From Petrotoga sp. 9PWA.NaAc.5.4 (lineage in GTDB: Bacteria; Thermotogota; Thermotogae; Petrotogales; Petrotogaceae): a stretch of 64,000 bases of DNA. A model generated the notes under the pieces. That model saw only the letters and a list, made by a program, of their open reading frames with translations, ran no database searches and was not told the DNA's origin. Position numbers and translations under genes: made by a program. The stretch is taken from NCBI RefSeq assembly GCF_002895485.1, contig NZ_AZRK01000001.1, positions 1 to 64,000 on the forward strand. Reading direction: 5' to 3'. Shown here one piece after another: positions 1-64,000 of this stretch. Position 1 is the first letter of the stretch; the number at the start of each line of letters is the position of its first letter.

Positions 1-50
1 CAATAACAGGGGGTCAGGCCGATATATATCTGAAAGAAAAACGTTTATGA
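1..50 (+). CDS. 3' end of an unidentified gene (partial)
   Basis: An open frame entering from the left edge ends at TGA 48-50; its last residues read ITGGQADIYLKEKRL. The stop overlaps the ATG at 47 of the next gene as ATGA, the usual sign of translational coupling inside an operon. Too little is present to name the product. Confidence 0.6.
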   Translation, partial: ITGGQADIYLKEKRL

Positions 51-292
51 AGAAACTGTACAACATTTTTAAGGTTGGAAATTACAGAGATTTTGAATTT
101 GCGCGAGTAAACAGTATGATAAAAGCATTTGATCTCAAAGTGAATATTGATGAAAAAAACAAAGCAATTATCTTAGATAACCAAACAAACATAAAAGATC
201 TTTTAAATATTTTTAATGAACTTTACTATGTTTCAGAACTTTCAAATATAAGAATGCGTGTAAACGAAGCGAATGTAGTTAAGGGAAGTTAA
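47..292 (+). CDS. Small hypothetical protein, 81 aa
   Basis: Not recognised. The start is supported by the 4-base ATGA overlap with the preceding partial gene, although the same frame is also open to the left edge. The product is a small soluble mixed-charge protein with no signal peptide, membrane segment or cysteines. It is the last gene of its operon: a bidirectional hairpin terminator follows 20 bp downstream, facing the flagellin gene. Nothing in the sequence gives a function. Confidence 0.6.
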   Translation: MKKLYNIFKVGNYRDFEFARVNSMIKAFDLKVNIDEKNKAIILDNQTNIKDLLNIFNELYYVSELSNIRMRVNEANVVKGS

Positions 293-311
293 CATGTGAA
301 ACACCCTACGT

Positions 312-343
312 AAAAAAAGAGACGTTTTATACGTCTCTTTTTT
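312..343. terminator. Bidirectional terminator between convergent genes
   Basis: A perfect 7-bp stem GAGACGT/ACGTCTC (319-337) with a 5-nt loop is flanked by A-runs on the left and T-runs on the right, so it works on both strands. It separates the 81-aa gene (+) from the flagellin gene (-), which ends at 362. Confidence 0.9.
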
Positions 344-361
344 GAATTTGAATAGAAAAGA

Positions 362-2992
362 TTATTGAAGAAGCCTTAGTACGTTTTGTGGAATGGTGTT
401 AGATTGTGCAAGCATTGCGTTTGAAGTTTGCATTAAGATCTGTTGCTTTGTAAATTCCATCATTTCCTTTGCCATATCTGCATCTCTAATTCTTGATTCA
501 GCAGCCGCTAAATTTTCTGATGAGACTTGAAGGTTTCTTATAGTATGTTCTAATCTATTTTGCATCGCTCCAAGATTCGATCTCTCATTAGAAACAAAGT
601 TTATTGCACTATCAATCTTAGATATAGCTGCATCAGCTGCTTCTTGAGTTGATACATCTATACCTTTTGTTATTCGTGTATCATTTTCGAACACTGTTTT
701 TGTAGCAAACATCAAGTTTCCTTCTGAATCATAGTATCCTACCTCATAACCTGCTTCTTCAAAAGATTTCCAATTATTAAGATCATCTACGTCAAAGGGT
801 GAGTCTGTTTTCCATAATAGTGCGTCGTCGTAATAATATCCGGCGTCTTGAGTAGCTTCTATAACTTGCCAACTTCCTATTTCTAAATTAACTGCAATCT
901 CATCTAAATCAAGTGGATTAGTTGATTTTAACAATATTTCACCATTATTATCATAATATCCAATATCGTCCGATAATTCTTTAAAACTTGCATAGTAGTT
1001 ATTACTACCTTTTTCTAATAAAATATTGAGTTCTTGACCTTCTGGAATTTCGATATCAGAAGGAAAAATCAATGCATCTTCTAAGTAATATCCACTGGGA
1101 TTTTCTCCATTTGCTTCTTTCCAAACAGGTATTTTGGTATCTCCTTCTAATTCTAAAACGTAAATCTTTTCCCCATTTGTAATTGGACTTCCCGGCGAAT
1201 ATACAGAAGTAGAAAGACTTGTATCATAATATGCATTATTATCATTATCCCAAACAGCAACTGTCTTTGTTATCCCTTTATCAGTATCTTCTAAGGCAAA
1301 TATAATTGAATTATTTAAAGATTCATCACTCTTATATACAAGATTCCCATTCGTATCATAATATCCAGTGTTTGCACCATTTACATTTTGCCAAATTGCA
1401 AAGGAATCTCCGTTCTTTTCTAAGAAAGAAAACGAACCACCTTCACGTATTTGTACGCTTGGCAAAGTTGTTAAACCATCTAAAGATATATATTGGTTAC
1501 CAACCCAAATAGCTGATACCTCATCACTTTCATTTTTTAATGCCCACACAGTAGTAGAAGAAGGATACATTGATTCTGTGCGAAAAACAAGATTTCCATC
1601 ATAGTAATATCCATTCCTATTTGAAACGTTTTGAAAAACACCTACAAGTTTTCCGCCGTCTTCTAAAGCATAAACTTGACTTCCTAAACTTAAACTACCT
1701 TTATATACTAAATTGTTTTTATTATCATAATATCCATAATATCCACCATTTTCTGAAATTGCTACAGTTTTAGATGAACCATTATCAGTATCTTCTAAAG
1801 CATAAACTTCCCCCGTAGACAAAGCTAAAGCAGAATTGTATATTACAGTATTTCCACTAAGGCTAAGGTAAGCTTTAGCAGTGCTATTGTATTGAGCTAT
1901 AGTTGTTGATCCCTTAACAAAAAAACTACCGGTAGCATTATTTACTACAGAGTAAGTAACAACTGTATATTGATCTGCTACTAAAGTTACCCCACTAAAT
2001 GTATTAACTTCATAAGAAACTGCCTTATAAACATCAGAATTATATGTTTTAGCAACATATGTAGATCCTCCTATATTTATCTCACTACCAATACTTAGTG
2101 TTTGATTAATTCTAGTTATTAACGTTCCATCCGTGGTCACGTAACCCTTATCATACCAAGTAGCAATTACATTACTATTAGAATCTTTAAGTACATAGTT
2201 ATTGCCAACAGTTGAAGCTGTTAAAGGACCATTTATACTTGTAATTAGATTGCCTTCACTGTCAAAATATCCTTCTTGAATTACTTGCTGTGCATCCTTC
2301 CACACTGCAACTTCTTCACCTTGATAAACTAATGTGTTTCCATTAATAGTATATTGCCCGTTTGCCCCAAAAATTAAATTGCCATTTTTGTCAAAATAAC
2401 CGCCTTCATACCAAACCGCTTTTACATTTCCGTTTTTATCCCTTAATACAGAATGTCCATTAATAGTAGTAGCGGTGTATTCTGTCCCTATTTGTAATGC
2501 ACTTGCTTTCATATTAGCAATATTTAACTCAACATTTTGACCTTCGTTAGCTCCAATATGAAACTTTGCTGAAAAACTTCCTTTTAGTAAATCAATAGCG
2601 TTAAATTGAGTCGTTTCAGCTATTCTTGTAATTTCTGCAGCTAATTGATCTATTTCTTTTTGAATGGCATCTCTATCCACATCTACGTTCGTGTCGTTTG
2701 CAGATTGTACTGCAAGCTCTCTCATCCTTTGAAGTATCGAATGTGTCTCTGTTAGTGCACCCTCTGCAGTTTGTATCAAAGATATTGCATCTTGTGCATT
2801 TTTAACTGCCATGTTTAAACCACTTATTTGAGCTCGCATTTTTTCAGACATAGAAAGTCCTGCTGCATCATCACCTGCTCTATTGATGCGTAACCCAGTT
2901 GAAAGCTTTTCGAGTGTTTTCCCCATAGAAGTGTTCACATTATCAAGTGAACGCCAGGCTTTTAATGCATTAATATTTTGGTTAATTCTCAT
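362..2992 (-). CDS. fliC: Giant flagellin with a long variable insert, 876 aa
   Basis: Structural subunit of the flagellar filament, secreted through the flagellar export channel without a signal peptide. Residues 1 to about 165 are the conserved D0/D1 half (MRINQNINALKAW at the N-terminus, then LSTGLRINRAGDDAAGL), and the last 100 residues (from GIDVSTQEAADAAI to NVLRLLQ) are the matching C-terminal half. Typical flagellins have about 280-500 residues. Here some 600 residues lie between the halves, built of roughly a dozen loose repeats of 40-50 residues with the pattern YYD-x-x-GNLV followed by A-L/V-E-D and AVW, which probably form surface-exposed beta domains. Start ATG 2992 has a strong AGGAGG site. 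An inverted-repeat element lies 32 nt upstream in the same orientation. No clear sigma-28 promoter was found. Confidence 0.97.
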   Translation of the reverse strand: MRINQNINALKAWRSLDNVNTSMGKTLEKLSTGLRINRAGDDAAGLSMSEKMRAQISGLNMAVKNAQDAISLIQTAEGALTETHSILQRMRELAVQSANDTNVDVDRDAIQKEIDQLAAEITRIAETTQFNAIDLLKGSFSAKFHIGANEGQNVELNIANMKASALQIGTEYTATTINGHSVLRDKNGNVKAVWYEGGYFDKNGNLIFGANGQYTINGNTLVYQGEEVAVWKDAQQVIQEGYFDSEGNLITSINGPLTASTVGNNYVLKDSNSNVIATWYDKGYVTTDGTLITRINQTLSIGSEINIGGSTYVAKTYNSDVYKAVSYEVNTFSGVTLVADQYTVVTYSVVNNATGSFFVKGSTTIAQYNSTAKAYLSLSGNTVIYNSALALSTGEVYALEDTDNGSSKTVAISENGGYYGYYDNKNNLVYKGSLSLGSQVYALEDGGKLVGVFQNVSNRNGYYYDGNLVFRTESMYPSSTTVWALKNESDEVSAIWVGNQYISLDGLTTLPSVQIREGGSFSFLEKNGDSFAIWQNVNGANTGYYDTNGNLVYKSDESLNNSIIFALEDTDKGITKTVAVWDNDNNAYYDTSLSTSVYSPGSPITNGEKIYVLELEGDTKIPVWKEANGENPSGYYLEDALIFPSDIEIPEGQELNILLEKGSNNYYASFKELSDDIGYYDNNGEILLKSTNPLDLDEIAVNLEIGSWQVIEATQDAGYYYDDALLWKTDSPFDVDDLNNWKSFEEAGYEVGYYDSEGNLMFATKTVFENDTRITKGIDVSTQEAADAAISKIDSAINFVSNERSNLGAMQNRLEHTIRNLQVSSENLAAAESRIRDADMAKEMMEFTKQQILMQTSNAMLAQSNTIPQNVLRLLQ

Positions 2993-3024
2993 ACTTTTAC
3001 CTCCTTGAAAATTTTTGTATACTC

Positions 3025-3210
3025 ACTTTAGAAATTCTAAACTTCACATTTTATAAATATTTATTTCAACGTTTAACTTTTTACAAAATACCTCCCCACT
3101 TCTAATCCTTACTAATTTCTAATTTTTTTAACTTTTTCGCTACATGTAGCGAAAGAGAGGGGGGAGGGCTCCGCCCTAAAGCTGTTTAAAAGTCAAAAAC
3201 TGTTTGTTTT
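3025..3210 (-). repeat. Dispersed TIR element, copy A (left end lost)
   Basis: Read on the minus strand this copy ends with ATTTCTAAAGT (right end at 3025), 32 nt before the flagellin start. It contains the AGGGCGGAGCCCT hairpin (about 3165-3177) and the variant palindrome CGCTACATGTAGCG (3138-3151). The left terminal repeat is not recognisable. Confidence 0.85.
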
Positions 3211-3215
3211 TAAGT

Positions 3216-3499
3216 AAAATATTAAATCAAAACCAAAAAAAAGCTTCAATAATTGACTCAACTTTCAAAGTATGGAAAATCGTTTTCAATATATTATTCT
3301 TGGGTTACTTACCCGATTCCTAAAATTTTTGTTGAAAATTCTAAAATTTCATAAGCTTACTCTGAAAATAATATGAAAATTTCTGCTATGTGAGAAAATT
3401 TTGGATAATTTTTTAGTATAATTAATAATATATCTCAGAGTTTGAAAAATGTAAAAAAAGTGCCTGCTGTCGTAAAATTTCTACTTTTTATGTTAATTA
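3216..3499. other. Gene-free stretch upstream of the flavin reductase
   Basis: No open frame with a ribosome site is visible. The stretch is AT-rich and contains a short inverted repeat GGGT-TACTT-ACCC near 3304-3316. It must hold any flagellin promoter lying beyond the repeat, but no sigma-28 consensus was recognised. Confidence 0.4.
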
Positions 3500-3508
3500 T
3501 GATATAAT
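3500..3508 (+). promoter_or_regulatory. Extended -10 promoter element
   Basis: TGATATAAT (TGn-TATAAT) lies 22 nt before the ATG of the flavin reductase gene. The -35 region is weak, as is common for extended -10 promoters. Confidence 0.6.
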
Positions 3509-3529
3509 TTTAGGTTGGGAGGCGTCGAT

Positions 3530-4099
3530 ATGTCAAACAACCGTTTTAGTGAAAATATTGTTATGCCTGTGTGTTTGGTCACAGTTAAAAGTAACGGCTT
3601 TGTCAATTCTATGACAGTAGCATGGTCTACTCCTTTATCTTCTAATCCTCCTTTATTTGGTTTTGCTATACGCAAAAGTCGTTTTACATACGACATGATC
3701 ATGAAAGAAAAGGAGTTTAGTGTTTCTTTTTTATCATATGAAAAGGCAGAATTGGCTGTAAAATTTGGAAGAATATCAGGAAGAGAAGGAGATAAAGTTT
3801 CTATTTCAGGAGTTAATTTAAAAGAATCCGAATTCATAAAATCTCCTTACATAGATGAAGGATATTTTTCTATGGAATGCGTTTTAGAAAGCTATTTTGA
3901 AGTGGGAGATCATGATTTCATTGTGGGGAAGGTGATAAACACTCACAAAAAAGCGAATTTGAAAGATGCAGATCCTATTGTTTATTTGGGCAAGGATACT
4001 TTTAGTTCGATTGATTTGACGAAAATTCAACCGTTTGATACTAAAAGTATCGTTGAGGCGGTTAGACAAGCTTTGAATAGAGGTGGAAAAGATGATTAA
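3530..4099 (+). CDS. Flavin reductase-like (flavoredoxin family) protein, 189 aa
   Basis: Member of the flavin reductase-like domain family, which binds FMN and passes electrons from NAD(P)H or ferredoxin-type donors to acceptors in the cytoplasm. Visible family features are the N-terminal MPVCLVTVKSNGFVNSMTVA segment, the WSTPLSSNPPLFGFAIR flavin-contact stretch and the later GDHDFIVGKV strand. The frame is open from TTG 3515, but that codon overlaps the GGGAGG ribosome site (3517-3522), so ATG 3530 with 7-nt spacing is the start. It overlaps the next gene by 8 bp. The natural acceptor cannot be told from sequence. Confidence 0.85.
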   Translation: MSNNRFSENIVMPVCLVTVKSNGFVNSMTVAWSTPLSSNPPLFGFAIRKSRFTYDMIMKEKEFSVSFLSYEKAELAVKFGRISGREGDKVSISGVNLKESEFIKSPYIDEGYFSMECVLESYFEVGDHDFIVGKVINTHKKANLKDADPIVYLGKDTFSSIDLTKIQPFDTKSIVEAVRQALNRGGKDD

Positions 4100-4700
4100 A
4101 AAACAAAGTTCGGATTCTGTCATTTTGGATATAATAGAACCTTCTATCGCTTTCCCTCAAATAAGATTAGAAAAAGGTCAAACATTAGGAATTTACACAG
4201 AAAATCCGATAGTTTTAACTTCTAACTTTTTTAGGTTGATATCAGAACCAGAAAAATATGCGAAAAAGGTTATGGTTAATGGAATAATAGCCAATGGAAC
4301 AAATTGGGTAGGAAGGGTTTTTACGCATATTGTAGTACCTGGAATTTGGGAAGATAGCATTTGTAATATACTGAAGAATAAACCCAAACGTAGGCATTTA
4401 ATATTTATAGGTGCAAATAGTAACGAAATCAGATACGAAGAACTTGCAAACATTTCAAGATTCGTAACTGATTACAAAAAGGATGGAAGCATTTTTGTAA
4501 TTACTGATTCTAAAGAATTGTTGGAAGCTACTGTTGAAAAGGTCATAGATGAAAAAGGGCTTGAATTAACTATGAAACAAGGGGACTTTTTTGAAAGGTT
4601 ATCCGATAAAACAGAAGTTTCGGAATTAAGCAACATTATTTCAAATATAGAAGACTTGAGGTATAAAAAATGGAAACTTGCAGATAATTCTCAAAAATAA
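4092..4700 (+). CDS. ABC-ATPase-like protein lacking the P-loop, 203 aa
   Basis: Not confidently assigned. The order of segments resembles a short ABC ATPase: LEKGQTLGIYTEN at residues 26-38 sits where LxxGEIxGIxGxNGxGK would be, FFRLIS follows like TLFRLIS, and VITDSKELLEATVEKVIDEK near the C-terminus resembles the H-loop and post-H-loop region. However, the Walker A lysine motif, an LSGGQ signature and a Walker B aspartate pair are absent, so ATP hydrolysis is unlikely. ATG 4092 is preferred over GTG 4083, which lies in the AGAGGTGG ribosome site. The gene overlaps the flavin reductase by 8 bp and precedes a membrane protein gene by 30 bp, reminiscent of an ATPase-permease pair. Confidence 0.6.
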   Translation: MIKKQSSDSVILDIIEPSIAFPQIRLEKGQTLGIYTENPIVLTSNFFRLISEPEKYAKKVMVNGIIANGTNWVGRVFTHIVVPGIWEDSICNILKNKPKRRHLIFIGANSNEIRYEELANISRFVTDYKKDGSIFVITDSKELLEATVEKVIDEKGLELTMKQGDFFERLSDKTEVSELSNIISNIEDLRYKKWKLADNSQK

Positions 4701-4730
4701 TTTCGAGAGATTTTTAAGGCGGGGCTAAGG

Positions 4731-5501
4731 GTGACTAAAAATACAAAAAGATTTTTGTTTTCTTCAATAGTCTTTATTTTAATTCTTTGGGGTATGCAAA
4801 GAATGAGTTTTTATCTTTTAAAAATAGAACCTTTTTATTTTTTAAGCAATATACACATTGAAAACAAAAGATTAAAGCAAACTGATATATTTCCAGAAAA
4901 TGCTCTTGCGGTTATAAAGCCTCAGAAAGATAAAATTGAAGTTTACTTATCAAAAGAATTAGAAGATTTAGATATTATACAAAACGATCTTTATGCAGTA
5001 GGTTATGAATTATCAAAGATGATGGGAAATTATGTTCCACTGAGTTTTTTTATTACAGATTATTTAAGAATGCCTAAATCATATTATTTCGTAAGAAATA
5101 TTTTTTATGTAATATATTTTATATGGTTTATTCTATTAGGTTTAATATATAAACCATTTTCTTTTAATAAATTACTTTTATTAAAGTTTGGATATAACAA
5201 AGAAGTAGTTGTAAATATGGCAATATTTTTCTTATTTTTCTTTTCAATTTTTCTTATTTTTTATTTTCACACATATAATTTTGAAAGTTTTTTTAGTTTC
5301 GGGATACTAACTTTTAGTGGAATAATTTTAACAAACACCTTTAGGAATAAATTTCTAAAGCTTTTAATTATAGTTTTATTAGGTATTAGCTTTTTTTCCA
5401 ATATTATTTTAAGTTATTCAGCTATAATATTATTAATTTCTATTATTATATGGGGACTTTTCGGTTGGAAGAATTGGATTAATCCATTCATCCAAAAATA
5501 A
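4731..5501 (+). CDS. Polytopic membrane protein, 256 aa, unknown function
   Basis: Not recognised. One membrane segment lies near residues 8-28. It is followed by a mostly soluble stretch of about 90 residues (probably external) and then four to five very hydrophobic, Phe/Ile-rich segments from about residue 122 to the C-terminus (WGLFGWKNW near the end). GTG start behind a G-rich site. It lies 30 bp after the P-loop-less ABC-like gene, so the two may form one complex, perhaps a decayed or repurposed transporter. That is inference from order only. Confidence 0.6.
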   Translation: MTKNTKRFLFSSIVFILILWGMQRMSFYLLKIEPFYFLSNIHIENKRLKQTDIFPENALAVIKPQKDKIEVYLSKELEDLDIIQNDLYAVGYELSKMMGNYVPLSFFITDYLRMPKSYYFVRNIFYVIYFIWFILLGLIYKPFSFNKLLLLKFGYNKEVVVNMAIFFLFFFSIFLIFYFHTYNFESFFSFGILTFSGIILTNTFRNKFLKLLIIVLLGISFFSNIILSYSAIILLISIIIWGLFGWKNWINPFIQK

Positions 5502-5559
5502 AATATACTTATACTGGGTTCAGATCAGAACTCTCAATCAGTCTTAGGAGGTATTTTTT

Positions 5560-6591
5560 GTGAACTATAATTTGAATAAAGAGGAAATACTTTTAGCTCT
5601 AAGAGAAGAACTAAGTGATATTAACGATATTCAAAACCTTCAAAATCTAAAATCTAAGTACCTCGGCAAAAATGGATTAACTAAAAGTTTGATGAAAAAC
5701 TTGAAAAATCTTGATGATCAAGCTAAAAGAGAGTATGGTAAGGTCATTAACGAGTTAAAAAACGAAATTGAAGATATCTTTGAGAATAAATTAGCAGAAT
5801 TGAAAAAAGCTGAATTAGAAGAAAAAGAGAAAGAAAATTGGGTCGATGTTACAATTCCAGGAGCAATTAGAAAAATTGGAAAAGAAAGTTTTATCACAAA
5901 AACAATTAGGGAGATAGAAGAAATTTTCATAGGTATGGGCTTTTCGATAGCGGAAGGACCTGAAATAGAAGATGCATGGTATAACTTTGACGCTCTCAAT
6001 ACTCCTAAATGGCATCCTGCAAGAGAAATGCAGGATACTTTTTATATAACAACTGACCAACAAAAGCTTCTACGTACCCATACTTCTCCCGTCCAAATAA
6101 GAACCATGCTAAAAAGCACACCCCCTTTAGCAATAATTTCACCGGGAAGGGTATATAGAAAAGATGAATTAGATGCCACTCATTCTCCTGTTTTTCATCA
6201 AGTGGAAGGTTTGTATGTAGATAAAACCGTTTCTGTTTCACATTTAAAGATGTATCTTGAAACAATGGCAAAAAAACTTTTTGGTAACAAAGTATCAATA
6301 CTTTTAAGGCCGAGTTATTTTCCTTTTACAGAACCAAGTTTTGAAGTTGACATAAGTTGTATCTTTTGTGGAGGTAAAGGCTGTAACATATGTAAAAATT
6401 CTGGATGGATAGAGATATTAGGGGCAGGATTAGTTCATCCCAATGTATTAAAAAGTGTAAACTATGATCCTGAAATATGGCAAGGTTTTGCCTTTGGAAT
6501 GGGAGTTGAAAGGGTTGCGTTGTTAAAATACAATGTTCCAGAAATGAGGGAGTTCTATAAAAATGATGTAAGGTTTATAGAAAGTTGGTAA
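5560..6591 (+). CDS. pheS: Phenylalanyl-tRNA synthetase alpha subunit, 343 aa
   Basis: Catalytic subunit of the alpha2-beta2 enzyme that charges tRNA-Phe in the cytoplasm. The N-terminal coiled-coil (about residues 1-100, with the LKSKYLGKNGLTK segment) contacts tRNA. The class II core follows with motif 2 (RTHTSPVQIRTM, then GRVYRKDELDATHSPVFHQVEG) and motif 3 (GFAFGMGVERVALLKYNV). Length is normal. GTG start with AGGAGGT at 5546-5552. A short sequence upstream (about 5513-5541) resembles a fragment of the TIR element family. pheT follows after about 250 bp. Confidence 0.97.
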   Translation: MNYNLNKEEILLALREELSDINDIQNLQNLKSKYLGKNGLTKSLMKNLKNLDDQAKREYGKVINELKNEIEDIFENKLAELKKAELEEKEKENWVDVTIPGAIRKIGKESFITKTIREIEEIFIGMGFSIAEGPEIEDAWYNFDALNTPKWHPAREMQDTFYITTDQQKLLRTHTSPVQIRTMLKSTPPLAIISPGRVYRKDELDATHSPVFHQVEGLYVDKTVSVSHLKMYLETMAKKLFGNKVSILLRPSYFPFTEPSFEVDISCIFCGGKGCNICKNSGWIEILGAGLVHPNVLKSVNYDPEIWQGFAFGMGVERVALLKYNVPEMREFYKNDVRFIESW

Positions 6592-6612
6592 TAAGAGGAA
6601 TAATATACAGAT

Positions 6613-6806
6613 AAACTTTTTAGAAAAGAAAGGTTTTGTTAAAATAAGTTTTTGAATTTAAAGTGGACTCAGAAAGAAGTTAATCCCGTTCTTTCAGGAG
6701 AATTATCAACTAAGTTAAACAAATAGATAGTTGATAAAAATTAACACAGTGAAGATACTTTTGAAAAAAATAAAACTAAAATATTGATAAAAACTAATTT
6801 TTAAAG
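6613..6806 (+). repeat. Degenerate TIR element copy upstream of pheT
   Basis: The pheS-pheT gap keeps the outline of the family: a left end like AACTTTTTAGAAA, the conserved TAAGTTTTTGAATTTAAAGTGG block near 6645-6667, the AAATATTGATAAAA box and a right end like ATTTTTAAAGT, 33 nt before the pheT start. The two GC-rich hairpins have decayed. Confidence 0.6.
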
Positions 6807-6839
6807 TAAATATAGGCTAATAAATCACAGGAGGTAAGA

Positions 6840-9203
6840 ATGAAGGTATCCATTGAATGGTTAACAGATTACATAAATATCACAAAAAATACAGAGGAAT
6901 TAATTAATGAGTTAAAACTTCATACTACCGATGTTGAAAGCTACTCTAAAGTAGGAAAAAATCTTTCAAATGTTGTTGTTGGTAAAATAAAAGATGTAAA
7001 ACCTCATAAAAATTCTGATAATTTAGTTGTTTGCGAAATTGACGTAGGTAATTCAATAAAAAAGATTGTTACAGGTGATCTTACAGTTAAAGCAGAAGAA
7101 AAAGTTCCTGTTGCTTTACCTGGTGCAATTTTAGTGAACAACGTTAAAATAGAAACTAGAGATTTTAAAGGAATTGTTTCTGAAGGTATGATGTGTTCTT
7201 TGAAAGAACTAGGAATATCTGAAGACGCTGATAAGATTTACAGAATAATCGATGATGTTGAAGCAGGAGTGGACTTTTTAAAATACTTTAACTTAGCAGA
7301 TGAAATTTTAGAAATCGATATACTCCCCAATAGGCCTGATTTGCTTTCTTATTTAGGCATAGCTAAGGAACTAGAAGCTATAGGATGTGGAGAAAATTTT
7401 ACACTCTTTGATTATACTCAAATACAAAAAGGTGAAGGGTTTCCAGTTACGATTGAATATGATAAATGTAAAAGATATATGGCAACTGTTATGAAAAATA
7501 TAAAAGTTGGCCCTTCTCCATTGTGGCTTGTAAAAAGGTTAGGCAGAGCTGGAATAAGGAGTATTAACAATATCGTTGATATAACAAATTATGTTATGCT
7601 TGAAACAGGGCATCCAATTCACGCATTCGATTTAGACCTCATAGGCAACCAAATAGTTGTTAGAAAAGCAAATAATGGTGAAAAAGTCTTACTTTTGGAT
7701 GAAAAAGAATATACTTTGCGCGGAGATGAGACTCTCATCACAGATGGTAGAAACATAATAGCCCTTGGAGGAATAATGGGCGGAGAATTAAGTGGAATAA
7801 ATGAACATACAACGTCAGTTTTGTTAGAAGTAGCTTATTTTGATCCTGTAAACATTAGAAAATCTTCAAGTTACCATAAAATAAGCTCTGATTCTTCTTA
7901 TAGATTTGAACGTGGTGTTGACCCAAACGATTCTGAAATCGTCATGGGAAGGTTAATAAAACTCATAACTGAATTAGCAACGGGAAAAGTAGATGGTTTT
8001 ACAACGGATGTATATCCAAATACTATTGAAAAAAAGCGTATTTTATTGAGAAAGAATTATTTGAATAGCAGATTAGGCAAAGTAATTGAAAAATCTGATG
8101 TGGAAAAAATTTTTAACAAATTAGACTTTACTTTTGTAAACCAAAATGAAAATTGGTTAGTATCAATTCCTACGAAAAGGCCGGATATCATCGACGAAAT
8201 AGATATTGTTGAGGAAGTTGGAAGAGTTTATGGATATTCAAAGATTCCTTCATATTTTCCTTCTATATCAGGTTTAACAGGAACTAAAGGAGAATTTGTT
8301 GCTTTTAAAGATAGAGTTACAGATATAATGTTAGCAAATGGTTTTCATGAAGCTAAAACTTTTCCTTTGAACAATATAAAACGTATGTGGATGGAAGATG
8401 ATGTAGAATTAAAAGTAGTGAACCCATTATCATCCGAATATGAATACATTACTCCTAAGTTAGTATATGGGCTGTTGGAAGCAACTTCTTTTAACTACAG
8501 AAATCAAAACAGAGATATAAAATTATTTGAAATAGACAAGGTTTTTTTAAAAGACGACAGTAGTGAAACAGGAGCAAAAGAGTTCACAAATTTAGCATTT
8601 ATTGCAACAGGCAGGGAAAACGAATATGACTTTACCGACAAGCGTGAAATTTCGTTCTACACTTTAAAAGGTAACTTAGAGAATGTTTTTAAGGAATGGA
8701 GTTTGAATGTAGATTTTCTTAGATCTTCTCAAATAGGTTTGATGAAGTCTCAAAGTGCTGAGTTGTTTTTAAATGATCTAAAAATTGGTTTTTTAGGATT
8801 GTTGGATCCTCAGACTGCTGATAGTTTTTATGAAATAAAGTCCCCAGTTTATATATGTGAGATAAACCTCGATACCTTGTTTGCAAATCGAAAAGATGTT
8901 AGCAAAAAGATTAGAAATTTTGATTTCCCCGCAATAAAGAGGGAGTATGCTTTTGTTGTACCTATATCAGTGGAATTCAAAGAAATTCAAAAAGTTATAG
9001 AAGATGGTAGCAATATAATCGAAGAATTTCAAATATTCGATGTTTATAAAGGTAAAAATTTACCAAAAGACAAAATAAGTATAACTGTAAGTATCGTGTA
9101 CAGATCTGAGCATAAAACGTTAAAAGATGAGGAAGTTAACGAAGTTGAAAAAAATATTCTCAACAAATTGCAAAAACTAAATGTAAAACTTAGAGAAAGA
9201 TAA
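6840..9203 (+). CDS. pheT: Phenylalanyl-tRNA synthetase beta subunit, 787 aa
   Basis: Partner of PheS, providing tRNA recognition and editing. Domains in order: N-terminal KVSIEWLTDYI, EMAP-type tRNA-binding domain (about 40-150, with VVGKIKDVKPHKNSD), B3/B4 editing domain (about 205-390, containing GIRSINNIVDITNYVM and RFERGVDPN), B5 domain, catalytic-like core with RNQNRDIKLFEIDKVF, and C-terminal anticodon-binding FDX-ACB domain ending YRSEHKTLKDEEVNEV. Length is normal for bacteria. ATG preceded by AGGAGG. It is separated from pheS by a relic element that could carry its own promoter. Confidence 0.97.
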   Translation: MKVSIEWLTDYINITKNTEELINELKLHTTDVESYSKVGKNLSNVVVGKIKDVKPHKNSDNLVVCEIDVGNSIKKIVTGDLTVKAEEKVPVALPGAILVNNVKIETRDFKGIVSEGMMCSLKELGISEDADKIYRIIDDVEAGVDFLKYFNLADEILEIDILPNRPDLLSYLGIAKELEAIGCGENFTLFDYTQIQKGEGFPVTIEYDKCKRYMATVMKNIKVGPSPLWLVKRLGRAGIRSINNIVDITNYVMLETGHPIHAFDLDLIGNQIVVRKANNGEKVLLLDEKEYTLRGDETLITDGRNIIALGGIMGGELSGINEHTTSVLLEVAYFDPVNIRKSSSYHKISSDSSYRFERGVDPNDSEIVMGRLIKLITELATGKVDGFTTDVYPNTIEKKRILLRKNYLNSRLGKVIEKSDVEKIFNKLDFTFVNQNENWLVSIPTKRPDIIDEIDIVEEVGRVYGYSKIPSYFPSISGLTGTKGEFVAFKDRVTDIMLANGFHEAKTFPLNNIKRMWMEDDVELKVVNPLSSEYEYITPKLVYGLLEATSFNYRNQNRDIKLFEIDKVFLKDDSSETGAKEFTNLAFIATGRENEYDFTDKREISFYTLKGNLENVFKEWSLNVDFLRSSQIGLMKSQSAELFLNDLKIGFLGLLDPQTADSFYEIKSPVYICEINLDTLFANRKDVSKKIRNFDFPAIKREYAFVVPISVEFKEIQKVIEDGSNIIEEFQIFDVYKGKNLPKDKISITVSIVYRSEHKTLKDEEVNEVEKNILNKLQKLNVKLRER

Positions 9204-9241
9204 TTAAAACTATAAAAATTAAAACGAAAGGATGAAAAAAC

Positions 9242-9922
9242 TTGCGAAGAAATCTAACAAGTATTTTGATAATTATAAACGTGATCATTTTTCTGCTTAT
9301 GTTTTTAATAGGTGGACTTAGAGCGTTCTCAGATCCAAGATTGTATATACTATTTGGTGCACAGATAGGCAATTTGATAAAAATGGGAGAATGGTTTAGA
9401 CTTGTAACATCAATGTTTGTTCATGGAGGACTTTTCCATATATTTTTTAATATGATCGCTCTGTTCTATGTCGGTAATTTGGTTGAGAGAGCATATGGCC
9501 CTGAAAGATTTATTACTATATATATGTTTTCAGGAATTTTTGGAAACATATTAACTCATATGTTTATGCCCACCGCTATTTCTGTTGGAGCATCAGGAGC
9601 TATTTTTGGTTTAATCGGCCTTTTGTTTGGAGCTGGCTTTAGACACGATACACCTACGATTTTAAGACCAGTTACAGGTACAGCCCTTCTACCAATTATT
9701 TTGATAAATGTTATCTGGGGGTTTTTACCAGGAGCGAACATAAACAACTTTGCACATTTAGGTGGATTAGCTATGGGATTTACATTTGGTTGGTTGACAC
9801 CTATAAGATATACAAAAAGAAGTTATAATATTTGGAGAATACTTTATTATATAACCTTAGGGATATTAGTAGCAAGCTTTATTCTGCTTTTAGTATTTGA
9901 TTTTAGTTTTTATTTGTTTTAA
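9242..9922 (+). CDS. Rhomboid family intramembrane serine protease, 226 aa
   Basis: Six-helix membrane protease of the GlpG/rhomboid family that cuts transmembrane segments. Seen directly: a WFRLVTSMFVHGGLFHIFFNM segment, the catalytic serine in GASGAIFGLIG (about residue 122), the catalytic histidine in NNFAHLGGLAMGF (about residue 177), and the hydrophobic segments between them. TTG start behind AAAGGATG. It lies 38 bp after pheT and 42 bp before gatA in the same direction, probably one transcript. The substrate is unknown. Confidence 0.93.
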   Translation: MRRNLTSILIIINVIIFLLMFLIGGLRAFSDPRLYILFGAQIGNLIKMGEWFRLVTSMFVHGGLFHIFFNMIALFYVGNLVERAYGPERFITIYMFSGIFGNILTHMFMPTAISVGASGAIFGLIGLLFGAGFRHDTPTILRPVTGTALLPIILINVIWGFLPGANINNFAHLGGLAMGFTFGWLTPIRYTKRSYNIWRILYYITLGILVASFILLLVFDFSFYLF

Positions 9923-9964
9923 AGTGAAATAAGCATAAGGAATTACAATATAGAGGTGATACTT

Positions 9965-11332
9965 TTGTCTTTGACTATTGAAGAACTATTTGGTAAAAAC
10001 ACTATAGAGAGTAGCCTAAATAAAATATTAAAAAGTGACAAAGAAATAAATTCTGTTTTAAGGATTGAAAAAGTTGAGGGGAATAGAGATGGAAAATATT
10101 ACGGTGTTCCTTTCCTTGTTAAAGATAATATTTTAATCAAAGGTACTAAAACAACAAACGCTTCAAAAATGCTTGAAAATTACGATTCTCCATACACAGC
10201 AACCGCTGTTGAAAAGTTATTGAAAGCTGGTTTTAGCGTTATTGGAAAAACAAATATGGACGAGTTTGCTATGGGAAACACTAATGAAAAATCAGCTTTT
10301 GGGCCTGTAAAAAATCCAAGAGATATTTCCAGAGTACCCGGTGGAAGCAGTGGAGGATCTGCTGCAGCAGTAGCCGCAGGATACGTACCTTTTTCCTTAG
10401 GTTCGGATACTGGAGGCTCAGTTAGACAGCCAGCTTCTTTTTGTGGAGTTGTTGGATTTAAACCCTCATACGGTATGATTTCAAGGTACGGTTTAACCGC
10501 ATTTTCTTCGTCTTTAGACCAAATTGGTGTATTTGCAAATAATGTAAAAGATGTTGCTTTGGTAACGGAAATCATGAAAGGCAAAGATATTAAAGATTCT
10601 ACTACTATTAAGCATAACGTAAATTTGACTGAAAATTTGGAATTTGATCTTTCCAAGGCAAAAGTATGCATTCCAAAAATTGTTTACAATGAGCATATTG
10701 GTGAAGATATAAAAGAAAAGTTCGAACTATCTATAAAGTTTCTAAAAGACAAAAGAGCCAAAGTTGATGTAATAGATCTTCCTGAATTAGAATATTCGGT
10801 TGCTGTTTATTACATAGTTGCTCCATCTGAAGCTTCATCCAATCTTGCAAGATTTGATGGCATTAGGTATGGTTTAAGAAAAGAGGCCCCTGGCTTAAGC
10901 GAAATGTACAGATCAACTCGCGAATCCGGATTTGGCATCGAAGTGAAGAGAAGAATAATGATGGGTACTTTCAATCTTTCATCAGCTTATTATGATCAAT
11001 ATTTTGCAAAGGCAGCTAAAGTCAGAAAATTAATGAGTGAAAAATTATATAAAGTATTAAACGATTACGATGTTATAGTTACTCCAACATCTCCTGTACT
11101 ACCTCCAAAATTGGGTGAAAGATTAAGCCCTCTTGAATATTATCTTATGGACATATTTACAATCCCCGCAAATCTTTCAGGTCTACCAGGAATAAGCATA
11201 CCTTTTGGAAATATAAATAATTTACCTTTTGGAGTTCATTTTATGGGACAAAAAATGAAAGACGAAGCACTTTTAAGTTTTTCAAATACCTTCTTTGAAA
11301 AAGCTTCCAAGGAGTTGAACATTAATGTATAA
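9965..11332 (+). CDS. gatA: Asp/Glu-tRNA amidotransferase subunit A
   Basis: Amidase subunit of GatCAB, which converts Glu-tRNA-Gln (and Asp-tRNA-Asn) to the amide form using ammonia released from glutamine. The amidase-signature triad is visible: Lys in PFLVKDNI, cis-Ser in PGGSSGGSAAAVAAG and nucleophile Ser in SLGSDTGGSVRQPASFCG. The frame is open from GTG 9956, but that codon lies in the GAGGTGAT ribosome site. TTG 9965 gives normal spacing, and TTG 9971 is an alternative. It overlaps gatB by 8 bp. No gatC is present between or beside them. Confidence 0.95.
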   Translation: MSLTIEELFGKNTIESSLNKILKSDKEINSVLRIEKVEGNRDGKYYGVPFLVKDNILIKGTKTTNASKMLENYDSPYTATAVEKLLKAGFSVIGKTNMDEFAMGNTNEKSAFGPVKNPRDISRVPGGSSGGSAAAVAAGYVPFSLGSDTGGSVRQPASFCGVVGFKPSYGMISRYGLTAFSSSLDQIGVFANNVKDVALVTEIMKGKDIKDSTTIKHNVNLTENLEFDLSKAKVCIPKIVYNEHIGEDIKEKFELSIKFLKDKRAKVDVIDLPELEYSVAVYYIVAPSEASSNLARFDGIRYGLRKEAPGLSEMYRSTRESGFGIEVKRRIMMGTFNLSSAYYDQYFAKAAKVRKLMSEKLYKVLNDYDVIVTPTSPVLPPKLGERLSPLEYYLMDIFTIPANLSGLPGISIPFGNINNLPFGVHFMGQKMKDEALLSFSNTFFEKASKELNINV

Positions 11333-12752
11333 AACAATAATAGGGCTTGAAATACACGCCCAACTTTTGACAAAAACCAAAGCCTTTTGTTCATGTAGTG
11401 CTGAAAATTTTGAATTTGAACCAAATACAAACATATGTCCCATTTGTACAGGTCAACCAGGGACTTTGCCTGTATTAAATGAAGAAGTTGTGAAGCTTGC
11501 AATAAAAGCCGGTTTAATTCTCAATGGATCAGTTAATAAATATTCTCGCTTTGATAGAAAGAATTATTTTTATCCTGATTTACCAAAAAATTATCAGATC
11601 ACTCAATACTTTCATCCCATAGTTACAAATGGATACATCAAAATTGGAGATAAAAAAGTCAGGATAAGAAGGGCTCATTTGGAAGAAGACACCGCTAAAA
11701 TGCTCCATGAAGGTGATCAAATTTCAACGGCTCAAGAAAGTCTCATAGATTTTAATCGCTCAGGAATCCCTTTGTTAGAGATAGTTACAGAACCTGATAT
11801 TGAGACTCCATTTCAGACAAGACAGTTCATGGAAAAACTGAGAGACCTTTTAAGATATGCGGAAATATCCACAGGAGATATGGAAAAGGGTGCTTTAAGA
11901 TGTGATGCTAATATTTCTATTCTCGATGAAAATACTGGAAAAATAAGTAAAAGAGTGGAAATAAAAAATATCAATTCTTTTAAATTTGTAGAAAAAGCTT
12001 TAGAATACGAAAAAGAAAGATTAATAAAAAGTTTAGAAACGGAAGAAGAATTAATTCAAGAAACAAGAGGATGGGATTCCGTAAAAAAAGAGACCTTTTC
12101 TATGAGAACAAAAGAAGAGGAAATGGATTATCGTTATTTTCCAGAACCTGATTTACTTCCTTTAATTTTAACAGATGAGTTTATAGATACTGTAAAAAAG
12201 ACTATTCCTGAAATGCCCGATGAAAAAATGAAAAGATTTGTCACTCAGTACAATATCCCTGAATACGATGCAGGAATTCTTTCCTCGAGTAAAGAATTAG
12301 CAGACTATTTTGAAAAATGTGTAGAAAAGGTTAAAGACGCTAAGTTTGTAAGTAATTTGATAATGACAGATTTGTTAAGAGCAATGAAAGAAAACGAAGA
12401 TAACATAGAAAATGTTAAGATTAAACCAGAATTTTTCAGTGATTTTAAAGAGCTTTTAGATTCAGGTAAGATATCGACAAAAATCATGAAAGAAATATTT
12501 CCAGAAGTGTATAAAACAGGTAAAAGTCCAAAAGAAATTATAAAAGAAAAAGGGTTAGAACAAATTGATGATGAAGCTGAATTGAGAAATATCGTAGAAC
12601 AAGTTATAAGGGAAAACCCAGATAGCGTTGAAAAGTATAAAAGTGGAAAAACCAAACTTTTAGGTTTTTTTGTTGGAGAAGTTATGAAAAGAACTAAAGG
12701 AAAAGCAAATCCTCAAAAAACCAATCAAATTTTGAAGGAGTTTTTAGATTAG
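11325..12752 (+). CDS. gatB: Asp/Glu-tRNA amidotransferase subunit B, 475 aa
   Basis: tRNA-binding and kinase subunit of GatCAB. The N-terminus IGLEIHAQLLTKTKAFCSC with a second CPIC pair forms the zinc site (C-x-C about 28 residues... then C-x2-C). The RFDRKNYFYPDLPKNYQITQ stretch is the family signature, and MDYRYFPEPDLLPL follows. A C-terminal GatB/YqeY tail domain ends at GKANPQKTNQILKEFL. The start overlaps gatA by 8 bp. The stop codon TAG at 12750-12752 directly abuts a truncated TIR element. Confidence 0.96.
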   Translation: MYKTIIGLEIHAQLLTKTKAFCSCSAENFEFEPNTNICPICTGQPGTLPVLNEEVVKLAIKAGLILNGSVNKYSRFDRKNYFYPDLPKNYQITQYFHPIVTNGYIKIGDKKVRIRRAHLEEDTAKMLHEGDQISTAQESLIDFNRSGIPLLEIVTEPDIETPFQTRQFMEKLRDLLRYAEISTGDMEKGALRCDANISILDENTGKISKRVEIKNINSFKFVEKALEYEKERLIKSLETEEELIQETRGWDSVKKETFSMRTKEEEMDYRYFPEPDLLPLILTDEFIDTVKKTIPEMPDEKMKRFVTQYNIPEYDAGILSSSKELADYFEKCVEKVKDAKFVSNLIMTDLLRAMKENEDNIENVKIKPEFFSDFKELLDSGKISTKIMKEIFPEVYKTGKSPKEIIKEKGLEQIDDEAELRNIVEQVIRENPDSVEKYKSGKTKLLGFFVGEVMKRTKGKANPQKTNQILKEFLD

Positions 12753-12840
12753 AAAATAAGCTTTTGAATTTATAACGGGTTCAGGGCGGAGCCCTCTCCC
12801 CCTCGGTACAAGTACCGAAAGGCTAAAGGAATTAAATGTG
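12753..12840 (+). repeat. TIR element copy B1 (head fragment)
   Basis: Begins without its terminal repeat right at the gatB stop and contains AAGCTTTTGAATTTATAACG, the AGGGCGGAGCCCT hairpin and CGGTACAAGTACCG (12804-12817). It breaks off at GAATTAAATGTG, where copy B2 begins. Confidence 0.85.
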
Positions 12841-12841
12841 G

Positions 12842-13043
12842 ACTTTAGAAATGATAATTTTCTAAAAAATAAGCTTTTGAATTTATAACGGGTCCAGGGC
12901 GGAGCCCTCTCTCCCCTCTCTCGGTACAAGTACCGAAGAAGTTAAAAAAATAGAGAATTGGTCAAGATTAGAATTGTGGAGGCATTTTATAAAGAGTTAA
13001 ACGTTGAAATATTTATAAAATGTGAATTTTAGTATTTCTAAAG
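12842..13043 (+). repeat. TIR element copy B2 (complete)
   Basis: Runs from ACTTTAGAAAT to ATTTCTAAAG and is about 202 bp long. It contains the AGGGCGGAGCCCT hairpin (12896-12908), the CGGTACAAGTACCG hairpin (12922-12935) and a TTTATAAAATG box near 13013-13023. The right end lies 33 nt before the TTG start of the next gene. Confidence 0.92.
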
Positions 13044-13076
13044 ACAGTAAATTAATGAAATTTAGGAGGATTTACT

Positions 13077-13865
13077 TTGAAAAAGTTAATTATCTTTTTC
13101 TTTGTTTTATTTTCCATAGTTTCTTTTTCATATATAAGCTATGAACCAATTAAACCAGACATTGATAGTAAAGGTATAAGTATCTCAGCATTCACATCTA
13201 ATTTTGACGGTGTAGGTATTGGATTAAGCTATTATGATTACAATTCACTTTTTATAGAAAATACGATTTTTAACAGAACAATTCGACTTAAAACTGGCGA
13301 ATCTCTTTTTAAAGCTTTTATAAATATCCCAATATATAACGAAAAAATTTCCTTAGGATATGAGTATAAAATTGAAAATCAGCTCTTTGGTATTGTAAAT
13401 ATAAAAAGCTTGCAAAGAATTGAAGCTCAACAAAAAAACTATAGTATTCACAATTTAAGTTTAGCAGAGTTCAATATTCCAACATATGCGTTAGGTAACC
13501 TGATATTTTTGAAATTAAATGATTTTAATTATTTTAAACTAACTTCTTTACTTTACAGACCTTTACAAATTCCTATTTCTATTGGTTATTCCACCGGTTT
13601 TCACATAGATATCCCTTTAGTTAATTTTGACAATTATTATTTGGATTCTTTAGATATTGGAATATCGTATATAGAAGAAAACTTTTATCCTAACATAACT
13701 TTTTCTTTTCCTGTAAATATTTTTAAACAAAATTTACACATTGGTGCAAGATTTGCTGTTGGTCAAGATATCTTTTATGAATTCTATGTGTTTAACAAAA
13801 ATTTACAATTTCCTTTGTTAGTTACTTTTAATAACAAGGGAGGTGGAATATTTATTGAATTCTAA
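13077..13865 (+). CDS. Secreted beta-barrel-like protein, 262 aa
   Basis: Not recognised by family. Residues 1-18 form a signal peptide (KKLIIFFFVLFSIVSFSY). The rest alternates short amphipathic strands rich in Tyr, Phe and Asn with turns, and ends with aromatic Phe (GGGIFIEF), a pattern typical of outer-membrane (toga) beta-barrels. TTG start behind AGGAGG. It follows element B2 and its end overlaps the start of hemW by 11 bp, so the two are probably co-transcribed, although no functional link is evident. Confidence 0.7.
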   Translation: MKKLIIFFFVLFSIVSFSYISYEPIKPDIDSKGISISAFTSNFDGVGIGLSYYDYNSLFIENTIFNRTIRLKTGESLFKAFINIPIYNEKISLGYEYKIENQLFGIVNIKSLQRIEAQQKNYSIHNLSLAEFNIPTYALGNLIFLKLNDFNYFKLTSLLYRPLQIPISIGYSTGFHIDIPLVNFDNYYLDSLDIGISYIEENFYPNITFSFPVNIFKQNLHIGARFAVGQDIFYEFYVFNKNLQFPLLVTFNNKGGGIFIEF

Positions 13866-14994
13866 TGAAATAGCAATATACATACACATACCCTTTTGTA
13901 AACGAAGATGCCTCTACTGCGATTATGTTTCAACAACAAACACAAAACTTAAAGATATCTATTTTGACGCTTTAAAAAAAGAGCTCACCTTACGAAGTAA
14001 TGAATTAAAAGACAAAAAGGTTAAAACAGTATATTTGGGTGGAGGTACTCCTTCATATGTTGAATCATATTATATAGAAGATATATTTCATATTTTGAAA
14101 GATAATTACAATCTATCGGAATTAGAAGAATTTACGATAGAGGTAAATCCCGAAAGCATAAATGAATTTAAGCTAAGAACATATAAATCCATGGGAATAA
14201 ACAGAATTTCTGTGGGATTTCAAAGTGCTTCTGACAACATATTGAAAAACGTTGGTAGGTTACATACTTTTGAAGAAGGGGTAAAAGCTTATAATCTTAT
14301 TAGCTCTTTTTTCGAGAACGTCAATATAGATTTTATACTCGGCTTACCAGGTGAAAATAAAAACACAGTAGAAAAAACTCTTGAATACATTGGAAAATTG
14401 AAGCCTCCTCACATTTCTTATTATTTATTTGATCCCTCACATGAAACCCCTTTAAAAAATTTATGTGAGAATGGAAAAATGCATCTTCCTGATTGTGACC
14501 TTCTTTCAGATTTATTGGATTTTATCTATCAAAAATTAGAAAAAATAGGTTACAATAGATATGAGATATCAAGTTGGTCTCAAGATAACAAAGAATCTCT
14601 TCATAACGAATTTTATTGGAAAAACCTAAATTATATTGGCTTTGGGCTTTCAGCTGGAGGCCATCTAAATAGATTCAGGTACGTAAATACCTGTGATATT
14701 GAGGTTTATGTACAAGCTCTAACTTCAGATAATTTTGCATATGAGTTTACCTATAACAATAACGAATACCAAGAACTAACAGAAACTTTATTTATGGGTT
14801 TGAGATTACTTGAAGGCTTGAGTTATGAGTCCTTATTAGATAGATTTGAAAAACCAATTTTAGATGAATTTATAAACAAGATATTAAAAAATCTTCCAGG
14901 GTATATAACATATGAAGATGGAGCTATAAAGCTTACAAAGAAAGGTTTAGATTTTTCACGATATGTTTTTGAGGAATTGATTGCATTAGAATAA
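13855..14994 (+). CDS. hemW: Radical SAM heme chaperone HemW-like protein
   Basis: Radical SAM protein of the HemN/HemW family. The iron-sulfur motif CKRRCLYC is at residues 15-22, followed by the GGGTPS SAM-binding loop, NPESINEFKLRTYKSMGINRISVGFQS and a C-terminal HemN-type domain (NEYQELTETLFMGLRLLEG). The short N-terminus and a length of about 380 residues fit HemW, which carries heme, rather than coproporphyrinogen dehydrogenase HemN. The track start GTG 13843 overlaps the AGGGAGG site, so TTG 13855 is preferred. No heme biosynthesis genes are nearby. Confidence 0.88.
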   Translation: MNSNEIAIYIHIPFCKRRCLYCDYVSTTNTKLKDIYFDALKKELTLRSNELKDKKVKTVYLGGGTPSYVESYYIEDIFHILKDNYNLSELEEFTIEVNPESINEFKLRTYKSMGINRISVGFQSASDNILKNVGRLHTFEEGVKAYNLISSFFENVNIDFILGLPGENKNTVEKTLEYIGKLKPPHISYYLFDPSHETPLKNLCENGKMHLPDCDLLSDLLDFIYQKLEKIGYNRYEISSWSQDNKESLHNEFYWKNLNYIGFGLSAGGHLNRFRYVNTCDIEVYVQALTSDNFAYEFTYNNNEYQELTETLFMGLRLLEGLSYESLLDRFEKPILDEFINKILKNLPGYITYEDGAIKLTKKGLDFSRYVFEELIALE

Positions 14995-15000
14995 ATAGAA

Positions 15001-15201
15001 CCTTTAGAAATGAGAAATTTTCTAAAAACAAAGTTTGATTTTTAAACGGATTCAGAACGGAGCCCTCTTCCCTCTCTTTAGTTACACGCATCAAAAAAGT
15101 TAAAGAAATTCATGTTTTATAAGTATTAGAGTTGGAGAAGTATTTTTGGAAAAATTCGAATCTAAAATACTGTTAAAATTAAGCTTTAGAATTTTTTAAG
15201 C
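15001..15201 (+). repeat. TIR element copy C (degenerate full length)
   Basis: Starts CCTTTAGAAAT and ends with an eroded AATTTTTTAAG. It keeps the ACGGAGCCCT half-hairpin, while the GTAC hairpin is reduced to TAGTTACACGCATC. Length and register match the family; the right end is about 31 nt before the dCMP deaminase start. Confidence 0.8.
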
Positions 15202-15232
15202 GAATATAAAATAAACAGTAGGAGGTGCCTTT

Positions 15233-15742
15233 TTGGATAAAAGAGAGGAAGTTGAAATTTACCTAAATAATAAAGGTAGTTTAAAAAATATTCCTAATAA
15301 AACACGTGAAGACTGGGATCAATATTTTATGGAAGTTGCTGAACTTGTAAGTCAAAGGTCAACTTGTGTCCATAGGAAAGTAGGTGCAATAATCGTTAAA
15401 GAAAAAAGAATTTTGGCTACAGGTTACAATCAACCTCCATCTGGTTTTCCACATTGTAATGTAATAGGATGCATAAGAGACGATTTAAATATTAAAAGTG
15501 GAGAACATCAAGAAATTTGTTATGGACTTCATGCAGAACAAAACGCATTAATGCAAGCTGCAAAATTTGGTATAAATACAAGCGACTCAATTATATATGT
15601 TACCCATCAACCGTGTTCTGTATGTGCAAGATTAATAATCAATGCTGGAATAAAAAAGGTGCTCTTTAAAAAAGAATATCCAGATGCTTTAACAAAACTT
15701 TTTTTTGAAACATGCGGCATAGAAATAAAAGTTATTAAATAA
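15233..15742 (+). CDS. Deoxycytidylate deaminase, 169 aa
   Basis: Zinc enzyme converting dCMP to dUMP for thymidylate synthesis (ComEB/dCMP deaminase family). The zinc-site motifs HAEQNAL (histidine and proton-shuttling glutamate) and PCSVCA are near residues 100 and 127. An extra Cys/His set (HCNVIGC) upstream is typical of the bacterial dCMP deaminases. TTG start with AGGAGGTG at 15220-15227. First gene of a run continuing into korB, korC and dgkA. Confidence 0.93.
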   Translation: MDKREEVEIYLNNKGSLKNIPNKTREDWDQYFMEVAELVSQRSTCVHRKVGAIIVKEKRILATGYNQPPSGFPHCNVIGCIRDDLNIKSGEHQEICYGLHAEQNALMQAAKFGINTSDSIIYVTHQPCSVCARLIINAGIKKVLFKKEYPDALTKLFFETCGIEIKVIK

Positions 15743-15769
15743 TAACTAAAAATTAGAAAGGTGGTTGAA

Positions 15770-16600
15770 ATGCCTTCTGAAAAGTATTTTAACTATTTGA
15801 GAAAAGATAGGATGACAACTGTATGGTGCCCAGGATGCGGCAATGGAATAATTATGAAAAATTTTATAGAAGCTGCTCACAATTTACAATTAGACAAGAA
15901 TAAAGTCGCAGTGATATCCGGAATAGGTTGTTCTTCAAGAGTTACAGGCTACCTTGATTTTAATACCATGCATACGTTACATGGTAGAGCCGTTGCCTTT
16001 GCAACAGGAGTAAAACTTGCAAAACCCGAGTTTGAAGTAGTAGTTATGGGAGGAGACGGAGATATACTCGCAATAGGCGGGAATCATTTTATCCATGCAT
16101 GTAGGAGAAATATGGATTTAACTGTAATAATCTTCAACAACTCAATATATGGAATGACAGGCGGCCAATATTCACCTACTACTCCAGAAGATAGTTACGC
16201 ATCAACTTCTCCTTATGGAAACTTAGAAGAAAATTTTAATCCGGTAGAGTTGGCAATAACTTCAGGAGCAACTTATGTAGCAAGATCCACTGTTTATCAT
16301 TATATGTTAACTACCAAGTTTATAGAAAATGCTATAAAACATACAGGTATGGCGGTTGTGGAAGTAGTAACTAATTGTCACACATATTTTGGAAGATATA
16401 ACAGAATGCCTCAGCCTTCGGAAATGTTGCAATATTTTAAAGACAACTCCATTATGGTTCATAAAGCAAAAAATATGAATGAGGAAGAGTTGAAAGGCAA
16501 AATCGTCATAGGTGAATTTTTAAACGTCGAAAAAGAAGGATACGTGGATAAATATAACAAAATGAAAAAGCAGTTTTCAACAGGGGAGGCATCAAGATGA
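15770..16600 (+). CDS. korB: 2-oxoacid:ferredoxin oxidoreductase beta subunit
   Basis: Thiamine-pyrophosphate subunit of a 2-oxoglutarate (or related 2-oxoacid) ferredoxin oxidoreductase, which decarboxylates the oxoacid with CoA and reduces ferredoxin. CPGCGNG near the N-terminus, GIGCSSRVTGY, the TPP/Mg motif GGDGDILAIGGNH and NNSIYGMTGGQ are the hallmarks of the Kor-type beta chain. ATG 15770 is preferred because GTG 15761 falls in the AAAGGTGG site. It overlaps korC by ATGA. The alpha subunit is not in this locus. Confidence 0.93.
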   Translation: MPSEKYFNYLRKDRMTTVWCPGCGNGIIMKNFIEAAHNLQLDKNKVAVISGIGCSSRVTGYLDFNTMHTLHGRAVAFATGVKLAKPEFEVVVMGGDGDILAIGGNHFIHACRRNMDLTVIIFNNSIYGMTGGQYSPTTPEDSYASTSPYGNLEENFNPVELAITSGATYVARSTVYHYMLTTKFIENAIKHTGMAVVEVVTNCHTYFGRYNRMPQPSEMLQYFKDNSIMVHKAKNMNEEELKGKIVIGEFLNVEKEGYVDKYNKMKKQFSTGEASR

Positions 16601-17208
16601 ACTTCTCACCCTTAAATCCAATTTCAATAAGAATTAGTGGAGAAGCAGGTCAAGGAAACATTTTGATGGGTATTATCTTATCAAAAGCTTTGATAGAAGA
16701 AGGATATTGGGTTGTTCAGACTCAACATTATGGAGCACAAGTAAGAGGCGGATTATCCTATTGTGATGTTCTTTTTAACAATGAACCGATAGACTACCCA
16801 GAATCAAAAAATTTTAATATATTGTACTTAATGCATAATCTTGGTATACCACATATTTCTACTTTAAAAAGAAACGGCATATTGTTTTATGATGGGAAAT
16901 TTGTTGATAATATCCCTTCATATATTGAAAGAATAACTAAAAAAATCATCAGAGTTCCAGCTTCTGAAGTTGCTGCAGAAGAATTGCTGAATATGAACGT
17001 CGCTAATATGGTTGGACTGGGAGTGCTTTGTGCTGTCACTCAAATAGTCCCTTTAGAAACACTTTTAAAAATAGTTAAAGAAAATGTTTCAAAAAATTAC
17101 GTAGAAATCGATGAAAAAGCAGTGAAAAAAGGTTACACGTTGATTGAAAAAAAATATTTGTTGAAATTAAATGAAAGGACTCAAAAATTAGGGAAGGGTT
17201 ATGAATAA
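16597..17208 (+). CDS. korC: 2-oxoacid:ferredoxin oxidoreductase gamma subunit, 203 aa
   Basis: Gamma subunit of the same oxidoreductase, with the family start ISGEAGQGNILMG, then VVQTQHYGAQVRGG and the C-terminal NMVGLGVLCAVT segment. It couples CoA handling to the alpha/beta core. The start overlaps the korB stop as ATGA and its end overlaps dgkA by 8 bp, so all three are translationally coupled. korA and the ferredoxin-like korD must be encoded elsewhere if the complex is complete. Confidence 0.9.
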   Translation: MNFSPLNPISIRISGEAGQGNILMGIILSKALIEEGYWVVQTQHYGAQVRGGLSYCDVLFNNEPIDYPESKNFNILYLMHNLGIPHISTLKRNGILFYDGKFVDNIPSYIERITKKIIRVPASEVAAEELLNMNVANMVGLGVLCAVTQIVPLETLLKIVKENVSKNYVEIDEKAVKKGYTLIEKKYLLKLNERTQKLGKGYE

Positions 17209-17683
17209 TAATAGGACTAATTACAAATCAGAAAACAATCTTAAAAGTTTAAAGAATAGCTTTAATTATGCTTTTAAAGGAATTTTTGAGATTTATAAAA
17301 CTCAAAGAAACTTTAGAATTCAAAGTTTAGTTGGTTTAATAGTTATGATTGTTGCTTTTTTTGCAAATCTAACAGAAATTGAATTTATCTTTATAATTTT
17401 ATCCGTATTTCTTGTTCTAATTATGGAAAGTATAAACACAGTCTTTGAAAAACTTTTAGATTTCCTTCATCCTTTTTATAGTTCCTCAGTAAAGTTAATA
17501 AAAGATATTTCAGCAGCTGCTGTGCTTATAACTTCGATATTTGCAGTTGCTATAGGAATAACAATATTTGGTAGAGCTTTTTTCAATTTGCCTCCAAAAT
17601 ACGGTATAATAATAGCAGGTATATTTTTGTTGGTTCTCAATATTGTCGGAGCTATTAAAAAACCCTCTGATAAAAATTTATAA
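17201..17683 (+). CDS. dgkA: Diacylglycerol/undecaprenol kinase family protein, 160 aa
   Basis: Small integral membrane lipid kinase. The FKGIFEIYKTQRNFRIQ N-terminal helix, the Mg/ATP motif MESINTVFEKLLDFLHP and VKLIKDISAAAVLI are diagnostic. Gram-positive type enzymes of about 125 residues phosphorylate undecaprenol. This copy carries an additional C-terminal hydrophobic helix (about 130-152), giving 160 residues. The start is inside the end of korC. Element D follows the stop almost at once. Confidence 0.88.
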   Translation: MNNNRTNYKSENNLKSLKNSFNYAFKGIFEIYKTQRNFRIQSLVGLIVMIVAFFANLTEIEFIFIILSVFLVLIMESINTVFEKLLDFLHPFYSSSVKLIKDISAAAVLITSIFAVAIGITIFGRAFFNLPPKYGIIIAGIFLLVLNIVGAIKKPSDKNL

Positions 17684-17688
17684 TAAGG

Positions 17689-17889
17689 ACTTTAAAAATG
17701 TGAATTTTCTAAAAATACGTTTTTGAATTTATAACGGATCCAGGGTGGAACTCTCTCCTTTTCCCTTGGTATACGTACCAAAGAAGTTAAAAAAATACAG
17801 AATTTGTCAAAATTATAATTGTAAATATATTTCATAAAGAGTTAAACACTAAAATACTTATAAAATGTGATTTTTAGAATTTCTAAATT
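17689..17889 (+). repeat. TIR element copy D
   Basis: From ACTTTAAAAAT to ATTTCTAAATT, about 201 bp. Both hairpins carry paired changes: AGGGT-GGA-ACTCT instead of AGGGC-GGA-GCCCT, and TGGTATACGTACCA (17767-17780) instead of CGGTACAAGTACCG. A TTATAAAATG box precedes the right end, which lies 36 nt before the cheB start. Confidence 0.9.
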
Positions 17890-17925
17890 GAGTAAATAAA
17901 TTTGTAAACACAGGAGGAGCTATTA

Positions 17926-19008
17926 GTGGATCCAATAAAGGTTTTAATAGTAGATGACTCGCCATTTATGAGAATGGTTTTAAAAGATATAATTGATCAG
18001 CAACCAGATATGAAGGTTATCGCAATAGCTAAAGATGGCGAAGAAGCTGTTGAAAAGGTTTTATCTTTAAAACCAGATGTTATAACATTAGACATAGAGA
18101 TGCCCAGAAAAAATGGGCTTGAAGCATTAACAGAAATCATGCAAAAATTCCCGACAAGAGTTATTATGGTAAGTAGTTTGACCTCCAAAGATGCAGATAT
18201 AACAATAGAATGCTTGGAGAAAGGTGCTTTTGATTTTATACAGAAACCTGCAGGAAGTACATCGTGGACTTTTAGAGATGTTCAAGATGAATTGTTAAAA
18301 AAAATTAGAGAAAGTATAAATGTTCCAATTGAAAAACTTAAAGCTTTACATTTTTTGGAACGTCAAAAAATTAAAAAAAGAACTAATTTTAACATAATAG
18401 GCCAAAAAATTGTTTTGATTGCTAGTTCTACAGGAGGTCCAAGATCATTAGATACCATCATCACACAACTTCCGGAAAATTTGAATGTACCTGTTATAAT
18501 AGTTCAACACATGCCACCAGGTTTCACAAAATCCTTGGCTGATAGACTCGATAAGATATCTAATTTAAAGGTTAAAGAAGCAGAAGATGGAGAATTACTT
18601 CAAAGAAATGTTGTATATGTTGCGCCTGGAGATTATCATTTGGGATTAAAACAAGATGCTCATAAAATAAAACTTTTTTTAGACAAAAGTGAAAAGATCA
18701 ATAATGTTAGACCTTCAGCAGATTTTACTTTTGATTTAGCCTCAGAAATATTTAAAGAAAATACTTTAGCTGCTATTTTAACAGGAATGGGTAGAGATGG
18801 AGCAAAAGGGGCATTTAAAGTCAAACATTATGGAGGAAAGGTAATAGCTGAATCAAAAGAAACATGTGTTGTTTATGGGATGCCTAAAATTGTAGTGGAA
18901 GAAGGATATGCAGACTTTGTTCTTCCTAATTATCAAATACCTTCCAAAATAGTCGAACTTTTATCTAAAAACTCAGGAGGAGAAAGCAGTGAATATAAAA
19001 GTAAGTGA
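17926..19008 (+). CDS. cheB: Chemotaxis response regulator protein-glutamate methylesterase, 360 aa
   Basis: Removes methyl groups from chemoreceptors to reset adaptation after phosphorylation by CheA. The receiver domain occupies residues 1-120 with the acidic pair D10/D11 and phospho-acceptor D56 (VITLDIEMP). The methylesterase domain (about 160-350) carries the catalytic Ser in SSTGGP, His in VQHMPPGF and Asp in GMGRDG. GTG start with AGGAGG. The 3' end overlaps the next gene by 20 bp. No cheA, cheW or cheR is adjacent, and only a receptor remnant (43.3 kb) and flagellin occur in this window. Confidence 0.95.
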   Translation: MDPIKVLIVDDSPFMRMVLKDIIDQQPDMKVIAIAKDGEEAVEKVLSLKPDVITLDIEMPRKNGLEALTEIMQKFPTRVIMVSSLTSKDADITIECLEKGAFDFIQKPAGSTSWTFRDVQDELLKKIRESINVPIEKLKALHFLERQKIKKRTNFNIIGQKIVLIASSTGGPRSLDTIITQLPENLNVPVIIVQHMPPGFTKSLADRLDKISNLKVKEAEDGELLQRNVVYVAPGDYHLGLKQDAHKIKLFLDKSEKINNVRPSADFTFDLASEIFKENTLAAILTGMGRDGAKGAFKVKHYGGKVIAESKETCVVYGMPKIVVEEGYADFVLPNYQIPSKIVELLSKNSGGESSEYKSK

Positions 19009-20365
19009 TTTTCTAAAAATTTTTTTATGTTTCTTTTTTGTAATGTTTTCTATTTTAAGTTTTTCAAAAAGTGTCTATTTTCAATGGCGGGAAATTGATT
19101 CAAAATATGTAATAACAGAAGGGGATAACACTTACATTAATCTTGATATTATCGCTCAAAAAAGTGGCAAAAGTTTAGAGGTTTATAATTCTACCCTTAT
19201 ATACATAAAAGATAGCAAATGGAATGTTTTTATTTTTCCACAAAGCAGTTTGGCAATCATAAACAGTAGTGAATCTTTACATTTTGATCCAACAGACTTA
19301 AAAATTGTAGACGGAAAGGTATATTTAACTCCAGAATTATTAGCAAAGGTTATGAACCTTGAATTGATTTCTAACCCAACATCCGTATATTTAAACATAC
19401 CTTTAGCTAAAGTTTTATCTATAAAAACGATAATACAAAAAACTGATGCAAGAATTATTATAGAACTTTCATCTTCTGCTGAAGAAGTTGGAGTATATCC
19501 TCTTGTAAATAGATCTGGCTACTTAATAAAGATTAAAGGCGCTGAAGTACCAGATACTTATTATTATGAAGAATACAACAATAAAATTAACCATATAAAA
19601 GCTTATCATTATTCTCCGACGGAGGTATGGGTTCAAATAAAGTTAAATAACTCTGCCGATGTGAATGAAATAATAGAAGAAGACAGAATAATATTAGACC
19701 TTTCATTTGAAGAAAATGTCGCCTTACCTGTTTTAGTTTTAGATCCTGGCCATGGAGGTATAGATTCTGGAGCTGTAGGACCCAATAAAGTATTTGAAAA
19801 AGATATAACCTTAGCTGTAGCTAAAAAGGTTCAAGAATTGTTACAACCCTATAGCATTAATGTTTACCTTACACGAACAACAGATATCTATGTAGATCTA
19901 TACGATAGGGCAATGTTTTCAAACGAAAAAGGAGCTGATCTATTTATAAGTATACATATGAACGACTTCCCAAGTGATAAAACAGTATCGGGTTCAGAAG
20001 TTTATTATTTTGATTTTTCTGAGAATGCTTATGCAAGAAGAATAGCTTATCGAGAAAACTTAGACATGAGTAAGGATAAAAGTCTTATAGAAACTTGGGT
20101 AAAAGATAAAGAAAACACATTAGATGAAAGTGAAAACTTTGCAAAGATGCTGGGAAATTATATTGGAGGTAATGGAATCAAATTCAGGGGAATACATAAA
20201 GGTGAGTTTGCGGTTTTAGCATACACTAAAAGCCCCGCTATATTATTTGAAATGGAATTTATAAGTAATCCTGAAGTCGAAGCGAAATTTAAAACAGGTG
20301 AGTACGTTGATAAGTTTGCGGAAATGATTAAAAATGCCGTGATTGATTACTTTGATTTAAAATGA
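18989..20365 (+). CDS. Secreted N-acetylmuramoyl-L-alanine amidase, 458 aa
   Basis: Zinc amidase (Amidase_3/AmiC type) that cuts the bond between N-acetylmuramic acid and the stem peptide. An N-terminal membrane/signal segment (about 8-28) is followed by a copper-amine-oxidase-N-like domain (about 30-130) and an AMIN-like region (about 140-245) for envelope targeting. The catalytic domain starts at VLDPGHGGIDSG (zinc His, about 250), with FISIHMND (about 320) and ILFEMEFISN providing the remaining zinc/Glu residues. GTG start 18989 with AGGAGG inside the end of cheB. Confidence 0.92.
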   Translation: MNIKVSDFLKIFLCFFFVMFSILSFSKSVYFQWREIDSKYVITEGDNTYINLDIIAQKSGKSLEVYNSTLIYIKDSKWNVFIFPQSSLAIINSSESLHFDPTDLKIVDGKVYLTPELLAKVMNLELISNPTSVYLNIPLAKVLSIKTIIQKTDARIIIELSSSAEEVGVYPLVNRSGYLIKIKGAEVPDTYYYEEYNNKINHIKAYHYSPTEVWVQIKLNNSADVNEIIEEDRIILDLSFEENVALPVLVLDPGHGGIDSGAVGPNKVFEKDITLAVAKKVQELLQPYSINVYLTRTTDIYVDLYDRAMFSNEKGADLFISIHMNDFPSDKTVSGSEVYYFDFSENAYARRIAYRENLDMSKDKSLIETWVKDKENTLDESENFAKMLGNYIGGNGIKFRGIHKGEFAVLAYTKSPAILFEMEFISNPEVEAKFKTGEYVDKFAEMIKNAVIDYFDLK

Positions 20366-20440
20366 GAAAAAGCTCAGAAACTAAAAATAAAATTTCTAAT
20401 TTATAATGTATTACAGATGCTTATAAAATATAGATTGGAG

Positions 20441-20570
20441 CCTTTAAAAATGAAGATTTTCTGAAAATAAGTTTTTGAATTAAAGTGAGTTCAGGGGGGA
20501 GCCCTCTCCCCTCTCCTTCGGTATAAGTACCGAAAAGTTAAAAAAATTCATAGTTAGTAAGAATTAAATA
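20441..20570 (+). repeat. TIR element copy E1 (head only)
   Basis: Begins CCTTTAAAAAT, contains AGGGGGGAGCCCT and CGGTATAAGTACCG (20519-20532), and stops at AAGAATTAAATAGA where copy E2 starts. The E1-E2 junction sequence is nearly identical to the F2-F3 junction 4 kb away. The short 20366-20440 stretch before it has only faint tail-like similarity. Confidence 0.85.
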
Positions 20571-20571
20571 G

Positions 20572-20776
20572 ACATTTTAGAAATAGAGATTTTTGAAAAA
20601 TAAGCTTTTGAACTTAAAGTGGGTTCAGGGCGGAGCCCTCTCCCCTCTCCTTCGGTACAAGTACAGAATAAGTTAAAGAAATAGAGAACAGATCAAAATT
20701 AGAATTGTGGAGATATTTTTATAAAAAGTTAAACGCTAAAATATTGATAAAATATGAATTTCATAATTTCTAAAGT
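20572..20776 (+). repeat. TIR element copy E2 (complete)
   Basis: Starts with the variant ACATTTTAGAAAT and ends ATTTCTAAAGT. It has AGGGCGGAGCCCT and CGGTACAAGTACAG hairpins and an AATATTGATAAAAT box. The right end is 33 nt before the glyA GTG start. Confidence 0.9.
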
Positions 20777-20809
20777 GAGTAAATATACATAAAAGGGAGG
20801 CTTCCATTC

Positions 20810-22078
20810 GTGTGGGAAGATCTAAAAGCAAGTGATACAGAAGTCTATGATATACTTCAAAAAGAATTAAAAAGGCAAGAATTTGGTTTAGAATTAATAG
20901 CCTCTGAGAATTATGCTTCAAAATCCGTTATGCAAGCTGCAGGTAGCATATTTACTAACAAATACGCTGAAGGGTATCCAAAAAGGAGATATTATGGAGG
21001 CTGTGAATTTATAGACGAAGTTGAAACTTTAGCAAGAGAAAGAGTGAAGGCTCTTTTTAATGCTGAATTTGCCAATGTCCAGCCGCATTCAGGTTCACAA
21101 GCCAATATGGGAGTATATTTTGCTTTAATGAAACCAGGAGATACTTTAATGGGAATGTCATTAAGTCATGGTGGACATCTTACACATGGTGCTCCTGTAA
21201 ATTTTTCTGGAATGCTATATAACGTAGTTTCTTATGGAGTTAATGAAGAAACTGAAGTCATAGATTATGACCAAGTTGAGAAATTAGCAGTCGAAACAAA
21301 ACCAAAGGTGATTGTTGCAGGGGGTAGCGCTTATTCAAGAATTATAGATTTTAAAAGGTTTAGAGAAATTGCTGATAAAGTTGGTGCATATTTAGTAGTT
21401 GATATGGCTCATTTTGCGGGATTAGTTGCCGCAGGTATTCATCCAAATCCTTTAGAATATGCTCATGTAGTCACTTCAACCACTCACAAAACATTAAGAG
21501 GCCCCAGAGGGGGAATAATATTAACCAACGATAAAGAATTGTACAAAGAAATCAATAAGATTATTTTCCCAGGTATTCAAGGAGGACCTTTAGAACATAT
21601 AATCGCTGCAAAAGCAGTTGCTTTCAAAGAAGCTATGAAAAAAGAGTTCAAAGAATATCAAAAACAAGTTGTCAAAAATGCTCAAAAATTCTCTTTAGAA
21701 CTTTCAAAGAAAAATTTTAGAATAGTGTCTGGTGGAACTGATACTCATTTGTTTTTAGTAGATTTGACTCAATTGAATGTAACGGGAAAGGCTCTTGAAA
21801 AAGCTCTTGAAGAATGTAATATAACTGTCAACAAAAATACCGTTCCCAAAGAAAAATTATCCCCTTTTGTGACAAGCGGAATAAGAATAGGAACTCCTGC
21901 AGTTACTACGCGTGGAATGAAAGAAGAGGAAATGATTGAAATAGCTGAGTTGATAGCAAAAGTTGCTAATAACGTTCAAGACGAAGAGGGAACTATAGAT
22001 AAAGATTTAGCTCAAGAAATAAAAAAAGACGTTATAAATCTCTGTCAACGTTTTCCAATGTACTTTGATCTTTTATAA
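20810..22078 (+). CDS. glyA: Serine hydroxymethyltransferase, 422 aa
   Basis: PLP enzyme interconverting serine and glycine while loading one-carbon units onto tetrahydrofolate. Seen: the [18 protein letters not shown]-terminal motif, [31 protein letters not shown] and the PLP-lysine motif [13 protein letters not shown]. Full length. GTG start (GTG-TGG-GAA) behind GGGAGG. It is preceded by the E1/E2 element pair and not obviously in an operon. Confidence 0.97.
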
Positions 22079-22210
22079 AATTCTTTTGAAAATATTATAT
22101 TTTGATTATTTAGTAATATTAATGTTGGGGTACATCTAATTTCAGTTTTTCTTTATGTTCATTTGAGTATTTCAAATTGTAATATACTAATTTTTAAGGG
22201 GGTAAATCTT

Positions 22211-22930
22211 TTGACAGCATTAGAAGTCAAAAACCTTGTAAAAAATTATGGGAGTTTTGAAGCTGTGAAAAATATCTCTTTTGAAGTTAAAGAGAGAGAA
22301 ATTTTTGGATTAATAGGCCCAAACGGTGCAGGGAAAACAACGACTTTAAGAACAATTGCTACTCTCATTCAAATCACTTTTGGAAGTATAAAAGTATATA
22401 ATTACGATGTGAAAAAAGATAGCGAAAATGTACGAAGAATTATTAGCTATCTTCCTGAAGATGCCGGGGCATACAGAAATTTAAGAGGAAAAGAATATTT
22501 AGAGTTCATAGCTAAATTTTTTACAAAGAAAAATGCTGACTTTAAAAAAATGGTTGAAAAAGGAATACAAATTGCCAAACTCGGGGATAAAATAAACGAT
22601 AAAATTGAAACATACAGTAAAGGTATGATTAGAAAGTTACTTATAGGAAGAACCATGATGACTGAGCCAAAGTTAGCTATATTAGATGAACCTTCTTCGG
22701 GTCTCGATGTTATAAATGCAAGAGAAATTAGAAACATGATTAAAGAAAGTGTGAAAATCGGTGGTGCTGTTTTGCTATCATCTCATAATATGCTGGAAGT
22801 TGAATACATGTGTGACAGAGTCGCATTGATAAACAAAGGAACCATCATCGAAATAGGAACTCCAGATGAGTTAAAGACGAAATACCACGCACAAAACATT
22901 GAGGATGTTTTCATGGAAGTGGTAAAATGA
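22211..22930 (+). CDS. ABC-2 exporter ATP-binding protein (NatA-like), 239 aa
   Basis: Nucleotide-binding subunit of an ABC exporter. Walker A is GPNGAGKTTT, the signature region is YSKGMIRKLLIGR (a degenerate LSGG, common in NatA-like proteins), Walker B is LAILDEPSSGLD and the H-loop is SSHNMLE. The longer frame from TTG 22163 lacks a ribosome site, whereas TTG 22211 follows AAGGGGG (22197-22203), so it is used. The stop overlaps the permease start by ATGA, making a two-gene transporter. The substrate (sodium, drug or peptide in relatives) is unknown. Confidence 0.9.
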   Translation: MTALEVKNLVKNYGSFEAVKNISFEVKEREIFGLIGPNGAGKTTTLRTIATLIQITFGSIKVYNYDVKKDSENVRRIISYLPEDAGAYRNLRGKEYLEFIAKFFTKKNADFKKMVEKGIQIAKLGDKINDKIETYSKGMIRKLLIGRTMMTEPKLAILDEPSSGLDVINAREIRNMIKESVKIGGAVLLSSHNMLEVEYMCDRVALINKGTIIEIGTPDELKTKYHAQNIEDVFMEVVK

Positions 22931-24180
22931 TGTTTTTTAATATGTTTAAAAAAGAACTTAAAGAAGTTCTAACAATAGGATCTATAATTTCTGTTGCAGC
23001 GATGGCATTTGTTTTTGCGATGATAGGTCAAAGTATTGGTAGCGTAGAAGAAAGAGTTGAAAGTAAACCTGTAATTGGAATAATAAATCACGATGATGGA
23101 ACTTTTGGTGTGTTAACTTCTCGTATACTAAATCAAGCTTCCCAAGTTGTTTACAATGGTACTGATTTAGAAGCAGGTCTTCAAGAAGTTGTGAATAATA
23201 AAGGTGTTGCGTTAATAGAGATACCTTCAAATTTTACACAAACTATCTATAACAATAAGCCTGGTCAGTTAAATATTAATTGGGTTCTTCAAGGTACCGG
23301 AGCTTTTGATGGTATTTCTTCAAGTGTTCTGGATTCAATTTTATCAGCTGTAGAAAAAGAGATCACAAAAATTTTAATAACTAATAACGTCAATTTAGAA
23401 CCCAGTTTAATACTAAACCCTATAACTACTAGTCAAAGCACATTTTTAAGAGAAATAGAATTTGAAGGAGCGACTCCAAACCAAATAATAAACACTTTCA
23501 GTGGACAATCTTACCTCATGCCCATTCTTATTATGATGATAATAACAACAGCTGGTTCTTCTATAATCTCCTCTATGGGATTAGAAAAAGAGAATAAAAC
23601 TCTTGAAACATTGTTAACTCTCCCTGTTAAAAGAAACTATATAATTTTGGGAAAGATAACAGCAAGCGCTGTAAGCGGTTTAATCCTATCTGCAATATAC
23701 ATGGTTGGTATGATTTATTACATGCAAGCATTCACTTTCTCTGGAATAGATTTAAGCACATATGGCTTGGGTTTGAGCATCCAAGATTATGTCTTTATCG
23801 GGCTTTCTTTATTTATGGCACTTTTAGCAGGGCTTTCGCTGTGTATAGTTTTGGGAACTTTTGCAAAAGATTATAAAAGTGCTCAGACTTGGGTATTTCC
23901 AATTACTATGTTAGCATTATTTCCAATGTTGATGACAATGTTTGTGGATTTTTCAACTATGCCCAAGATACTTCAAATAATTATTTATATAATTCCATTT
24001 TCACATCCAATGATGGCAATGAAATCTTTGATGTTAAATGAATATACCTTCGTTATTTCTGGCATCATATATTCAGCTGTTTTTGCTGGTATTATGATAG
24101 CAATTGGTGTATGGATTTTCAATACTGATAGATTGTTAGTTGGAAAAACAAAAGCTAAAGCAAATAAAACGACAAATTAG
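22927..24180 (+). CDS. ABC-2 type permease (NatB-like), 417 aa
   Basis: Membrane partner of the preceding ATPase. One N-terminal membrane helix (about 15-35) is followed by a large extracytoplasmic domain (about 45-180) and five to six helices in the C-terminal half, including the MGLEKENKTLETLLTLPVKRNYIILGKI coupling region typical of NatB/YhaP-type permeases. The pair would export a small solute or ion. No terminator was identified after it; instead a cluster of TIR elements begins. Confidence 0.9.
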   Translation: MMFFNMFKKELKEVLTIGSIISVAAMAFVFAMIGQSIGSVEERVESKPVIGIINHDDGTFGVLTSRILNQASQVVYNGTDLEAGLQEVVNNKGVALIEIPSNFTQTIYNNKPGQLNINWVLQGTGAFDGISSSVLDSILSAVEKEITKILITNNVNLEPSLILNPITTSQSTFLREIEFEGATPNQIINTFSGQSYLMPILIMMIITTAGSSIISSMGLEKENKTLETLLTLPVKRNYIILGKITASAVSGLILSAIYMVGMIYYMQAFTFSGIDLSTYGLGLSIQDYVFIGLSLFMALLAGLSLCIVLGTFAKDYKSAQTWVFPITMLALFPMLMTMFVDFSTMPKILQIIIYIIPFSHPMMAMKSLMLNEYTFVISGIIYSAVFAGIMIAIGVWIFNTDRLLVGKTKAKANKTTN

Positions 24181-24240
24181 AATTGATTACAAGTACTGAT
24201 TTTCTACAGAGATGTCTTATTCGAGTCTTCAAAGTAAAAT

Positions 24241-24308
24241 TTAGAAGCTATTTTTATAAAATTAAACTTGAAATATTTATAAAGCTTAGATTTTAGAATT
24301 TCTAAAGT
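24241..24308 (+). repeat. TIR element copy F0 (tail only)
   Basis: Right-hand part of the family: TTTTATAAAATTAAACTTG, AAATATTTATAAAG and the terminal ATTTCTAAAGT. The ACAAGTACTGAT at 24189-24200 may be what remains of its centre. Confidence 0.75.
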
Positions 24309-24322
24309 AATTAAATACAGGG

Positions 24323-24437
24323 ACTTTAGAAATAGAGTTTTTTGAAAACAAGCTGTTGATCTAACAATGGGTTCAAGGCGGAGCCCTCTCCCTTTTCCTT
24401 GGCTACAAGTACTGAAAAAGGTCAAAGAATTAAATTG
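24323..24437 (+). repeat. TIR element copy F1 (head only)
   Basis: From ACTTTAGAAAT through AAGGCGGAGCCCT and GGCTACAAGTACTG, ending at GAATTAAATTGA where copy F2 begins. Confidence 0.85.
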
Positions 24438-24439
24438 AA

Positions 24440-24570
24440 ACTTTAGAAATGAGAGTTTTTTAATAATAATCTTTTGAATTTAGAGTGGGTCCAGGGCGGA
24501 GCCCTCTCCCCTTTCCTTAGATACAAGTACCAAAAAGTTAAAAAATTCATGGTTAGTAAGAATTAGATAG
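24440..24570 (+). repeat. TIR element copy F2 (head only)
   Basis: From ACTTTAGAAATG through AGGGCGGAGCCCT and ATACAAGTACC, ending at AAGAATTAGATAGA, the same breakpoint type seen in copy E1. Confidence 0.85.
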
Positions 24571-24772
24571 ACATTTTAGAAATAGAGATTTTTGAAAACA
24601 AGCTTTTGATCTAACAATGGGTTCAAGGCGGAGCTTTCTCACCTATCCTTTGGTACAAGTACCGAAAAGTTAAAAAAATTCATAGTTAGTAAGAATTATA
24701 GTTATGAAAATATTTTATAAAGAGTTAAACGTTACACTATTTATAAAATGTGAATTTTAGAATTTCTAAAGA
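24571..24772 (+). repeat. TIR element copy F3 (complete)
   Basis: ACATTTTAGAAAT to ATTTCTAAAGA. The first hairpin is AAGGC-GGA-GCTTT, with a compensated pair change, and the second is TGGTACAAGTACCG. A TTTATAAAATG box is present. The right end is 36 nt before the ABC ATPase start. Confidence 0.9.
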
Positions 24773-24808
24773 CCGTAAAATAAAATAAAAAAGGAGGCTA
24801 ACATTCTA

Positions 24809-25558
24809 TTGATAAAAACAATAAATTTAACTAAAAAATTTAAAGATTTTACAGCCGTCGATGAAATCAATTTAGATATAAAACCTGGAGAAATATATGG
24901 ATTTTTGGGACCAAATGGTGCAGGGAAAACTACAACTATCAGAATGCTTACAGGTACCCTAAGACCCACATCTGGCCAAGTATTTATTTTAGACAAAGAT
25001 TATAAGAACTATGAAATAGAAATAAAAAGAGAAATAGGTGTTGTTCCGGACGAGCCTAAAATGTACGAAAATTTGAAAGGGCAAGAATATATCGAATTTA
25101 TTATGAACGTATATAAAGTCGATACAAATGAAGTTAACAAAAGATTCAATGAAATTTGTGAAGCTTTTGAACTAGATTATTTGTCTGATTATATCGGTGA
25201 TTATTCTCATGGTATGAAACAAAAATTGATGGTAGCATCCGTTCTAATGAGAAAACCAAAGGTAATATTTTTAGATGAACCTACGGTTGGATTAGACGCT
25301 AGATCCGCAAGAATATTGAAAGAACTTCTACAAAAGTATAAAAATGAAGGTTCATGTATATTTTTTACAACACATATTCTTGAAATAGCAGAAAAAATGT
25401 GTGATAGAATAGGCATAATTAATCATGGCAAGCTTCTTGTGGAAGGAACAATGGAAGAATTAAGGAGTTTTTCCAAAGCTGGAAACAAAAGTTTGGAAGA
25501 TATATTCTTGGAACTAACTGGTGGAAACGAAGTTCAGGATATTATAAAAGAACTATAA
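24809..25558 (+). CDS. Orphan ABC transporter ATP-binding protein, 249 aa
   Basis: ABC ATPase of the NatA/CcmA group: Walker A GPNGAGKTTT, signature-like YSHGMKQKLMVASV, Walker B VIFLDEPTVGLDARS and H-loop TTHILEIAE. TTG start behind AAGGAGG (24791-24797). A strong terminator follows 50 bp downstream, so no permease is co-transcribed. The upstream ABC-2 pair is separated by about 600 bp of repeats, and this ATPase may have a permease elsewhere or share one. It is related to, but clearly diverged from, the ATPase at 22.2 kb. Confidence 0.9.
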   Translation: MIKTINLTKKFKDFTAVDEINLDIKPGEIYGFLGPNGAGKTTTIRMLTGTLRPTSGQVFILDKDYKNYEIEIKREIGVVPDEPKMYENLKGQEYIEFIMNVYKVDTNEVNKRFNEICEAFELDYLSDYIGDYSHGMKQKLMVASVLMRKPKVIFLDEPTVGLDARSARILKELLQKYKNEGSCIFFTTHILEIAEKMCDRIGIINHGKLLVEGTMEELRSFSKAGNKSLEDIFLELTGGNEVQDIIKEL

Positions 25559-25608
25559 TTTAAAGAGAACTAAAGAAAATTTTATATAAACACTTTTATT
25601 CACTCTTA

Positions 25609-25650
25609 ATTGCAAATAAATGACTGAGGTCAGATTTGCAATTTTTTTAT
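25609..25650 (+). terminator. Rho-independent terminator after the ABC ATPase
   Basis: Perfect 10-bp stem AATTGCAAAT (25609-25618) / ATTTGCAATT (25634-25643), with an inner TGAC/GTCA stem in the loop, followed by a run of seven Ts. The 3' arm overlaps the -35 box of the next promoter. Confidence 0.9.
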
Positions 25651-25664
25651 TTTATTGGTATACT
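25636..25664 (+). promoter_or_regulatory. Promoter of the ribose operon
   Basis: TTGCAA (25636-25641), a 17-nt spacer and TATACT (25659-25664) preceded by TGG (extended -10). Transcription would begin near 25671, just ahead of two LacI-type operators. Confidence 0.7.
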
Positions 25665-25680
25665 TTGTGTAGATATGTTT

Positions 25681-25701
25681 GAAAACGTTTGCAAGAAAAA
25701 T
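25681..25701 (+). promoter_or_regulatory. LacI-family operator O1 of the ribose operon
   Basis: GAAAACGTTTGCAAG is a near-palindrome centred on CG, the typical LacI/RbsR pattern. The stretch AACGTTTGCAAGAAAAAT (25684-25701) is repeated exactly at 25737-25754. Confidence 0.75.
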
Positions 25702-25733
25702 GTTACATTAGAAGGTTTTTGGCTTTTAGCTAT

Positions 25734-25754
25734 GATAACGTTTGCAAGAAAAAT
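25734..25754 (+). promoter_or_regulatory. LacI-family operator O2 of the ribose operon
   Basis: Second exact copy of AACGTTTGCAAGAAAAAT, starting 53 bp after the first (about five helical turns) and ending 17 bp before the regulator ATG. Both sites are downstream of the predicted start point, suggesting roadblock-type or looped autorepression. Confidence 0.75.
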
Positions 25755-25771
25755 TTAACAAGGTGGTTTTT

Positions 25772-26785
25772 ATGCCTGACAAAGTTACGATAAAAGAAAT
25801 AGCAAAAGAAGCTGGAGTGTCTATATCAACTGTTTCTCGTGTAATGAATGGCTCTTTACCTGTCAAAAAAGAGACAAAAGAAAAAGTATTAAAAGCAGTT
25901 AAAAAACTTAATTATTATCCCGATTCACTTGCCAGAAGTTTGAGAATAGGATATACAAAAACTATAGGCATTATAATTCCTAATATTGCTAACCCTTTTT
26001 TCGCAACTATAGTAAGAGGAGCGGAAGATTATTTGAGATCCAAAGGTTTTTCTGCAATTATATGTAATTCAGATAACGATGTTAAAGAAGAAGAAAGATT
26101 ACTAAAATTACTTACCGAGAAAAAAGTTGATGGTATTTTGTACTCCGGTATAGGAGACCATGCAGAAGAACTCATTAACAGAAATGTACATATAGTTTTT
26201 ATTGATAGGGTTATAAAAGAAAACAATTTCTCTTATGTATGCTCCAATAACTATCAAGGCATGCAAAATTTACTCGAATATTTATACAAAACGAACCATA
26301 AAAAATACACATTTATTAGTGGTAAAAAAGAAATATTCAGTGCAACAGAAAGGTTGAGAGCATTTTTAGATTTTGTTGAAAAGTACAATTTAGATTACCA
26401 AATATATGAAGCAGAGTATACCTATGAATCAGGCCTTTCTGTTGCAAAGAAAATAAAAGTTTTACCAGATGTAATTGTTTGTTCAAACGATTTAATAGCA
26501 TATGGCGTTATTGAATACCTAAAGTCAAAAAATATTAATGTTCCGAAGGATGTCGGTGTTACTGGCTATGATGATATAACTTTCAGCAAAATGTTTTCTC
26601 CAGCTTTAACAACTGTGAGTCAACCCATTTACGAAATGGGAAAAACTGCTGCAGAAATTATTTATAAGATTATATTGAAGAAAGAAGATTCTTTTGCTTT
26701 ACCAGTAAAACTATTTCCAAACAAAGTAATTGTAAGAAATAGTACAAGAAGGAGCGAAGCATATGAAAAAGCAGGGAATATTTAA
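25772..26785 (+). CDS. LacI-family ribose operon repressor, 338 aa
   Basis: DNA-binding repressor with an N-terminal LacI helix-turn-helix (VTIKEIAKEAGVSISTVSRVMNG, residues 5-27), the hinge region and a periplasmic-binding-protein-like sensor domain (from TIGIIIPNIANPFFATIVRGAE to the C-terminus). ATG 25772 follows AAGGTGG; the longer frame from 25742 runs through the operator and lacks a ribosome site. First gene of the rbs operon, overlapping rbsD by 23 bp, with two operator sites just upstream, so autoregulated. The effector is probably ribose, inferred from context. Confidence 0.92.
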   Translation: MPDKVTIKEIAKEAGVSISTVSRVMNGSLPVKKETKEKVLKAVKKLNYYPDSLARSLRIGYTKTIGIIIPNIANPFFATIVRGAEDYLRSKGFSAIICNSDNDVKEEERLLKLLTEKKVDGILYSGIGDHAEELINRNVHIVFIDRVIKENNFSYVCSNNYQGMQNLLEYLYKTNHKKYTFISGKKEIFSATERLRAFLDFVEKYNLDYQIYEAEYTYESGLSVAKKIKVLPDVIVCSNDLIAYGVIEYLKSKNINVPKDVGVTGYDDITFSKMFSPALTTVSQPIYEMGKTAAEIIYKIILKKEDSFALPVKLFPNKVIVRNSTRRSEAYEKAGNI

Positions 26786-27158
26786 TTCTAAAATAGCATC
26801 TTTTATTGCATCTGTAGGTCATAAAGATATGATCACAATTGTTGATATGGGATATCCCATCCCTAAAGGTATTGATTATGCAGATTTAGTGGTCGATAAG
26901 GGTAAACCAAGTTTTATAGAAACAATAAATGCTGTTTTAAAAGAATTAGAAGTAGAAAAAGTAATTATTGCAGAAGAAATGGAAAAGCAAAATATTGTTA
27001 ATTATGAAAAAATTATGAATACATTTTTAAAGGTAGAGATAGAAAGATTACCCTACGAAGATTTTAAAAAATTTGCAAAATTTTCTAAATTTTTTATTCG
27101 TACAGGAGAATGTACGCCTTATTCTAACATCATCTTAGTCTCAGGAGTGATATTCTAA
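26763..27158 (+). CDS. rbsD: D-ribose pyranase, 131 aa
   Basis: Converts beta-pyranose to beta-furanose ribose so that the kinase can use it. The family start MKKQGIFNSKIASFIASVGHKD with the active-site His and Asp (VDMGYPIPKG) and the C-terminal FFIRTGECTPYSNIILVSGV are diagnostic. Length is typical. The start lies within the repressor gene and the stop overlaps the rbsA start (TAATG). Confidence 0.95.
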   Translation: MKKQGIFNSKIASFIASVGHKDMITIVDMGYPIPKGIDYADLVVDKGKPSFIETINAVLKELEVEKVIIAEEMEKQNIVNYEKIMNTFLKVEIERLPYEDFKKFAKFSKFFIRTGECTPYSNIILVSGVIF

Positions 27159-28648
27159 TGTTACTTGAAATGAAGGAAATTACCAAAATTTTTCCTGGAG
27201 TTCTTGCTCTTGATAAAGTGAATTTTGATTTGCAAAAAAATGAAATACATGCTCTTTTAGGAGAGAATGGTGCTGGAAAAAGTACATTGATAAAAATTTT
27301 AGGTGGGATTTATAAGCCCGATAGCGGAGAAATTATTTTGAATGGAGAAAAAGTAGAGTTTAATTCTCCTATAGATGCAAAGAAAAAAGGGATTTCAATA
27401 ATTCATCAAGAGTTAATGTTAGCAGAAAATTTAACTATAGCTGAAAATGTATTTTTAGGTAAAGAGATAGGATCTTCTTTCAACATAAATTTCAAAGAAA
27501 TGTTTAAAGAATCTGAAAAATACTTAAAAATGCTTGGTTTTGAAAAAGATCCTAAAATTCAAGTTTCCCAATTGAATGTTTCAGAAAGACAGCTTGTAGA
27601 GATAGCAAAGGCACTTTCTTCAAATGCAAAAATATTAGTCATGGATGAACCAACAGCCACCATCTCTGAACATGAAACAGAAATATTATTTAAAGTTATG
27701 AGAGAACTTAAAGAAAAAGGAATTTCTATTATTTTTATAACTCATAAGCTAGAAGAAGTATATCAAATTGCGGATAGAGTCACTGTATTAAGAGATGGAA
27801 AGTTAGTAGAAAGCGGGAATTTAGAAGAGTTTACGCAAGATGATTTGATAAAAATGATGGTAGGAAGAGAAATAAAAGAAATGTTTCCAAAATTCAATGA
27901 AATAAAAGACAAAATTATTTTTAAGGTTGAGGATTTTGAAGTACTTAGTAAAGTAACTCCCGTATCTTTTGAAGTAAAAGAAGGGGAGATATTTGGAATA
28001 ACAGGACTTGTAGGTTGTGGTAAATCTGAATTAGCTTTAGGATTATATGGTGTTTACAAATCCAAGTTTAAAAATCTTATGATTAATGGAGAAACACTAA
28101 AAGAGATTAAAAGTCCAGAACAGGCTTTGAAAAAAGGGATCGTTTTAGTTCCAGAAGACAGAAAATCTCAAGGCCTTGTACTTTTATTAAACGTTACACA
28201 AAATTTAGCACTTGCTAATTCTGATAAGTTTGCTTCTTTATTGAATGTTGACTGGAAAAAAGCAGAAAATGAAACAAAAAAACAAATAAAAAATTACAAT
28301 ATAAAAGCTTCTTCTGAGAAACAATTAGTTAAAAATCTATCAGGAGGTAATCAACAAAAAGTCGTACTCGCAAAATTTCTTTTAAAAAATCCTAAGATTG
28401 CTATTTTAGTAGAACCGACCAGAGGTATAGACGTTGGATCCAAAATAGAAGTTTATAAACTTATCAACGAGTTAGCAAATAAAGGAATGGGTGTGATATT
28501 AGTTTCCTCTGAAATACCGGAGATTATGGGTCTCTGTGATAGAGTAATGATTATGCATAGAGGAAGGATGGTAGATATTATGGAAAGGCAAGAATTCTCC
28601 CCAGAAAAAATATTAAAAGGTAGCATGGGATTGATAGCAAATGCTTAA
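27158..28648 (+). CDS. rbsA: Ribose ABC transporter ATP-binding protein, 496 aa
   Basis: Double ATPase of the CUT2 ribose importer. The N-terminal half has a complete Walker A (GENGAGKST), signature LNVSERQLVEIAKAL and Walker B VMDEPTATIS. The C-terminal half has a degenerate P-loop (GLVGCGKSE), LSGGNQQKVVLAKFL and the VEPTRGIDVGSK motif, the usual asymmetry of RbsA. Overlaps rbsD by 1 bp and rbsC by 8 bp. Confidence 0.95.
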   Translation: MLLEMKEITKIFPGVLALDKVNFDLQKNEIHALLGENGAGKSTLIKILGGIYKPDSGEIILNGEKVEFNSPIDAKKKGISIIHQELMLAENLTIAENVFLGKEIGSSFNINFKEMFKESEKYLKMLGFEKDPKIQVSQLNVSERQLVEIAKALSSNAKILVMDEPTATISEHETEILFKVMRELKEKGISIIFITHKLEEVYQIADRVTVLRDGKLVESGNLEEFTQDDLIKMMVGREIKEMFPKFNEIKDKIIFKVEDFEVLSKVTPVSFEVKEGEIFGITGLVGCGKSELALGLYGVYKSKFKNLMINGETLKEIKSPEQALKKGIVLVPEDRKSQGLVLLLNVTQNLALANSDKFASLLNVDWKKAENETKKQIKNYNIKASSEKQLVKNLSGGNQQKVVLAKFLLKNPKIAILVEPTRGIDVGSKIEVYKLINELANKGMGVILVSSEIPEIMGLCDRVMIMHRGRMVDIMERQEFSPEKILKGSMGLIANA

Positions 28649-29564
28649 AAAAATTTTAGATTTCATGAGAAAAAATCCTGCTTTGGTTGGATTCATAGGA
28701 TTGTTCATTATTTTGTCTATTTTTACTGATAGTTTTTTTAACATGAATAATATAATCAATGTTTTTAGACAAGCCTCAACTATTGCTATTTTAGGTTTTG
28801 GCATGACATTAGTTATTATCAGTGGAGGTATAGATTTATCCGTCGGTTCTACATTTGCACTTAGTGCTGTGGTAATGGCTTCTATAGTAAAAGGTGGAAA
28901 TGTTCTCTTGGGAATCTGTGTTGGCCTTTTGATTGGTGCAGTTATGGGAACTTTCAATGGTATTGTCATTTCAAAAGGGAAAATACAACCATTTATTGTT
29001 ACTTTAGCAACAATGGCAATTGGAAGAAGTTTAACTTTGGCATATACAAAAGGTATACCGATTTCTCTATTCCCAAATAACTTTAGATTTCTCGGAAGAG
29101 GGGACGTATTAGGAATTCCTGTTCCTGTTCTAATAATGTTGGGGATGTTTTTTCTAAGCCTTTATATATTAAAAAAGACAAAGCTTGGCCTTTATATTTA
29201 TTCGATAGGTGGCAACGAAGAGGCAACGAGGCTAAGCGGTGTAAATGTAAATCGTTACAAAGTAGTTATTTACATGCTTAGCGGTTTATTTTCGGCTGTA
29301 AGCGCAATTATTTTGACAGCAAGATTAAATAGCGCACAACCTACTTTTGGTCAAGGATACGAATTAGACGCTATTGCAACTGTTGTATTGGGAGGGGCAA
29401 GTTTAGCAGGTGGTAAAGGTGGAGTATTGGGAACTTTGTTCGGAGCCTTGCTTTTAGGCACAATAAATAATGGAATGAATTTAATGAATATCTCTCCATT
29501 TTATCAAGATTTAGTGAAAGGAATAATAATTCTTTTGGCTGTTTTTTTAGAACACCAAGATTAA
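28641..29564 (+). CDS. rbsC: Ribose ABC transporter permease, 307 aa
   Basis: CUT2 permease with about eight to ten membrane helices. Recognised by GFGMTLVIISGGIDLSVGS near the N-terminus, NEEATRLSGVNVNRYK in the middle cytoplasmic loop and ATVVLGGASLAGGKGG in the C-terminal half. Forms the membrane channel with RbsA and receives ribose from RbsB. The last residues (AVFLEHQD) differ from the usual tail, but length is normal. Confidence 0.95.
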   Translation: MLKKILDFMRKNPALVGFIGLFIILSIFTDSFFNMNNIINVFRQASTIAILGFGMTLVIISGGIDLSVGSTFALSAVVMASIVKGGNVLLGICVGLLIGAVMGTFNGIVISKGKIQPFIVTLATMAIGRSLTLAYTKGIPISLFPNNFRFLGRGDVLGIPVPVLIMLGMFFLSLYILKKTKLGLYIYSIGGNEEATRLSGVNVNRYKVVIYMLSGLFSAVSAIILTARLNSAQPTFGQGYELDAIATVVLGGASLAGGKGGVLGTLFGALLLGTINNGMNLMNISPFYQDLVKGIIILLAVFLEHQD

Positions 29565-29629
29565 AGGATTAGGAAAAAGATACTCACTGGAACATAGTAA
29601 AAAAAATACTTTAAGGGAGGCTGAGTAGT

Positions 29630-30496
29630 ATGAAAAAGTTACTTTTATTATTTGCTTTAGTCATTTTTTCAACTTTTAGTTTTGCATTGAAGGTTGGCCT
29701 ATCTATTTCCACATTGAACAATCCTTTCTTCGTTGATTTAGCAAATGGTGCACGAGATAAAGCTAAAGAATTGGGAGTCGAACTAATTATAGTCGATGCC
29801 AGAGATGATTCGGCAAAGCAACTAAACGACGTTGAAGATCTGATCTCGCAAAAAGTTAATATAATTTTAATAAATCCTACAGACAGTGATGCAGTCGTAG
29901 CTGCTATAGAAGAAGCTAACAATGCAAACATACCAGTTATTACAGTGGATAGAGGTGCTAGTGGAGGAAAAGTATTATTACATATTGCGTCTGATAACGT
30001 AGCAGGCGGAAGAATGGCAGGTGCTTTTATTGCAGAACAAATTGGCGCTAAAGGAAAAGTTATTGAATTAGTCGGCATTCCTGGTACATCTTCTGCAAGA
30101 GATAGAGGAAAAGGATTTAACGATGAAATAGCTAAATATCCTAATATTAAGGTAGTAGCAAGACAAACAGCAAATTATAACAGGGCTGAAGGATTAGTAG
30201 TTATGGAAAATCTTCTTCAAGCTCATCCTGATGTTAATGCTGTTTTTGCACATAACGACGAAATGGCTTTAGGTGCTTTAGAAGCAATAAAAGCGGCTGG
30301 GAAAATAGATGATATAATAGTAGTGGGATTCGACGCTACTCCCGATGCATTAGAGTCCGTAAAAAGAGGAGAATTAGCAGCAACTATTGCACAACAACCT
30401 TATTTAATGGGTTCATTGGCTGTGGAAAAAGCTGTAGAATATTTGCAAACCGGAACTATTTATTTCCCAGTAGAATTACAATTAGTAAATCAATAA
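29630..30496 (+). CDS. rbsB: Ribose-binding lipoprotein/periplasmic protein, 288 aa
   Basis: Extracytoplasmic ribose receptor for RbsAC. A signal peptide spans residues 1-18 (LLLLFALVIFSTFSFA), then the mature protein begins LKVGLSISTLNNPFFVDL, a textbook RbsB N-terminus. Sugar-contact motifs include the DRGASGG loop, NDEMALGALEA and VVGFDATPDALE. No lipobox cysteine is visible, so it is probably free in the periplasm-like space. Stable hairpin downstream (30506-30524). Confidence 0.95.
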   Translation: MKKLLLLFALVIFSTFSFALKVGLSISTLNNPFFVDLANGARDKAKELGVELIIVDARDDSAKQLNDVEDLISQKVNIILINPTDSDAVVAAIEEANNANIPVITVDRGASGGKVLLHIASDNVAGGRMAGAFIAEQIGAKGKVIELVGIPGTSSARDRGKGFNDEIAKYPNIKVVARQTANYNRAEGLVVMENLLQAHPDVNAVFAHNDEMALGALEAIKAAGKIDDIIVVGFDATPDALESVKRGELAATIAQQPYLMGSLAVEKAVEYLQTGTIYFPVELQLVNQ

Positions 30497-30505
30497 ATTT
30501 TCTCG

Positions 30506-30524
30506 GGTGGGGAAATTCCCCACC
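30506..30524 (+). promoter_or_regulatory. Intra-operon hairpin between rbsB and rbsK
   Basis: GGTGGGG-AAATT-CCCCACC, a perfect 7-bp GC-rich stem without a long T-run. It most likely stabilises the rbsB transcript 3' end or acts as a leaky terminator, so that the binding protein is made in excess over the kinase. Confidence 0.75.
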
Positions 30525-30555
30525 TTTCTAAACAGAAAAAAGGAGAGATATTACA

Positions 30556-31473
30556 ATGATTGCTGTAATTGGTAGTAGCAATATGGACATAGTGTTTAAT
30601 GTAGATCATTTCACTCTACCTGGTGAAACACAAAAAGCGATATCCTTGGATTTTTATTTTGGAGGTAAAGGAGCTAACCAAACAATAGCTGTCGCAAAGC
30701 TATCAAAAAAACCTGTGTTTTTTTGTAGCTGTTTGGGGGATGATGAATATGGAAAAGAAATATCTAAAAACTTCGAAAATTTTAACATAGAAGGCTATAC
30801 TATAGAAAAAAAAGAATTAACTGGTCGAGCTTATATAGAGGTTGATAAAAAAGGTGAAAATAGAATAATACTTTTTACTGGTGCAAACGATAAAATAGAT
30901 AAAGAAAAAATAGATATGTTTTTGAATAAATATCAAAATAAAATTGACGTATGCTTATTACAGAATGAAATCCCAATAGAAAGTGTAGAATACGCGATTT
31001 CAAGGTTGCATGAAAAAGGAATAAAAATTGTATATGATCCGGCACCTGTCGGTAATACCAACGTAGGTATTTTAGAAAAAGTAGATTTTTTAACACCTAA
31101 TGAAACAGAGTTCAGATTCTTGTGTGAAAAAATCAGCATAACCTTTGATGAATCAAAAATGGACAAAGCTGTCATAAAATTCAAAGAAATAACTAAAGTA
31201 AAAAACTTAATAGTAAAACTTGGGGATAAAGGTTGTGTTTACCTTGATGAAAATGGAAAAACAGAAAAAGTTTCAGGTATAAAAGTAAAAGCAATAGATA
31301 CAACAGCAGCTGGAGACATTTTTAATGGAGCATTTTCCGTAGCTTATGAAGAAACAAATGATTTAATAAAAAGTCTTAACTTTGCAAACAAAGCAGCAGC
31401 TATTTCTGTCACAAGAAAAGGAGCTCAATCCTCTATTCCAGGTAGAGAAGAGGTTTTTAATTTTTCGTTTTAA
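30556..31473 (+). CDS. rbsK: Ribokinase, 305 aa
   Basis: PfkB-family kinase making ribose 5-phosphate from ribose and ATP. The N-terminal MIAVIGSSNMDIVFNVD, the FGGKGANQTIAVAKL sugar-binding motif and the C-terminal DTTAAGDIFNGAF with the catalytic Asp are all present. ATG preceded by AAAGGAG. Last gene of the rbs operon; its stop lies 2 bp from the stop of the convergent MFS gene. Confidence 0.95.
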   Translation: MIAVIGSSNMDIVFNVDHFTLPGETQKAISLDFYFGGKGANQTIAVAKLSKKPVFFCSCLGDDEYGKEISKNFENFNIEGYTIEKKELTGRAYIEVDKKGENRIILFTGANDKIDKEKIDMFLNKYQNKIDVCLLQNEIPIESVEYAISRLHEKGIKIVYDPAPVGNTNVGILEKVDFLTPNETEFRFLCEKISITFDESKMDKAVIKFKEITKVKNLIVKLGDKGCVYLDENGKTEKVSGIKVKAIDTTAAGDIFNGAFSVAYEETNDLIKSLNFANKAAAISVTRKGAQSSIPGREEVFNFSF

Positions 31474-31475
31474 AG

Positions 31476-32678
31476 TTAAGAATTGTTTTTGTACAATTTA
31501 TTTAAAATCCCACTCTTTTTTAATGGAATGAAAAGTTTGTGCATAAAAAATAGGGCTATTGCATAAAAAACCGAACTTATCAAAAACAAATAAGTGTAAC
31601 CTTGAGGTAACATGCTTACAACTCCAAATATCGTGGCTGCTAATGATCTTGTTAAAAAATTAGCAGCATTTTTTAAACTGTTAATGGAGGTTATTCGACT
31701 TTTTGGAAGCGAACTCAGGACAGAAGAAGTTTCGACTGGTGTTGTCATATTCATAAAAGTAAATCTTAAAGCATAGAGCACAATGAAAAGTAAAGGGATT
31801 CGTATGAAACCCAGTCCTATAATTAAAGGTATAACCAAACTGTTTAAAATGAAAGTATATTTAAAAGGTCCAAATCTTTTAGAAAGAATTGGAGATAAGG
31901 CGGATCCAACCGCTGCCCCAAATTGAGCTATAGATAAAGATATTCCAATAAGAGAAGGAGACATATCAAAAAGATCTCTATATATTACGCTTCCAAAATT
32001 AACAAATAATCCTGCTCCAAAAGCTACAGCAATTGTTCTCAAAAGATAAAATTTTATTATATATCTTTCATCTTTATTATATTCGGAGAAGTCGAAAACT
32101 TTTTTAAATGAAATATTCTTATCGCCTGTGCTTTCTGAAATTTTTCTTAAAAATATTGGGGATACAGCATAACAAATTCCAGTAATATAAAGAGTTGCTT
32201 TTAATCCGAAATACTCACCCATGTAACCACCGACAAAGTTACCTAATACACCACTACCCATAAAAATGGCAAAGTTATATCCGAAAGCGGTTCCTCTGAT
32301 TGAATGATCTGTGATATCAATTATATAAGAGTTTAAAAGTAAAGTTCTTGAACTCATAACCCCCCCGCTGATAAAACCTAAAAATAACAATATGAATTTA
32401 TATGGAAAGATACTTCTTATTAAAATTAAAATTCCAAAACCCATGGAAGAAATCAAAAGCATTTTTTTCTTCCCTATTTTGTCTCCCAATATGCCAATTA
32501 TAATTCCCAGTATTGCAGAACCTAACATCTCTACAGATGTTACTTGTCCTATAAATTGGTTAGTATAACCTATATCCCCTAAGAATAAATTAAATACTAC
32601 TTTATAAATTGCCCAGAAAGAACTACTAATAGAAGAAAAGATTAATAGACTAATTACTTTAGACGGCAGTTTTATCAC
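31476..32678 (-). CDS. Major facilitator superfamily transporter, 400 aa
   Basis: Twelve predicted membrane helices with the MFS loop 2-3 motif (GILGDKIGKKKML), and a weaker repeat in the second half (SPILSKRFGPFKYTF). The substrate cannot be deduced; relatives include drug and sugar exporters. GTG 32678 is the only standard in-frame start near the N-terminus, but it overlaps the GAGGTGAT ribosome-like site, so the true start is uncertain. A 27-bp perfect inverted repeat sits 4 bp upstream. Confidence 0.85.
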   Translation of the reverse strand: MIKLPSKVISLLIFSSISSSFWAIYKVVFNLFLGDIGYTNQFIGQVTSVEMLGSAILGIIIGILGDKIGKKKMLLISSMGFGILILIRSIFPYKFILLFLGFISGGVMSSRTLLLNSYIIDITDHSIRGTAFGYNFAIFMGSGVLGNFVGGYMGEYFGLKATLYITGICYAVSPIFLRKISESTGDKNISFKKVFDFSEYNKDERYIIKFYLLRTIAVAFGAGLFVNFGSVIYRDLFDMSPSLIGISLSIAQFGAAVGSALSPILSKRFGPFKYTFILNSLVIPLIIGLGFIRIPLLFIVLYALRFTFMNMTTPVETSSVLSSLPKSRITSINSLKNAANFLTRSLAATIFGVVSMLPQGYTYLFLISSVFYAIALFFMHKLFIPLKKSGILNKLYKNNS

Positions 32679-32681
32679 CTC

Positions 32682-32708
32682 AATATAGTTAGCTTATCTA
32701 ACTATATT
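32682..32708 (-). promoter_or_regulatory. Perfect palindromic operator upstream of the MFS gene
   Basis: Inverted repeat AATATAGTTAG - CTTAT - CTAACTATATT, 11-bp perfect arms. The core TAGTTAGATAAGCTAACTA (minus strand) resembles MarR-family operators. No MarR gene is in the window. It could also be a leader hairpin, but there is no T-run. Confidence 0.65.
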
Positions 32709-32755
32709 CTACCACTAATAATTATAATATTTTTAGAAATCAGATTAAATTTATT

Positions 32756-34360
32756 TTAAAAGCATGCGATATTACTATCTGCTCGTGGCTCAGTTCCACC
32801 TATAAGAACTCCTTCATCGTTTCTATAAATAAATTGTCCTCTTCCAAATTCGGAAGAATTTAATGATACTTTTATTTTATGACCTTTATTTTCTAACGTT
32901 TCAAGAATATATGTAGGAAATGCCTTCTCTACTATAATCTCTTTTTCTTTTATCCATTGCCATCTTGGTGCATCTAAAGCCGCTTGTGGATTTAAATTAA
33001 AATCGATAAAATTCATAAGGAATTGTAAGTGACCTTGTGGTTGCATGTACCCTCCCATCACTCCAAAAGGCCCTATTGCATTTCCATCTTTTGTTAGAAA
33101 ACCAGGAATAATAGTATGATAAGGTCTTTTTAAAGGCTTCAGACAATTATTGTCTTCTTCATTTAGCGAGAAACTCACACCTCTGTTTTGCAAACTTATT
33201 CCGGTATCAGGAATGACTATTCCAGAACCAAATCCCATGTAATTACTCTGTATGTATGAAACCATATTACCGTATTCATCGGCTGTAGCAAAGTATACCG
33301 TTCCACCAGAATATGGATCCCCCGCTTCAGGTAACAAGGCTTCTTTTCCTATAAGTTTTCTTCTTTTGTTACCGTATTCTTCTGATAACAAATCCTCTAT
33401 TTTAACCTTCATATTGTTTATATCTGTTATGTATTTTAAACCATCGGCGAATGCTAACTTTAATGCTTCTATCTGCTTATGATAACTCTCTGAATATTCT
33501 TTACATTGGAAATGAAATTCTTTTAAAATGTTTAGTGCCATCAAAACTATTATTCCTTGACCATTAGGAGGTAATTCCCATACATCGTATCCTCTATAAT
33601 TAACACTTAATGGTTCAACCCAAATAGGTTCATAATCTTCTAAATCTTCTTTTGAAATATATCCTCCTGTTTTGTTAGAAAATTCAACTATCTTTTCTGC
33701 CAATTTCCCATTATAAAAGGAATTCGCGGATGATTCTGCTATAGATTCCAAAGTTTGAGCATGTAATTTAGACGACCAAATTTCTCCAACTCCTGGTGCT
33801 CTACCCTCAGGAGCAAAAACATCAAACCATGCTTTAGAAATTTCTTCTTTTAATTCTTTTTTATAAAGGTTAAAGGCATTTTTCCACGACTTTGCAGTTA
33901 CTGGAGAAACAGGGAATCCCTCATTTGCATAATCTATAGCTGGTTCTAATAATGCTTCTAAAGGTAATTCTCCAAACTCTTTAGATAAAGTCGCCCACGC
34001 AGCAGGAGCACCAGGTACAGTAACTGATTCCCAACTATGAGCTGGTATCTTTTCATAACCTTTAGATTTTAATTTTTCCACAGTCAAATTCCTTGGAGCG
34101 TAGCCACTTGCATTTAAACCATATATTTTGCCATCTTTATATACTATAGCAAAAGCATCTCCACCTATTCCATTTGAAGTTGGTTCTAAAACTGTTAAAG
34201 AAGCAGCAACTGCAACAGCTGCATCAACAGCATTTCCACCTTTTTTTAAAATATCTACACCTATTTGAGAAGCCAAAGGATTAGAAGTAGCAATCATTCC
34301 CTTTTTAGCATAAATTGGCACTCTTTTAGAAGGATATGGAAAATTCAAACTATCAAACAT
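32756..34360 (-). CDS. ggt: Gamma-glutamyltransferase-like Ntn hydrolase, about 534 aa
   Basis: Autocatalytically processed gamma-glutamyltranspeptidase family member. N-terminal ATSNPLASQIGVDILKKGGN and NAVDAAVAVAASLTVLEP are family motifs. The predicted nucleophile Thr is in SGGTVYFATAD, followed by GNMVSYIQSNYMGFGSG. There is no signal peptide, unlike the secreted glutathione-degrading enzymes, so a cytoplasmic YwrD-like enzyme is likely; the substrate is uncertain. The track start is GTG in the GAGGTG site, so ATG 34360 is used. Confidence 0.9.
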   Translation of the reverse strand: MFDSLNFPYPSKRVPIYAKKGMIATSNPLASQIGVDILKKGGNAVDAAVAVAASLTVLEPTSNGIGGDAFAIVYKDGKIYGLNASGYAPRNLTVEKLKSKGYEKIPAHSWESVTVPGAPAAWATLSKEFGELPLEALLEPAIDYANEGFPVSPVTAKSWKNAFNLYKKELKEEISKAWFDVFAPEGRAPGVGEIWSSKLHAQTLESIAESSANSFYNGKLAEKIVEFSNKTGGYISKEDLEDYEPIWVEPLSVNYRGYDVWELPPNGQGIIVLMALNILKEFHFQCKEYSESYHKQIEALKLAFADGLKYITDINNMKVKIEDLLSEEYGNKRRKLIGKEALLPEAGDPYSGGTVYFATADEYGNMVSYIQSNYMGFGSGIVIPDTGISLQNRGVSFSLNEEDNNCLKPLKRPYHTIIPGFLTKDGNAIGPFGVMGGYMQPQGHLQFLMNFIDFNLNPQAALDAPRWQWIKEKEIIVEKAFPTYILETLENKGHKIKVSLNSSEFGRGQFIYRNDEGVLIGGTEPRADSNIACF

Positions 34361-34402
34361 ATATTGCACCTCTTTCTTTTAATTAAATTTTAAGAATCTT
34401 TG

Positions 34403-34411
34403 TTTATTATA
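34403..34411 (-). promoter_or_regulatory. Extended -10 promoter for the ggt gene
   Basis: On the minus strand TGATATAAT appears about 45 nt before the ATG (TATAAT at 34411-34406). No good -35 box. Confidence 0.5.
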
Positions 34412-34516
34412 TCATTAAAAGATAGTACATAAAAAGATAGTAAAAAAGTTTATGACAATTAAGTTTCGGGATTTTAAAAATAACCGCAATGGAGTTTATT
34501 TCAGGAGGTGTTTATC

Positions 34517-35050
34517 ATGATAAAGAAAAGCAAATTTATTATTTCTTTGTTAATCGTTGCATTATTTATGGTTTCGGCTTTTGCAAGCAATAATAACTAT
34601 TCAGATACTTATATTACTAAATTTGTTCTCTCAAACTCTTTTCACTGGAACTCTCATGAACTAATTGAATTTATGGATATATTAGGTCAAGAAAATCATA
34701 GGAACTATAAATTTTTTTTAGAAGACTACAATTTAGCCAACAGTTATGATTATACTTCTTTAATAATAAAAGATTTAATTAACTTTGTAAATCAAGAAAA
34801 TTTATATTGGATGTATCAAAAAACAGGAAATGAAGATTTTAATGTCTTTTCAACAGTAGAAAAAAATTTTCGGCAGAAAAATCAAGAGATTAGTATGAAA
34901 AAGTATAAAAACGATTATTCATCAGATAGATACAACTCTTTGAGTGTTAAAAAAGTGGATAGATTATCATTTTTAAATTATAACAGCCTCTTTTACGAAA
35001 GTTCACCAAAATTTATTGAAATTGAAGATAATATTTTCATTTTTGCTTGA
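34517..35050 (+). CDS. Secreted hypothetical protein, 177 aa
   Basis: Not recognised. A signal peptide (residues 1-23, KFIISLLIVALFMVSAFAS) is followed by a Tyr/Asn/Ser-rich mature part without cysteines or known motifs, ending NIFIFA. ATG 34517 follows AGGAGGTG; the longer frame starts with GTG inside that site. It is divergent from ggt. Its stop codon overlaps the -35 box of the next gene's promoter. Confidence 0.7.
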   Translation: MIKKSKFIISLLIVALFMVSAFASNNNYSDTYITKFVLSNSFHWNSHELIEFMDILGQENHRNYKFFLEDYNLANSYDYTSLIIKDLINFVNQENLYWMYQKTGNEDFNVFSTVEKNFRQKNQEISMKKYKNDYSSDRYNSLSVKKVDRLSFLNYNSLFYESSPKFIEIEDNIFIFA

Positions 35051-35075
35051 TAAAAAAAAAGAACTATGATATAAT
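35047..35075 (+). promoter_or_regulatory. Strong sigma-A promoter for the beta-barrel gene
   Basis: TTGATA (35047-35052), exactly 17 nt, then TATAAT (35070-35075) preceded by TGA (extended -10). This is the best consensus promoter in the window; the predicted leader is about 68 nt. Confidence 0.85.
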
Positions 35076-35149
35076 AAAAGATGTGTATTGGTTGAAAGTG
35101 ATAATGTTAATTAAATATTATTAAATCTCAGAGAGGAGGGAATCAAAAC

Positions 35150-35701
35150 ATGAAAAAGGTATTTGCAACATTGTTAGTAGCTGTTTTAGCAGTTTTTAGT
35201 TTTGCTGCTTTTGATGCAACAGTAGGCTATGTTAACACTTCACTTAATGCAAGTGAGACTCCTGGTGCGACTGATGTCACATTTCATGGTATAAGTGTTG
35301 GGGCTAACTACATTTACGAAGATTTGGGATTTGTAGAAGGTGGAGCTTTAGTTTTAGGTGGTTCTTTTGATTATTATTTTGAGCAAGAAGGCCTTTCCCA
35401 AATGGACCTTACTTTGAATGTTGGTTATAGACAAGACTTAGAAGTATTCTTCCCGGGTGTTCCTGTATTTGTGGAAGGATTATTTAACTATTCTTTCGGC
35501 TTAGGTGACAGCACAATTAAAAACGCTTTAGCATTTGGTGGAGGAGTAGGAACAACTTTTGTAGTACAAAACCTCAATGTAAGTTTAGGAGCGGATATAT
35601 TATTCGCAAAACCAACTTTAGCTGAAGAATATGAAGGCTTGTATGAAGATGGTTTTGGTCCAAAATTCAAAATTTATGCTGGTGTGACGTTACCATTTTA
35701 A
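35150..35701 (+). CDS. Outer-membrane (toga) beta-barrel-like protein, 183 aa
   Basis: A signal peptide (KKVFATLLVAVLAVFSFAA) precedes a Gly-rich protein of alternating hydrophobic/polar strands (ATVGYVNTSLNA, ISVGANYIYEDLGFVEGG, LTLNVGYRQDLEVFF, AFGGGVGTTFVVQ). The C-terminus is FKIYAGVTLPF, with the terminal Phe expected for BAM-inserted barrels. It fits an eight-stranded OmpW/OmpA-like barrel. A strong promoter, AGGAGG site and its own terminator suggest an abundant monocistronic product. Exact family not assigned. Confidence 0.75.
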   Translation: MKKVFATLLVAVLAVFSFAAFDATVGYVNTSLNASETPGATDVTFHGISVGANYIYEDLGFVEGGALVLGGSFDYYFEQEGLSQMDLTLNVGYRQDLEVFFPGVPVFVEGLFNYSFGLGDSTIKNALAFGGGVGTTFVVQNLNVSLGADILFAKPTLAEEYEGLYEDGFGPKFKIYAGVTLPF

Positions 35702-35715
35702 CATATCGAAAAAGT

Positions 35716-35745
35716 AAAACCTCCTTTTCATAGGAGGTTTTTATT
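35716..35745. terminator. Bidirectional terminator
   Basis: Perfect 9-bp stem AAAACCTCC (35716-35724) / GGAGGTTTT (35733-35741) with T-rich sequence on the right and A-rich on the left. It separates the barrel gene (+) and the acetyltransferase operon (-), which ends at 35746. Confidence 0.9.
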
Positions 35746-36309
35746 TTATATTTTCTTTTTCATTTCTATGGCTACTATTTTATAACCTGAATTTATAAAT
35801 AATTTTTGTAAAAATATTAAATATCTTGGTAAAGTGATTATCCTTGGTTTTTGGTAACTTTTGATCAAACTGACATATTTTTCTTTGAACCCTAATTTCT
35901 TATACAATTCAAGTGCCACTTTATTATTACCAAATACATTTAAAATAATTGATTTCATATTCTTCTCTTTTATTAAGTTTTCTAACTCAGATAATGTCCT
36001 TTTTGCGTAACCTTGTGCTTGATATTTTGGAAATATTCTTATATCATATATAAATGTGTGCTTTTTATTCTTATTTATAAAAATCCATAAACGACCAACA
36101 TATTCCCCGGTTTCGTTTATTATATTAAAAGCATAATTCTTCCCTTTTTTCTCATCTTCATCGCAAATCGTATCTATTTGTTCTTGTGCTCGAGCTAATG
36201 CTTCTTGATAGGGTAGCAGTAGATTTTCTGCTAAAACCTTTGCATATTCTATATACATCTTATTTTTATATATTTCAAATTCTTCTTCTATCATCAGTTG
36301 GAGTTTCAC
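35746..36309 (-). CDS. GNAT-family N-acetyltransferase, about 187 aa
   Basis: Acetyl-CoA-dependent acetyltransferase of the GNAT fold. Motif A is IRIFPKYQAQGYAKRTLSELE (the Q/R-x-x-G-x-A pyrophosphate loop), followed by ILNVFGNNKVALELYKKLGFKE, typical of motif B. The C-terminal tail of about 45 residues is less typical. GTG 36309 is 11 nt from AGGAGGT and is preferred to TTG 36330 within it. Third gene of the minus-strand exopolysaccharide control operon; the substrate is unknown. Confidence 0.85.
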   Translation of the reverse strand: MKLQLMIEEEFEIYKNKMYIEYAKVLAENLLLPYQEALARAQEQIDTICDEDEKKGKNYAFNIINETGEYVGRLWIFINKNKKHTFIYDIRIFPKYQAQGYAKRTLSELENLIKEKNMKSIILNVFGNNKVALELYKKLGFKEKYVSLIKSYQKPRIITLPRYLIFLQKLFINSGYKIVAIEMKKKI

Positions 36310-36341
36310 TACAGCGATGAACCTCCTCAAAAGCTTTATAA

Positions 36342-36983
36342 CTAATCTTTTATTCCTAAAATACCTAAAGCTTTTTTTGCAATATTAGAATATTTATCAA
36401 ATAAGCTCAGATCTACTTCACTTCTATTGGAGCTACCATGATTGTCTGTAGCCAAAAACTCAACCATGTTATTTTTCAAATAATATCGTGCTTCATCAGA
36501 ATTTAGGCCTTCCAAATTAACTTGAAAATATACGTTCATTTCTTTCATCCTATGTGCTAAATCTTTATTTTCATATAACCATTTATACCTTTCTACATGA
36601 ACGAGTATTATTTCATATCCATCTAATTGCAAATTAAAGATAGAATCTAAAGCATAAAAAGGAAAAGTTTGGGTTGGAAATTCTATTAAACAAAAGGTAT
36701 CATTAAAAGGTATAAATTCTTTATAGTTTGGAGTTAAATACAATTCAGATGCTAAAAAAGTTTTTATTCCCACTTCTTTTTCTATTATATCTTTTAAATT
36801 GTTATAAGTTTTTTTGATCTTTTCTATATCTGTTTCAACAGATGGATTATTAATATGAGGAGTAAAAATAGTATATAAAATATTATTTTCTTTATATTTT
36901 TTTAATTCTTTTATTGTTTCTTCAACGGAGTCTACTCCATCATCAATGCCAGGAAGTAAATGGTTATGAATATCTATAAACAT
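36342..36983 (-). CDS. PHP-type protein-tyrosine phosphatase (CpsB/YwqE family), 213 aa
   Basis: Metal-dependent phosphatase that removes phosphate from bacterial tyrosine kinases. The PHP motif MFIDIHNHLLPGIDDG, the FTPHINNP loop, HVERYKW and ATDNHGSSNR provide the metal ligands. It is placed directly downstream of a Wzz/BY-kinase gene, so the probable substrate is the C-terminal tyrosine cluster of that kinase. ATG preceded by a GGGGG site. Confidence 0.93.
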   Translation of the reverse strand: MFIDIHNHLLPGIDDGVDSVEETIKELKKYKENNILYTIFTPHINNPSVETDIEKIKKTYNNLKDIIEKEVGIKTFLASELYLTPNYKEFIPFNDTFCLIEFPTQTFPFYALDSIFNLQLDGYEIILVHVERYKWLYENKDLAHRMKEMNVYFQVNLEGLNSDEARYYLKNNMVEFLATDNHGSSNRSEVDLSLFDKYSNIAKKALGILGIKD

Positions 36984-37077
36984 TTTTATTCCCCCTTTTT
37001 TATTGACCCATACTTGTAACCCCTTTAATTTTTAAAATGTATTTTGGCCTTTTTAAAAAATATTTATTTCTGAATTA

Positions 37078-39261
37078 TTAATCGTTCACAGTTGTTCTTC
37101 TCTTCCTTCTTTTCTTTTTTTCTCCATCTTCGGAATAATAATAATAGTAGTAATAATAATTGGATGACTGGACATTTAAGTCGTTTATAACCGTTCCCAA
37201 TAATTTTACACCTGAAACATTTATGTTATCATAAGCGTTTCTTAAACCTGTTTTTATAGTACCATTTATTCGAGTAATTAATACAATACCATCAGAATAC
37301 CTCGAAGCTATAACACTATCAGAACTAACAAGCACAGGTGGAAGATCTATTATTATCTTTTCGTATTGTTCTTTTAATTTTTCGAGCATAATTTTGAATT
37401 CATTGGATGTTAAAACGGCTGTTGGGTTAGGCGGTATTACTCCAACTGGTAAAATATCTAAGGTATCCAATCCTTCTATAGGAGATTGGATTGCTCTTTC
37501 AAGCGGAACCCCTCTTAATAAATGGTTAACAAGCCCTACATTTCTTGATTTCAATTCAAAAATCTTTTCAATCCTAGGTCTTCTCATATCGGCATCCATT
37601 AATAACGTCTTTTTCCCAATTTGAGCATAAGAAATTGCAACATTAGCTGCTGTTGTTGTTTTACCTTCCGATGGCCCAGGACTTGAAAAACAGATTACAT
37701 TCGGCTCCTTAGAACTTGAAAAATCTATATTTGTTGTTAAAAGCTTATATGCTTCGGAAATAGGAGAAACTGGATCGTTTAAAACTATTAATTCTCTTTT
37801 TGATTCTTCTTCATCATAATTATAATTAACATGAGGTATTCGACCTAAGATTGGGGCATTTTTCAGTATTCTTTTTACATCACTTTCTTCTTTTAACCTT
37901 TTATCCATGTATTCCATTAGGAAAACAACAAGTATTCCAAGAAATATACCTAAAACTCCCCCAATAGCCGCAGTTAAAGTCTTATTTGGTTTTACAGGAT
38001 TTGGAGAGATATACGCTGAATCTATAATATTCGCAGTACCTATAACACCTGCTTCAGCAATTCTTGCTTCTTCTAACTTTTCCAATAGCAATACATATAA
38101 ATTTTCTTTTACTTGAACTTCTCTTTGATAATCCATTAATTTTTGTTCTAAAGCAGGTAATTTATTTAATTGAGTTTGATATGTATCTCTTATAGCTGTA
38201 ATAGATTGAATAGTACTCTGCGTAACTTGTTGTCTTGTTTGCTCTTCAATTAACTGGGCATACAAACTATTATATTGTGGATTAGCAGTTTTTACTTGAG
38301 ATGTAACTATAGTAGCTATTTCATTTTTCAACATCTCTTGTGCCTGGGCTAACTGTTCTTTCAATTTCAACACTTCAGGATCGTTAGGAGACTTTGTTCC
38401 TTCAATACCAGCTAATTGAACTTGTATATTTACTATTTGGTTGCGCAAATTACTAACAACTGGATTTATAGAAATAGTTTCAGAAGAAATAATTTCCTGA
38501 TCCATGCTTTTTAATACATCATTCAACGCATCAATTTTTGCTTTTGATCCATTCAACTGCACTTGATAAGCATTAAGTTGTTGATCATATGATACCAAAA
38601 ATTGTAATATCGCTTTTGCTTCTTCATCTAAAATAAAAACATTATTCTCTTCTTTAAATTTTCGAAGATTATCTTGAGCATTTTGTAGTTCTTCTTCAAC
38701 CTTTGGGATTTGTTCTTGAATAAAAACTCTTCGAGCAGTATACTCATTTTGTGAGAGACTTTTTAATAAATCATTATAAACCAATGAGAGTTCATCTGCA
38801 ACTCTTCTTGCTAAATCAGGGTCTTCACTTTGTACAGATATTTTTACAATATTCGTATCGCCAATGGGGGAAACTGTTATCATATCATTTAAAGTTTTAA
38901 TGATATCATTTATAGTAACACCTTCAGGATTTTCTGAGTTAGCTCTGAAATAATCTACGAGATTCAAGTTTTCAATTACTTTTTCTAAATTTCTTCTACT
39001 TTTAATCAATTCGATTTCTGTTGATATTTTTGAAGAACCTGTTGTCATTTGACTTCCAAATATATCAGCAACAGACCCTTGCTTTGAAGAATCAACCTTT
39101 AAAGTAGCTGTGGCTTCATAAATAGGAGTTGCTGTGAAAAGATATATAAGAGTAATGCATACTGTTACTATAACAGTCAAAAAAAACCACCAAAACCTGT
39201 TTTTAAAAATCTTTAGTATATCTTCAAAGGTTAGTTCATTTTCCTGCTTTTCCTCTTCCAT
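37078..39261 (-). CDS. Wzz chain-length determinant fused to BY-kinase, 727 aa
   Basis: Polysaccharide co-polymerase of the Wzc type. The N-terminal membrane helix (about 25-47) is followed by the Wzz domain, a long extracytoplasmic coiled-coil region (about 150-420) and a second membrane helix (about 432-455). The cytoplasmic tyrosine autokinase follows with Walker A SSPGPSEGKTTTAANVA (about 520), A' TLLMDADMRRPR and Walker B IIIDLPPVLVSSD. The tail ends with eight consecutive tyrosines and a basic KKKRRKRR stretch. ATG 39261 follows GGGAGG; the longer frame starts inside that site. It controls exopolysaccharide length. No glycosyltransferases are in the window. Confidence 0.95.
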   Translation of the reverse strand: MEEEKQENELTFEDILKIFKNRFWWFFLTVIVTVCITLIYLFTATPIYEATATLKVDSSKQGSVADIFGSQMTTGSSKISTEIELIKSRRNLEKVIENLNLVDYFRANSENPEGVTINDIIKTLNDMITVSPIGDTNIVKISVQSEDPDLARRVADELSLVYNDLLKSLSQNEYTARRVFIQEQIPKVEEELQNAQDNLRKFKEENNVFILDEEAKAILQFLVSYDQQLNAYQVQLNGSKAKIDALNDVLKSMDQEIISSETISINPVVSNLRNQIVNIQVQLAGIEGTKSPNDPEVLKLKEQLAQAQEMLKNEIATIVTSQVKTANPQYNSLYAQLIEEQTRQQVTQSTIQSITAIRDTYQTQLNKLPALEQKLMDYQREVQVKENLYVLLLEKLEEARIAEAGVIGTANIIDSAYISPNPVKPNKTLTAAIGGVLGIFLGILVVFLMEYMDKRLKEESDVKRILKNAPILGRIPHVNYNYDEEESKRELIVLNDPVSPISEAYKLLTTNIDFSSSKEPNVICFSSPGPSEGKTTTAANVAISYAQIGKKTLLMDADMRRPRIEKIFELKSRNVGLVNHLLRGVPLERAIQSPIEGLDTLDILPVGVIPPNPTAVLTSNEFKIMLEKLKEQYEKIIIDLPPVLVSSDSVIASRYSDGIVLITRINGTIKTGLRNAYDNINVSGVKLLGTVINDLNVQSSNYYYYYYYYSEDGEKKKRRKRRTTVND

Positions 39262-39290
39262 CAATCTTCCTCCCACTTTTTTATCTTTTA

Positions 39291-39343
39291 GAACCCGTTA
39301 TAAGTTCAAACACTTAATTTTAGAAAATATTTATTTCTAAAGT
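39291..39343 (-). repeat. TIR element fragment L (left end only)
   Basis: On the minus strand it reads ACTTTAGAAATAAATATTTT and continues to GAACTTATAACGGGTTC, i.e. the left terminal repeat and the first 50 bases of the family. It lies 30 nt upstream of the BY-kinase start, in the same orientation as that gene. Confidence 0.8.
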
Positions 39344-39419
39344 CACTATCTTTAAGCAAATTAACTTTCAAAAATAATTTATAACGGTATTATTTTATCA
39401 TAAAAAACTATATCTTTCA

Positions 39420-42400
39420 TTAAAATGGATAATAATTTTTTCTTTCAATTTTGAAATCTTTTTTGTATTCCAACAATGTGCAAAGACTCTTAAAATCACA
39501 TTTTTGACAATCATGATAAGTTTCATCACTCTTCGCATTTCCATATTTCTCATACATTTCTTCAAAAAATCTTCTTATTTCCCTTTCTTTTACCGAGATT
39601 GGTGTAAAGTCCGAATTTTCGATATTCGTTAATATTTTTTGCATCCAATCGGTAAACTCTTTTAAGTCAAAAGATATGTATTTAGCAGATTTACCGTGCA
39701 TATTATAGATAATTTTATCCTTTTGTATTTTTATAAATTTACTTCTATTTTTATCTCTTTTTGTAATCTGAAACTTAAGATAAGTATCTTTATTTTTCAA
39801 TTTATTTTTCCATTCTTCTATATTTAATAAAGCTAAATAATATATCAATAATTGCTCACTTTGCACATTTTTTGAACTCTTATAATCTATTATAACAAGC
39901 GTTCCTTCATATAGATCTTCCTCAAAAGTATCCATTAAAAACATATAATTTCCATTAGAAAGATCTATTCTATCTATTCGCGTTTCTAAATCAATATCTT
40001 TATATTTTTCTAAATTGATTTTTACTTTAACTTCTAACTCTGTTTCCAAGACTTGACTATAGTTTAATATCTTTTTCTTATCTATTTTAATATAATCTTT
40101 GTGCATAGTTGAAATTGTATAGTATATATCCTCAACTATTTCTTCTGCTGTAATTTCTTTTATAACCTTGTAAGAGTAAAAGGATTCATCTATATACCTG
40201 TCCCACAAATAGTATACAATATTTTTAATTTCTTCCTTAAAGCTTTCTTCATCCAATAACTTTTGATCGACAATTCTATATTCTTTATACTTATCAAAAA
40301 TCTCTTTTAAAACTCTATGTTTTATTAAACCTTCAAAGAATATTTCAAATTGTTTTTCACCTTTCAAAAATGCTTCATTTTGGAGATAATATTTAAATGG
40401 ACAATCTACATAATTTGATATTTTGGTATGGCTTAACCTTCCAAGGTGTGTTTTTAATTCCAGTACCCATTTATGATTGTTAACCTCTTCTAAAAACTTT
40501 TCTGAATTGAGTAAATAATCATCAGATAAAAACTCTCTTTTGCCATTTAATAGATAATATATCAGTGCCTCACTCTTAGAATAAATATCGTTTGGATTTT
40601 TGGGAATAACATCTTTCTTTAAAAGAAATGATTCTGAATAATGTACATTCTTAAAGTATTTTCTAATTTCCTTTTCATAAGGAGAAGAAATCATACTTTC
40701 TCCATTAACTTTGGCTCTTGAATAAGTTAATATAACATTTTCAGAAAACATCATCGATATAAACAAATTTCTTCTACTTATTTCCTCTGATAATTTTGCC
40801 ATCGAAATACCTTCATTTGTCATCGATGCAATAAAAGGATTAACTTTTATATTAGGATAGTTGTCTTCATTAAAACTTATAAAATATTTAAATTTCTTTT
40901 TAACAAATCTTGAATCTTCTAAACTCATTATTTCAACAGTATTGGCATACCTTTCTGTTTCTCTATAAGTTTCTATTTGTATCAAAGACGAGATAATTTT
41001 ATAAAACTTGTTTAAATTTAGTTTTTTGTTAGTTTTTAAAAGCTTTTCCAAACTATTTTTAACATTAAATATAAGAGTTTCAAAAGTTTTAAGCGCATTT
41101 AATTCACTTTCTACCAAAGTTATTCCCTTATAATCCTCAATTTTATTAAAATTTATGGAATTATTGTTAATCCATTTCTTTATCAAAGAAATATAACTTG
41201 ATACTGTGAAGTTTTGCTGATTTCTATCAATAATTTGAACATCATTTAATATTTCAAAAACTTTCTTAAAACCCTTTTTTAGTACATTAAGATCGTATAA
41301 TTCTTTCTCTATCCTTTCCGCTTCATCACTATTTTTTAGATAAATCTTTCTGTTATTTATTTCTTCTTCGATTTTGTTCATCCATTTTTCTTCTCTTTTT
41401 TTTAAAGAAGTCTTTTGAATATCATATAACAAACCAAACTTTCTTAAATAATTCTCTATTTGATCCATAGTTAGATCTATTTTTCCACCATACCCACTTT
41501 CTAACATAGCCAAAATATCTTCCACTTCACAACCTCTCACCAATGTCTTTAATGGTTGTAGCAATATCAAGACAGTTTGACTTTCAGAAAGCGGAACGTC
41601 ATTTTTGAATCTGAATGGTACGTTGATCTCTTCAAAATAATCGGCAAGCATTTTTGCAGAAGAAGTATCAGGCACAACTATACCAAAATCTTCTGGCAAA
41701 AAATTTTCGTAGATCAATTTTTTCTTTATTTCCTTAGCCACATTTTCAATCTCTAAAATGTCATTACTCATTGGTAAAATAGTTATGGGGATACCTTTAA
41801 ATACTTTTACCAAATTACTATGTTTTTTTTCAAAGATAAATCCTTCATTTGAAAGAAAACTGTATATGTTTGTTATTGAAGTGAACGCCCGGTCTTCTAT
41901 GTTAGTCCAAGAGATGAAATGTACTTCTTCAAAAAGATTAAACATAGTCTGAAACGTTTTATAAATAGCGGGAGAGATATCAAAAAAGCCAGAAATAACT
42001 ATCCTTTTACCTATCTGTGTCTTACCTTCTTCTTTCAATATTTTGGGAAAAATTTCATAAAACCATTTATAAACACTTACAGGATCATAGTTTCTTTCAT
42101 ATTTTATAGACATATCGAATTGAGTAGAAAGTAAATCTTCAAGTTTATTTTCTAATTTTTTATACAATTTATATAAATTTGAGTCAATATCTATTGAATT
42201 TTCTAATACTCTATAATCTTGGGAGGGTTCCAAAACCTTTTCATCTTGCACTCTTGATATTTCCCATTTTTTTTCGAAAATATCTAAAAGATATTCCACG
42301 CCTTTACTAGAATTTGAAATTACATTCAGGTATTCAAAAAACTCTTCGTCTTTCTTTTCAAGTTCTATCAGATCAGTAATCTCGTTCTCTATATAAACTT

Positions 42401-42665
42401 TTAAAAAGTCCCTGTCAAGAATAACCGCATTAGGTTCATAAACTTTAAGCGTTTCAGTTACATATTGATTTATAACTCTAAATGCATCTCTATTTATTGT
42501 CCTATTTAATTTTGATGCAACTGTTTCAGCTACTTGCTTAACATAGAAACCAGTTGGACCAATAAACAAAAAATCTAATGGATTTTCTTGATAAAAAGGT
42601 AGGATCAAATTTGCAACTTTCTCAAAATGATCTTCATTCAAGTCAAATAAGTAAATTTTTTTCAT
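39420..42665 (-). CDS. addB: AddB-like helicase-nuclease subunit with iron-sulfur staple, 1081 aa
   Basis: Large protein of the AddB/RexB family, which with AddA resects double-strand DNA ends for recombination. The N-terminal part contains an inactivated UvrD-like fold (FLFIGPTGFYVKQV resembles a P-loop without GKT). The C-terminal nuclease has LSHTKISNYVDCPFKYYLQ, the metal-binding LVIIDYKSS (about 925) and QLLIYYLALLN. The first staple cysteine is in DCPFKYY (about 754) and the other three are C1053, C1056 and C1062 in CQKCDFKSLC. ATG start behind AGGAGG. No addA is in the window. Confidence 0.85.
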   Translation of the reverse strand: MKKIYLFDLNEDHFEKVANLILPFYQENPLDFLFIGPTGFYVKQVAETVASKLNRTINRDAFRVINQYVTETLKVYEPNAVILDRDFLKVYIENEITDLIELEKKDEEFFEYLNVISNSSKGVEYLLDIFEKKWEISRVQDEKVLEPSQDYRVLENSIDIDSNLYKLYKKLENKLEDLLSTQFDMSIKYERNYDPVSVYKWFYEIFPKILKEEGKTQIGKRIVISGFFDISPAIYKTFQTMFNLFEEVHFISWTNIEDRAFTSITNIYSFLSNEGFIFEKKHSNLVKVFKGIPITILPMSNDILEIENVAKEIKKKLIYENFLPEDFGIVVPDTSSAKMLADYFEEINVPFRFKNDVPLSESQTVLILLQPLKTLVRGCEVEDILAMLESGYGGKIDLTMDQIENYLRKFGLLYDIQKTSLKKREEKWMNKIEEEINNRKIYLKNSDEAERIEKELYDLNVLKKGFKKVFEILNDVQIIDRNQQNFTVSSYISLIKKWINNNSINFNKIEDYKGITLVESELNALKTFETLIFNVKNSLEKLLKTNKKLNLNKFYKIISSLIQIETYRETERYANTVEIMSLEDSRFVKKKFKYFISFNEDNYPNIKVNPFIASMTNEGISMAKLSEEISRRNLFISMMFSENVILTYSRAKVNGESMISSPYEKEIRKYFKNVHYSESFLLKKDVIPKNPNDIYSKSEALIYYLLNGKREFLSDDYLLNSEKFLEEVNNHKWVLELKTHLGRLSHTKISNYVDCPFKYYLQNEAFLKGEKQFEIFFEGLIKHRVLKEIFDKYKEYRIVDQKLLDEESFKEEIKNIVYYLWDRYIDESFYSYKVIKEITAEEIVEDIYYTISTMHKDYIKIDKKKILNYSQVLETELEVKVKINLEKYKDIDLETRIDRIDLSNGNYMFLMDTFEEDLYEGTLVIIDYKSSKNVQSEQLLIYYLALLNIEEWKNKLKNKDTYLKFQITKRDKNRSKFIKIQKDKIIYNMHGKSAKYISFDLKEFTDWMQKILTNIENSDFTPISVKEREIRRFFEEMYEKYGNAKSDETYHDCQKCDFKSLCTLLEYKKDFKIERKNYYPF

Positions 42666-42681
42666 TTTATTATAAGTCCTC

Positions 42682-43128
42682 CTACCAACTTTCTATTTCG
42701 TCTCGTACTACATCAAAATTATATTCAAATTTATATCTTCTATTTTCTCGCTCTTTTCCTAAAAAATTCTTTTCTATGTAATCATAGTTTCCCATATTGT
42801 ATTTGTACTCAATTTGAGTATTTGGAGGCATTTCTAAAATCAGGCGATAAGTACCATCTTCAAGTTTTTCAAACCTGTATTCTTCATCTCCGACTAACCA
42901 ATCATTGAAATTCCCCATCATATAAAGAGATAGATCAGAAGGAGTGTTATCAGGAACAGAAACTACTAAAAATGTAACTTCGTATAAATTCTCTTTATCA
43001 ATTATTACAGGAATTCCTGCAGTAGGAGTAGAAGGTTTAACAGTAGGAGAGGTTGATTTTTGGGCAGAAAAGCCTAAAAGCAAAACTATCAAAGTAAAAG
43101 GCAAAAAAATCTGTAAAAAGTTTTTCAT
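42682..43128 (-). CDS. Secreted protein with starch-binding-like domain, 148 aa
   Basis: A signal or membrane anchor (residues 1-23) and a Thr/Pro/Ser linker (about 27-40, STSPTVKPSTPTAG) precede one immunoglobulin-like domain resembling CBM20/CBM48: LYMMGNFNDWLVGD, then LEDGTYRLILEMPP, IEYKYNMGNYDYIE and ENRRYKF. These match the conserved strand order of glycogen/starch-binding modules. No catalytic domain is present. ATG 43128 follows CGGAGTG. Its TAG stop lies in the ribosome site of addB, so the two are coupled, an odd pairing functionally. Confidence 0.75.
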   Translation of the reverse strand: MKNFLQIFLPFTLIVLLLGFSAQKSTSPTVKPSTPTAGIPVIIDKENLYEVTFLVVSVPDNTPSDLSLYMMGNFNDWLVGDEEYRFEKLEDGTYRLILEMPPNTQIEYKYNMGNYDYIEKNFLGKERENRRYKFEYNFDVVRDEIESW

Positions 43129-43169
43129 AAAATTCACTCCGTTTTTTACAAAAATTTTTTGTACGAACT

Positions 43170-43178
43170 ATTATATCA
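43170..43178 (-). promoter_or_regulatory. Extended -10 promoter for the starch-binding-like gene and addB
   Basis: Minus-strand TGATATAAT about 42 nt before ATG 43128, followed by the inverted repeat GTACAAAAA-TTTTTGTAC in the leader. Confidence 0.55.
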
Positions 43179-43203
43179 TAAGATTATATCTTATTACATT
43201 AAT

Positions 43204-43230
43204 AAAAAGCAACTATGACAATTGCTTTTT
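43204..43230. terminator. Terminator hairpin beyond the chemoreceptor remnant
   Basis: AAAAAGCAA (43204-43212) / TTGCTTTTT (43222-43230), 9-bp stem with A and T tracts on either side. It lies just downstream (minus strand) of the remnant's stop codon. Confidence 0.8.
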
Positions 43231-43245
43231 ATTTTAAGTTGCATA

Positions 43246-43435
43246 TTAAATCTTGAACTGTTCAAATTGACTTTTAAGTTTTTTCGAAAGTCTCTTCAAT
43301 TCATTAATACTTTTATACATCCCTGAAGTTTGTCGATCCTGCCTCTTCCTCTTGAGCGGTTTCTATAGCCATATTTAAAATCAATAGATTTGTTTGTTCA
43401 GTAATTGAATTTATTGTCTGAACGATATTTCTCTT
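43246..43435 (-). pseudogene. Methyl-accepting chemotaxis protein, C-terminal remnant
   Basis: On the minus strand the sequence reads IVQTINSITEQTNLLILNMA then IETAQEEEAGSTNFRDV and a stop, a degraded form of the chemoreceptor signalling hairpin ([21 protein letters not shown]). A second frame then gives MYKSINELKRLSKKLKSQF ending QFKI-stop, the usual receptor tail. Most of the gene, including the sensor and membrane helices, is missing and the frame is broken. The original terminator is still in place downstream. Confidence 0.8.
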
Positions 43436-43538
43436 ATTTATTAATCATAAAATTTTTGAAGAAGTTATTTATTATCCAAATTTTAAAAGAACTTGATAGT
43501 AAGTATATACAATGGAATTATAAATTTGCAATAATTTG

Positions 43539-43547
43539 TGGTATAAT
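43539..43547 (+). promoter_or_regulatory. Extended -10 promoter for the helicase gene
   Basis: TGGTATAAT lies 66 nt before ATG 43614. No convincing -35 box, consistent with an extended -10 promoter. Confidence 0.6.
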
Positions 43548-43613
43548 TTTTTTGTTAAGAAATATAAGGTGGCACATGGCCCATTCAAAATTAAAAAAAG
43601 GAGTTATAGAAGT

Positions 43614-45239
43614 ATGGAAAAATTTCAACACATGGGCCTTTCTGAGAGTACATTAGAAGCTATTTCTTTTAAAGGTTACAAAGAACCAACACCGATTCAG
43701 GAAATGGTTATCCCTTACCTTTTGGAAGGTAAAAATAATGTAATCGGACAGGCTCAAACAGGCACAGGAAAAACTGCCGCATTTGGTATTCCATTGATAG
43801 AAAAGTTAGAAGAAAAGTTAGATCACGTACAAGCACTAATTTTAACCCCTACAAGGGAGCTGGCTTTACAAGTATGTGAGGAGATAAACTCTTTAAAAGG
43901 GAACAAAAGATTGAAGCTTTTTCCTATATACGGAGGAGTCTCTATAAACGATCAGATTAGAGCTTTACGAAAGAATGTCGACATCGTAGTAGGAACGCCA
44001 GGTAGAATCATAGATCATTTGAATCGTGAAACTTTGGATATTAGTAAAATCAAATATCTAATAATAGACGAAGCAGATGAGATGCTCGACATGGGTTTTA
44101 TAGATGACGTTGAGTTTATAATTTCTAAAACAAACAAGGAAAAGCAAGTATTGATGTTTTCTGCAACAATGCCTTCAAGAATTGTGCAACTTGCTAAGAA
44201 GTATATGGGTAAATTTGAAATTATATCTACTGTTAAAGAAAACAAAGAAAATTTGACTGTGAGAGAAGCTCGACAAATTTATTATCGCGTTCAAGAATCT
44301 GATAAGATAAAACTTTTAAGTAGATTAATAGACCTTGATGAAGATTTCTATGGACTTGTTTTTACAAAGACAAAGGTTCAATCGGAAGAAATTGCAAATA
44401 AATTAATTGAAAAAGGTTACAAAGCAGAGGCTCTAAACGGAGATGTTTCTCAATATCAAAGAGAAAGAATTTTAAATAATTTTAAAAACAAAAGGATCAA
44501 AATGTTGATAGCAACTGATGTTGCTGCAAGAGGAATAGACATAGAAAATCTAAAGTATGTTGTAAATTACTCTCTTCCTCAAAATCCTGAAAGTTATGTC
44601 CATCGTATCGGTAGAACTGCCCGAGCAGGTAATGAAGGAATTGCCATTACATTTGTAACCCCAAGCGAATTTACAAGATTCTTATTCATTAAAAGCGCAG
44701 CTAAAGCTGAAATAGAAGAAGCGAAAATCCCTGATGTAAAATATGTTATAAATGCTAAGGTTGAAAAAATAAAAGAAGAAATTAAAGAATCTTTATCAGG
44801 GAATATAGAACCCATCTATGAAATTTTGGCAGAAAAAATTTTAGAAGAGACTAACGAAGAACCGTCTGTTATTATCTCTTCTATTTTAAAGCATTTTTAC
44901 AAAGATGTTCTCGACGTCAAAGAATACGATCAAATAAAACCCGTAGAAACTGTTTCAAAAAATAAAAAAGCACGATTGTTTGTAGCTTTAGGTAATTCTA
45001 ACGATATGGCACCTAAAAAATTAGCTGAATTTATTGAAAAGGAAACAGGAATAAACAAGAAAAATATTCAAGATATAAAAGTATTAGATAAGTTTTCTTT
45101 TATTACAGTACCTTACGAAAACTCAGAGGTCATTTTAGAAACATTCAAAAGAAAATCAAAAGGTAAAAAACCGCTTGTTGTACAAGCTAAAGAAAAAGAT
45201 AGATCAGATAACAAAAGTAGACATTTTACCAGAAATTAG
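43614..45239 (+). CDS. deaD: DEAD-box RNA helicase (DeaD/CshA type), 541 aa
   Basis: ATP-dependent RNA helicase for ribosome assembly or RNA turnover. Motifs in order: Q motif EPTPIQEMVIP, AQTGTGKTAAF, PTRELALQ, GTPGR, DEAD, SATMP, LIATDVAARGID and HRIGRTARAG. The C-terminal domain (about 440-520, RLFVALGNSNDMAPKKLAEF) is a DbpA-type RNA-binding module, followed by a short basic tail. The frame extends upstream to 43536, but AAAAGGAG at 43597-43603 marks ATG 43614 as the start. Its stop is 3 bp from the convergent malic enzyme stop. Confidence 0.95.
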   Translation: MEKFQHMGLSESTLEAISFKGYKEPTPIQEMVIPYLLEGKNNVIGQAQTGTGKTAAFGIPLIEKLEEKLDHVQALILTPTRELALQVCEEINSLKGNKRLKLFPIYGGVSINDQIRALRKNVDIVVGTPGRIIDHLNRETLDISKIKYLIIDEADEMLDMGFIDDVEFIISKTNKEKQVLMFSATMPSRIVQLAKKYMGKFEIISTVKENKENLTVREARQIYYRVQESDKIKLLSRLIDLDEDFYGLVFTKTKVQSEEIANKLIEKGYKAEALNGDVSQYQRERILNNFKNKRIKMLIATDVAARGIDIENLKYVVNYSLPQNPESYVHRIGRTARAGNEGIAITFVTPSEFTRFLFIKSAAKAEIEEAKIPDVKYVINAKVEKIKEEIKESLSGNIEPIYEILAEKILEETNEEPSVIISSILKHFYKDVLDVKEYDQIKPVETVSKNKKARLFVALGNSNDMAPKKLAEFIEKETGINKKNIQDIKVLDKFSFITVPYENSEVILETFKRKSKGKKPLVVQAKEKDRSDNKSRHFTRN

Positions 45240-45242
45240 TTT

Positions 45243-46373
45243 TTATTGTGCGTTTTTAACAGCTTCGTATACGTTAAAATGTAACTTTTTATCATAAGCT
45301 TCGGGTAGAATCCTTTCTGGAGTTGGAATGCAGGAATTTGCTATCGCAATGATAGCCGAATGAAGCATATTTTTGGTGATTTTAGATCTTTTTTCTAAAG
45401 CACCTTTCATTATTCCAGGAAAGGCTATTAAGTTGTTAATTTGGTTAGGATAATCCGACCTTCCTGTTGCAACTATAGATGCCCCGAAGCTTTTTGCTAT
45501 TATTGGGTTAATTTCAGGTATAGGATTGGCGAGTGCGAAAATAATAGGATTCTTTTTCATTTTTCTAATTATTTCTTCAGTTAATATATCTCCTTTTGAA
45601 ACTCCAATAAATACATCTGCATTTACAAGTGCATCAGAAAGATCTCCAGATAGATTTTCAAGATTAGTGATTTTTGCTAATTCTCTGTGATATTCATGTA
45701 AACAGCTTCCAGGAAGATTCTCGTTTAATATGCCGTTTTTATCAACTAATATTAAATCTCTCACTCCAAAATCTATTAAAAACTTTGTTATGTTGTAACC
45801 AGCTGCTCCTATTCCGTTTACAACTACCTTTACATCTTTTGATTCTTTCCCTAAAACTTTCAAAGCATTCAAAAAACCAGCTGTTACAACAACAGCAGTC
45901 CCTTGTTGATCATCATGAAAAACTGGAATATCCATTATTTTGTTCAGTTCTTCTAATATTTTAAAGCATCTGGGAGCAGCGATATCCTCCAAGTTTATCC
46001 CACCAAATGATGGCTCTAAACTTTTAACTATATTAATAATTTCATCAGTGTTTTGAGTATCTAAACAAATTGGAATTGCATCTAAACCCGCAAAAAGATT
46101 GAAAAGTAATGCTTTCCCCTCCATTACAGGAAGTGCGCCATATGGACCTATGTTTCCAAGCCCCAAAACTGCGCTTCCATCAGAAACTATAGCTATAGAA
46201 TTCCATCGCCGAGTATAAGAATAGGTACTTTCTGGATCTTTGGAACACAATTGAGCAACGTCTGCAACACCGGGAGTATAAAGTAGCGATAATGAATATT
46301 TATCGAGATTATCAACGTTTGAAATAGTTCTTATTTTACCTTTAAGTATTCGATGTAATTCCTGAGAATCCAT
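45243..46373 (-). CDS. Malic enzyme (malate dehydrogenase, decarboxylating), 376 aa
   Basis: Short bacterial malic enzyme converting malate to pyruvate and CO2 with NAD(P). Seen: SLLYTPGVADVA, the WNSIAIVSDGSAVLGLGNIG stretch, the metal site FGGINLEDIAAPRCF, PVFHDDQQGTA and the nucleotide-binding GIGAAGYNI. There is no phosphotransacetylase-like extension. The gene is 15 bp downstream of the fumarase beta gene, so fumarate would go to malate and then pyruvate in one operon. Confidence 0.93.
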   Translation of the reverse strand: MDSQELHRILKGKIRTISNVDNLDKYSLSLLYTPGVADVAQLCSKDPESTYSYTRRWNSIAIVSDGSAVLGLGNIGPYGALPVMEGKALLFNLFAGLDAIPICLDTQNTDEIINIVKSLEPSFGGINLEDIAAPRCFKILEELNKIMDIPVFHDDQQGTAVVVTAGFLNALKVLGKESKDVKVVVNGIGAAGYNITKFLIDFGVRDLILVDKNGILNENLPGSCLHEYHRELAKITNLENLSGDLSDALVNADVFIGVSKGDILTEEIIRKMKKNPIIFALANPIPEINPIIAKSFGASIVATGRSDYPNQINNLIAFPGIMKGALEKRSKITKNMLHSAIIAIANSCIPTPERILPEAYDKKLHFNVYEAVKNAQ

Positions 46374-46388
46374 TCAAATCACTTCCTT

Positions 46389-46886
46389 TTAGAATATTTG
46401 ATCACCATTTTTATCTATTGCAATTATTAGTGGAAATTCTTTCACTTTTATTCTATAAACCGCCTCAGGCCCTAAATTTGAAAAAGCAATTAATTCTATA
46501 TTTAAAACTGTTTTAGCTAAATATGCAGCAGCTCCACTTGGGGCTAAAAAATACACTCTACTATATTTTTTACAAAGTTCTATAGCCAAATCAGATCTTT
46601 TACCTTTCCCTACGGTTGCTACAACACCAAAATTATATAACATTTCAAGGAAAGAATCCATCCTTTCACTCGTTGTTGGACCAATAGCTCCAATCTTAGC
46701 ATTCTCTGGTGGATTAGCAGGTCCTGCATAAAATACTATTTTATTCTCTAAACTAAACGGTAATTTCTGCATATTCTGGTTAATCTCCTTTAAGCGCTTT
46801 TGTGCAGCATCTCTCATAACAATCATTTCACCAGAATAACTAACAAATTGACCTACTTTAAATTCTAAAATTTCATCGATCTTCAA
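46389..46886 (-). CDS. Fumarate hydratase class I, beta (C-terminal) subunit
   Basis: Small subunit of the iron-sulfur fumarase, which interconverts fumarate and malate. The family motif GAIGPTTSERMD and the swivelling-domain segment YFLAPSGAAAYLAKTV are present. The frame runs from 46934, but AGGAAAGGTG at about 46896-46905 points to TTG 46886. The start lies inside the alpha gene's 3' end. It could alternatively be a tartrate dehydratase beta subunit, but the malic enzyme neighbour favours fumarase. Confidence 0.88.
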   Translation of the reverse strand: MKIDEILEFKVGQFVSYSGEMIVMRDAAQKRLKEINQNMQKLPFSLENKIVFYAGPANPPENAKIGAIGPTTSERMDSFLEMLYNFGVVATVGKGKRSDLAIELCKKYSRVYFLAPSGAAAYLAKTVLNIELIAFSNLGPEAVYRIKVKEFPLIIAIDKNGDQIF

Positions 46887-47694
46887 ATTTAACAACACCT
46901 TTCCTACATAAGTAACAATCAACAGAAATACCAACGGGAAGGGTTGCTATATGAGTAGGAAATGCTTCTATATGCACAGAATAAGCAGAAATTCCTTCCT
47001 TTAATCCTTGAAATCCTATTTTTAATCTATTTATTTCTTCCTTTAACTCTTCTTCTAACTTAGAATATTTTTCGTTAAGATTTTTTTCATAAAAACTTTT
47101 TGTCAAAGCTAACTTTGATAAAACTAAGGCTTTATCTGAACTACCGCCTAGTCCTATTCCTACATGTAAAGGTGGACAAGCTTTCATGCCGTTTTCTTTA
47201 ATATGAGTTATGACTATATCTTTTAAATCTTGAACAGAAGATGAAGGCTTTAACATAAATAATCGAGAAAGGTTTTCACTACCCCCACCTTTTACCAAAG
47301 CTCTTATTTCTAAAGTGTTTCCACTTGTTGAAAATAAATGTACTATACAAGGCGTATTGTTCTTTGTATTTATTCTTTCAAAAAGTGGATCTTCTACAAT
47401 AGAAAATCTAAAAGGATTACTCACATACACTCTTTTTACTGCTTCATTCAACGTTGTTTCTAACGACTCTTCGAGTTCCACTTTATTTCCCAAAAATACA
47501 AAAAATTCTATCATACCAGTGTCTTGACATAAAGGTAGTTTATCATTCCGTGCATAAACATAATTCTTTTTGAGTGCCTGCGAAAAGGGGCCAGAATAAT
47601 CATCTATAAAAGGTTTTATTTCTGTGTTAATAAAATAATTAGTTTCCTCTAACAACGTGGATATTTTTTCGATAATTTTGTTTTTGGTCACCAT
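46873..47694 (-). CDS. Fumarate hydratase class I, alpha subunit, 273 aa
   Basis: Large subunit carrying the 4Fe-4S cluster. Cysteines occur in LPLCQDTGM, ACPPLHVGIGLGG and DCYLCRKG as expected for the split class I enzymes of anaerobes. ATG 47694 follows AAGGAG; the 32-residue extension in the longer frame has no ribosome site and reads through the promoter. First gene of the fumarase-malic enzyme operon. Confidence 0.92.
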   Translation of the reverse strand: MVTKNKIIEKISTLLEETNYFINTEIKPFIDDYSGPFSQALKKNYVYARNDKLPLCQDTGMIEFFVFLGNKVELEESLETTLNEAVKRVYVSNPFRFSIVEDPLFERINTKNNTPCIVHLFSTSGNTLEIRALVKGGGSENLSRLFMLKPSSSVQDLKDIVITHIKENGMKACPPLHVGIGLGGSSDKALVLSKLALTKSFYEKNLNEKYSKLEEELKEEINRLKIGFQGLKEGISAYSVHIEAFPTHIATLPVGISVDCYLCRKGVVKFEDR

Positions 47695-47734
47695 CTTAAT
47701 ACTTCTCCTTTTATGGAAATTATTAATTTTATTT

Positions 47735-47763
47735 ATTTTATCATTATAAAAGCAAAATATCAA
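47735..47763 (-). promoter_or_regulatory. Promoter of the fumarase-malic enzyme operon
   Basis: Minus strand: TTGATA (47763-47758), 17-nt spacer, TAAAAT (47740-47735) with TGA in front. The start codon is about 40 nt downstream. Confidence 0.7.
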
Positions 47764-47868
47764 AAAAGACTCCCTCTTTCCCTTATGCACATAAAAGGTA
47801 GTTAAATAGGAATAAAATGGTTATTTAAAAATTATTTTCTATTACTTATAAAAAATGAAAGTGGATTT

Positions 47869-48470
47869 TCATACGCCTTTTAAATAACTAATTTGTTTAA
47901 TACAAGAAACATATTTCTTTAGATCTATTTTTATTATAAATTTCTTGTTGCTACTTTCTATTATAATTTCCGCTGCAATCTTTCCTATATTTTTATTATC
48001 TATATAAACACAATCATAGTTATCAGATTTCATATCAATTAACACACCTGGTTTTTGTGTAGGCACTATACCATCTTTAAATAATTTATTAATCCGTACC
48101 GAAGACATTAAAATTCCATCAGAATGGTAAAGTATAGATTATTTCTCCAAAAATTTTTTTAGCCTGTATTCCGAAAGTAGAAGAAATATGAAACTTTCAT
48201 AATTATTATCTATAAGCAGATTATCCACAGAATTAATTAATCTATCATAAAAATCTGTCCTTATCCTTGGAACTACAGTAGAAATAGAATTTTTTCTCTC
48301 AGAAACAAGACCTCTGGCAATGTATTACGGACATACCCTAATTTTTCAATTGCTCGCAGTACTTTTTGAAAATTTTCTTTAGAAACATTTTTTTCTCCAT
48401 TTATGACTCTTGAAACAGTTCCAACAGACACATTTGCGTATTTAGCAACTTCTTTTATCGTCATTTTCAT
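47869..48470 (-). pseudogene. LacI-family regulator, decayed
   Basis: On the minus strand a normal helix-turn-helix begins at ATG 48470 (MTIKEVAKYANVSVGTVSRV, then INGEKNVSKENF), but the frame breaks after about 60 residues. Other frames continue the sensor domain (STVVPRIRTDFYDRLINSV, then a stop after LKKFLEK; later SDGILMSSVRINKLFKDG and YDCVYIDNKNIGKIAAEIII). The last third of a LacI protein is missing. A palindromic operator remains intact just upstream. Confidence 0.85.
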
Positions 48471-48488
48471 GATATCATTTCTCCTTAT

Positions 48489-48500
48489 TGAAACGTTTCA
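48489..48500. promoter_or_regulatory. LacI-family operator upstream of the dead regulator
   Basis: TGAAACGTTTCA, a perfect 12-bp palindrome centred on CG, 19 bp before the pseudogene ATG. This was presumably an autoregulatory site. Confidence 0.75.
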
Positions 48501-48757
48501 TTATATTACTACAACTTTTTTATTCTATGTTAACTTATATTATAAGAGCTTATAGGAGACTATAGTTAATTTGGTGTTGATTATTCTAAATTATCTATTA
48601 TTTTATTATCTTAATTTTTATTGTAGTAATATAAATAAACAATTTTCAAGATTTTTGCCTTTATTCATCTTTAATTCCTTTTAATTTTTCTTAATCTCCC
48701 CTTATTGTTCATAATCGAACTTTTATTTTTGAATTAAAAGAGTTATTATATAAGTAG

Positions 48758-48775
48758 TTAAACGGTTAAGTTAAT
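48758..48775 (+). promoter_or_regulatory. Operator for the GH94-locus LacI regulator (site 1)
   Basis: TTAAACGGTTAAGTTAAT, containing the near-palindrome TTAAACGGTTAA, 22 bp before the regulator ATG. An almost identical site in reverse orientation precedes the GH94 gene. The 48501-48757 stretch between this site and the palindrome at 48489-48500 is AT-rich and holds no other feature that I can support. Confidence 0.75.
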
Positions 48776-48797
48776 CTTGATATTTTGGAGGAAACTG

Positions 48798-49823
48798 ATG
48801 CCCCCGCAAAAAATCAAAAACTCGAAAATGACTATAAACGATATTGCCAAAATTGCAAATGTCTCTAAAGCTACTGTTTCATATGTGCTAAATGACAAGC
48901 CTGGTGTAAGTGATGAAATACGAACAAAGATAAAAAATATTATTGAGGAATATAACTATGTCCCAAATTCTGCAGCAAGAGGATTAGCAGGAGAAAAAAC
49001 GCACTTCATTGGATTGGTTATACCAGACATTTCAGACATGTTCTATGCGAATATAATTAGAGGTGTTGAAAAAACTTCAAATAAGTTAGGATTCTTTCTA
49101 AATCTATTAACAACTCATGCACAAGCTGAAAGAGAGCAACAAGTTATTAAACTATTCAACAAGAGTATGGTTGACGGTTTAATAGTAATGGCATATTACT
49201 TAAAAGATCAATACATCGATATATTAACTGAAAGTGGAATTCCTTTTGTTTTTATAGATTATCCTCCAAAAAATGAAGAAATTTATTCTGTATTAGTTGA
49301 TAATGAGTCCGGGGCTTTTGAAGCTACTGAGTATCTCATTTCTTTAGGACATAAAAATATAGCTTTCTTAGAAGGTTCAAAAGTAGCATGGGATTCAAAA
49401 GCAAGATTTGAAGGATATGTTAAGGCGTTAAAGAAGCATGTTTTTGAATTCAATCCAAATTTAGTTGAAAATGGTAACTTTACCAAAGAAGAAGGATATT
49501 TAGCAACAAAGAGGTTGCTTTCTAAAAAAGAGAAGTTTACAGCAATATTTGCTGCTAATGATCAAATGGCTATTGGAGCTATAAGAGCTTTAAAAGAAGA
49601 AGGTTTAAAAGTTCCAGATGATGTTTCAATAGTAGGATTTGATAATATAGAAGCGAGCTCAATAATTGAACCACCTTTAACAACAATAAGTCAACCCATT
49701 TATGAAATGGGGAAAAAGGCGGTAGAAATCTTAGTAAGACTGATAAACAAAGAAGAAGTGAAAGAAAAAAAGATAATGCTCAAAACACGATTAATCGAAA
49801 GACATTCGTGCAAAAAAATTTAA
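48798..49823 (+). CDS. LacI-family regulator of the beta-glucan locus, 342 aa
   Basis: Helix-turn-helix MTINDIAKIANVSKATVSYV (about residues 12-31), hinge, and a sugar-sensing domain from FIGLVIPDISDMFYANIIRG through FAANDQMAIGAIRAL and VGFDNIEASSIIEPPLTTIS. ATG 48798 follows GGAGG (48788-48792 region); the track start at 48777 lacks a ribosome site. The matching operators at 48758 and 49842 suggest it represses itself and the GH94 gene. The effector is probably an oligosaccharide from the locus (inference). Confidence 0.92.
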   Translation: MPPQKIKNSKMTINDIAKIANVSKATVSYVLNDKPGVSDEIRTKIKNIIEEYNYVPNSAARGLAGEKTHFIGLVIPDISDMFYANIIRGVEKTSNKLGFFLNLLTTHAQAEREQQVIKLFNKSMVDGLIVMAYYLKDQYIDILTESGIPFVFIDYPPKNEEIYSVLVDNESGAFEATEYLISLGHKNIAFLEGSKVAWDSKARFEGYVKALKKHVFEFNPNLVENGNFTKEEGYLATKRLLSKKEKFTAIFAANDQMAIGAIRALKEEGLKVPDDVSIVGFDNIEASSIIEPPLTTISQPIYEMGKKAVEILVRLINKEEVKEKKIMLKTRLIERHSCKKI

Positions 49824-49841
49824 AAAGATGTTTTTGTGGCA

Positions 49842-49859
49842 ATTAACTTAACCGATTAA
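49842..49859 (-). promoter_or_regulatory. Operator for the GH94-locus LacI regulator (site 2)
   Basis: On the minus strand TTAATCGGTTAAGTTAAT, 17 of 18 bases identical to the site at 48758. It lies 39 bp before the GH94 ATG. Confidence 0.75.
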
Positions 49860-49897
49860 GGGTTGATAAACAAACAAAGAAGAGGGAGGTCATAAAA

Positions 49898-52258
49898 ATG
49901 TTTGAGACAAAGTATGGATATTTTTCACAAGACGGAAAAGAATACATAATAAAAACTCCTGAAACTCCGAGACCATGGATAAATGTTATTTCCAACGGAG
50001 ACTATGGAATAGTGGTATCTCAGAGTGGCTCTGGTTATAGCTGGAGAACCCATGCAAGCCTAAACAGAATAACCAGATGGGAACAGGATTTAATTAAAGA
50101 CGAATGGGGAAAATATATTTACATAAAAGATAATGAAAATGATGAATTTTGGTCGCCTTCCTGGAAACCAATATGTAAAAAACCTCAAGAATTTAAAGTT
50201 AGGCATGGACAAGGGTATTCAATATTTGAAACTAAAAATTTTGATATTAAAACTGAATTAACAATGTTTGTAGCAAAAGATGAACCTATAGAAATTTGGA
50301 AATTAAAAATAAAAAACCTTTCGAATAGAAAAAGAAAACTTTCATTATTCACATATTTAGAATGGTGTTTAGGAGCCGCACCCGATTGGCATAGAGAATT
50401 TCATAAGACTTTTATAGAAACTTCTTTAAATGAAAAGTTAAATTGTATTTTAGCGGAAAAAAGAATGTGGGAAATTCCAAATGAAAAAGGTCAAAACTGG
50501 AATAAAGAATGGGAGTACGTTGCTTTTCATTCTGTCAATGAAAAAATTAGCGGTGCAGAAGGATCTAAAGAAAAATTTTTAGGCATGTACAATAATATAA
50601 CAAATCCAAAAGCTGTAATAACGGGTAATATGTCTGGAGTCTTTGGAAAATGGGAAGATTCTATTGCTAGCTTAAAAAACGATATTTCTTTAGAACCAAT
50701 GGAAGAAAAAACTTTGGTATATTTATTAGGAGCTTTGAAAAAAGGATGTGAAGATAAACATCTTGAAAAAATCATTGAAAAATATAAAGATTTGAAGAAT
50801 GTTGACGAAGAATTAAATAGAGTTAATCAAATGTGGGAAGAAATGCTTTCTACTTTTCAAGTTGAATCTCCCGATAAAGGTTTTGATTTTTTAATAAACA
50901 AATGGCTTAAATACCAAGCAATATCAGGAAGATTGTGGGGGAGAACCGCTTATTATCAAACTGGTGGAGCGTTTGGGTTCAGAGACCAACTACAAGACAG
51001 CCAAATATTTTTATACATTGATCCTGAAAAAACAAAAAATCAAATAAAACTCCACGCACGACATCAATTTAATGATGGAAGCGTGTTACACTGGTGGCAT
51101 CCAATATCTGAAATAGGGCACAAAAATAATATATCAGATAACAGACTTTGGCTAGCCTTTGTAACCTCAAGGTATTTGAAAGAAACTAACGACTATGAAT
51201 TTTTGAATGAAAAGATACCCTATTTAGATGGAGGAGAAGGTATCTTATACGAACATTGTGTCAAAGCTATTAACTATAATCTAAACAAATTAAGCGAAAG
51301 AGGATTGCCCCTAATTGGTGATGGAGATTGGAACGATGGTATGAACGCAGTTGGTACACAGGGGAAAGGAGAGAGTATTTGGCTTGGACACTTTTTATAT
51401 GGTATTTTAATTGATTTTTCAAAAGTGTGTGAAAAAATGAAAGATGAGGTAAATAAGAATAAATTTTTGACTGAAGCAAAACGTTTAAAAGAAAATATAA
51501 ATAAATATGGATGGGATGGAGAATGGTATATAAGAGCTTTTAAAGACAATAGTGAGCCTATTGGAAGTAAAATTTGTGAAGATGGCAAAATATTCTTAAA
51601 TGCTCAAACTTGGGCTATTATAAACGAAACAGCTACAGAAGAAAGAAAAAAGCTTGCTTATCAATCTGCTAAAAAATATCTTTTTAAAGATTATGGCCCA
51701 CTTCTTTTCCAACCAGCTTACAGAACCCCTGATTCCGAAATAGGTTATTTAAGTCGATATGCACCAGGAATAAGGGAGAATGGCGGATTATACACGCATG
51801 CAGGTACATGGGCTATCTTAGCTGCCTCAAAGATGAAAGACCCTGATGCTTACAAAATCTATAAAAGTTTTATGCCGATTTACAGAGGATTAGAACCTGA
51901 TAAGTATCTTGTTGAACCTTATGTAACCCCAGGAAACGTAGATGGGCCTGATTCTCCCTACTTTGGAAGAGGTGGTTGGACTTGGTATTCAGGATCTGCT
52001 GCATGGTATTTTATTGTAGGAATTGAAGGTATCTTAGGATTAAAAGCAGATTGGAACGGTTTAATAATAGATCCACTTTTTCCAGAAGAATGGCAAGAAG
52101 TTAAAGTAAAAAGGTATTTTAGAGGAAAAGTTTTAAATATTAGTTACAAAAAAAGCGACGAAAAAAAGATACTTGTAAATGGAAAAAAGTTAGAAGGTAA
52201 CGTTTTAAATCCAGAGGATTTTAAAGAAAATATTTTAAACGTAGAAGTTTATTGTTAG
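49898..52258 (+). CDS. GH94 disaccharide/oligosaccharide phosphorylase, 786 aa
   Basis: Inverting phosphorylase that splits a beta-glucoside with phosphate to give alpha-glucose 1-phosphate. No signal peptide, so intracellular. The N-terminal beta-sandwich begins YGYFSQDGKEYIIKTPETP and has GSGYSWRTHASLNRITRW. The catalytic (alpha/alpha)6 domain has AYYQTGGAFGFRDQLQDS, VLHWWHP, GDGDWNDGMN (catalytic acid near D480) and RGGWTWYSGSAAWYF. The GFRDQLQDS/HWWHP forms resemble the clade holding chitobiose, cellobionate and beta-1,2-glucan phosphorylases rather than classic Thermotoga cellobiose phosphorylase. The neighbouring GH144-like gene favours beta-1,2-gluco-oligosaccharides, but substrate is not proven. 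Confidence 0.9.
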   Translation: MFETKYGYFSQDGKEYIIKTPETPRPWINVISNGDYGIVVSQSGSGYSWRTHASLNRITRWEQDLIKDEWGKYIYIKDNENDEFWSPSWKPICKKPQEFKVRHGQGYSIFETKNFDIKTELTMFVAKDEPIEIWKLKIKNLSNRKRKLSLFTYLEWCLGAAPDWHREFHKTFIETSLNEKLNCILAEKRMWEIPNEKGQNWNKEWEYVAFHSVNEKISGAEGSKEKFLGMYNNITNPKAVITGNMSGVFGKWEDSIASLKNDISLEPMEEKTLVYLLGALKKGCEDKHLEKIIEKYKDLKNVDEELNRVNQMWEEMLSTFQVESPDKGFDFLINKWLKYQAISGRLWGRTAYYQTGGAFGFRDQLQDSQIFLYIDPEKTKNQIKLHARHQFNDGSVLHWWHPISEIGHKNNISDNRLWLAFVTSRYLKETNDYEFLNEKIPYLDGGEGILYEHCVKAINYNLNKLSERGLPLIGDGDWNDGMNAVGTQGKGESIWLGHFLYGILIDFSKVCEKMKDEVNKNKFLTEAKRLKENINKYGWDGEWYIRAFKDNSEPIGSKICEDGKIFLNAQTWAIINETATEERKKLAYQSAKKYLFKDYGPLLFQPAYRTPDSEIGYLSRYAPGIRENGGLYTHAGTWAILAASKMKDPDAYKIYKSFMPIYRGLEPDKYLVEPYVTPGNVDGPDSPYFGRGGWTWYSGSAAWYFIVGIEGILGLKADWNGLIIDPLFPEEWQEVKVKRYFRGKVLNISYKKSDEKKILVNGKKLEGNVLNPEDFKENILNVEVYC

Positions 52259-52282
52259 TCAAACTCATCTTTTATCAATATG

Positions 52283-52309
52283 TTTACGAATTTTGGAATT
52301 TCTAAAGTG
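52283..52309 (+). repeat. TIR element tail fragment G0
   Basis: ACGAATTTTGGAATTTCTAA then AGTGAGTAAA: the last bases and right flank of the family, without the rest of the element. Confidence 0.7.
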
Positions 52310-52332
52310 AGTAAAAAATAAATATTATAGTA

Positions 52333-52532
52333 ACTTTAGAAATGGTGATTTTCAGAAAATAAGTTTTTAAATTTAAAATGGGTCCAGGGCACAGCTCTCC
52401 CCCCTCTTTCGCTACACGTAGTGAAAAAGTTAAAGAAATTAAGAATTAGTGAAGATTAAAACTGAGGAGGTAATTTGTAAAAAAATTAACGCTAAAACAT
52501 ATATATAATAAGCATTTTGGAATTTCTAAAGT
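52333..52532 (+). repeat. TIR element copy G (complete)
   Basis: ACTTTAGAAAT to ATTTCTAAAGT, 200 bp. The first hairpin is AGGGC-ACA-GCTCT and the second is CGCTACACGTAGTG (52410-52423), the G-to-C / C-to-G swapped version. TATAAT at 52504-52509. The right end is 33 nt before the next ATG. Confidence 0.93.
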
Positions 52533-52565
52533 AAGTAAAAAATATCAAAAAGGAGGTAAGTAAGC

Positions 52566-55500
52566 ATGAAAAAAGCAACTTATTTATTGATAGCTTTAGT
52601 ACTGTTTTTTAGTTTATCTATTTTTTCACAGTCTTTCATTCATAGTTTTGAATATACCAACGATTTAAACAACGATAACTCTGGAGCACGCTTTGAATTA
52701 AGCGGAAGATTCGTATATGAAGGAAAGTACTCAACCATTATAGTTCCCTCTGGAGAATCTGCCGAAACAAAGATGGCTTTTGAATTATCTGGAGAAAGAT
52801 TGAACAATTGGTTGGGAAATGACACTCTAAAATTAGCAATTTATACAAGACCAGACGCATCTCTAAAACCTAATAAATTCTTTTTGGGTATGGCAGATGT
52901 TACGGAAGGATGGAAATGGGTAGACGGAATATTTTCTGAAACAGAACCAAAAGATGGTTGGAATATTATAGAGTACAAGTTAACAGAAAAGATGCAAGAT
53001 TTGCTTATAGACGGAAAATACATGCTTTATTTCTCTTTTATGCATACTCAAGGAGTTACGAACATTCCTTTGAAAGACCCTTTTTACGTAGACAATTTAA
53101 TAGCTTTAAACTCAGAAGAACCTGAAATCGAAAGAATATATATTTGGTCTATGGATAGTGAAGAAGAGATAGGAACTTTTGGTAATGATAATACAGGAGC
53201 AAAATTTGAATTAGCAAAAGATTTAGCAGCCGAAGGTTTATACGCAATGAAAGTAATTCCTGATGGTAAAGCAATCGAAGCAAAAATTGCAATAGAACTT
53301 TCTGGAGAAAAAGTTTTAGCATGGGCAGGAAGAAACGAAGTAATTATGAACGTTTATATTCCAAAAGAAAATAAAATTAAACCTACTATGTATTTCTTAG
53401 GTATGGCAGATGTTACAGACGGTTGGAAATGGGTCGGAGGAGTATTTTCTGATACTCAGGTAAGTTCAGGATGGAACAAAGTTAAATTTGAAATTGCAGG
53501 TAACATGAGCAATTTGGTGGAAGGCAATAAATACATGATTTATCTTGCATTTGGTGGATTTGATGAAAACAACGTAAAAACTCCTCTATACGAACCATTC
53601 TATGTAGACGGAATATTTGTTGAAAAATCAAGCAAGCCTACGGTCGAAGAACTATTATCTATGGCCCCATCAAACATCAAAGAAGAAGTACAAACCCTTT
53701 TAGAATTAGATGACGAAGCTTTACTCGAAGAAATTCAAAAAAGAGCTTTCTTATATTTCTGGAATGAAGCAAATCCAGTGAATGGTTTGATTAAAGATAG
53801 AAGCACAAAAGATTCTCCTTCAAGTATAGCAGCGGTTGGTATGGGACTTTCTGCTATTCCTGTAGGGATCGAAAATGGTTGGATAAGCTATGAAGAAGGA
53901 TACGAAAGAGTTTTAACAACTTTAAAAACTTTTGTAGAAGGAAAAGTTGAAGGAATGAATGGCTTCTTCTATCATTTTGTTGATATGAACACAGGTAAAA
54001 GAGCCGGCAATAGTGAGATTTCTTCAATTGATACCGCAATTTTAGTAGCTGGGGCATTAACAGCCGGATCGTATTTTAAAGATACAGAAATCGAAGAACT
54101 CGCTAATATTTTATACGAAAACGTTAATTGGCAATGGATGTTAGATGGTGGAGATACTTTATCAATGGGATTCAAACCCGAAGCGGGCTTTTTAGGAGCG
54201 AGATGGGATTCATTTAACGAAGGATTATTAGCTTATGTATTAGCTATAGGATCTCCAACATATCCGATCCCTTCAGAATCATGGGATAAGATATTTAGAC
54301 CTGTTAAAAATGATACATACATATATTTACCTCAAGAAACACTATTTGTGTACCAATATCCAAATATTTGGATAGACTTTAGAGATAAAGAAGATAAATA
54401 CGCAAATTATTTCAATAATGCAGAAGCTGCTACCAGATATAATTGGCTGTTTGCAGTACAAAATAGATTCAAATATGAAACATATGATATGGATATTTGG
54501 GGTCTTAGTGCAAGCGATGGCCCAGCTGGATACAAGGCTTATGGAGCGGTCGATGGTAATCATGATGGAACTGTTGCCCCATATGCATCTATATCTTCTA
54601 TACCATTCACCTTTGATCTTTCAATAAACGCAATAAGAGGCATGTTAAGCAAATATGGCCCCTTAGTATGGGGTAAATATGGATTCTATAGTGCCTTCAA
54701 TGTTGACGAAGTTTGGTTCTCAGATCAATATATAGGAATAGATCAAGGAGATATTATCTTAATGATCGAAAACTATAAAACAGGCTTAATTTGGGATTTG
54801 TTTATGAGTAATGAACATATTCAAAATGCTTTAAATAAAATCGGATTCGTTGAAAAGGTTTCCGACTATGCGGTAACTCCTTGGTATGTTGAAGAATATA
54901 AGAGACTTTTAACAAGTTCTGAAGTAAAATTAGCGCAGGCTCCAAGGTTAAAACAGCCTATTAAAATAGACGGCGATTTATCTGAATGGAAAGATATACC
55001 GAGATATGTAGTAACTGAAGATATGAATGTACCAGCCGGAGGAATTGTCCCTGTGGATAAAAGATCACAAGTTCTACATAGCTACTTTCAAGCAGCTTGG
55101 GACAATGAAAATTTGTATTTAGCGGCCGATGTATACGATGAATACGTTGTTGTAAATATCGCTCCCCAAGATGTCGGAGGCTATTATAGAACCGATTCTA
55201 TAGAATTCTATATTAATCCAAATGTAGCTGGATCTAATGCAGGATTGTTCAAATTAGCGGTACTTCCATTTGATACAGAAGGAAATGTACAAGCAGTGAG
55301 ACACGAAGACGCAAATCCAGGTCCTTTATCTAAAACCGCTCCAAAAGTTCAAGTGGCTTCTTTGAGAACAGATCACGGATACAGTATAGAGATAAAAATA
55401 CCATTTGAATATCTTGGACTGTCTCCAAGAGAAGGTATACAAATAGGTTTCAGTCACACAGTCCATAATTCCAATAAACAAGATGCACAAATTGGAGCAT

Positions 55501-55589
55501 ATGTAAGACAAAATATAATTTCATGGAATCCATTGCCAGATATTTGGGCAAATCCACAAAACTGGGGTACTTTGGAATTAACTGAGTAA
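52566..55589 (+). CDS. Secreted multidomain GH144-like glucanase (glycoamylase domain), 1007 aa
   Basis: Signal peptide (1-22). Two tandem carbohydrate-binding-like beta-sandwich domains follow (about 25-178 and 190-352), sharing NDN-S/T-GA-R/K-FEL, FLGMADVT-E/D-GWKWV and PFYVD. The catalytic module (about 385-770) is of the glycoamylase/COG5368 type, beginning EEIQKRAFLYFWNEANPVNG and containing GLSAIPVGIENGWIS and LSASDGPAGYKAYG. Characterised members of GH144 with this domain are endo-beta-1,2-glucanases. The C-terminal 215 residues are a CBM9-like domain (IKIDGDLSEWKD ... SIEIKIPFEYLGL). Start ATG behind AAAGGAGG. It would cut extracellular beta-glucan for import by the next genes. The exact linkage is inferred. 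Confidence 0.85.
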   Translation: MKKATYLLIALVLFFSLSIFSQSFIHSFEYTNDLNNDNSGARFELSGRFVYEGKYSTIIVPSGESAETKMAFELSGERLNNWLGNDTLKLAIYTRPDASLKPNKFFLGMADVTEGWKWVDGIFSETEPKDGWNIIEYKLTEKMQDLLIDGKYMLYFSFMHTQGVTNIPLKDPFYVDNLIALNSEEPEIERIYIWSMDSEEEIGTFGNDNTGAKFELAKDLAAEGLYAMKVIPDGKAIEAKIAIELSGEKVLAWAGRNEVIMNVYIPKENKIKPTMYFLGMADVTDGWKWVGGVFSDTQVSSGWNKVKFEIAGNMSNLVEGNKYMIYLAFGGFDENNVKTPLYEPFYVDGIFVEKSSKPTVEELLSMAPSNIKEEVQTLLELDDEALLEEIQKRAFLYFWNEANPVNGLIKDRSTKDSPSSIAAVGMGLSAIPVGIENGWISYEEGYERVLTTLKTFVEGKVEGMNGFFYHFVDMNTGKRAGNSEISSIDTAILVAGALTAGSYFKDTEIEELANILYENVNWQWMLDGGDTLSMGFKPEAGFLGARWDSFNEGLLAYVLAIGSPTYPIPSESWDKIFRPVKNDTYIYLPQETLFVYQYPNIWIDFRDKEDKYANYFNNAEAATRYNWLFAVQNRFKYETYDMDIWGLSASDGPAGYKAYGAVDGNHDGTVAPYASISSIPFTFDLSINAIRGMLSKYGPLVWGKYGFYSAFNVDEVWFSDQYIGIDQGDIILMIENYKTGLIWDLFMSNEHIQNALNKIGFVEKVSDYAVTPWYVEEYKRLLTSSEVKLAQAPRLKQPIKIDGDLSEWKDIPRYVVTEDMNVPAGGIVPVDKRSQVLHSYFQAAWDNENLYLAADVYDEYVVVNIAPQDVGGYYRTDSIEFYINPNVAGSNAGLFKLAVLPFDTEGNVQAVRHEDANPGPLSKTAPKVQVASLRTDHGYSIEIKIPFEYLGLSPREGIQIGFSHTVHNSNKQDAQIGAYVRQNIISWNPLPDIWANPQNWGTLELTE

Positions 55590-55595
55590 ATATGA

Positions 55596-55673
55596 ACTTT
55601 AGAAATGAAATTTTTTTAAAATAAATGATTGAATTTATAACAGGTCCAAGGGCGGCCTTGAAATTTCTAAAGT
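55596..55673 (+). repeat. TIR element copy H (internally deleted, 78 bp)
   Basis: Both perfect terminal repeats ACTTTAGAAAT and ATTTCTAAAGT are kept, but the centre is deleted from the first hairpin onward (CCAAGGGCGGCCTTG joined to the right end). Register is preserved: 33 nt from the right end to the next ATG. Confidence 0.9.
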
Positions 55674-55706
55674 GATTAAATGAGGAAAAATAGGAGGTGT
55701 AATATT

Positions 55707-56906
55707 ATGAAAAGAGTGGTAGGTGTTTTAAGCATTTTTTTGATTTTAGTAGCATCAACTTTTGGTGCAACGAAAATCACTGTATGGGCAATGGGTGAAG
55801 AAGCAAAGAGTCTTGATCAGTTAGCAAAATTGTTTATGGAAGAGTATCCTGAATATGAAGTCAATATTCAAGCTATTCCCTGGGCGAATGCATATGATAA
55901 GATTTTAACAGGTATTGCCGGTAGGCAAGTTCCAGATGTAGCTCAAATGGGAACTACATGGATGGCGCCTTTTGGGAGTATGGGGGCCTTCGAAGATTTA
56001 ACCCCGTATATTCAAAAATCTGAAATAGTAAAACCCGAAAACTTCTTTGAAGGTGCTTGGCAAACTGGTACAGTAAGTGGGAAACAACTTGGTATTCCCT
56101 GGTATGTGGATACACGGGCACTTTATTATCGAACTGACTTATTAGCCGAAGTTGGATACGATCACGCTCCTCAAAATTGGGATGAATTATACGATGCTGC
56201 AAAAAAATTGGCTGAAAAAGGCAAATATGGCATAACTCTTTATCAACCTCAAGACAATTATCAAGTATTAATGCCTTTTGTTTGGCAAAACGGTGGAGAT
56301 ATTATTGATAGCAATGGAAAAGTAATCGTAGATCAACCTGAATTCGTTGAAGCTTTTGAATATTATACAAGATTCTTTACAGAAAAACTTGCTCCAATAG
56401 GTGGCGGAGGAAACTTATTCCAAGATTTTGCTTCTGGCAATACACCAATGTTTTTCTCCGGTCCATGGATGGTTACTATGATAAGAGATCAAGTTCCCCA
56501 GATCGAAGGTAAATGGAATGTTGCCTTGATGCCTCAAAAGAAAACAAGAACGTCCTTCATGGGTGGAAGTGATCTAGTAATATTCAGAGATTCAAAAAAT
56601 AAAGAAGGAGCTTGGAAATTCATAGAGTTTTTATCAAGACCTGATATACAAGTAAAATGGTATCAAATTGTTAGCGCATTACCATCCGTCCAAGCAGCAT
56701 GGGATGATCCAATATTACAGCAAGATCCGATGATAGCGATTTTTGGCGAACAATTAAACGATGCTAAAGCTCCAGTAAATATACCTCAATTCCAAGAAAT
56801 TTCAGTATCGATGGATAGAAGAGTCGAAGAAGCTATATATGCAAGAAAAACAGCTGAACAAGCGGCAAAAGACTTAAAGAAAGATATTGAAAAGATATTG
56901 AAGTAA
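55707..56906 (+). CDS. Sugar ABC transporter substrate-binding protein (CUT1), 399 aa
   Basis: Extracytoplasmic receptor of a MalE/UgpB-type importer. Signal peptide 1-20 (VVGVLSIFLILVASTFGA), mature start TKITVWAMGEEAKSLDQLAK, then QVPDVAQMGTTWMAPFG, the hinge-region GIPWYVDTRALYYRTDLL and MFFSGPWMVTMI. ATG 55707 follows TAGGAGGTG; the longer frame from 55680 overlaps it. No lipobox. Position between the secreted glucanase and two permeases indicates uptake of gluco-oligosaccharides. Confidence 0.93.
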   Translation: MKRVVGVLSIFLILVASTFGATKITVWAMGEEAKSLDQLAKLFMEEYPEYEVNIQAIPWANAYDKILTGIAGRQVPDVAQMGTTWMAPFGSMGAFEDLTPYIQKSEIVKPENFFEGAWQTGTVSGKQLGIPWYVDTRALYYRTDLLAEVGYDHAPQNWDELYDAAKKLAEKGKYGITLYQPQDNYQVLMPFVWQNGGDIIDSNGKVIVDQPEFVEAFEYYTRFFTEKLAPIGGGGNLFQDFASGNTPMFFSGPWMVTMIRDQVPQIEGKWNVALMPQKKTRTSFMGGSDLVIFRDSKNKEGAWKFIEFLSRPDIQVKWYQIVSALPSVQAAWDDPILQQDPMIAIFGEQLNDAKAPVNIPQFQEISVSMDRRVEEAIYARKTAEQAAKDLKKDIEKILK

Positions 56907-56916
56907 TAATTATCAT

Positions 56917-56944
56917 GCCCCTCTTGCTAACAAGGGGGAGGGGC
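56917..56944 (+). terminator. Hairpin between binding protein and permease genes
   Basis: GCCCCTC (56917-56923) pairs with GAGGGGC (56938-56944), with an inner TTG/CAA stem, then a short TTTT. It is probably a partial terminator or mRNA stabiliser giving more binding protein than permease. Confidence 0.75.
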
Positions 56945-56976
56945 TTTTATAAACTAATCCTTGAAGGAGTGATAAA

Positions 56977-57852
56977 ATGAAAACTCCATTAAGAGCTATA
57001 ATAACATTTATAGGACCTCCTATAATCCTTTTATTAATTTTTATGGTAATTCCAATTTTTGTTTCTCTTTTTATCAGTTTTACTGATTTCGATGTTTATG
57101 CAATGTATGATTGGAGTAATGCAAGTTTTATCGGTTTTGAAAATTATATAAATTTAATGAAAGATCCCCTTTTTTGGAGAGCCTTGTTAAATACATTATA
57201 TGCGTTGGTAGTAGCCATGCCTTTAACAGTTATTCTTTCATTAAGTTTTGCTGCATTAATAAATAGAGAAGGAACTTATTTAAAAAACTTTTTTAAAGTT
57301 AGTTTTTATCTTCCCTCAATAACAAACACTGTTGCAATTGCTATAGTATGGGCATGGATGCTGAACCCAGATTACGGATTAATTAATTGGTTTTTAGGCT
57401 TATTTGGCATACAAGGTCCAAATTGGTTAGGTGATCCTGTATGGGCTATGCCATCTGTGATAATGCTGGTAGTTTGGAAAGCAGTGGGATATAACATAAT
57501 TCTTTTTACAGCAGGCTTACAAAATATCCCAGATTATTTATATGAAGCTGCAGAATTAGATGGGGCTACAAGATTTCAACAATTTTTATACGTTACCATT
57601 CCATCTTTAAGACCTACAATATTTTTTGTAACAGTAATGACGGTTATAGGATATTTACAATTATTTGAAGAACCATATATGTTAACTGCAGGAGGTCCAT
57701 TAAACTCAACTTTATCTATAGTTTTGTATTTGTATAGACAAGGGTTCAGATTCTTTAAATTAGGATACGCTTCTTCTATAGCATTTGTATTGTTCTTGAT
57801 GATATTTGCTTTAACGTTTATCCAAATGAGGGCAAGAAGGTCTGAAGTTTAA
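56977..57852 (+). CDS. Sugar ABC transporter permease (MalF-like), 291 aa
   Basis: First membrane subunit of the CUT1 importer, six membrane helices. The N-terminal helix is IITFIGPPIILLLIFMVIP. The EAA loop that docks the ATPase is YEAAELDGATRFQQFLYVTI, followed by PSLRPTIFF. The gene lies 70 bp after the binding protein and 26 bp before the second permease. No ATPase is encoded in the cluster, so a shared MsmX-type ATPase is expected elsewhere. Confidence 0.94.
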   Translation: MKTPLRAIITFIGPPIILLLIFMVIPIFVSLFISFTDFDVYAMYDWSNASFIGFENYINLMKDPLFWRALLNTLYALVVAMPLTVILSLSFAALINREGTYLKNFFKVSFYLPSITNTVAIAIVWAWMLNPDYGLINWFLGLFGIQGPNWLGDPVWAMPSVIMLVVWKAVGYNIILFTAGLQNIPDYLYEAAELDGATRFQQFLYVTIPSLRPTIFFVTVMTVIGYLQLFEEPYMLTAGGPLNSTLSIVLYLYRQGFRFFKLGYASSIAFVLFLMIFALTFIQMRARRSEV

Positions 57853-57878
57853 AGTGAAAAACTGAGGAGCTGATATTT

Positions 57879-58712
57879 ATGAGAAAAAGAAAAATCTCAC
57901 CAATAGAACAAATAATAGTACATGCAGTTTTGATCATTTGGTTATTAATTTCAGTCATTCCTTTTATTTGGATGGTTTCAACATCCTTTAAAGGCCCTGG
58001 AGAGATATTTATTTTTCCTCCGAGATGGATCCCAAAAAGTCCTACTTTTCAAAATTATATAGATTTATTTCAGAAAGTCAATTTTGGGAGACCATTCTTA
58101 AACTCAGTAATAGTTTCTCTATCTACAACATTTTTGTCTGTTTTAATTGCAACAATGGCAGGTTATGGGTTTGCCAAATTCCATTTTAAAAACAAAAATA
58201 TTTTATTTTTAGTCATATTAGGAACGATAATGGTACCTGGCCAAATAACAATGATACCTATATTTTTGCTATTAACTCAGCTCAATTTATTAAATACATA
58301 CTGGGGATTGATATTACCTGCAATTGCTAATGCTTTTAATATATTTTTTATGAGGCAATTCATAAGTGGAATACCTGACGAATTAATCGAAGCAGCAAAG
58401 ATGGATGGAGCTCATGAAGGCTGGATATTTTTTAGAGTTATTTTGCCGTTAGCCAAACCTGCAATGGCTGCAATAACAATCTTTACCTTTACAGGATCTT
58501 GGAACAATTTTTTATGGCCACTAATCATCGCCACAGATGAAAGTATGTATACTTTGCCCGTAGCGATTTCGATTTTAGGTGGACAATATACTGAAAACAT
58601 TGCCATGCAAATGGCAGGATCAGTTATCGTTATTTTACCTCTAATAATAGTATTTTTATTTACTCAAAGATATTTTATAAAAGGGATAACTTTTACAGGA
58701 TTAAAGGGATAA
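57879..58712 (+). CDS. Sugar ABC transporter permease (MalG-like), 277 aa
   Basis: Second membrane subunit of the importer, six helices. Typical MalG-type features are FIWMVSTSFKGPGEIF near the N-terminus, LNSVIVSLSTTFLSVLIATMAGYGFAK (first part shown only by its position, about 70-97) and the EAA loop LIEAAKMDGAHEGWIFFRVI followed by LPLAKPA. ATG behind TGAGGAG. Last gene of the transporter set; a 590-bp repeat-filled gap follows. Confidence 0.94.
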   Translation: MRKRKISPIEQIIVHAVLIIWLLISVIPFIWMVSTSFKGPGEIFIFPPRWIPKSPTFQNYIDLFQKVNFGRPFLNSVIVSLSTTFLSVLIATMAGYGFAKFHFKNKNILFLVILGTIMVPGQITMIPIFLLLTQLNLLNTYWGLILPAIANAFNIFFMRQFISGIPDELIEAAKMDGAHEGWIFFRVILPLAKPAMAAITIFTFTGSWNNFLWPLIIATDESMYTLPVAISILGGQYTENIAMQMAGSVIVILPLIIVFLFTQRYFIKGITFTGLKG

Positions 58713-58776
58713 TAATTTAAGACCATTTTAATACTCTATAAAAAACTTAGTTTAAAGATAGTAAAAATATAAGATA

Positions 58777-58814
58777 GATACTTTAGTGACGATAGTTTTT
58801 ATGATTTCTAAAGC
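58777..58814 (+). repeat. Possible minimal TIR element relic I0
   Basis: ACTTTAGTGACGATAG, then TTTTTATG and ATTTCTAAAG: both ends with almost nothing between. It could be an extreme internal deletion like copy H. Confidence 0.5.
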
Positions 58815-58851
58815 GAATATATAATGTGTTTCTCAATTTACTATCATAGGT

Positions 58852-59051
58852 ACTTTAGAAATGATAATCTTCAGAAAATAAGGTTTTGAATTTATATCAG
58901 GTCCAGGGCGGAGCCCTTCCCCTCTCTTTCGGTACAAGTACCGAAAAAGTTAAAAGAATTCAGAATTAGTGAGAATTAGAACTGAGGAAGTATTTTGTAA
59001 AAAAACAATTCTAAAAAATATATATAATAAGGATTCTGGAATTTCTAAAGT
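58852..59051 (+). repeat. TIR element copy I1 (complete)
   Basis: ACTTTAGAAAT to ATTTCTAAAGT, 200 bp, with AGGGCGGAGCCCT, CGGTACAAGTACCG (58930-58943) and TATAAT at 59023-59028. It is followed by a second complete copy instead of a gene. Confidence 0.93.
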
Positions 59052-59072
59052 GAGTATTAAAGATCTATAGGG

Positions 59073-59271
59073 ACTTTAGAAATGAAAATTTTTTAAAAAT
59101 AAGCTTTTGAATTTAAAATGGGTCCAGGGCGGAGTCCTCTCCCCTCTCTCCGTACAAGTACCGAAAAAGTTAAAAGAATTAAGAATTAGTAAAGATTAGA
59201 ACTGAGGAGGTATTTTGTAAAAAAACAATTCTAAAACATACATATAATAAGGATTTTGGAATTTCTAAAGA
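59073..59271 (+). repeat. TIR element copy I2 (complete)
   Basis: ACTTTAGAAAT to ATTTCTAAAGA, 199 bp, closely similar to I1. The second hairpin has lost one G (CCGTACAAGTACCG). The right end is 30 nt before the esterase ATG. Confidence 0.93.
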
Positions 59272-59301
59272 CATTATTACTATTATAAGAGGAGGTATCT
59301 A

Positions 59302-60150
59302 ATGATGAAAGAAAAGAAACTTTTGTTTATATTTTTAATTTCTTCTTTGATAACAGTTACTGTTTTTTCAGGTACGATAAAATACGAGTTCTTTAGATCA
59401 AATTTATTAGGAAGAGACGTTGGATATTCAGTTTACTTGCCAGATAATTATGATTCATCTAATCTATATTATCCAATTATCTACATTTTACATGGTTCAG
59501 GTGGGAATCAGTATCAATGGATTAATGAAGGTAAGATCGATCAAATTGCAGATGAGTTGATAGAAAATGGCGAACTACCTCCCAGCATAATAGTTATGCC
59601 GGCAACTGGAAATAACTGGTATGTAGACAGACGTGAAAAGATAGAAAGTATGTTTTTTCAAGAGTTTATTCCGTACATAGAAGATACATATAGAGTTATT
59701 AAAAGTCGTGATGCAAGAGTAATAGGTGGGCAATCAATGGGAGGTTACGGTGCCTTAAGATATTCTATGATTCATCCAGAGTTATTTTCAGTAGCAATTT
59801 TACTGAGCCCGGCAGTTTACGATCCCGTTCCACCTAAAAATTCTGCTGCGATAACTTCAGGCGTTTTTGGAGATCCATTTGATCCAAATATTTGGAAATC
59901 TTTAAACTATCCATCACTTTTTATGAGCTATTTGATGAAAGGTCAACCAGTTGCTATGTTTATAGCCTCTGGTGATGACGACGAACTTTTTATCGAACTT
60001 CATGCTACTCAATTATATGAAAGTATGAGAAATGCGGGTTTACCAGCTGAACTAAGAATTGTTGACGGTGGTCATGACTGGGGAGTATGGATTCCAACTA
60101 TGAGAGAAGGTTTGAAGTATGCTGGTAATTTTTTGACTCAACCAAAATAG
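59302..60150 (+). CDS. Secreted esterase (CE1/esterase D family), 282 aa
   Basis: Alpha/beta-hydrolase of the tributyrin esterase/feruloyl esterase-like group. Signal peptide 1-24, then SVYLPDNYDSSNLYYPIIYI and LHGSGGNQYQW (oxyanion region), nucleophile elbow GGQSMGGYGALR with the catalytic Ser, and HDWGVW with the catalytic His near the end; GDDDELF supplies the acid. It stands alone between element I2 and a terminator but next to the glucan locus, so removal of acyl decorations from the polysaccharide is a reasonable guess. ATG behind GAGGAGGT. Confidence 0.85.
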   Translation: MMKEKKLLFIFLISSLITVTVFSGTIKYEFFRSNLLGRDVGYSVYLPDNYDSSNLYYPIIYILHGSGGNQYQWINEGKIDQIADELIENGELPPSIIVMPATGNNWYVDRREKIESMFFQEFIPYIEDTYRVIKSRDARVIGGQSMGGYGALRYSMIHPELFSVAILLSPAVYDPVPPKNSAAITSGVFGDPFDPNIWKSLNYPSLFMSYLMKGQPVAMFIASGDDDELFIELHATQLYESMRNAGLPAELRIVDGGHDWGVWIPTMREGLKYAGNFLTQPK

Positions 60151-60178
60151 AAGCTGCCAATATGGCAGCTTCTCTCAT
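60151..60178 (+). terminator. Terminator after the esterase gene
   Basis: AAGCTGCCA-ATA-TGGCAGCTT, perfect 9-bp stem with a 3-nt loop directly after the stop codon, followed by a T-rich tail. Confidence 0.88.
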
Positions 60179-60210
60179 TTATTATTTCTTTAAAATCTTA
60201 AAATATCTTT

Positions 60211-60480
60211 CTAAAAAATTTTTGCTCCACGTTCAGCATGAAATTCTTTACCTTCAGAATATCCTCCATGAAAAACCACTGCTATATATAAAGCATTTGT
60301 ATTAACATCTTTTATTCTTTCTGATAACTTTTTAGCCCATCCAAGCACACACATAGTATGTTGATATTTAAATCTAAATGCTATAAGAGGGTTAGGTGGT
60401 ACATCTACATGTATAGAAAAATACTCCTTTACATACCTTAAATGCTGTTCATACCTTTCATTTATCTCCTTAAACCTCAA
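60211..60480 (-). pseudogene. HD-domain hydrolase fragment
   Basis: The 89-residue frame contains HTMCVLGWAKKLSERIK and AVVFHGGYSEGKEFHAERGA. These match small HD-family hydrolases (H...HD...H), except that the HD aspartate is missing (FHGGY where FHDIGY is expected) and the protein stops right after the third metal histidine. It is therefore truncated and probably inactive. Confidence 0.65.
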
Positions 60481-60591
60481 ACTTTAGTTGATAGAACCCT
60501 AATGTTTTCAACTTTCTTAACTTTTCTTATACATATTATACTATTCATTCATTTTCATTGACATCTAAAGATTAATTTTATTTAACAACCC

Positions 60592-60880
60592 TTATGATAT
60601 AAGAAATCTTAATGCTTGCTGGTTAAAATCTCTAGCTTCTTCATATGCCCCATGTCCACGGTCTTCATATAAAATCAATTTACTTTTATTTATTCTTTCA
60701 GCCATTTCCTTACTTGCTTTTTTTCCACAACTTTATCGCTATCCCTACCTATTACTAAAGTATTACATTTAATTTTATCTAATTCATCATAAGCATTATG
60801 ATTAAGACATGAATTAGCCTGAACTATAAATCTTTTAAAGTTTTTTGGTTCCCAACCTTTGTAAGAATAGGATAAAACAT
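60592..60880 (-). pseudogene. Alpha/beta-hydrolase C-terminal fragment, frameshifted
   Basis: Minus strand: NFKRFIVQANSCLNHNAYDE, then KIKCNTLVIGRDSDKVV, then after a frame change KEMAERINKSKLILYEDRGH with GAYEEARDFNQQALRFL and a stop. This is the C-terminal third of an alpha/beta-hydrolase with the catalytic Asp (GRDSD) and His (RGHG) regions. The N-terminal part and nucleophile are absent. It abuts a histidine kinase fragment in the opposite direction at about 60880. Confidence 0.75.
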
Positions 60881-62021
60881 TTCAAGTATTAGACATAGAG
60901 GGAAATATATTATATGGAATGCTGGATAAAAAGATAATAGAAGATAAAAGAGACTTAATTAACAATATAAACTCCACTAAATCCTTTGGTAGCAAGTCTT
61001 TCACTAGAATAATTCCTATTTTAGATGAAAATAGCAATGTTAAAGGAGCTGTCATATTGGGATATAGATTAATAAGCACACAAAAAACTCATACTAATAT
61101 CCTATCCCTATTATATAATTCCATGATGTTTTTGCCCTTTATATTTATAATAATATTTACTCTTATATATGCTAAAAAATTGAGTAAGAACATAAACAAG
61201 CCAGTAAATATTCTACTAGATGCATCAGATAAAATCAAAAACCAAGACCTAAACTTTACCATCAAATATGATGAAAATAACGAGTTTACAAAACTCTGCA
61301 ATGCCTTTGAAGACATGAGGATAAACCTTAAAGATTCTCTTATAAAACAATGGGATTTGGAAGAAAAGAGACAAGAAAATATATCAAATATTGCCAATGA
61401 TTTAAAGACACCTCTTACCATCATAAGCACTTATTCCGAAGCAATAATAGACGGAACGGTTAAGGAGGAAAAATTAAAAGATTATATAAAAGTCATTAAA
61501 AGGAATAACGAGAGAGCCTTAATCCTATTAGACGACATGAATAAAATATCCAATATTGAAAATCCTACTTTTATTTTAGAACCTATAGAAATTAATATTG
61601 CAGAATTTTTAAAATTAAAGAAAAGGGAATAGATTTTAAAATAGATATTATAGATTCTATGGAAAAAACCTTTATAGCTAGATTTGATATGAAGTCCTCA
61701 GAGCAAATATTGGATAATTGTATATCCAACAGCATTAGATACACAAAAAAAGAGGATATATAAAACTAAATATCCTATGTAATGATGAAGAAATAAAATT
61801 TTCCATTATAGATACGGGAAAGGGATTTAGTAATGAGGACCTACAAAATATCTTCAATAAATTTTATAAGGGGGACAAATCCCGTTCATTTACCACAGAA
61901 CATTCTGGTCTAGGCAATGTACATAGCTAAAACCATCGTAGAAAAGCATGGAGGACATATTAAAGCTGAGAACAATAAACTAAAAGGTGCTATTATTAAA
62001 TTTAATATAAAACCAATATGA
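60880..62021 (+). pseudogene. Sensor histidine kinase, 5'-truncated and frameshifted
   Basis: The longest intact frame (60919-61632) has a membrane helix, a HAMP-like linker and a HisKA segment ISNIANDLKTPLTIISTYSE, in which Asn replaces the phospho-accepting His of HDLKTPL. The HATPase domain follows in other frames: EQILDNCISNSIRYTKKE, IIDTGKGFSNEDLQNIFNKF, FTTEHSGLG and IAKTIVEKHGGHIKAENNK. The N-terminal sensor and start are missing. It resembles Clostridia-type two-component kinases. No response regulator gene remains. Confidence 0.85.
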
Positions 62022-62029
62022 CAGTGAGA

Positions 62030-62339
62030 CAGATGGTTATACTGGACTTAAGATGAGGATGCTTTTTTATACAATAATCAATTATATCTGCTTGTCCTTT
62101 TTTATAGAAGTAAATAGCTTCTTCTACTAGAGCCGAATCATCTATTGGAATGTCCCGATGTCTATTAGAGTATCTAAGTATACGAATTGCATTATCTTTT
62201 TCTAACCATTATTATAAATTCCAATTAAAATAATTTCTCCATTTTCAATAAATCTTTCAAACTGCCTTTTTCTTCTTTCCTTATCTAAAAACTTAGCCAT
62301 TTCATCTTCCATTAGAGCTTTTCTAACTTCGTATTTCAA
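62030..62339 (-). pseudogene. Small gene remnant, frameshifted, function unknown
   Basis: From a TTG start behind GGGGTGAG the minus strand reads KYEVRKALMEDEMAKFLDKE, RRKRQFERFIENGEIILIGI and YNNG-stop. A second frame continues LEKDNAIRILRYSNRHRDIP, DDSALVEEAIYFYKKGQADI and IDYCIKKHPHLKSSI. A single frameshift joins the two halves into one about 100-residue protein of unknown family. The 62340-62567 stretch beyond shows nothing further that I can support. Confidence 0.6.
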
Positions 62340-62567
62340 TATAATCTCACCCCTCAAAATATTAGACCATACATCTTAGCTTTATTGCCTTATATATGAT
62401 AAGGTGCATCCTTGAAAATAACAGTTTGTGTTTTTTCTATTAACTTTGGTTGTATTAAAGGATATGTCCATTTTTCTTTTAAAGATTATTCTATAGATAA
62501 ATATATATTTATGTTTTATTACTTCATTTTTTATAAAAACCTTCTTATCCTAATATTCTCTCCCTGT

Positions 62568-63077
62568 TTAAATTGTTTTTTCCATAACCTTGATTTCCCA
62601 CTTCCTCTCGGGATGGATTGTACTAAATATTTCTTTTACTACTTTAAATCCCATTCTCGTCCAAAACTCAAAGCCATTTTTATTTTGTTTTAACACACCT
62701 AACCTTAACCTTAAGTATCCTTTACTTTTCATATTTGATATGAACTCCTCAATGAACGCTCTTCCATATCCCTGTCTATGAAAATCTCCATGAATCATAA
62801 ATAATCCTATATATACTGCATCTTCATCTGGATAATTCATTATATAGTCAATAATTCCAATATATTGCCCATTCATTGATATTAGCTTATAATTTTTATT
62901 TTGTAAGTTTGAGTCTGGGGGTATATCATTTTTATCTTCAATAACAGTTTCTATTGAAGGTTTTTCATTCATTGAAATTTTAAAATATTCTCTATTGGTA
63001 TCATAAATATTTAAAACATCTTTTAATAAATTTTCAGTGACTGTATTTAAGATAAATTTATTCTCAGTACATTTCAA
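62568..63077 (-). CDS. GNAT-family N-acetyltransferase, about 169 aa
   Basis: Intact acetyltransferase frame: MIHGDFHRQGYGRAFIEEFI carries the Q-x-x-G-x-G/A acetyl-CoA loop, and LGVLKQNKNGFEFWTRMGFK is the typical motif B. The frame opens at ATG 63101, but GAGGTG at 63084-63089 fits TTG 63077 best; ATG 63083 is too close. It is the only apparently intact gene in a stretch of decayed, Clostridia-like fragments. The substrate is unknown. Confidence 0.8.
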   Translation of the reverse strand: MKCTENKFILNTVTENLLKDVLNIYDTNREYFKISMNEKPSIETVIEDKNDIPPDSNLQNKNYKLISMNGQYIGIIDYIMNYPDEDAVYIGLFMIHGDFHRQGYGRAFIEEFISNMKSKGYLRLRLGVLKQNKNGFEFWTRMGFKVVKEIFSTIHPERKWEIKVMEKTI

Positions 63078-63101
63078 TTTCATCACCTCAAAATAATTCA
63101 T

Positions 63102-63325
63102 TTTCTCTGCTTATTCCTAACTCATTTAGGTTAAATTCCGAACAATTCTTCCCTATACTGATGTCACCTTTAAATAAAACTATAAGATCTACGATATACC
63201 TCACTGCTTATCTATCAAATCCAACATTATTAAGTTCACCTTCACTTACATTAAGTTTAGGTTCAATTTCTGCTTTATCTGCTGCAACTAATTTAATCCT
63301 ATTTTCAACTTTTTTTGGACAATGT
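63102..63325. other. Gene-free stretch with possible coding debris
   Basis: On the minus strand short frames such as KKVENRIKLVAADKAEIEPK, followed by LNVSEGELNNVGFDR-stop, look like former coding sequence, but I do not recognise the family. No promoter, terminator or repeat copy stands out. Confidence 0.4.
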
Positions 63326-63592
63326 TTAGTAAGTTGAATAATATCTATCTAAAAAGTTTTTGATCTCATAGCTTCCAAAATACCCTGAAAATCTTATTAG
63401 TTCATAGTTTTCTTCATTCAAAAAAATAATGGTTGGAACTGTGAATACTAAAAGTTGAGCTGTTTTTTCTTGATTTTCAGTGATTTCAACAATTTCGTAA
63501 GGAATATTGTATTCTTCACATATTTCTAAAAATCTTGGTAAAAAAGCTTTACATACAGAACAATCTTTACTTTTAAAGTAAAATGCTTTCAT
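63326..63592 (-). CDS. Thioredoxin-like protein, 88 aa
   Basis: Small thioredoxin-fold protein. The active-site motif CSVC lies at residues 11-14 (KSKDCSVCKAF), and the cis-Pro loop is FTVPTIIFLNEE. At 88 residues it is shorter than standard thioredoxin (about 105) and close to glutaredoxin-like thioredoxins of anaerobes. It is probably a cytoplasmic disulfide reductase or redox sensor. ATG behind AGGAGGTAC. It follows element J1 in the same orientation. Confidence 0.85.
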   Translation of the reverse strand: MKAFYFKSKDCSVCKAFLPRFLEICEEYNIPYEIVEITENQEKTAQLLVFTVPTIIFLNEENYELIRFSGYFGSYEIKNFLDRYYSTY

Positions 63593-63625
63593 CTCTTGTA
63601 CCTCCTGAATTATAATCCTTCACTT

Positions 63626-63828
63626 ACTTTAGAAATTCCAAAATCCTTATTATATGTATACTTTAGCGTTGATTCTTTTACAAAATACCTTCCCACTTCT
63701 AATCTTTACTAATTCTTAATTTTTTTAACTTTTTCGGTACTTGTACCGAAGGAAGGGGGAGAGGGCTCCGCCCTGGACCCACTTTAAATTCAAAAGCTTA
63801 TTTTCTGAAAAATTATCATTTCTAAAGT
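63626..63828 (-). repeat. TIR element copy J1 (complete)
   Basis: Minus orientation, 203 bp, both terminal repeats perfect (ATTTCTAAAGT and ACTTTAGAAAT on the plus strand at 63818-63828 and 63626-63636). It contains AGGGCGGAGCCCT and CGGTACAAGTACCG (63735-63748). The right end is 33 nt before the thioredoxin-like start. Confidence 0.93.
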
Positions 63829-63848
63829 TCCTATATAATCCTTCACTT

Positions 63849-64000
63849 ACTTTAAAAATTCTAAAACTTAAATTTTACCAATCTTTTAGTTTTAAATTTT
63901 TTCGAAAATACCTCCATAACTCTAATACTTACTAACTATGAATTTCTTTAACTTCTTCGCTACGCGTAGTGAAAGAGAGGGGGAGGGCTCCACCCTGGAC
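63849..64000 (-). repeat. TIR element copy J2 (cut by the window edge)
   Basis: Right-hand 152 bp of another minus-oriented copy: ATTTTTAAAGT end, the CGCTACGCGTAGTG-type palindrome (63958-63971) and the AGGGTGGAGCCCT hairpin. The 15-bp flank TATAATCCTTCACTT follows the right end of both J1 (63611-63625) and J2 (63834-63848). Confidence 0.88.

Follow-up and report, generated by a model that had tools for sequence, protein, structure and literature searches.

A motif-less probable relative of ABC ATPase domains beside pheS in Petrotogaceae, possibly a scaffold docked through a lysine tail that has twice outlived its membrane partner

What can an ABC ATPase-like protein do if it has no residues for handling nucleotide and is encoded next to a membrane protein? 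This question is raised by two adjoining genes in a stretch of 64,000 nucleotides from Petrotoga sp. 9PWA.NaAc.5.4 (contig NZ_AZRK01000001.1, positions 1 to 64,000), called the window below. The first gene, X (4092..4700, +; delimited by its open reading frame, orthologue alignment, profiles and motif check), encodes a pseudo-ATPase of 202 aa resembling an ABC ATPase domain. The second, TM (4731..5501, +; open reading frame, profile search and hydropathy), encodes a membrane protein of 256 aa. The original prediction gave the coordinates and the TENPIVLTS stretch of X correctly, its 203 aa including the stop codon, and was also right that a polytopic protein follows. It suggested that the pair could be a non-hydrolysing regulatory or structural complex derived from an ABC exporter. 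The order of genes in the window is a flavin reductase-like gene (PF01613; 3515..4099, +), which overlaps the start of X, then X, TM, pheS (5560..6591, +) and pheT, and an Rfam scan of window positions 3000-7000 gave no family at gathering score. Two features of the surroundings are of note. The spacer between pheS and pheT (6592-6839) is 248 bp long, while it takes 418 bp in locus L021 and at most 63 bp in the others looked at. The flagellin encoded at 362-2992 on the minus strand (876 aa) carries a very large repeat-like insertion in its middle; flagellin-like open reading frames near the corresponding locus in L036 and L037 have 391 and 395 aa.

X was found in 20 of the 61 relatives searched, all of them from the window's family (Petrotogaceae), where 20 of 21 members carry it with one match each. 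The only member without a match is a 520-contig assembly (G011) whose pheS contig begins within pheS, so that a contig break accounts for the absence. A profile built from the 20 sequences matched 28 of the 103 genomes searched in the phylum, the 20 X-bearing ones at E < 1e-68 and the other eight only between 8e-6 and 5.6e-4. Extra weak matches were also obtained in two X-bearing genomes (G005 and G008). Three of the eight out-of-family matches (L061, L062 and L064), read in frame, proved to be ABC-F-type ATPases, and the main open reading frames of the remaining five pass the ABC-domain profile. Outside the family, only true ABC ATPases match X among the 103 genomes of the phylum, and they do so weakly. 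A scan of genome contigs registered one locus, in Thermotogota MAG JAKOZG010000004.1; since it was made with a single peptide pattern, it says little on the absence of X outside the phylum. Viral contigs gave no match.

In all 20 genomes X lies on the same strand as pheS and 5' of it, and the flavin reductase-like gene is its 5' neighbour in some genera, not in all. No open reading frame longer than 150 aa besides TM separates X from pheS in 17 of the 20, and no partner ATPase was seen between these two genes. Some local peculiarities, named by eye, are worth mentioning. In both loci of genus g4 (L021 7152-8879 and L022 7171-8898, strand turned to X) the place of TM is taken by a chemoreceptor-like gene of opposite orientation, and an Rpn-type nuclease-like gene stands between TM and pheS in a single g7 genome (L037 8619-9668, strand turned to X). 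In L033 (7744-11192, genome G020, strand turned to X) each of the genes pheS and pheT is split in two frames, perhaps by a sequencing error. We also asked whether an ancestral ABC operon can be traced next to pheS in other families. Among 18 pheS-side stretches, 17 from other families (L154 and L161 being short) and one from G011, which carries no upstream sequence, the profiles of X, TM and ABC domains found nothing in open reading frames of at least 100 aa, and the idea was abandoned. A genome of another family has a 264-aa open reading frame about 4 kb 5' of pheS (L156 14-808, strand turned to pheS) that by eye looks like an ABC-2-type permease.

The values of dN/dS for X fell within 0.08-0.20 in 10 of 11 pairs, those where the ratio was estimable, and presence in 20 of 21 family genomes together with these values qualifies X as a real gene. 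For TM the ratio was 0.19-0.29 (four pairs with usable dS). Loss of every ATPase motif and disappearance of TM from some genera could be taken to mean that both genes are functionless remains of a decaying ABC transporter, but the frame of X is open in 20/20 genomes and both genes show the low ratios given above. We disfavour this explanation and find it hardly credible.

The lack of Walker A, signature and Walker B motifs, noticed in the window's copy at the outset, was confirmed for the whole set of orthologues and extends to the H-loop histidine. General ABC ATPase patterns were used for Walker A (G-x4-GK[ST]), the signature (LSGGQ-like), Walker B with its acidic residues (hhhhD[EQ]) and the H-loop; in a set of 61 true ABC domains they match 59, 44, 56 and 28, respectively, so that the last of them is insensitive. 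None of the four was found in any of the 20 X orthologues. The segment of X corresponding in position to the Walker A loop reads TENPIVLTS (codons 36-44; 4197..4223, +; ORF translation and motif check) inside LGIYTENPIVLTSNFFRLI, where an ABC ATPase is expected to show G-x4-GK[ST]. FTHIVVP (codons 77-83; 4320..4340, +) probably corresponds to the strand leading into the Q-loop position and contains no Gln, while its H79 is invariant in 20/20 orthologues. The Walker B strand position was assigned, by the EF3 alignment and motif check, to LIFIGA (codons 103-108; 4398..4415, +), and this or a similar segment without Asp-Glu stands there throughout. The H-loop position falls on ITDS (codons 137-140; 4500..4511, +; orthologue and EF3 alignments, motif check) with Asp, or Asn in some relatives, and with His in 0/20; S140 is invariant in all 20. 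The distance from the P-loop to the H-loop equivalent is 103 residues in X; among the 61 ABC domains it was measurable in 29, with a median of 161 (138-177). Thus, about 58 residues are missing at the place expected for the signature-bearing helical subdomain, and the sequence preceding LIFIGA is too short to give it room. Judged by length only, this subdomain seems to have been deleted.

Whether a protein so altered has anything to do with ABC ATPases was addressed by profile comparison. Aligned by hhalign with a set of 61 ABC domains chosen independently of X, the profile of the 20 X sequences scored 33.7 (P 1.8e-4) over 146 columns, with residues 12-159 aligned on 6-216, and 0/300 column shuffles reached it (maximum 21.7). 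An enlarged set of 77 domains, including those from ten loci that X itself had found, gave 39.4 (P 2e-5; 0/200 shuffles, maximum 28.5; 14.0 with the reversed profile). With PF00005 domains X shares this end-to-end similarity and the succession of a strand, the P-loop place, a helix, the Walker B strand and the H-loop strand with its helix, but these domains have Walker A, the Q-loop Gln, the signature, the Walker B acid, the H-loop His and about 58 more residues. Two other P-loop profiles scored at noise level, 18.3 (AAA+, 30 sequences) and 13.9 (thymidylate kinase, 19 sequences), and 17 non-ABC families of neighbouring genes gave at most 20.2. Single ABC proteins (n=57) exceeded other open reading frames (n=439) with a median of 15.9 versus 13.4 and a rank-test p of 5.5e-9, which ignores relatedness among the sequences. 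A six-sequence FetA-like ABC ATPase family from the neighbourhood of X, named by eye, scored 12.8, at noise level; hence the relation shows up when the ABC profile is broad but may be missed with a narrow one. In the middle of X the alignment path is uncertain: RRHLIFIGA is put opposite the signature helix by hhalign and on Walker B by HMMER.

Searches of curated collections were less telling. Nine of ten PDB sequences found with the X profile at E<=10 are of ABC-F or EF3 type (best E 0.025) and the tenth is MukF; no match fell below 0.001. In the EF3 alignment LIVLDEPTNYLD and IITHS stand opposite the Walker B and H-loop places of X. None of the 20 X members matched Pfam PF00005 (ABC_tran) even at E 10, and a Pfam and NCBIfam scan of X and TM revealed nothing relevant. 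The weak NCBIfam matches to TrmB and Ygs (E 0.024-0.037) were taken as chance, as were the inconsistent ones registered in member-by-member Pfam scans of X and TM, to FAD_binding_1 (4/20, best E 0.0072) and DUF5416 (3/20, best E 0.023). The AlphaFold comparison suggested initially for X was of limited help. The AF2 model, built from two sequences, has a pLDDT of 36; its order of strands and helices is compatible with an ABC core, while Foldseek with this low-confidence model put AAA+ clamp loaders on top of the best 50 of 779 matches, and BceA, Wzt and HlyB appeared from rank 24.

All this leaves some place for the assumption that X belongs to another alpha/beta family and resembles ABC domains in strand-helix order by chance, as the poor model with its AAA+ neighbours, the noise-level score of the FetA-like family and the lack of Pfam or PDB matches at conventional cut-offs would permit. 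Chance likeness is improbable, however, given a colinear match that no shuffle in 300 could equal and its specificity for ABC domains against two other P-loop families and 17 non-ABC families from the vicinity. Based on the profile comparisons, X probably descends from an ABC ATPase domain. The ABC kinship proposed originally is thus upheld by the end-to-end profile match, though not at the level of PF00005.

The other half of the original proposal, an exporter origin, was not supported. Separate ABC classes scored 31.1 and 27.3 (ABC-F), 30.5 (RbsA-like), 30.2 (single importers), 25.0 (ABC-2 exporters) and 21.9 (fused exporters), each above all 60 of its own shuffles, with small gaps between the scores and unequal class sizes (6 to 35); the two exporter-type profiles are the lowest of the six. 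An ATP-driven exporter with X as its motor is very unlikely. ABC-F and EF3-type proteins provide the best PDB sequence matches, which cover the stretch from Walker B to the C-terminus. However, X is single and motif-less, and the lead of ABC-F over the next classes (31.1 versus 30.5 and 30.2) does not exceed noise, so that an ABC-F origin was not accepted either. ABC-F proteins and EF3 are tandem, active ATPases.

The membrane partner is distributed more narrowly than X. Of the 103 genomes searched in the phylum only 12 gave strong TM matches, and all of these belong to the family. Twelve of the 20 genomes with X thus carry TM, in each case adjoining X, and the gap between the two genes ranges from -29 to +30 bp. 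The eight genomes without it are six of g3 and two of g4, and the TM profile found no strong copy elsewhere in them; one (G008) gave a match at E 0.006 over 48 residues with stops. The pairing, whose conservation across Thermotogota had been proposed as a check, holds as an operon-like unit in 12/20 X-bearing genomes; it was seen within one family only and is not obligatory, since 8/20 keep X without TM. A partial search of the literature returned no description of such a pair.

A low-confidence AF2 model from one sequence and hydropathy suggest that the first helix of TM is followed by a loop of about 90 residues and then by four or five more helices. Among the 12 orthologues exactly six hydropathy peaks were counted in six and five in five, while the window's copy has four at that cut-off. 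The loop domain, approximately residues 31-118 (4821..5084, +), would be extracytoplasmic. Such a layout, one helix followed by a loop domain and several helices, broadly recalls ABC-2 permeases (PF12698, PF01061), and among non-self membrane clusters TM scored best with the main ABC-2 permease cluster (score 24.4, P 0.021, 73 columns; singletons were excluded from the comparison). One could then imagine that TM is the permease of a real ABC-2-type exporter with X as its dummy or regulatory NBD and an active NBD encoded elsewhere. But 24.4 barely exceeds the 22.1 obtained with an MFS-looking cluster, a second small permease cluster gave 13.6, a mixed set of 31 permeases aligned elsewhere over 47 columns, and no TM member matched a Pfam permease family. 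With P near the control level and no significant sequence relation found, assignment of TM to ABC-2 permeases was not supported. The best distant match of TM (G102, E 7e-5) is no permease candidate, since its open reading frame appears to be PelD-like, presumably with a PelG-like neighbour. In ABC NBDs the helical subdomain is the part that touches permeases; X seems to have none, and no partner ATPase was seen between it and pheS. Altogether a dummy domain of an exporter is quite improbable.

If the pair is not a transporter, does X depend on TM at all? Genomes with and without TM bear on this question. Two lysines in the C-terminal tail of X (codons 157-202; 4560..4697, +), Lys192-Lys193 (4665..4670, +; aligned across the 20 X-bearing genomes), have Lys-Lys counterparts in 12/12 genomes with TM and in 0/8 without it. 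Six of these eight, all from g3, have lost the whole tail and two carry replacements. When the presence of TM was mapped on a PheS-PheT tree covering 18 of the 20 genomes, two changes were required, and a single change was sufficient in 0% of 200 bootstrap trees; strongly supported branches alone force one change, the branch joining the window with g4 having values of 89/87. The correlation between Lys-Lys and TM thus amounts to about two independent evolutionary events. A higher conservation of the tail relative to the core where TM is present did not hold overall, being observed only in 6 of 21 g7 pairs.

X is retained regardless of TM. In TM-less g3 (five pairs among five of six genomes) dN/dS of X was 0.10-0.16 versus 0.10-0.25 for PheT, and in the single g4 pair, also TM-less, both gave 0.08 with dS near saturation. 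In two pairs from g7, where TM is present, X was looser than PheT (0.15-0.20 and 0.08-0.11). Since X remains under selection in genera lacking TM, its core would have a job that is independent of the membrane protein. These data are in line with X acting without TM in the cytosol, where it would have a conserved partner, perhaps one related to PheRS or translation, and with TM as an operon passenger that has its own function in the membrane; location 5' of pheS in 20/20 and the ABC-F and EF3 matches in PDB could point in the same direction. This is a serious but less likely alternative, because TM, in all 12 genomes that have it, adjoins X with ends overlapping or nearly touching, the Lys-Lys of the X tail tracks TM, ABC-F is not clearly preferred, and linkage to pheST is uninformative on contact and no proof of a translation-related partner.

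With a slightly better than even chance, X is an ABC-derived adaptor that works independently of ATP, being attached to TM by its tail while its core serves a different purpose. It may be an ABC ATPase domain that has lost its nucleotide-handling parts and apparently the entire helical subdomain, would still fold as an ABC alpha/beta core and would lack the mode of ATP binding typical of ABC proteins. In genomes with TM, the Lys-Lys tail may attach X to the cytosolic side of TM or to the adjacent lipid, and X and TM would form a passive membrane complex, while the core performs a second, TM-independent job. In this sense we infer that the regulatory or structural complex proposed originally may exist. 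A fuller scenario, in which a pseudo-ATPase shed its subdomain, became a scaffold docked through Lys-Lys and outlived its membrane partner twice as a free-standing adaptor, is offered as a tentative possibility.

Weakening of the sites in ABC domains is a familiar phenomenon; usually such domains keep the fold and bind ATP beside an active partner. In degenerate-site ABC exporters, for instance, the fold, Walker A and ATP binding are kept, and the altered domain is paired with an active one. X differs from these exporters in that it has lost every motif and, seemingly, the helical subdomain. Loss of catalytic residues from ABC domains is what such exporters (PMC7756269) have in common with X. 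If the proposed history is true, with all motifs and the subdomain gone and selection nevertheless strong, in the genera without TM about equal to that on PheT, an ABC core can be a plain protein scaffold. In Petrotogaceae the natural absence of TM together with a matching change in the tail of X would make the docking idea readily testable.
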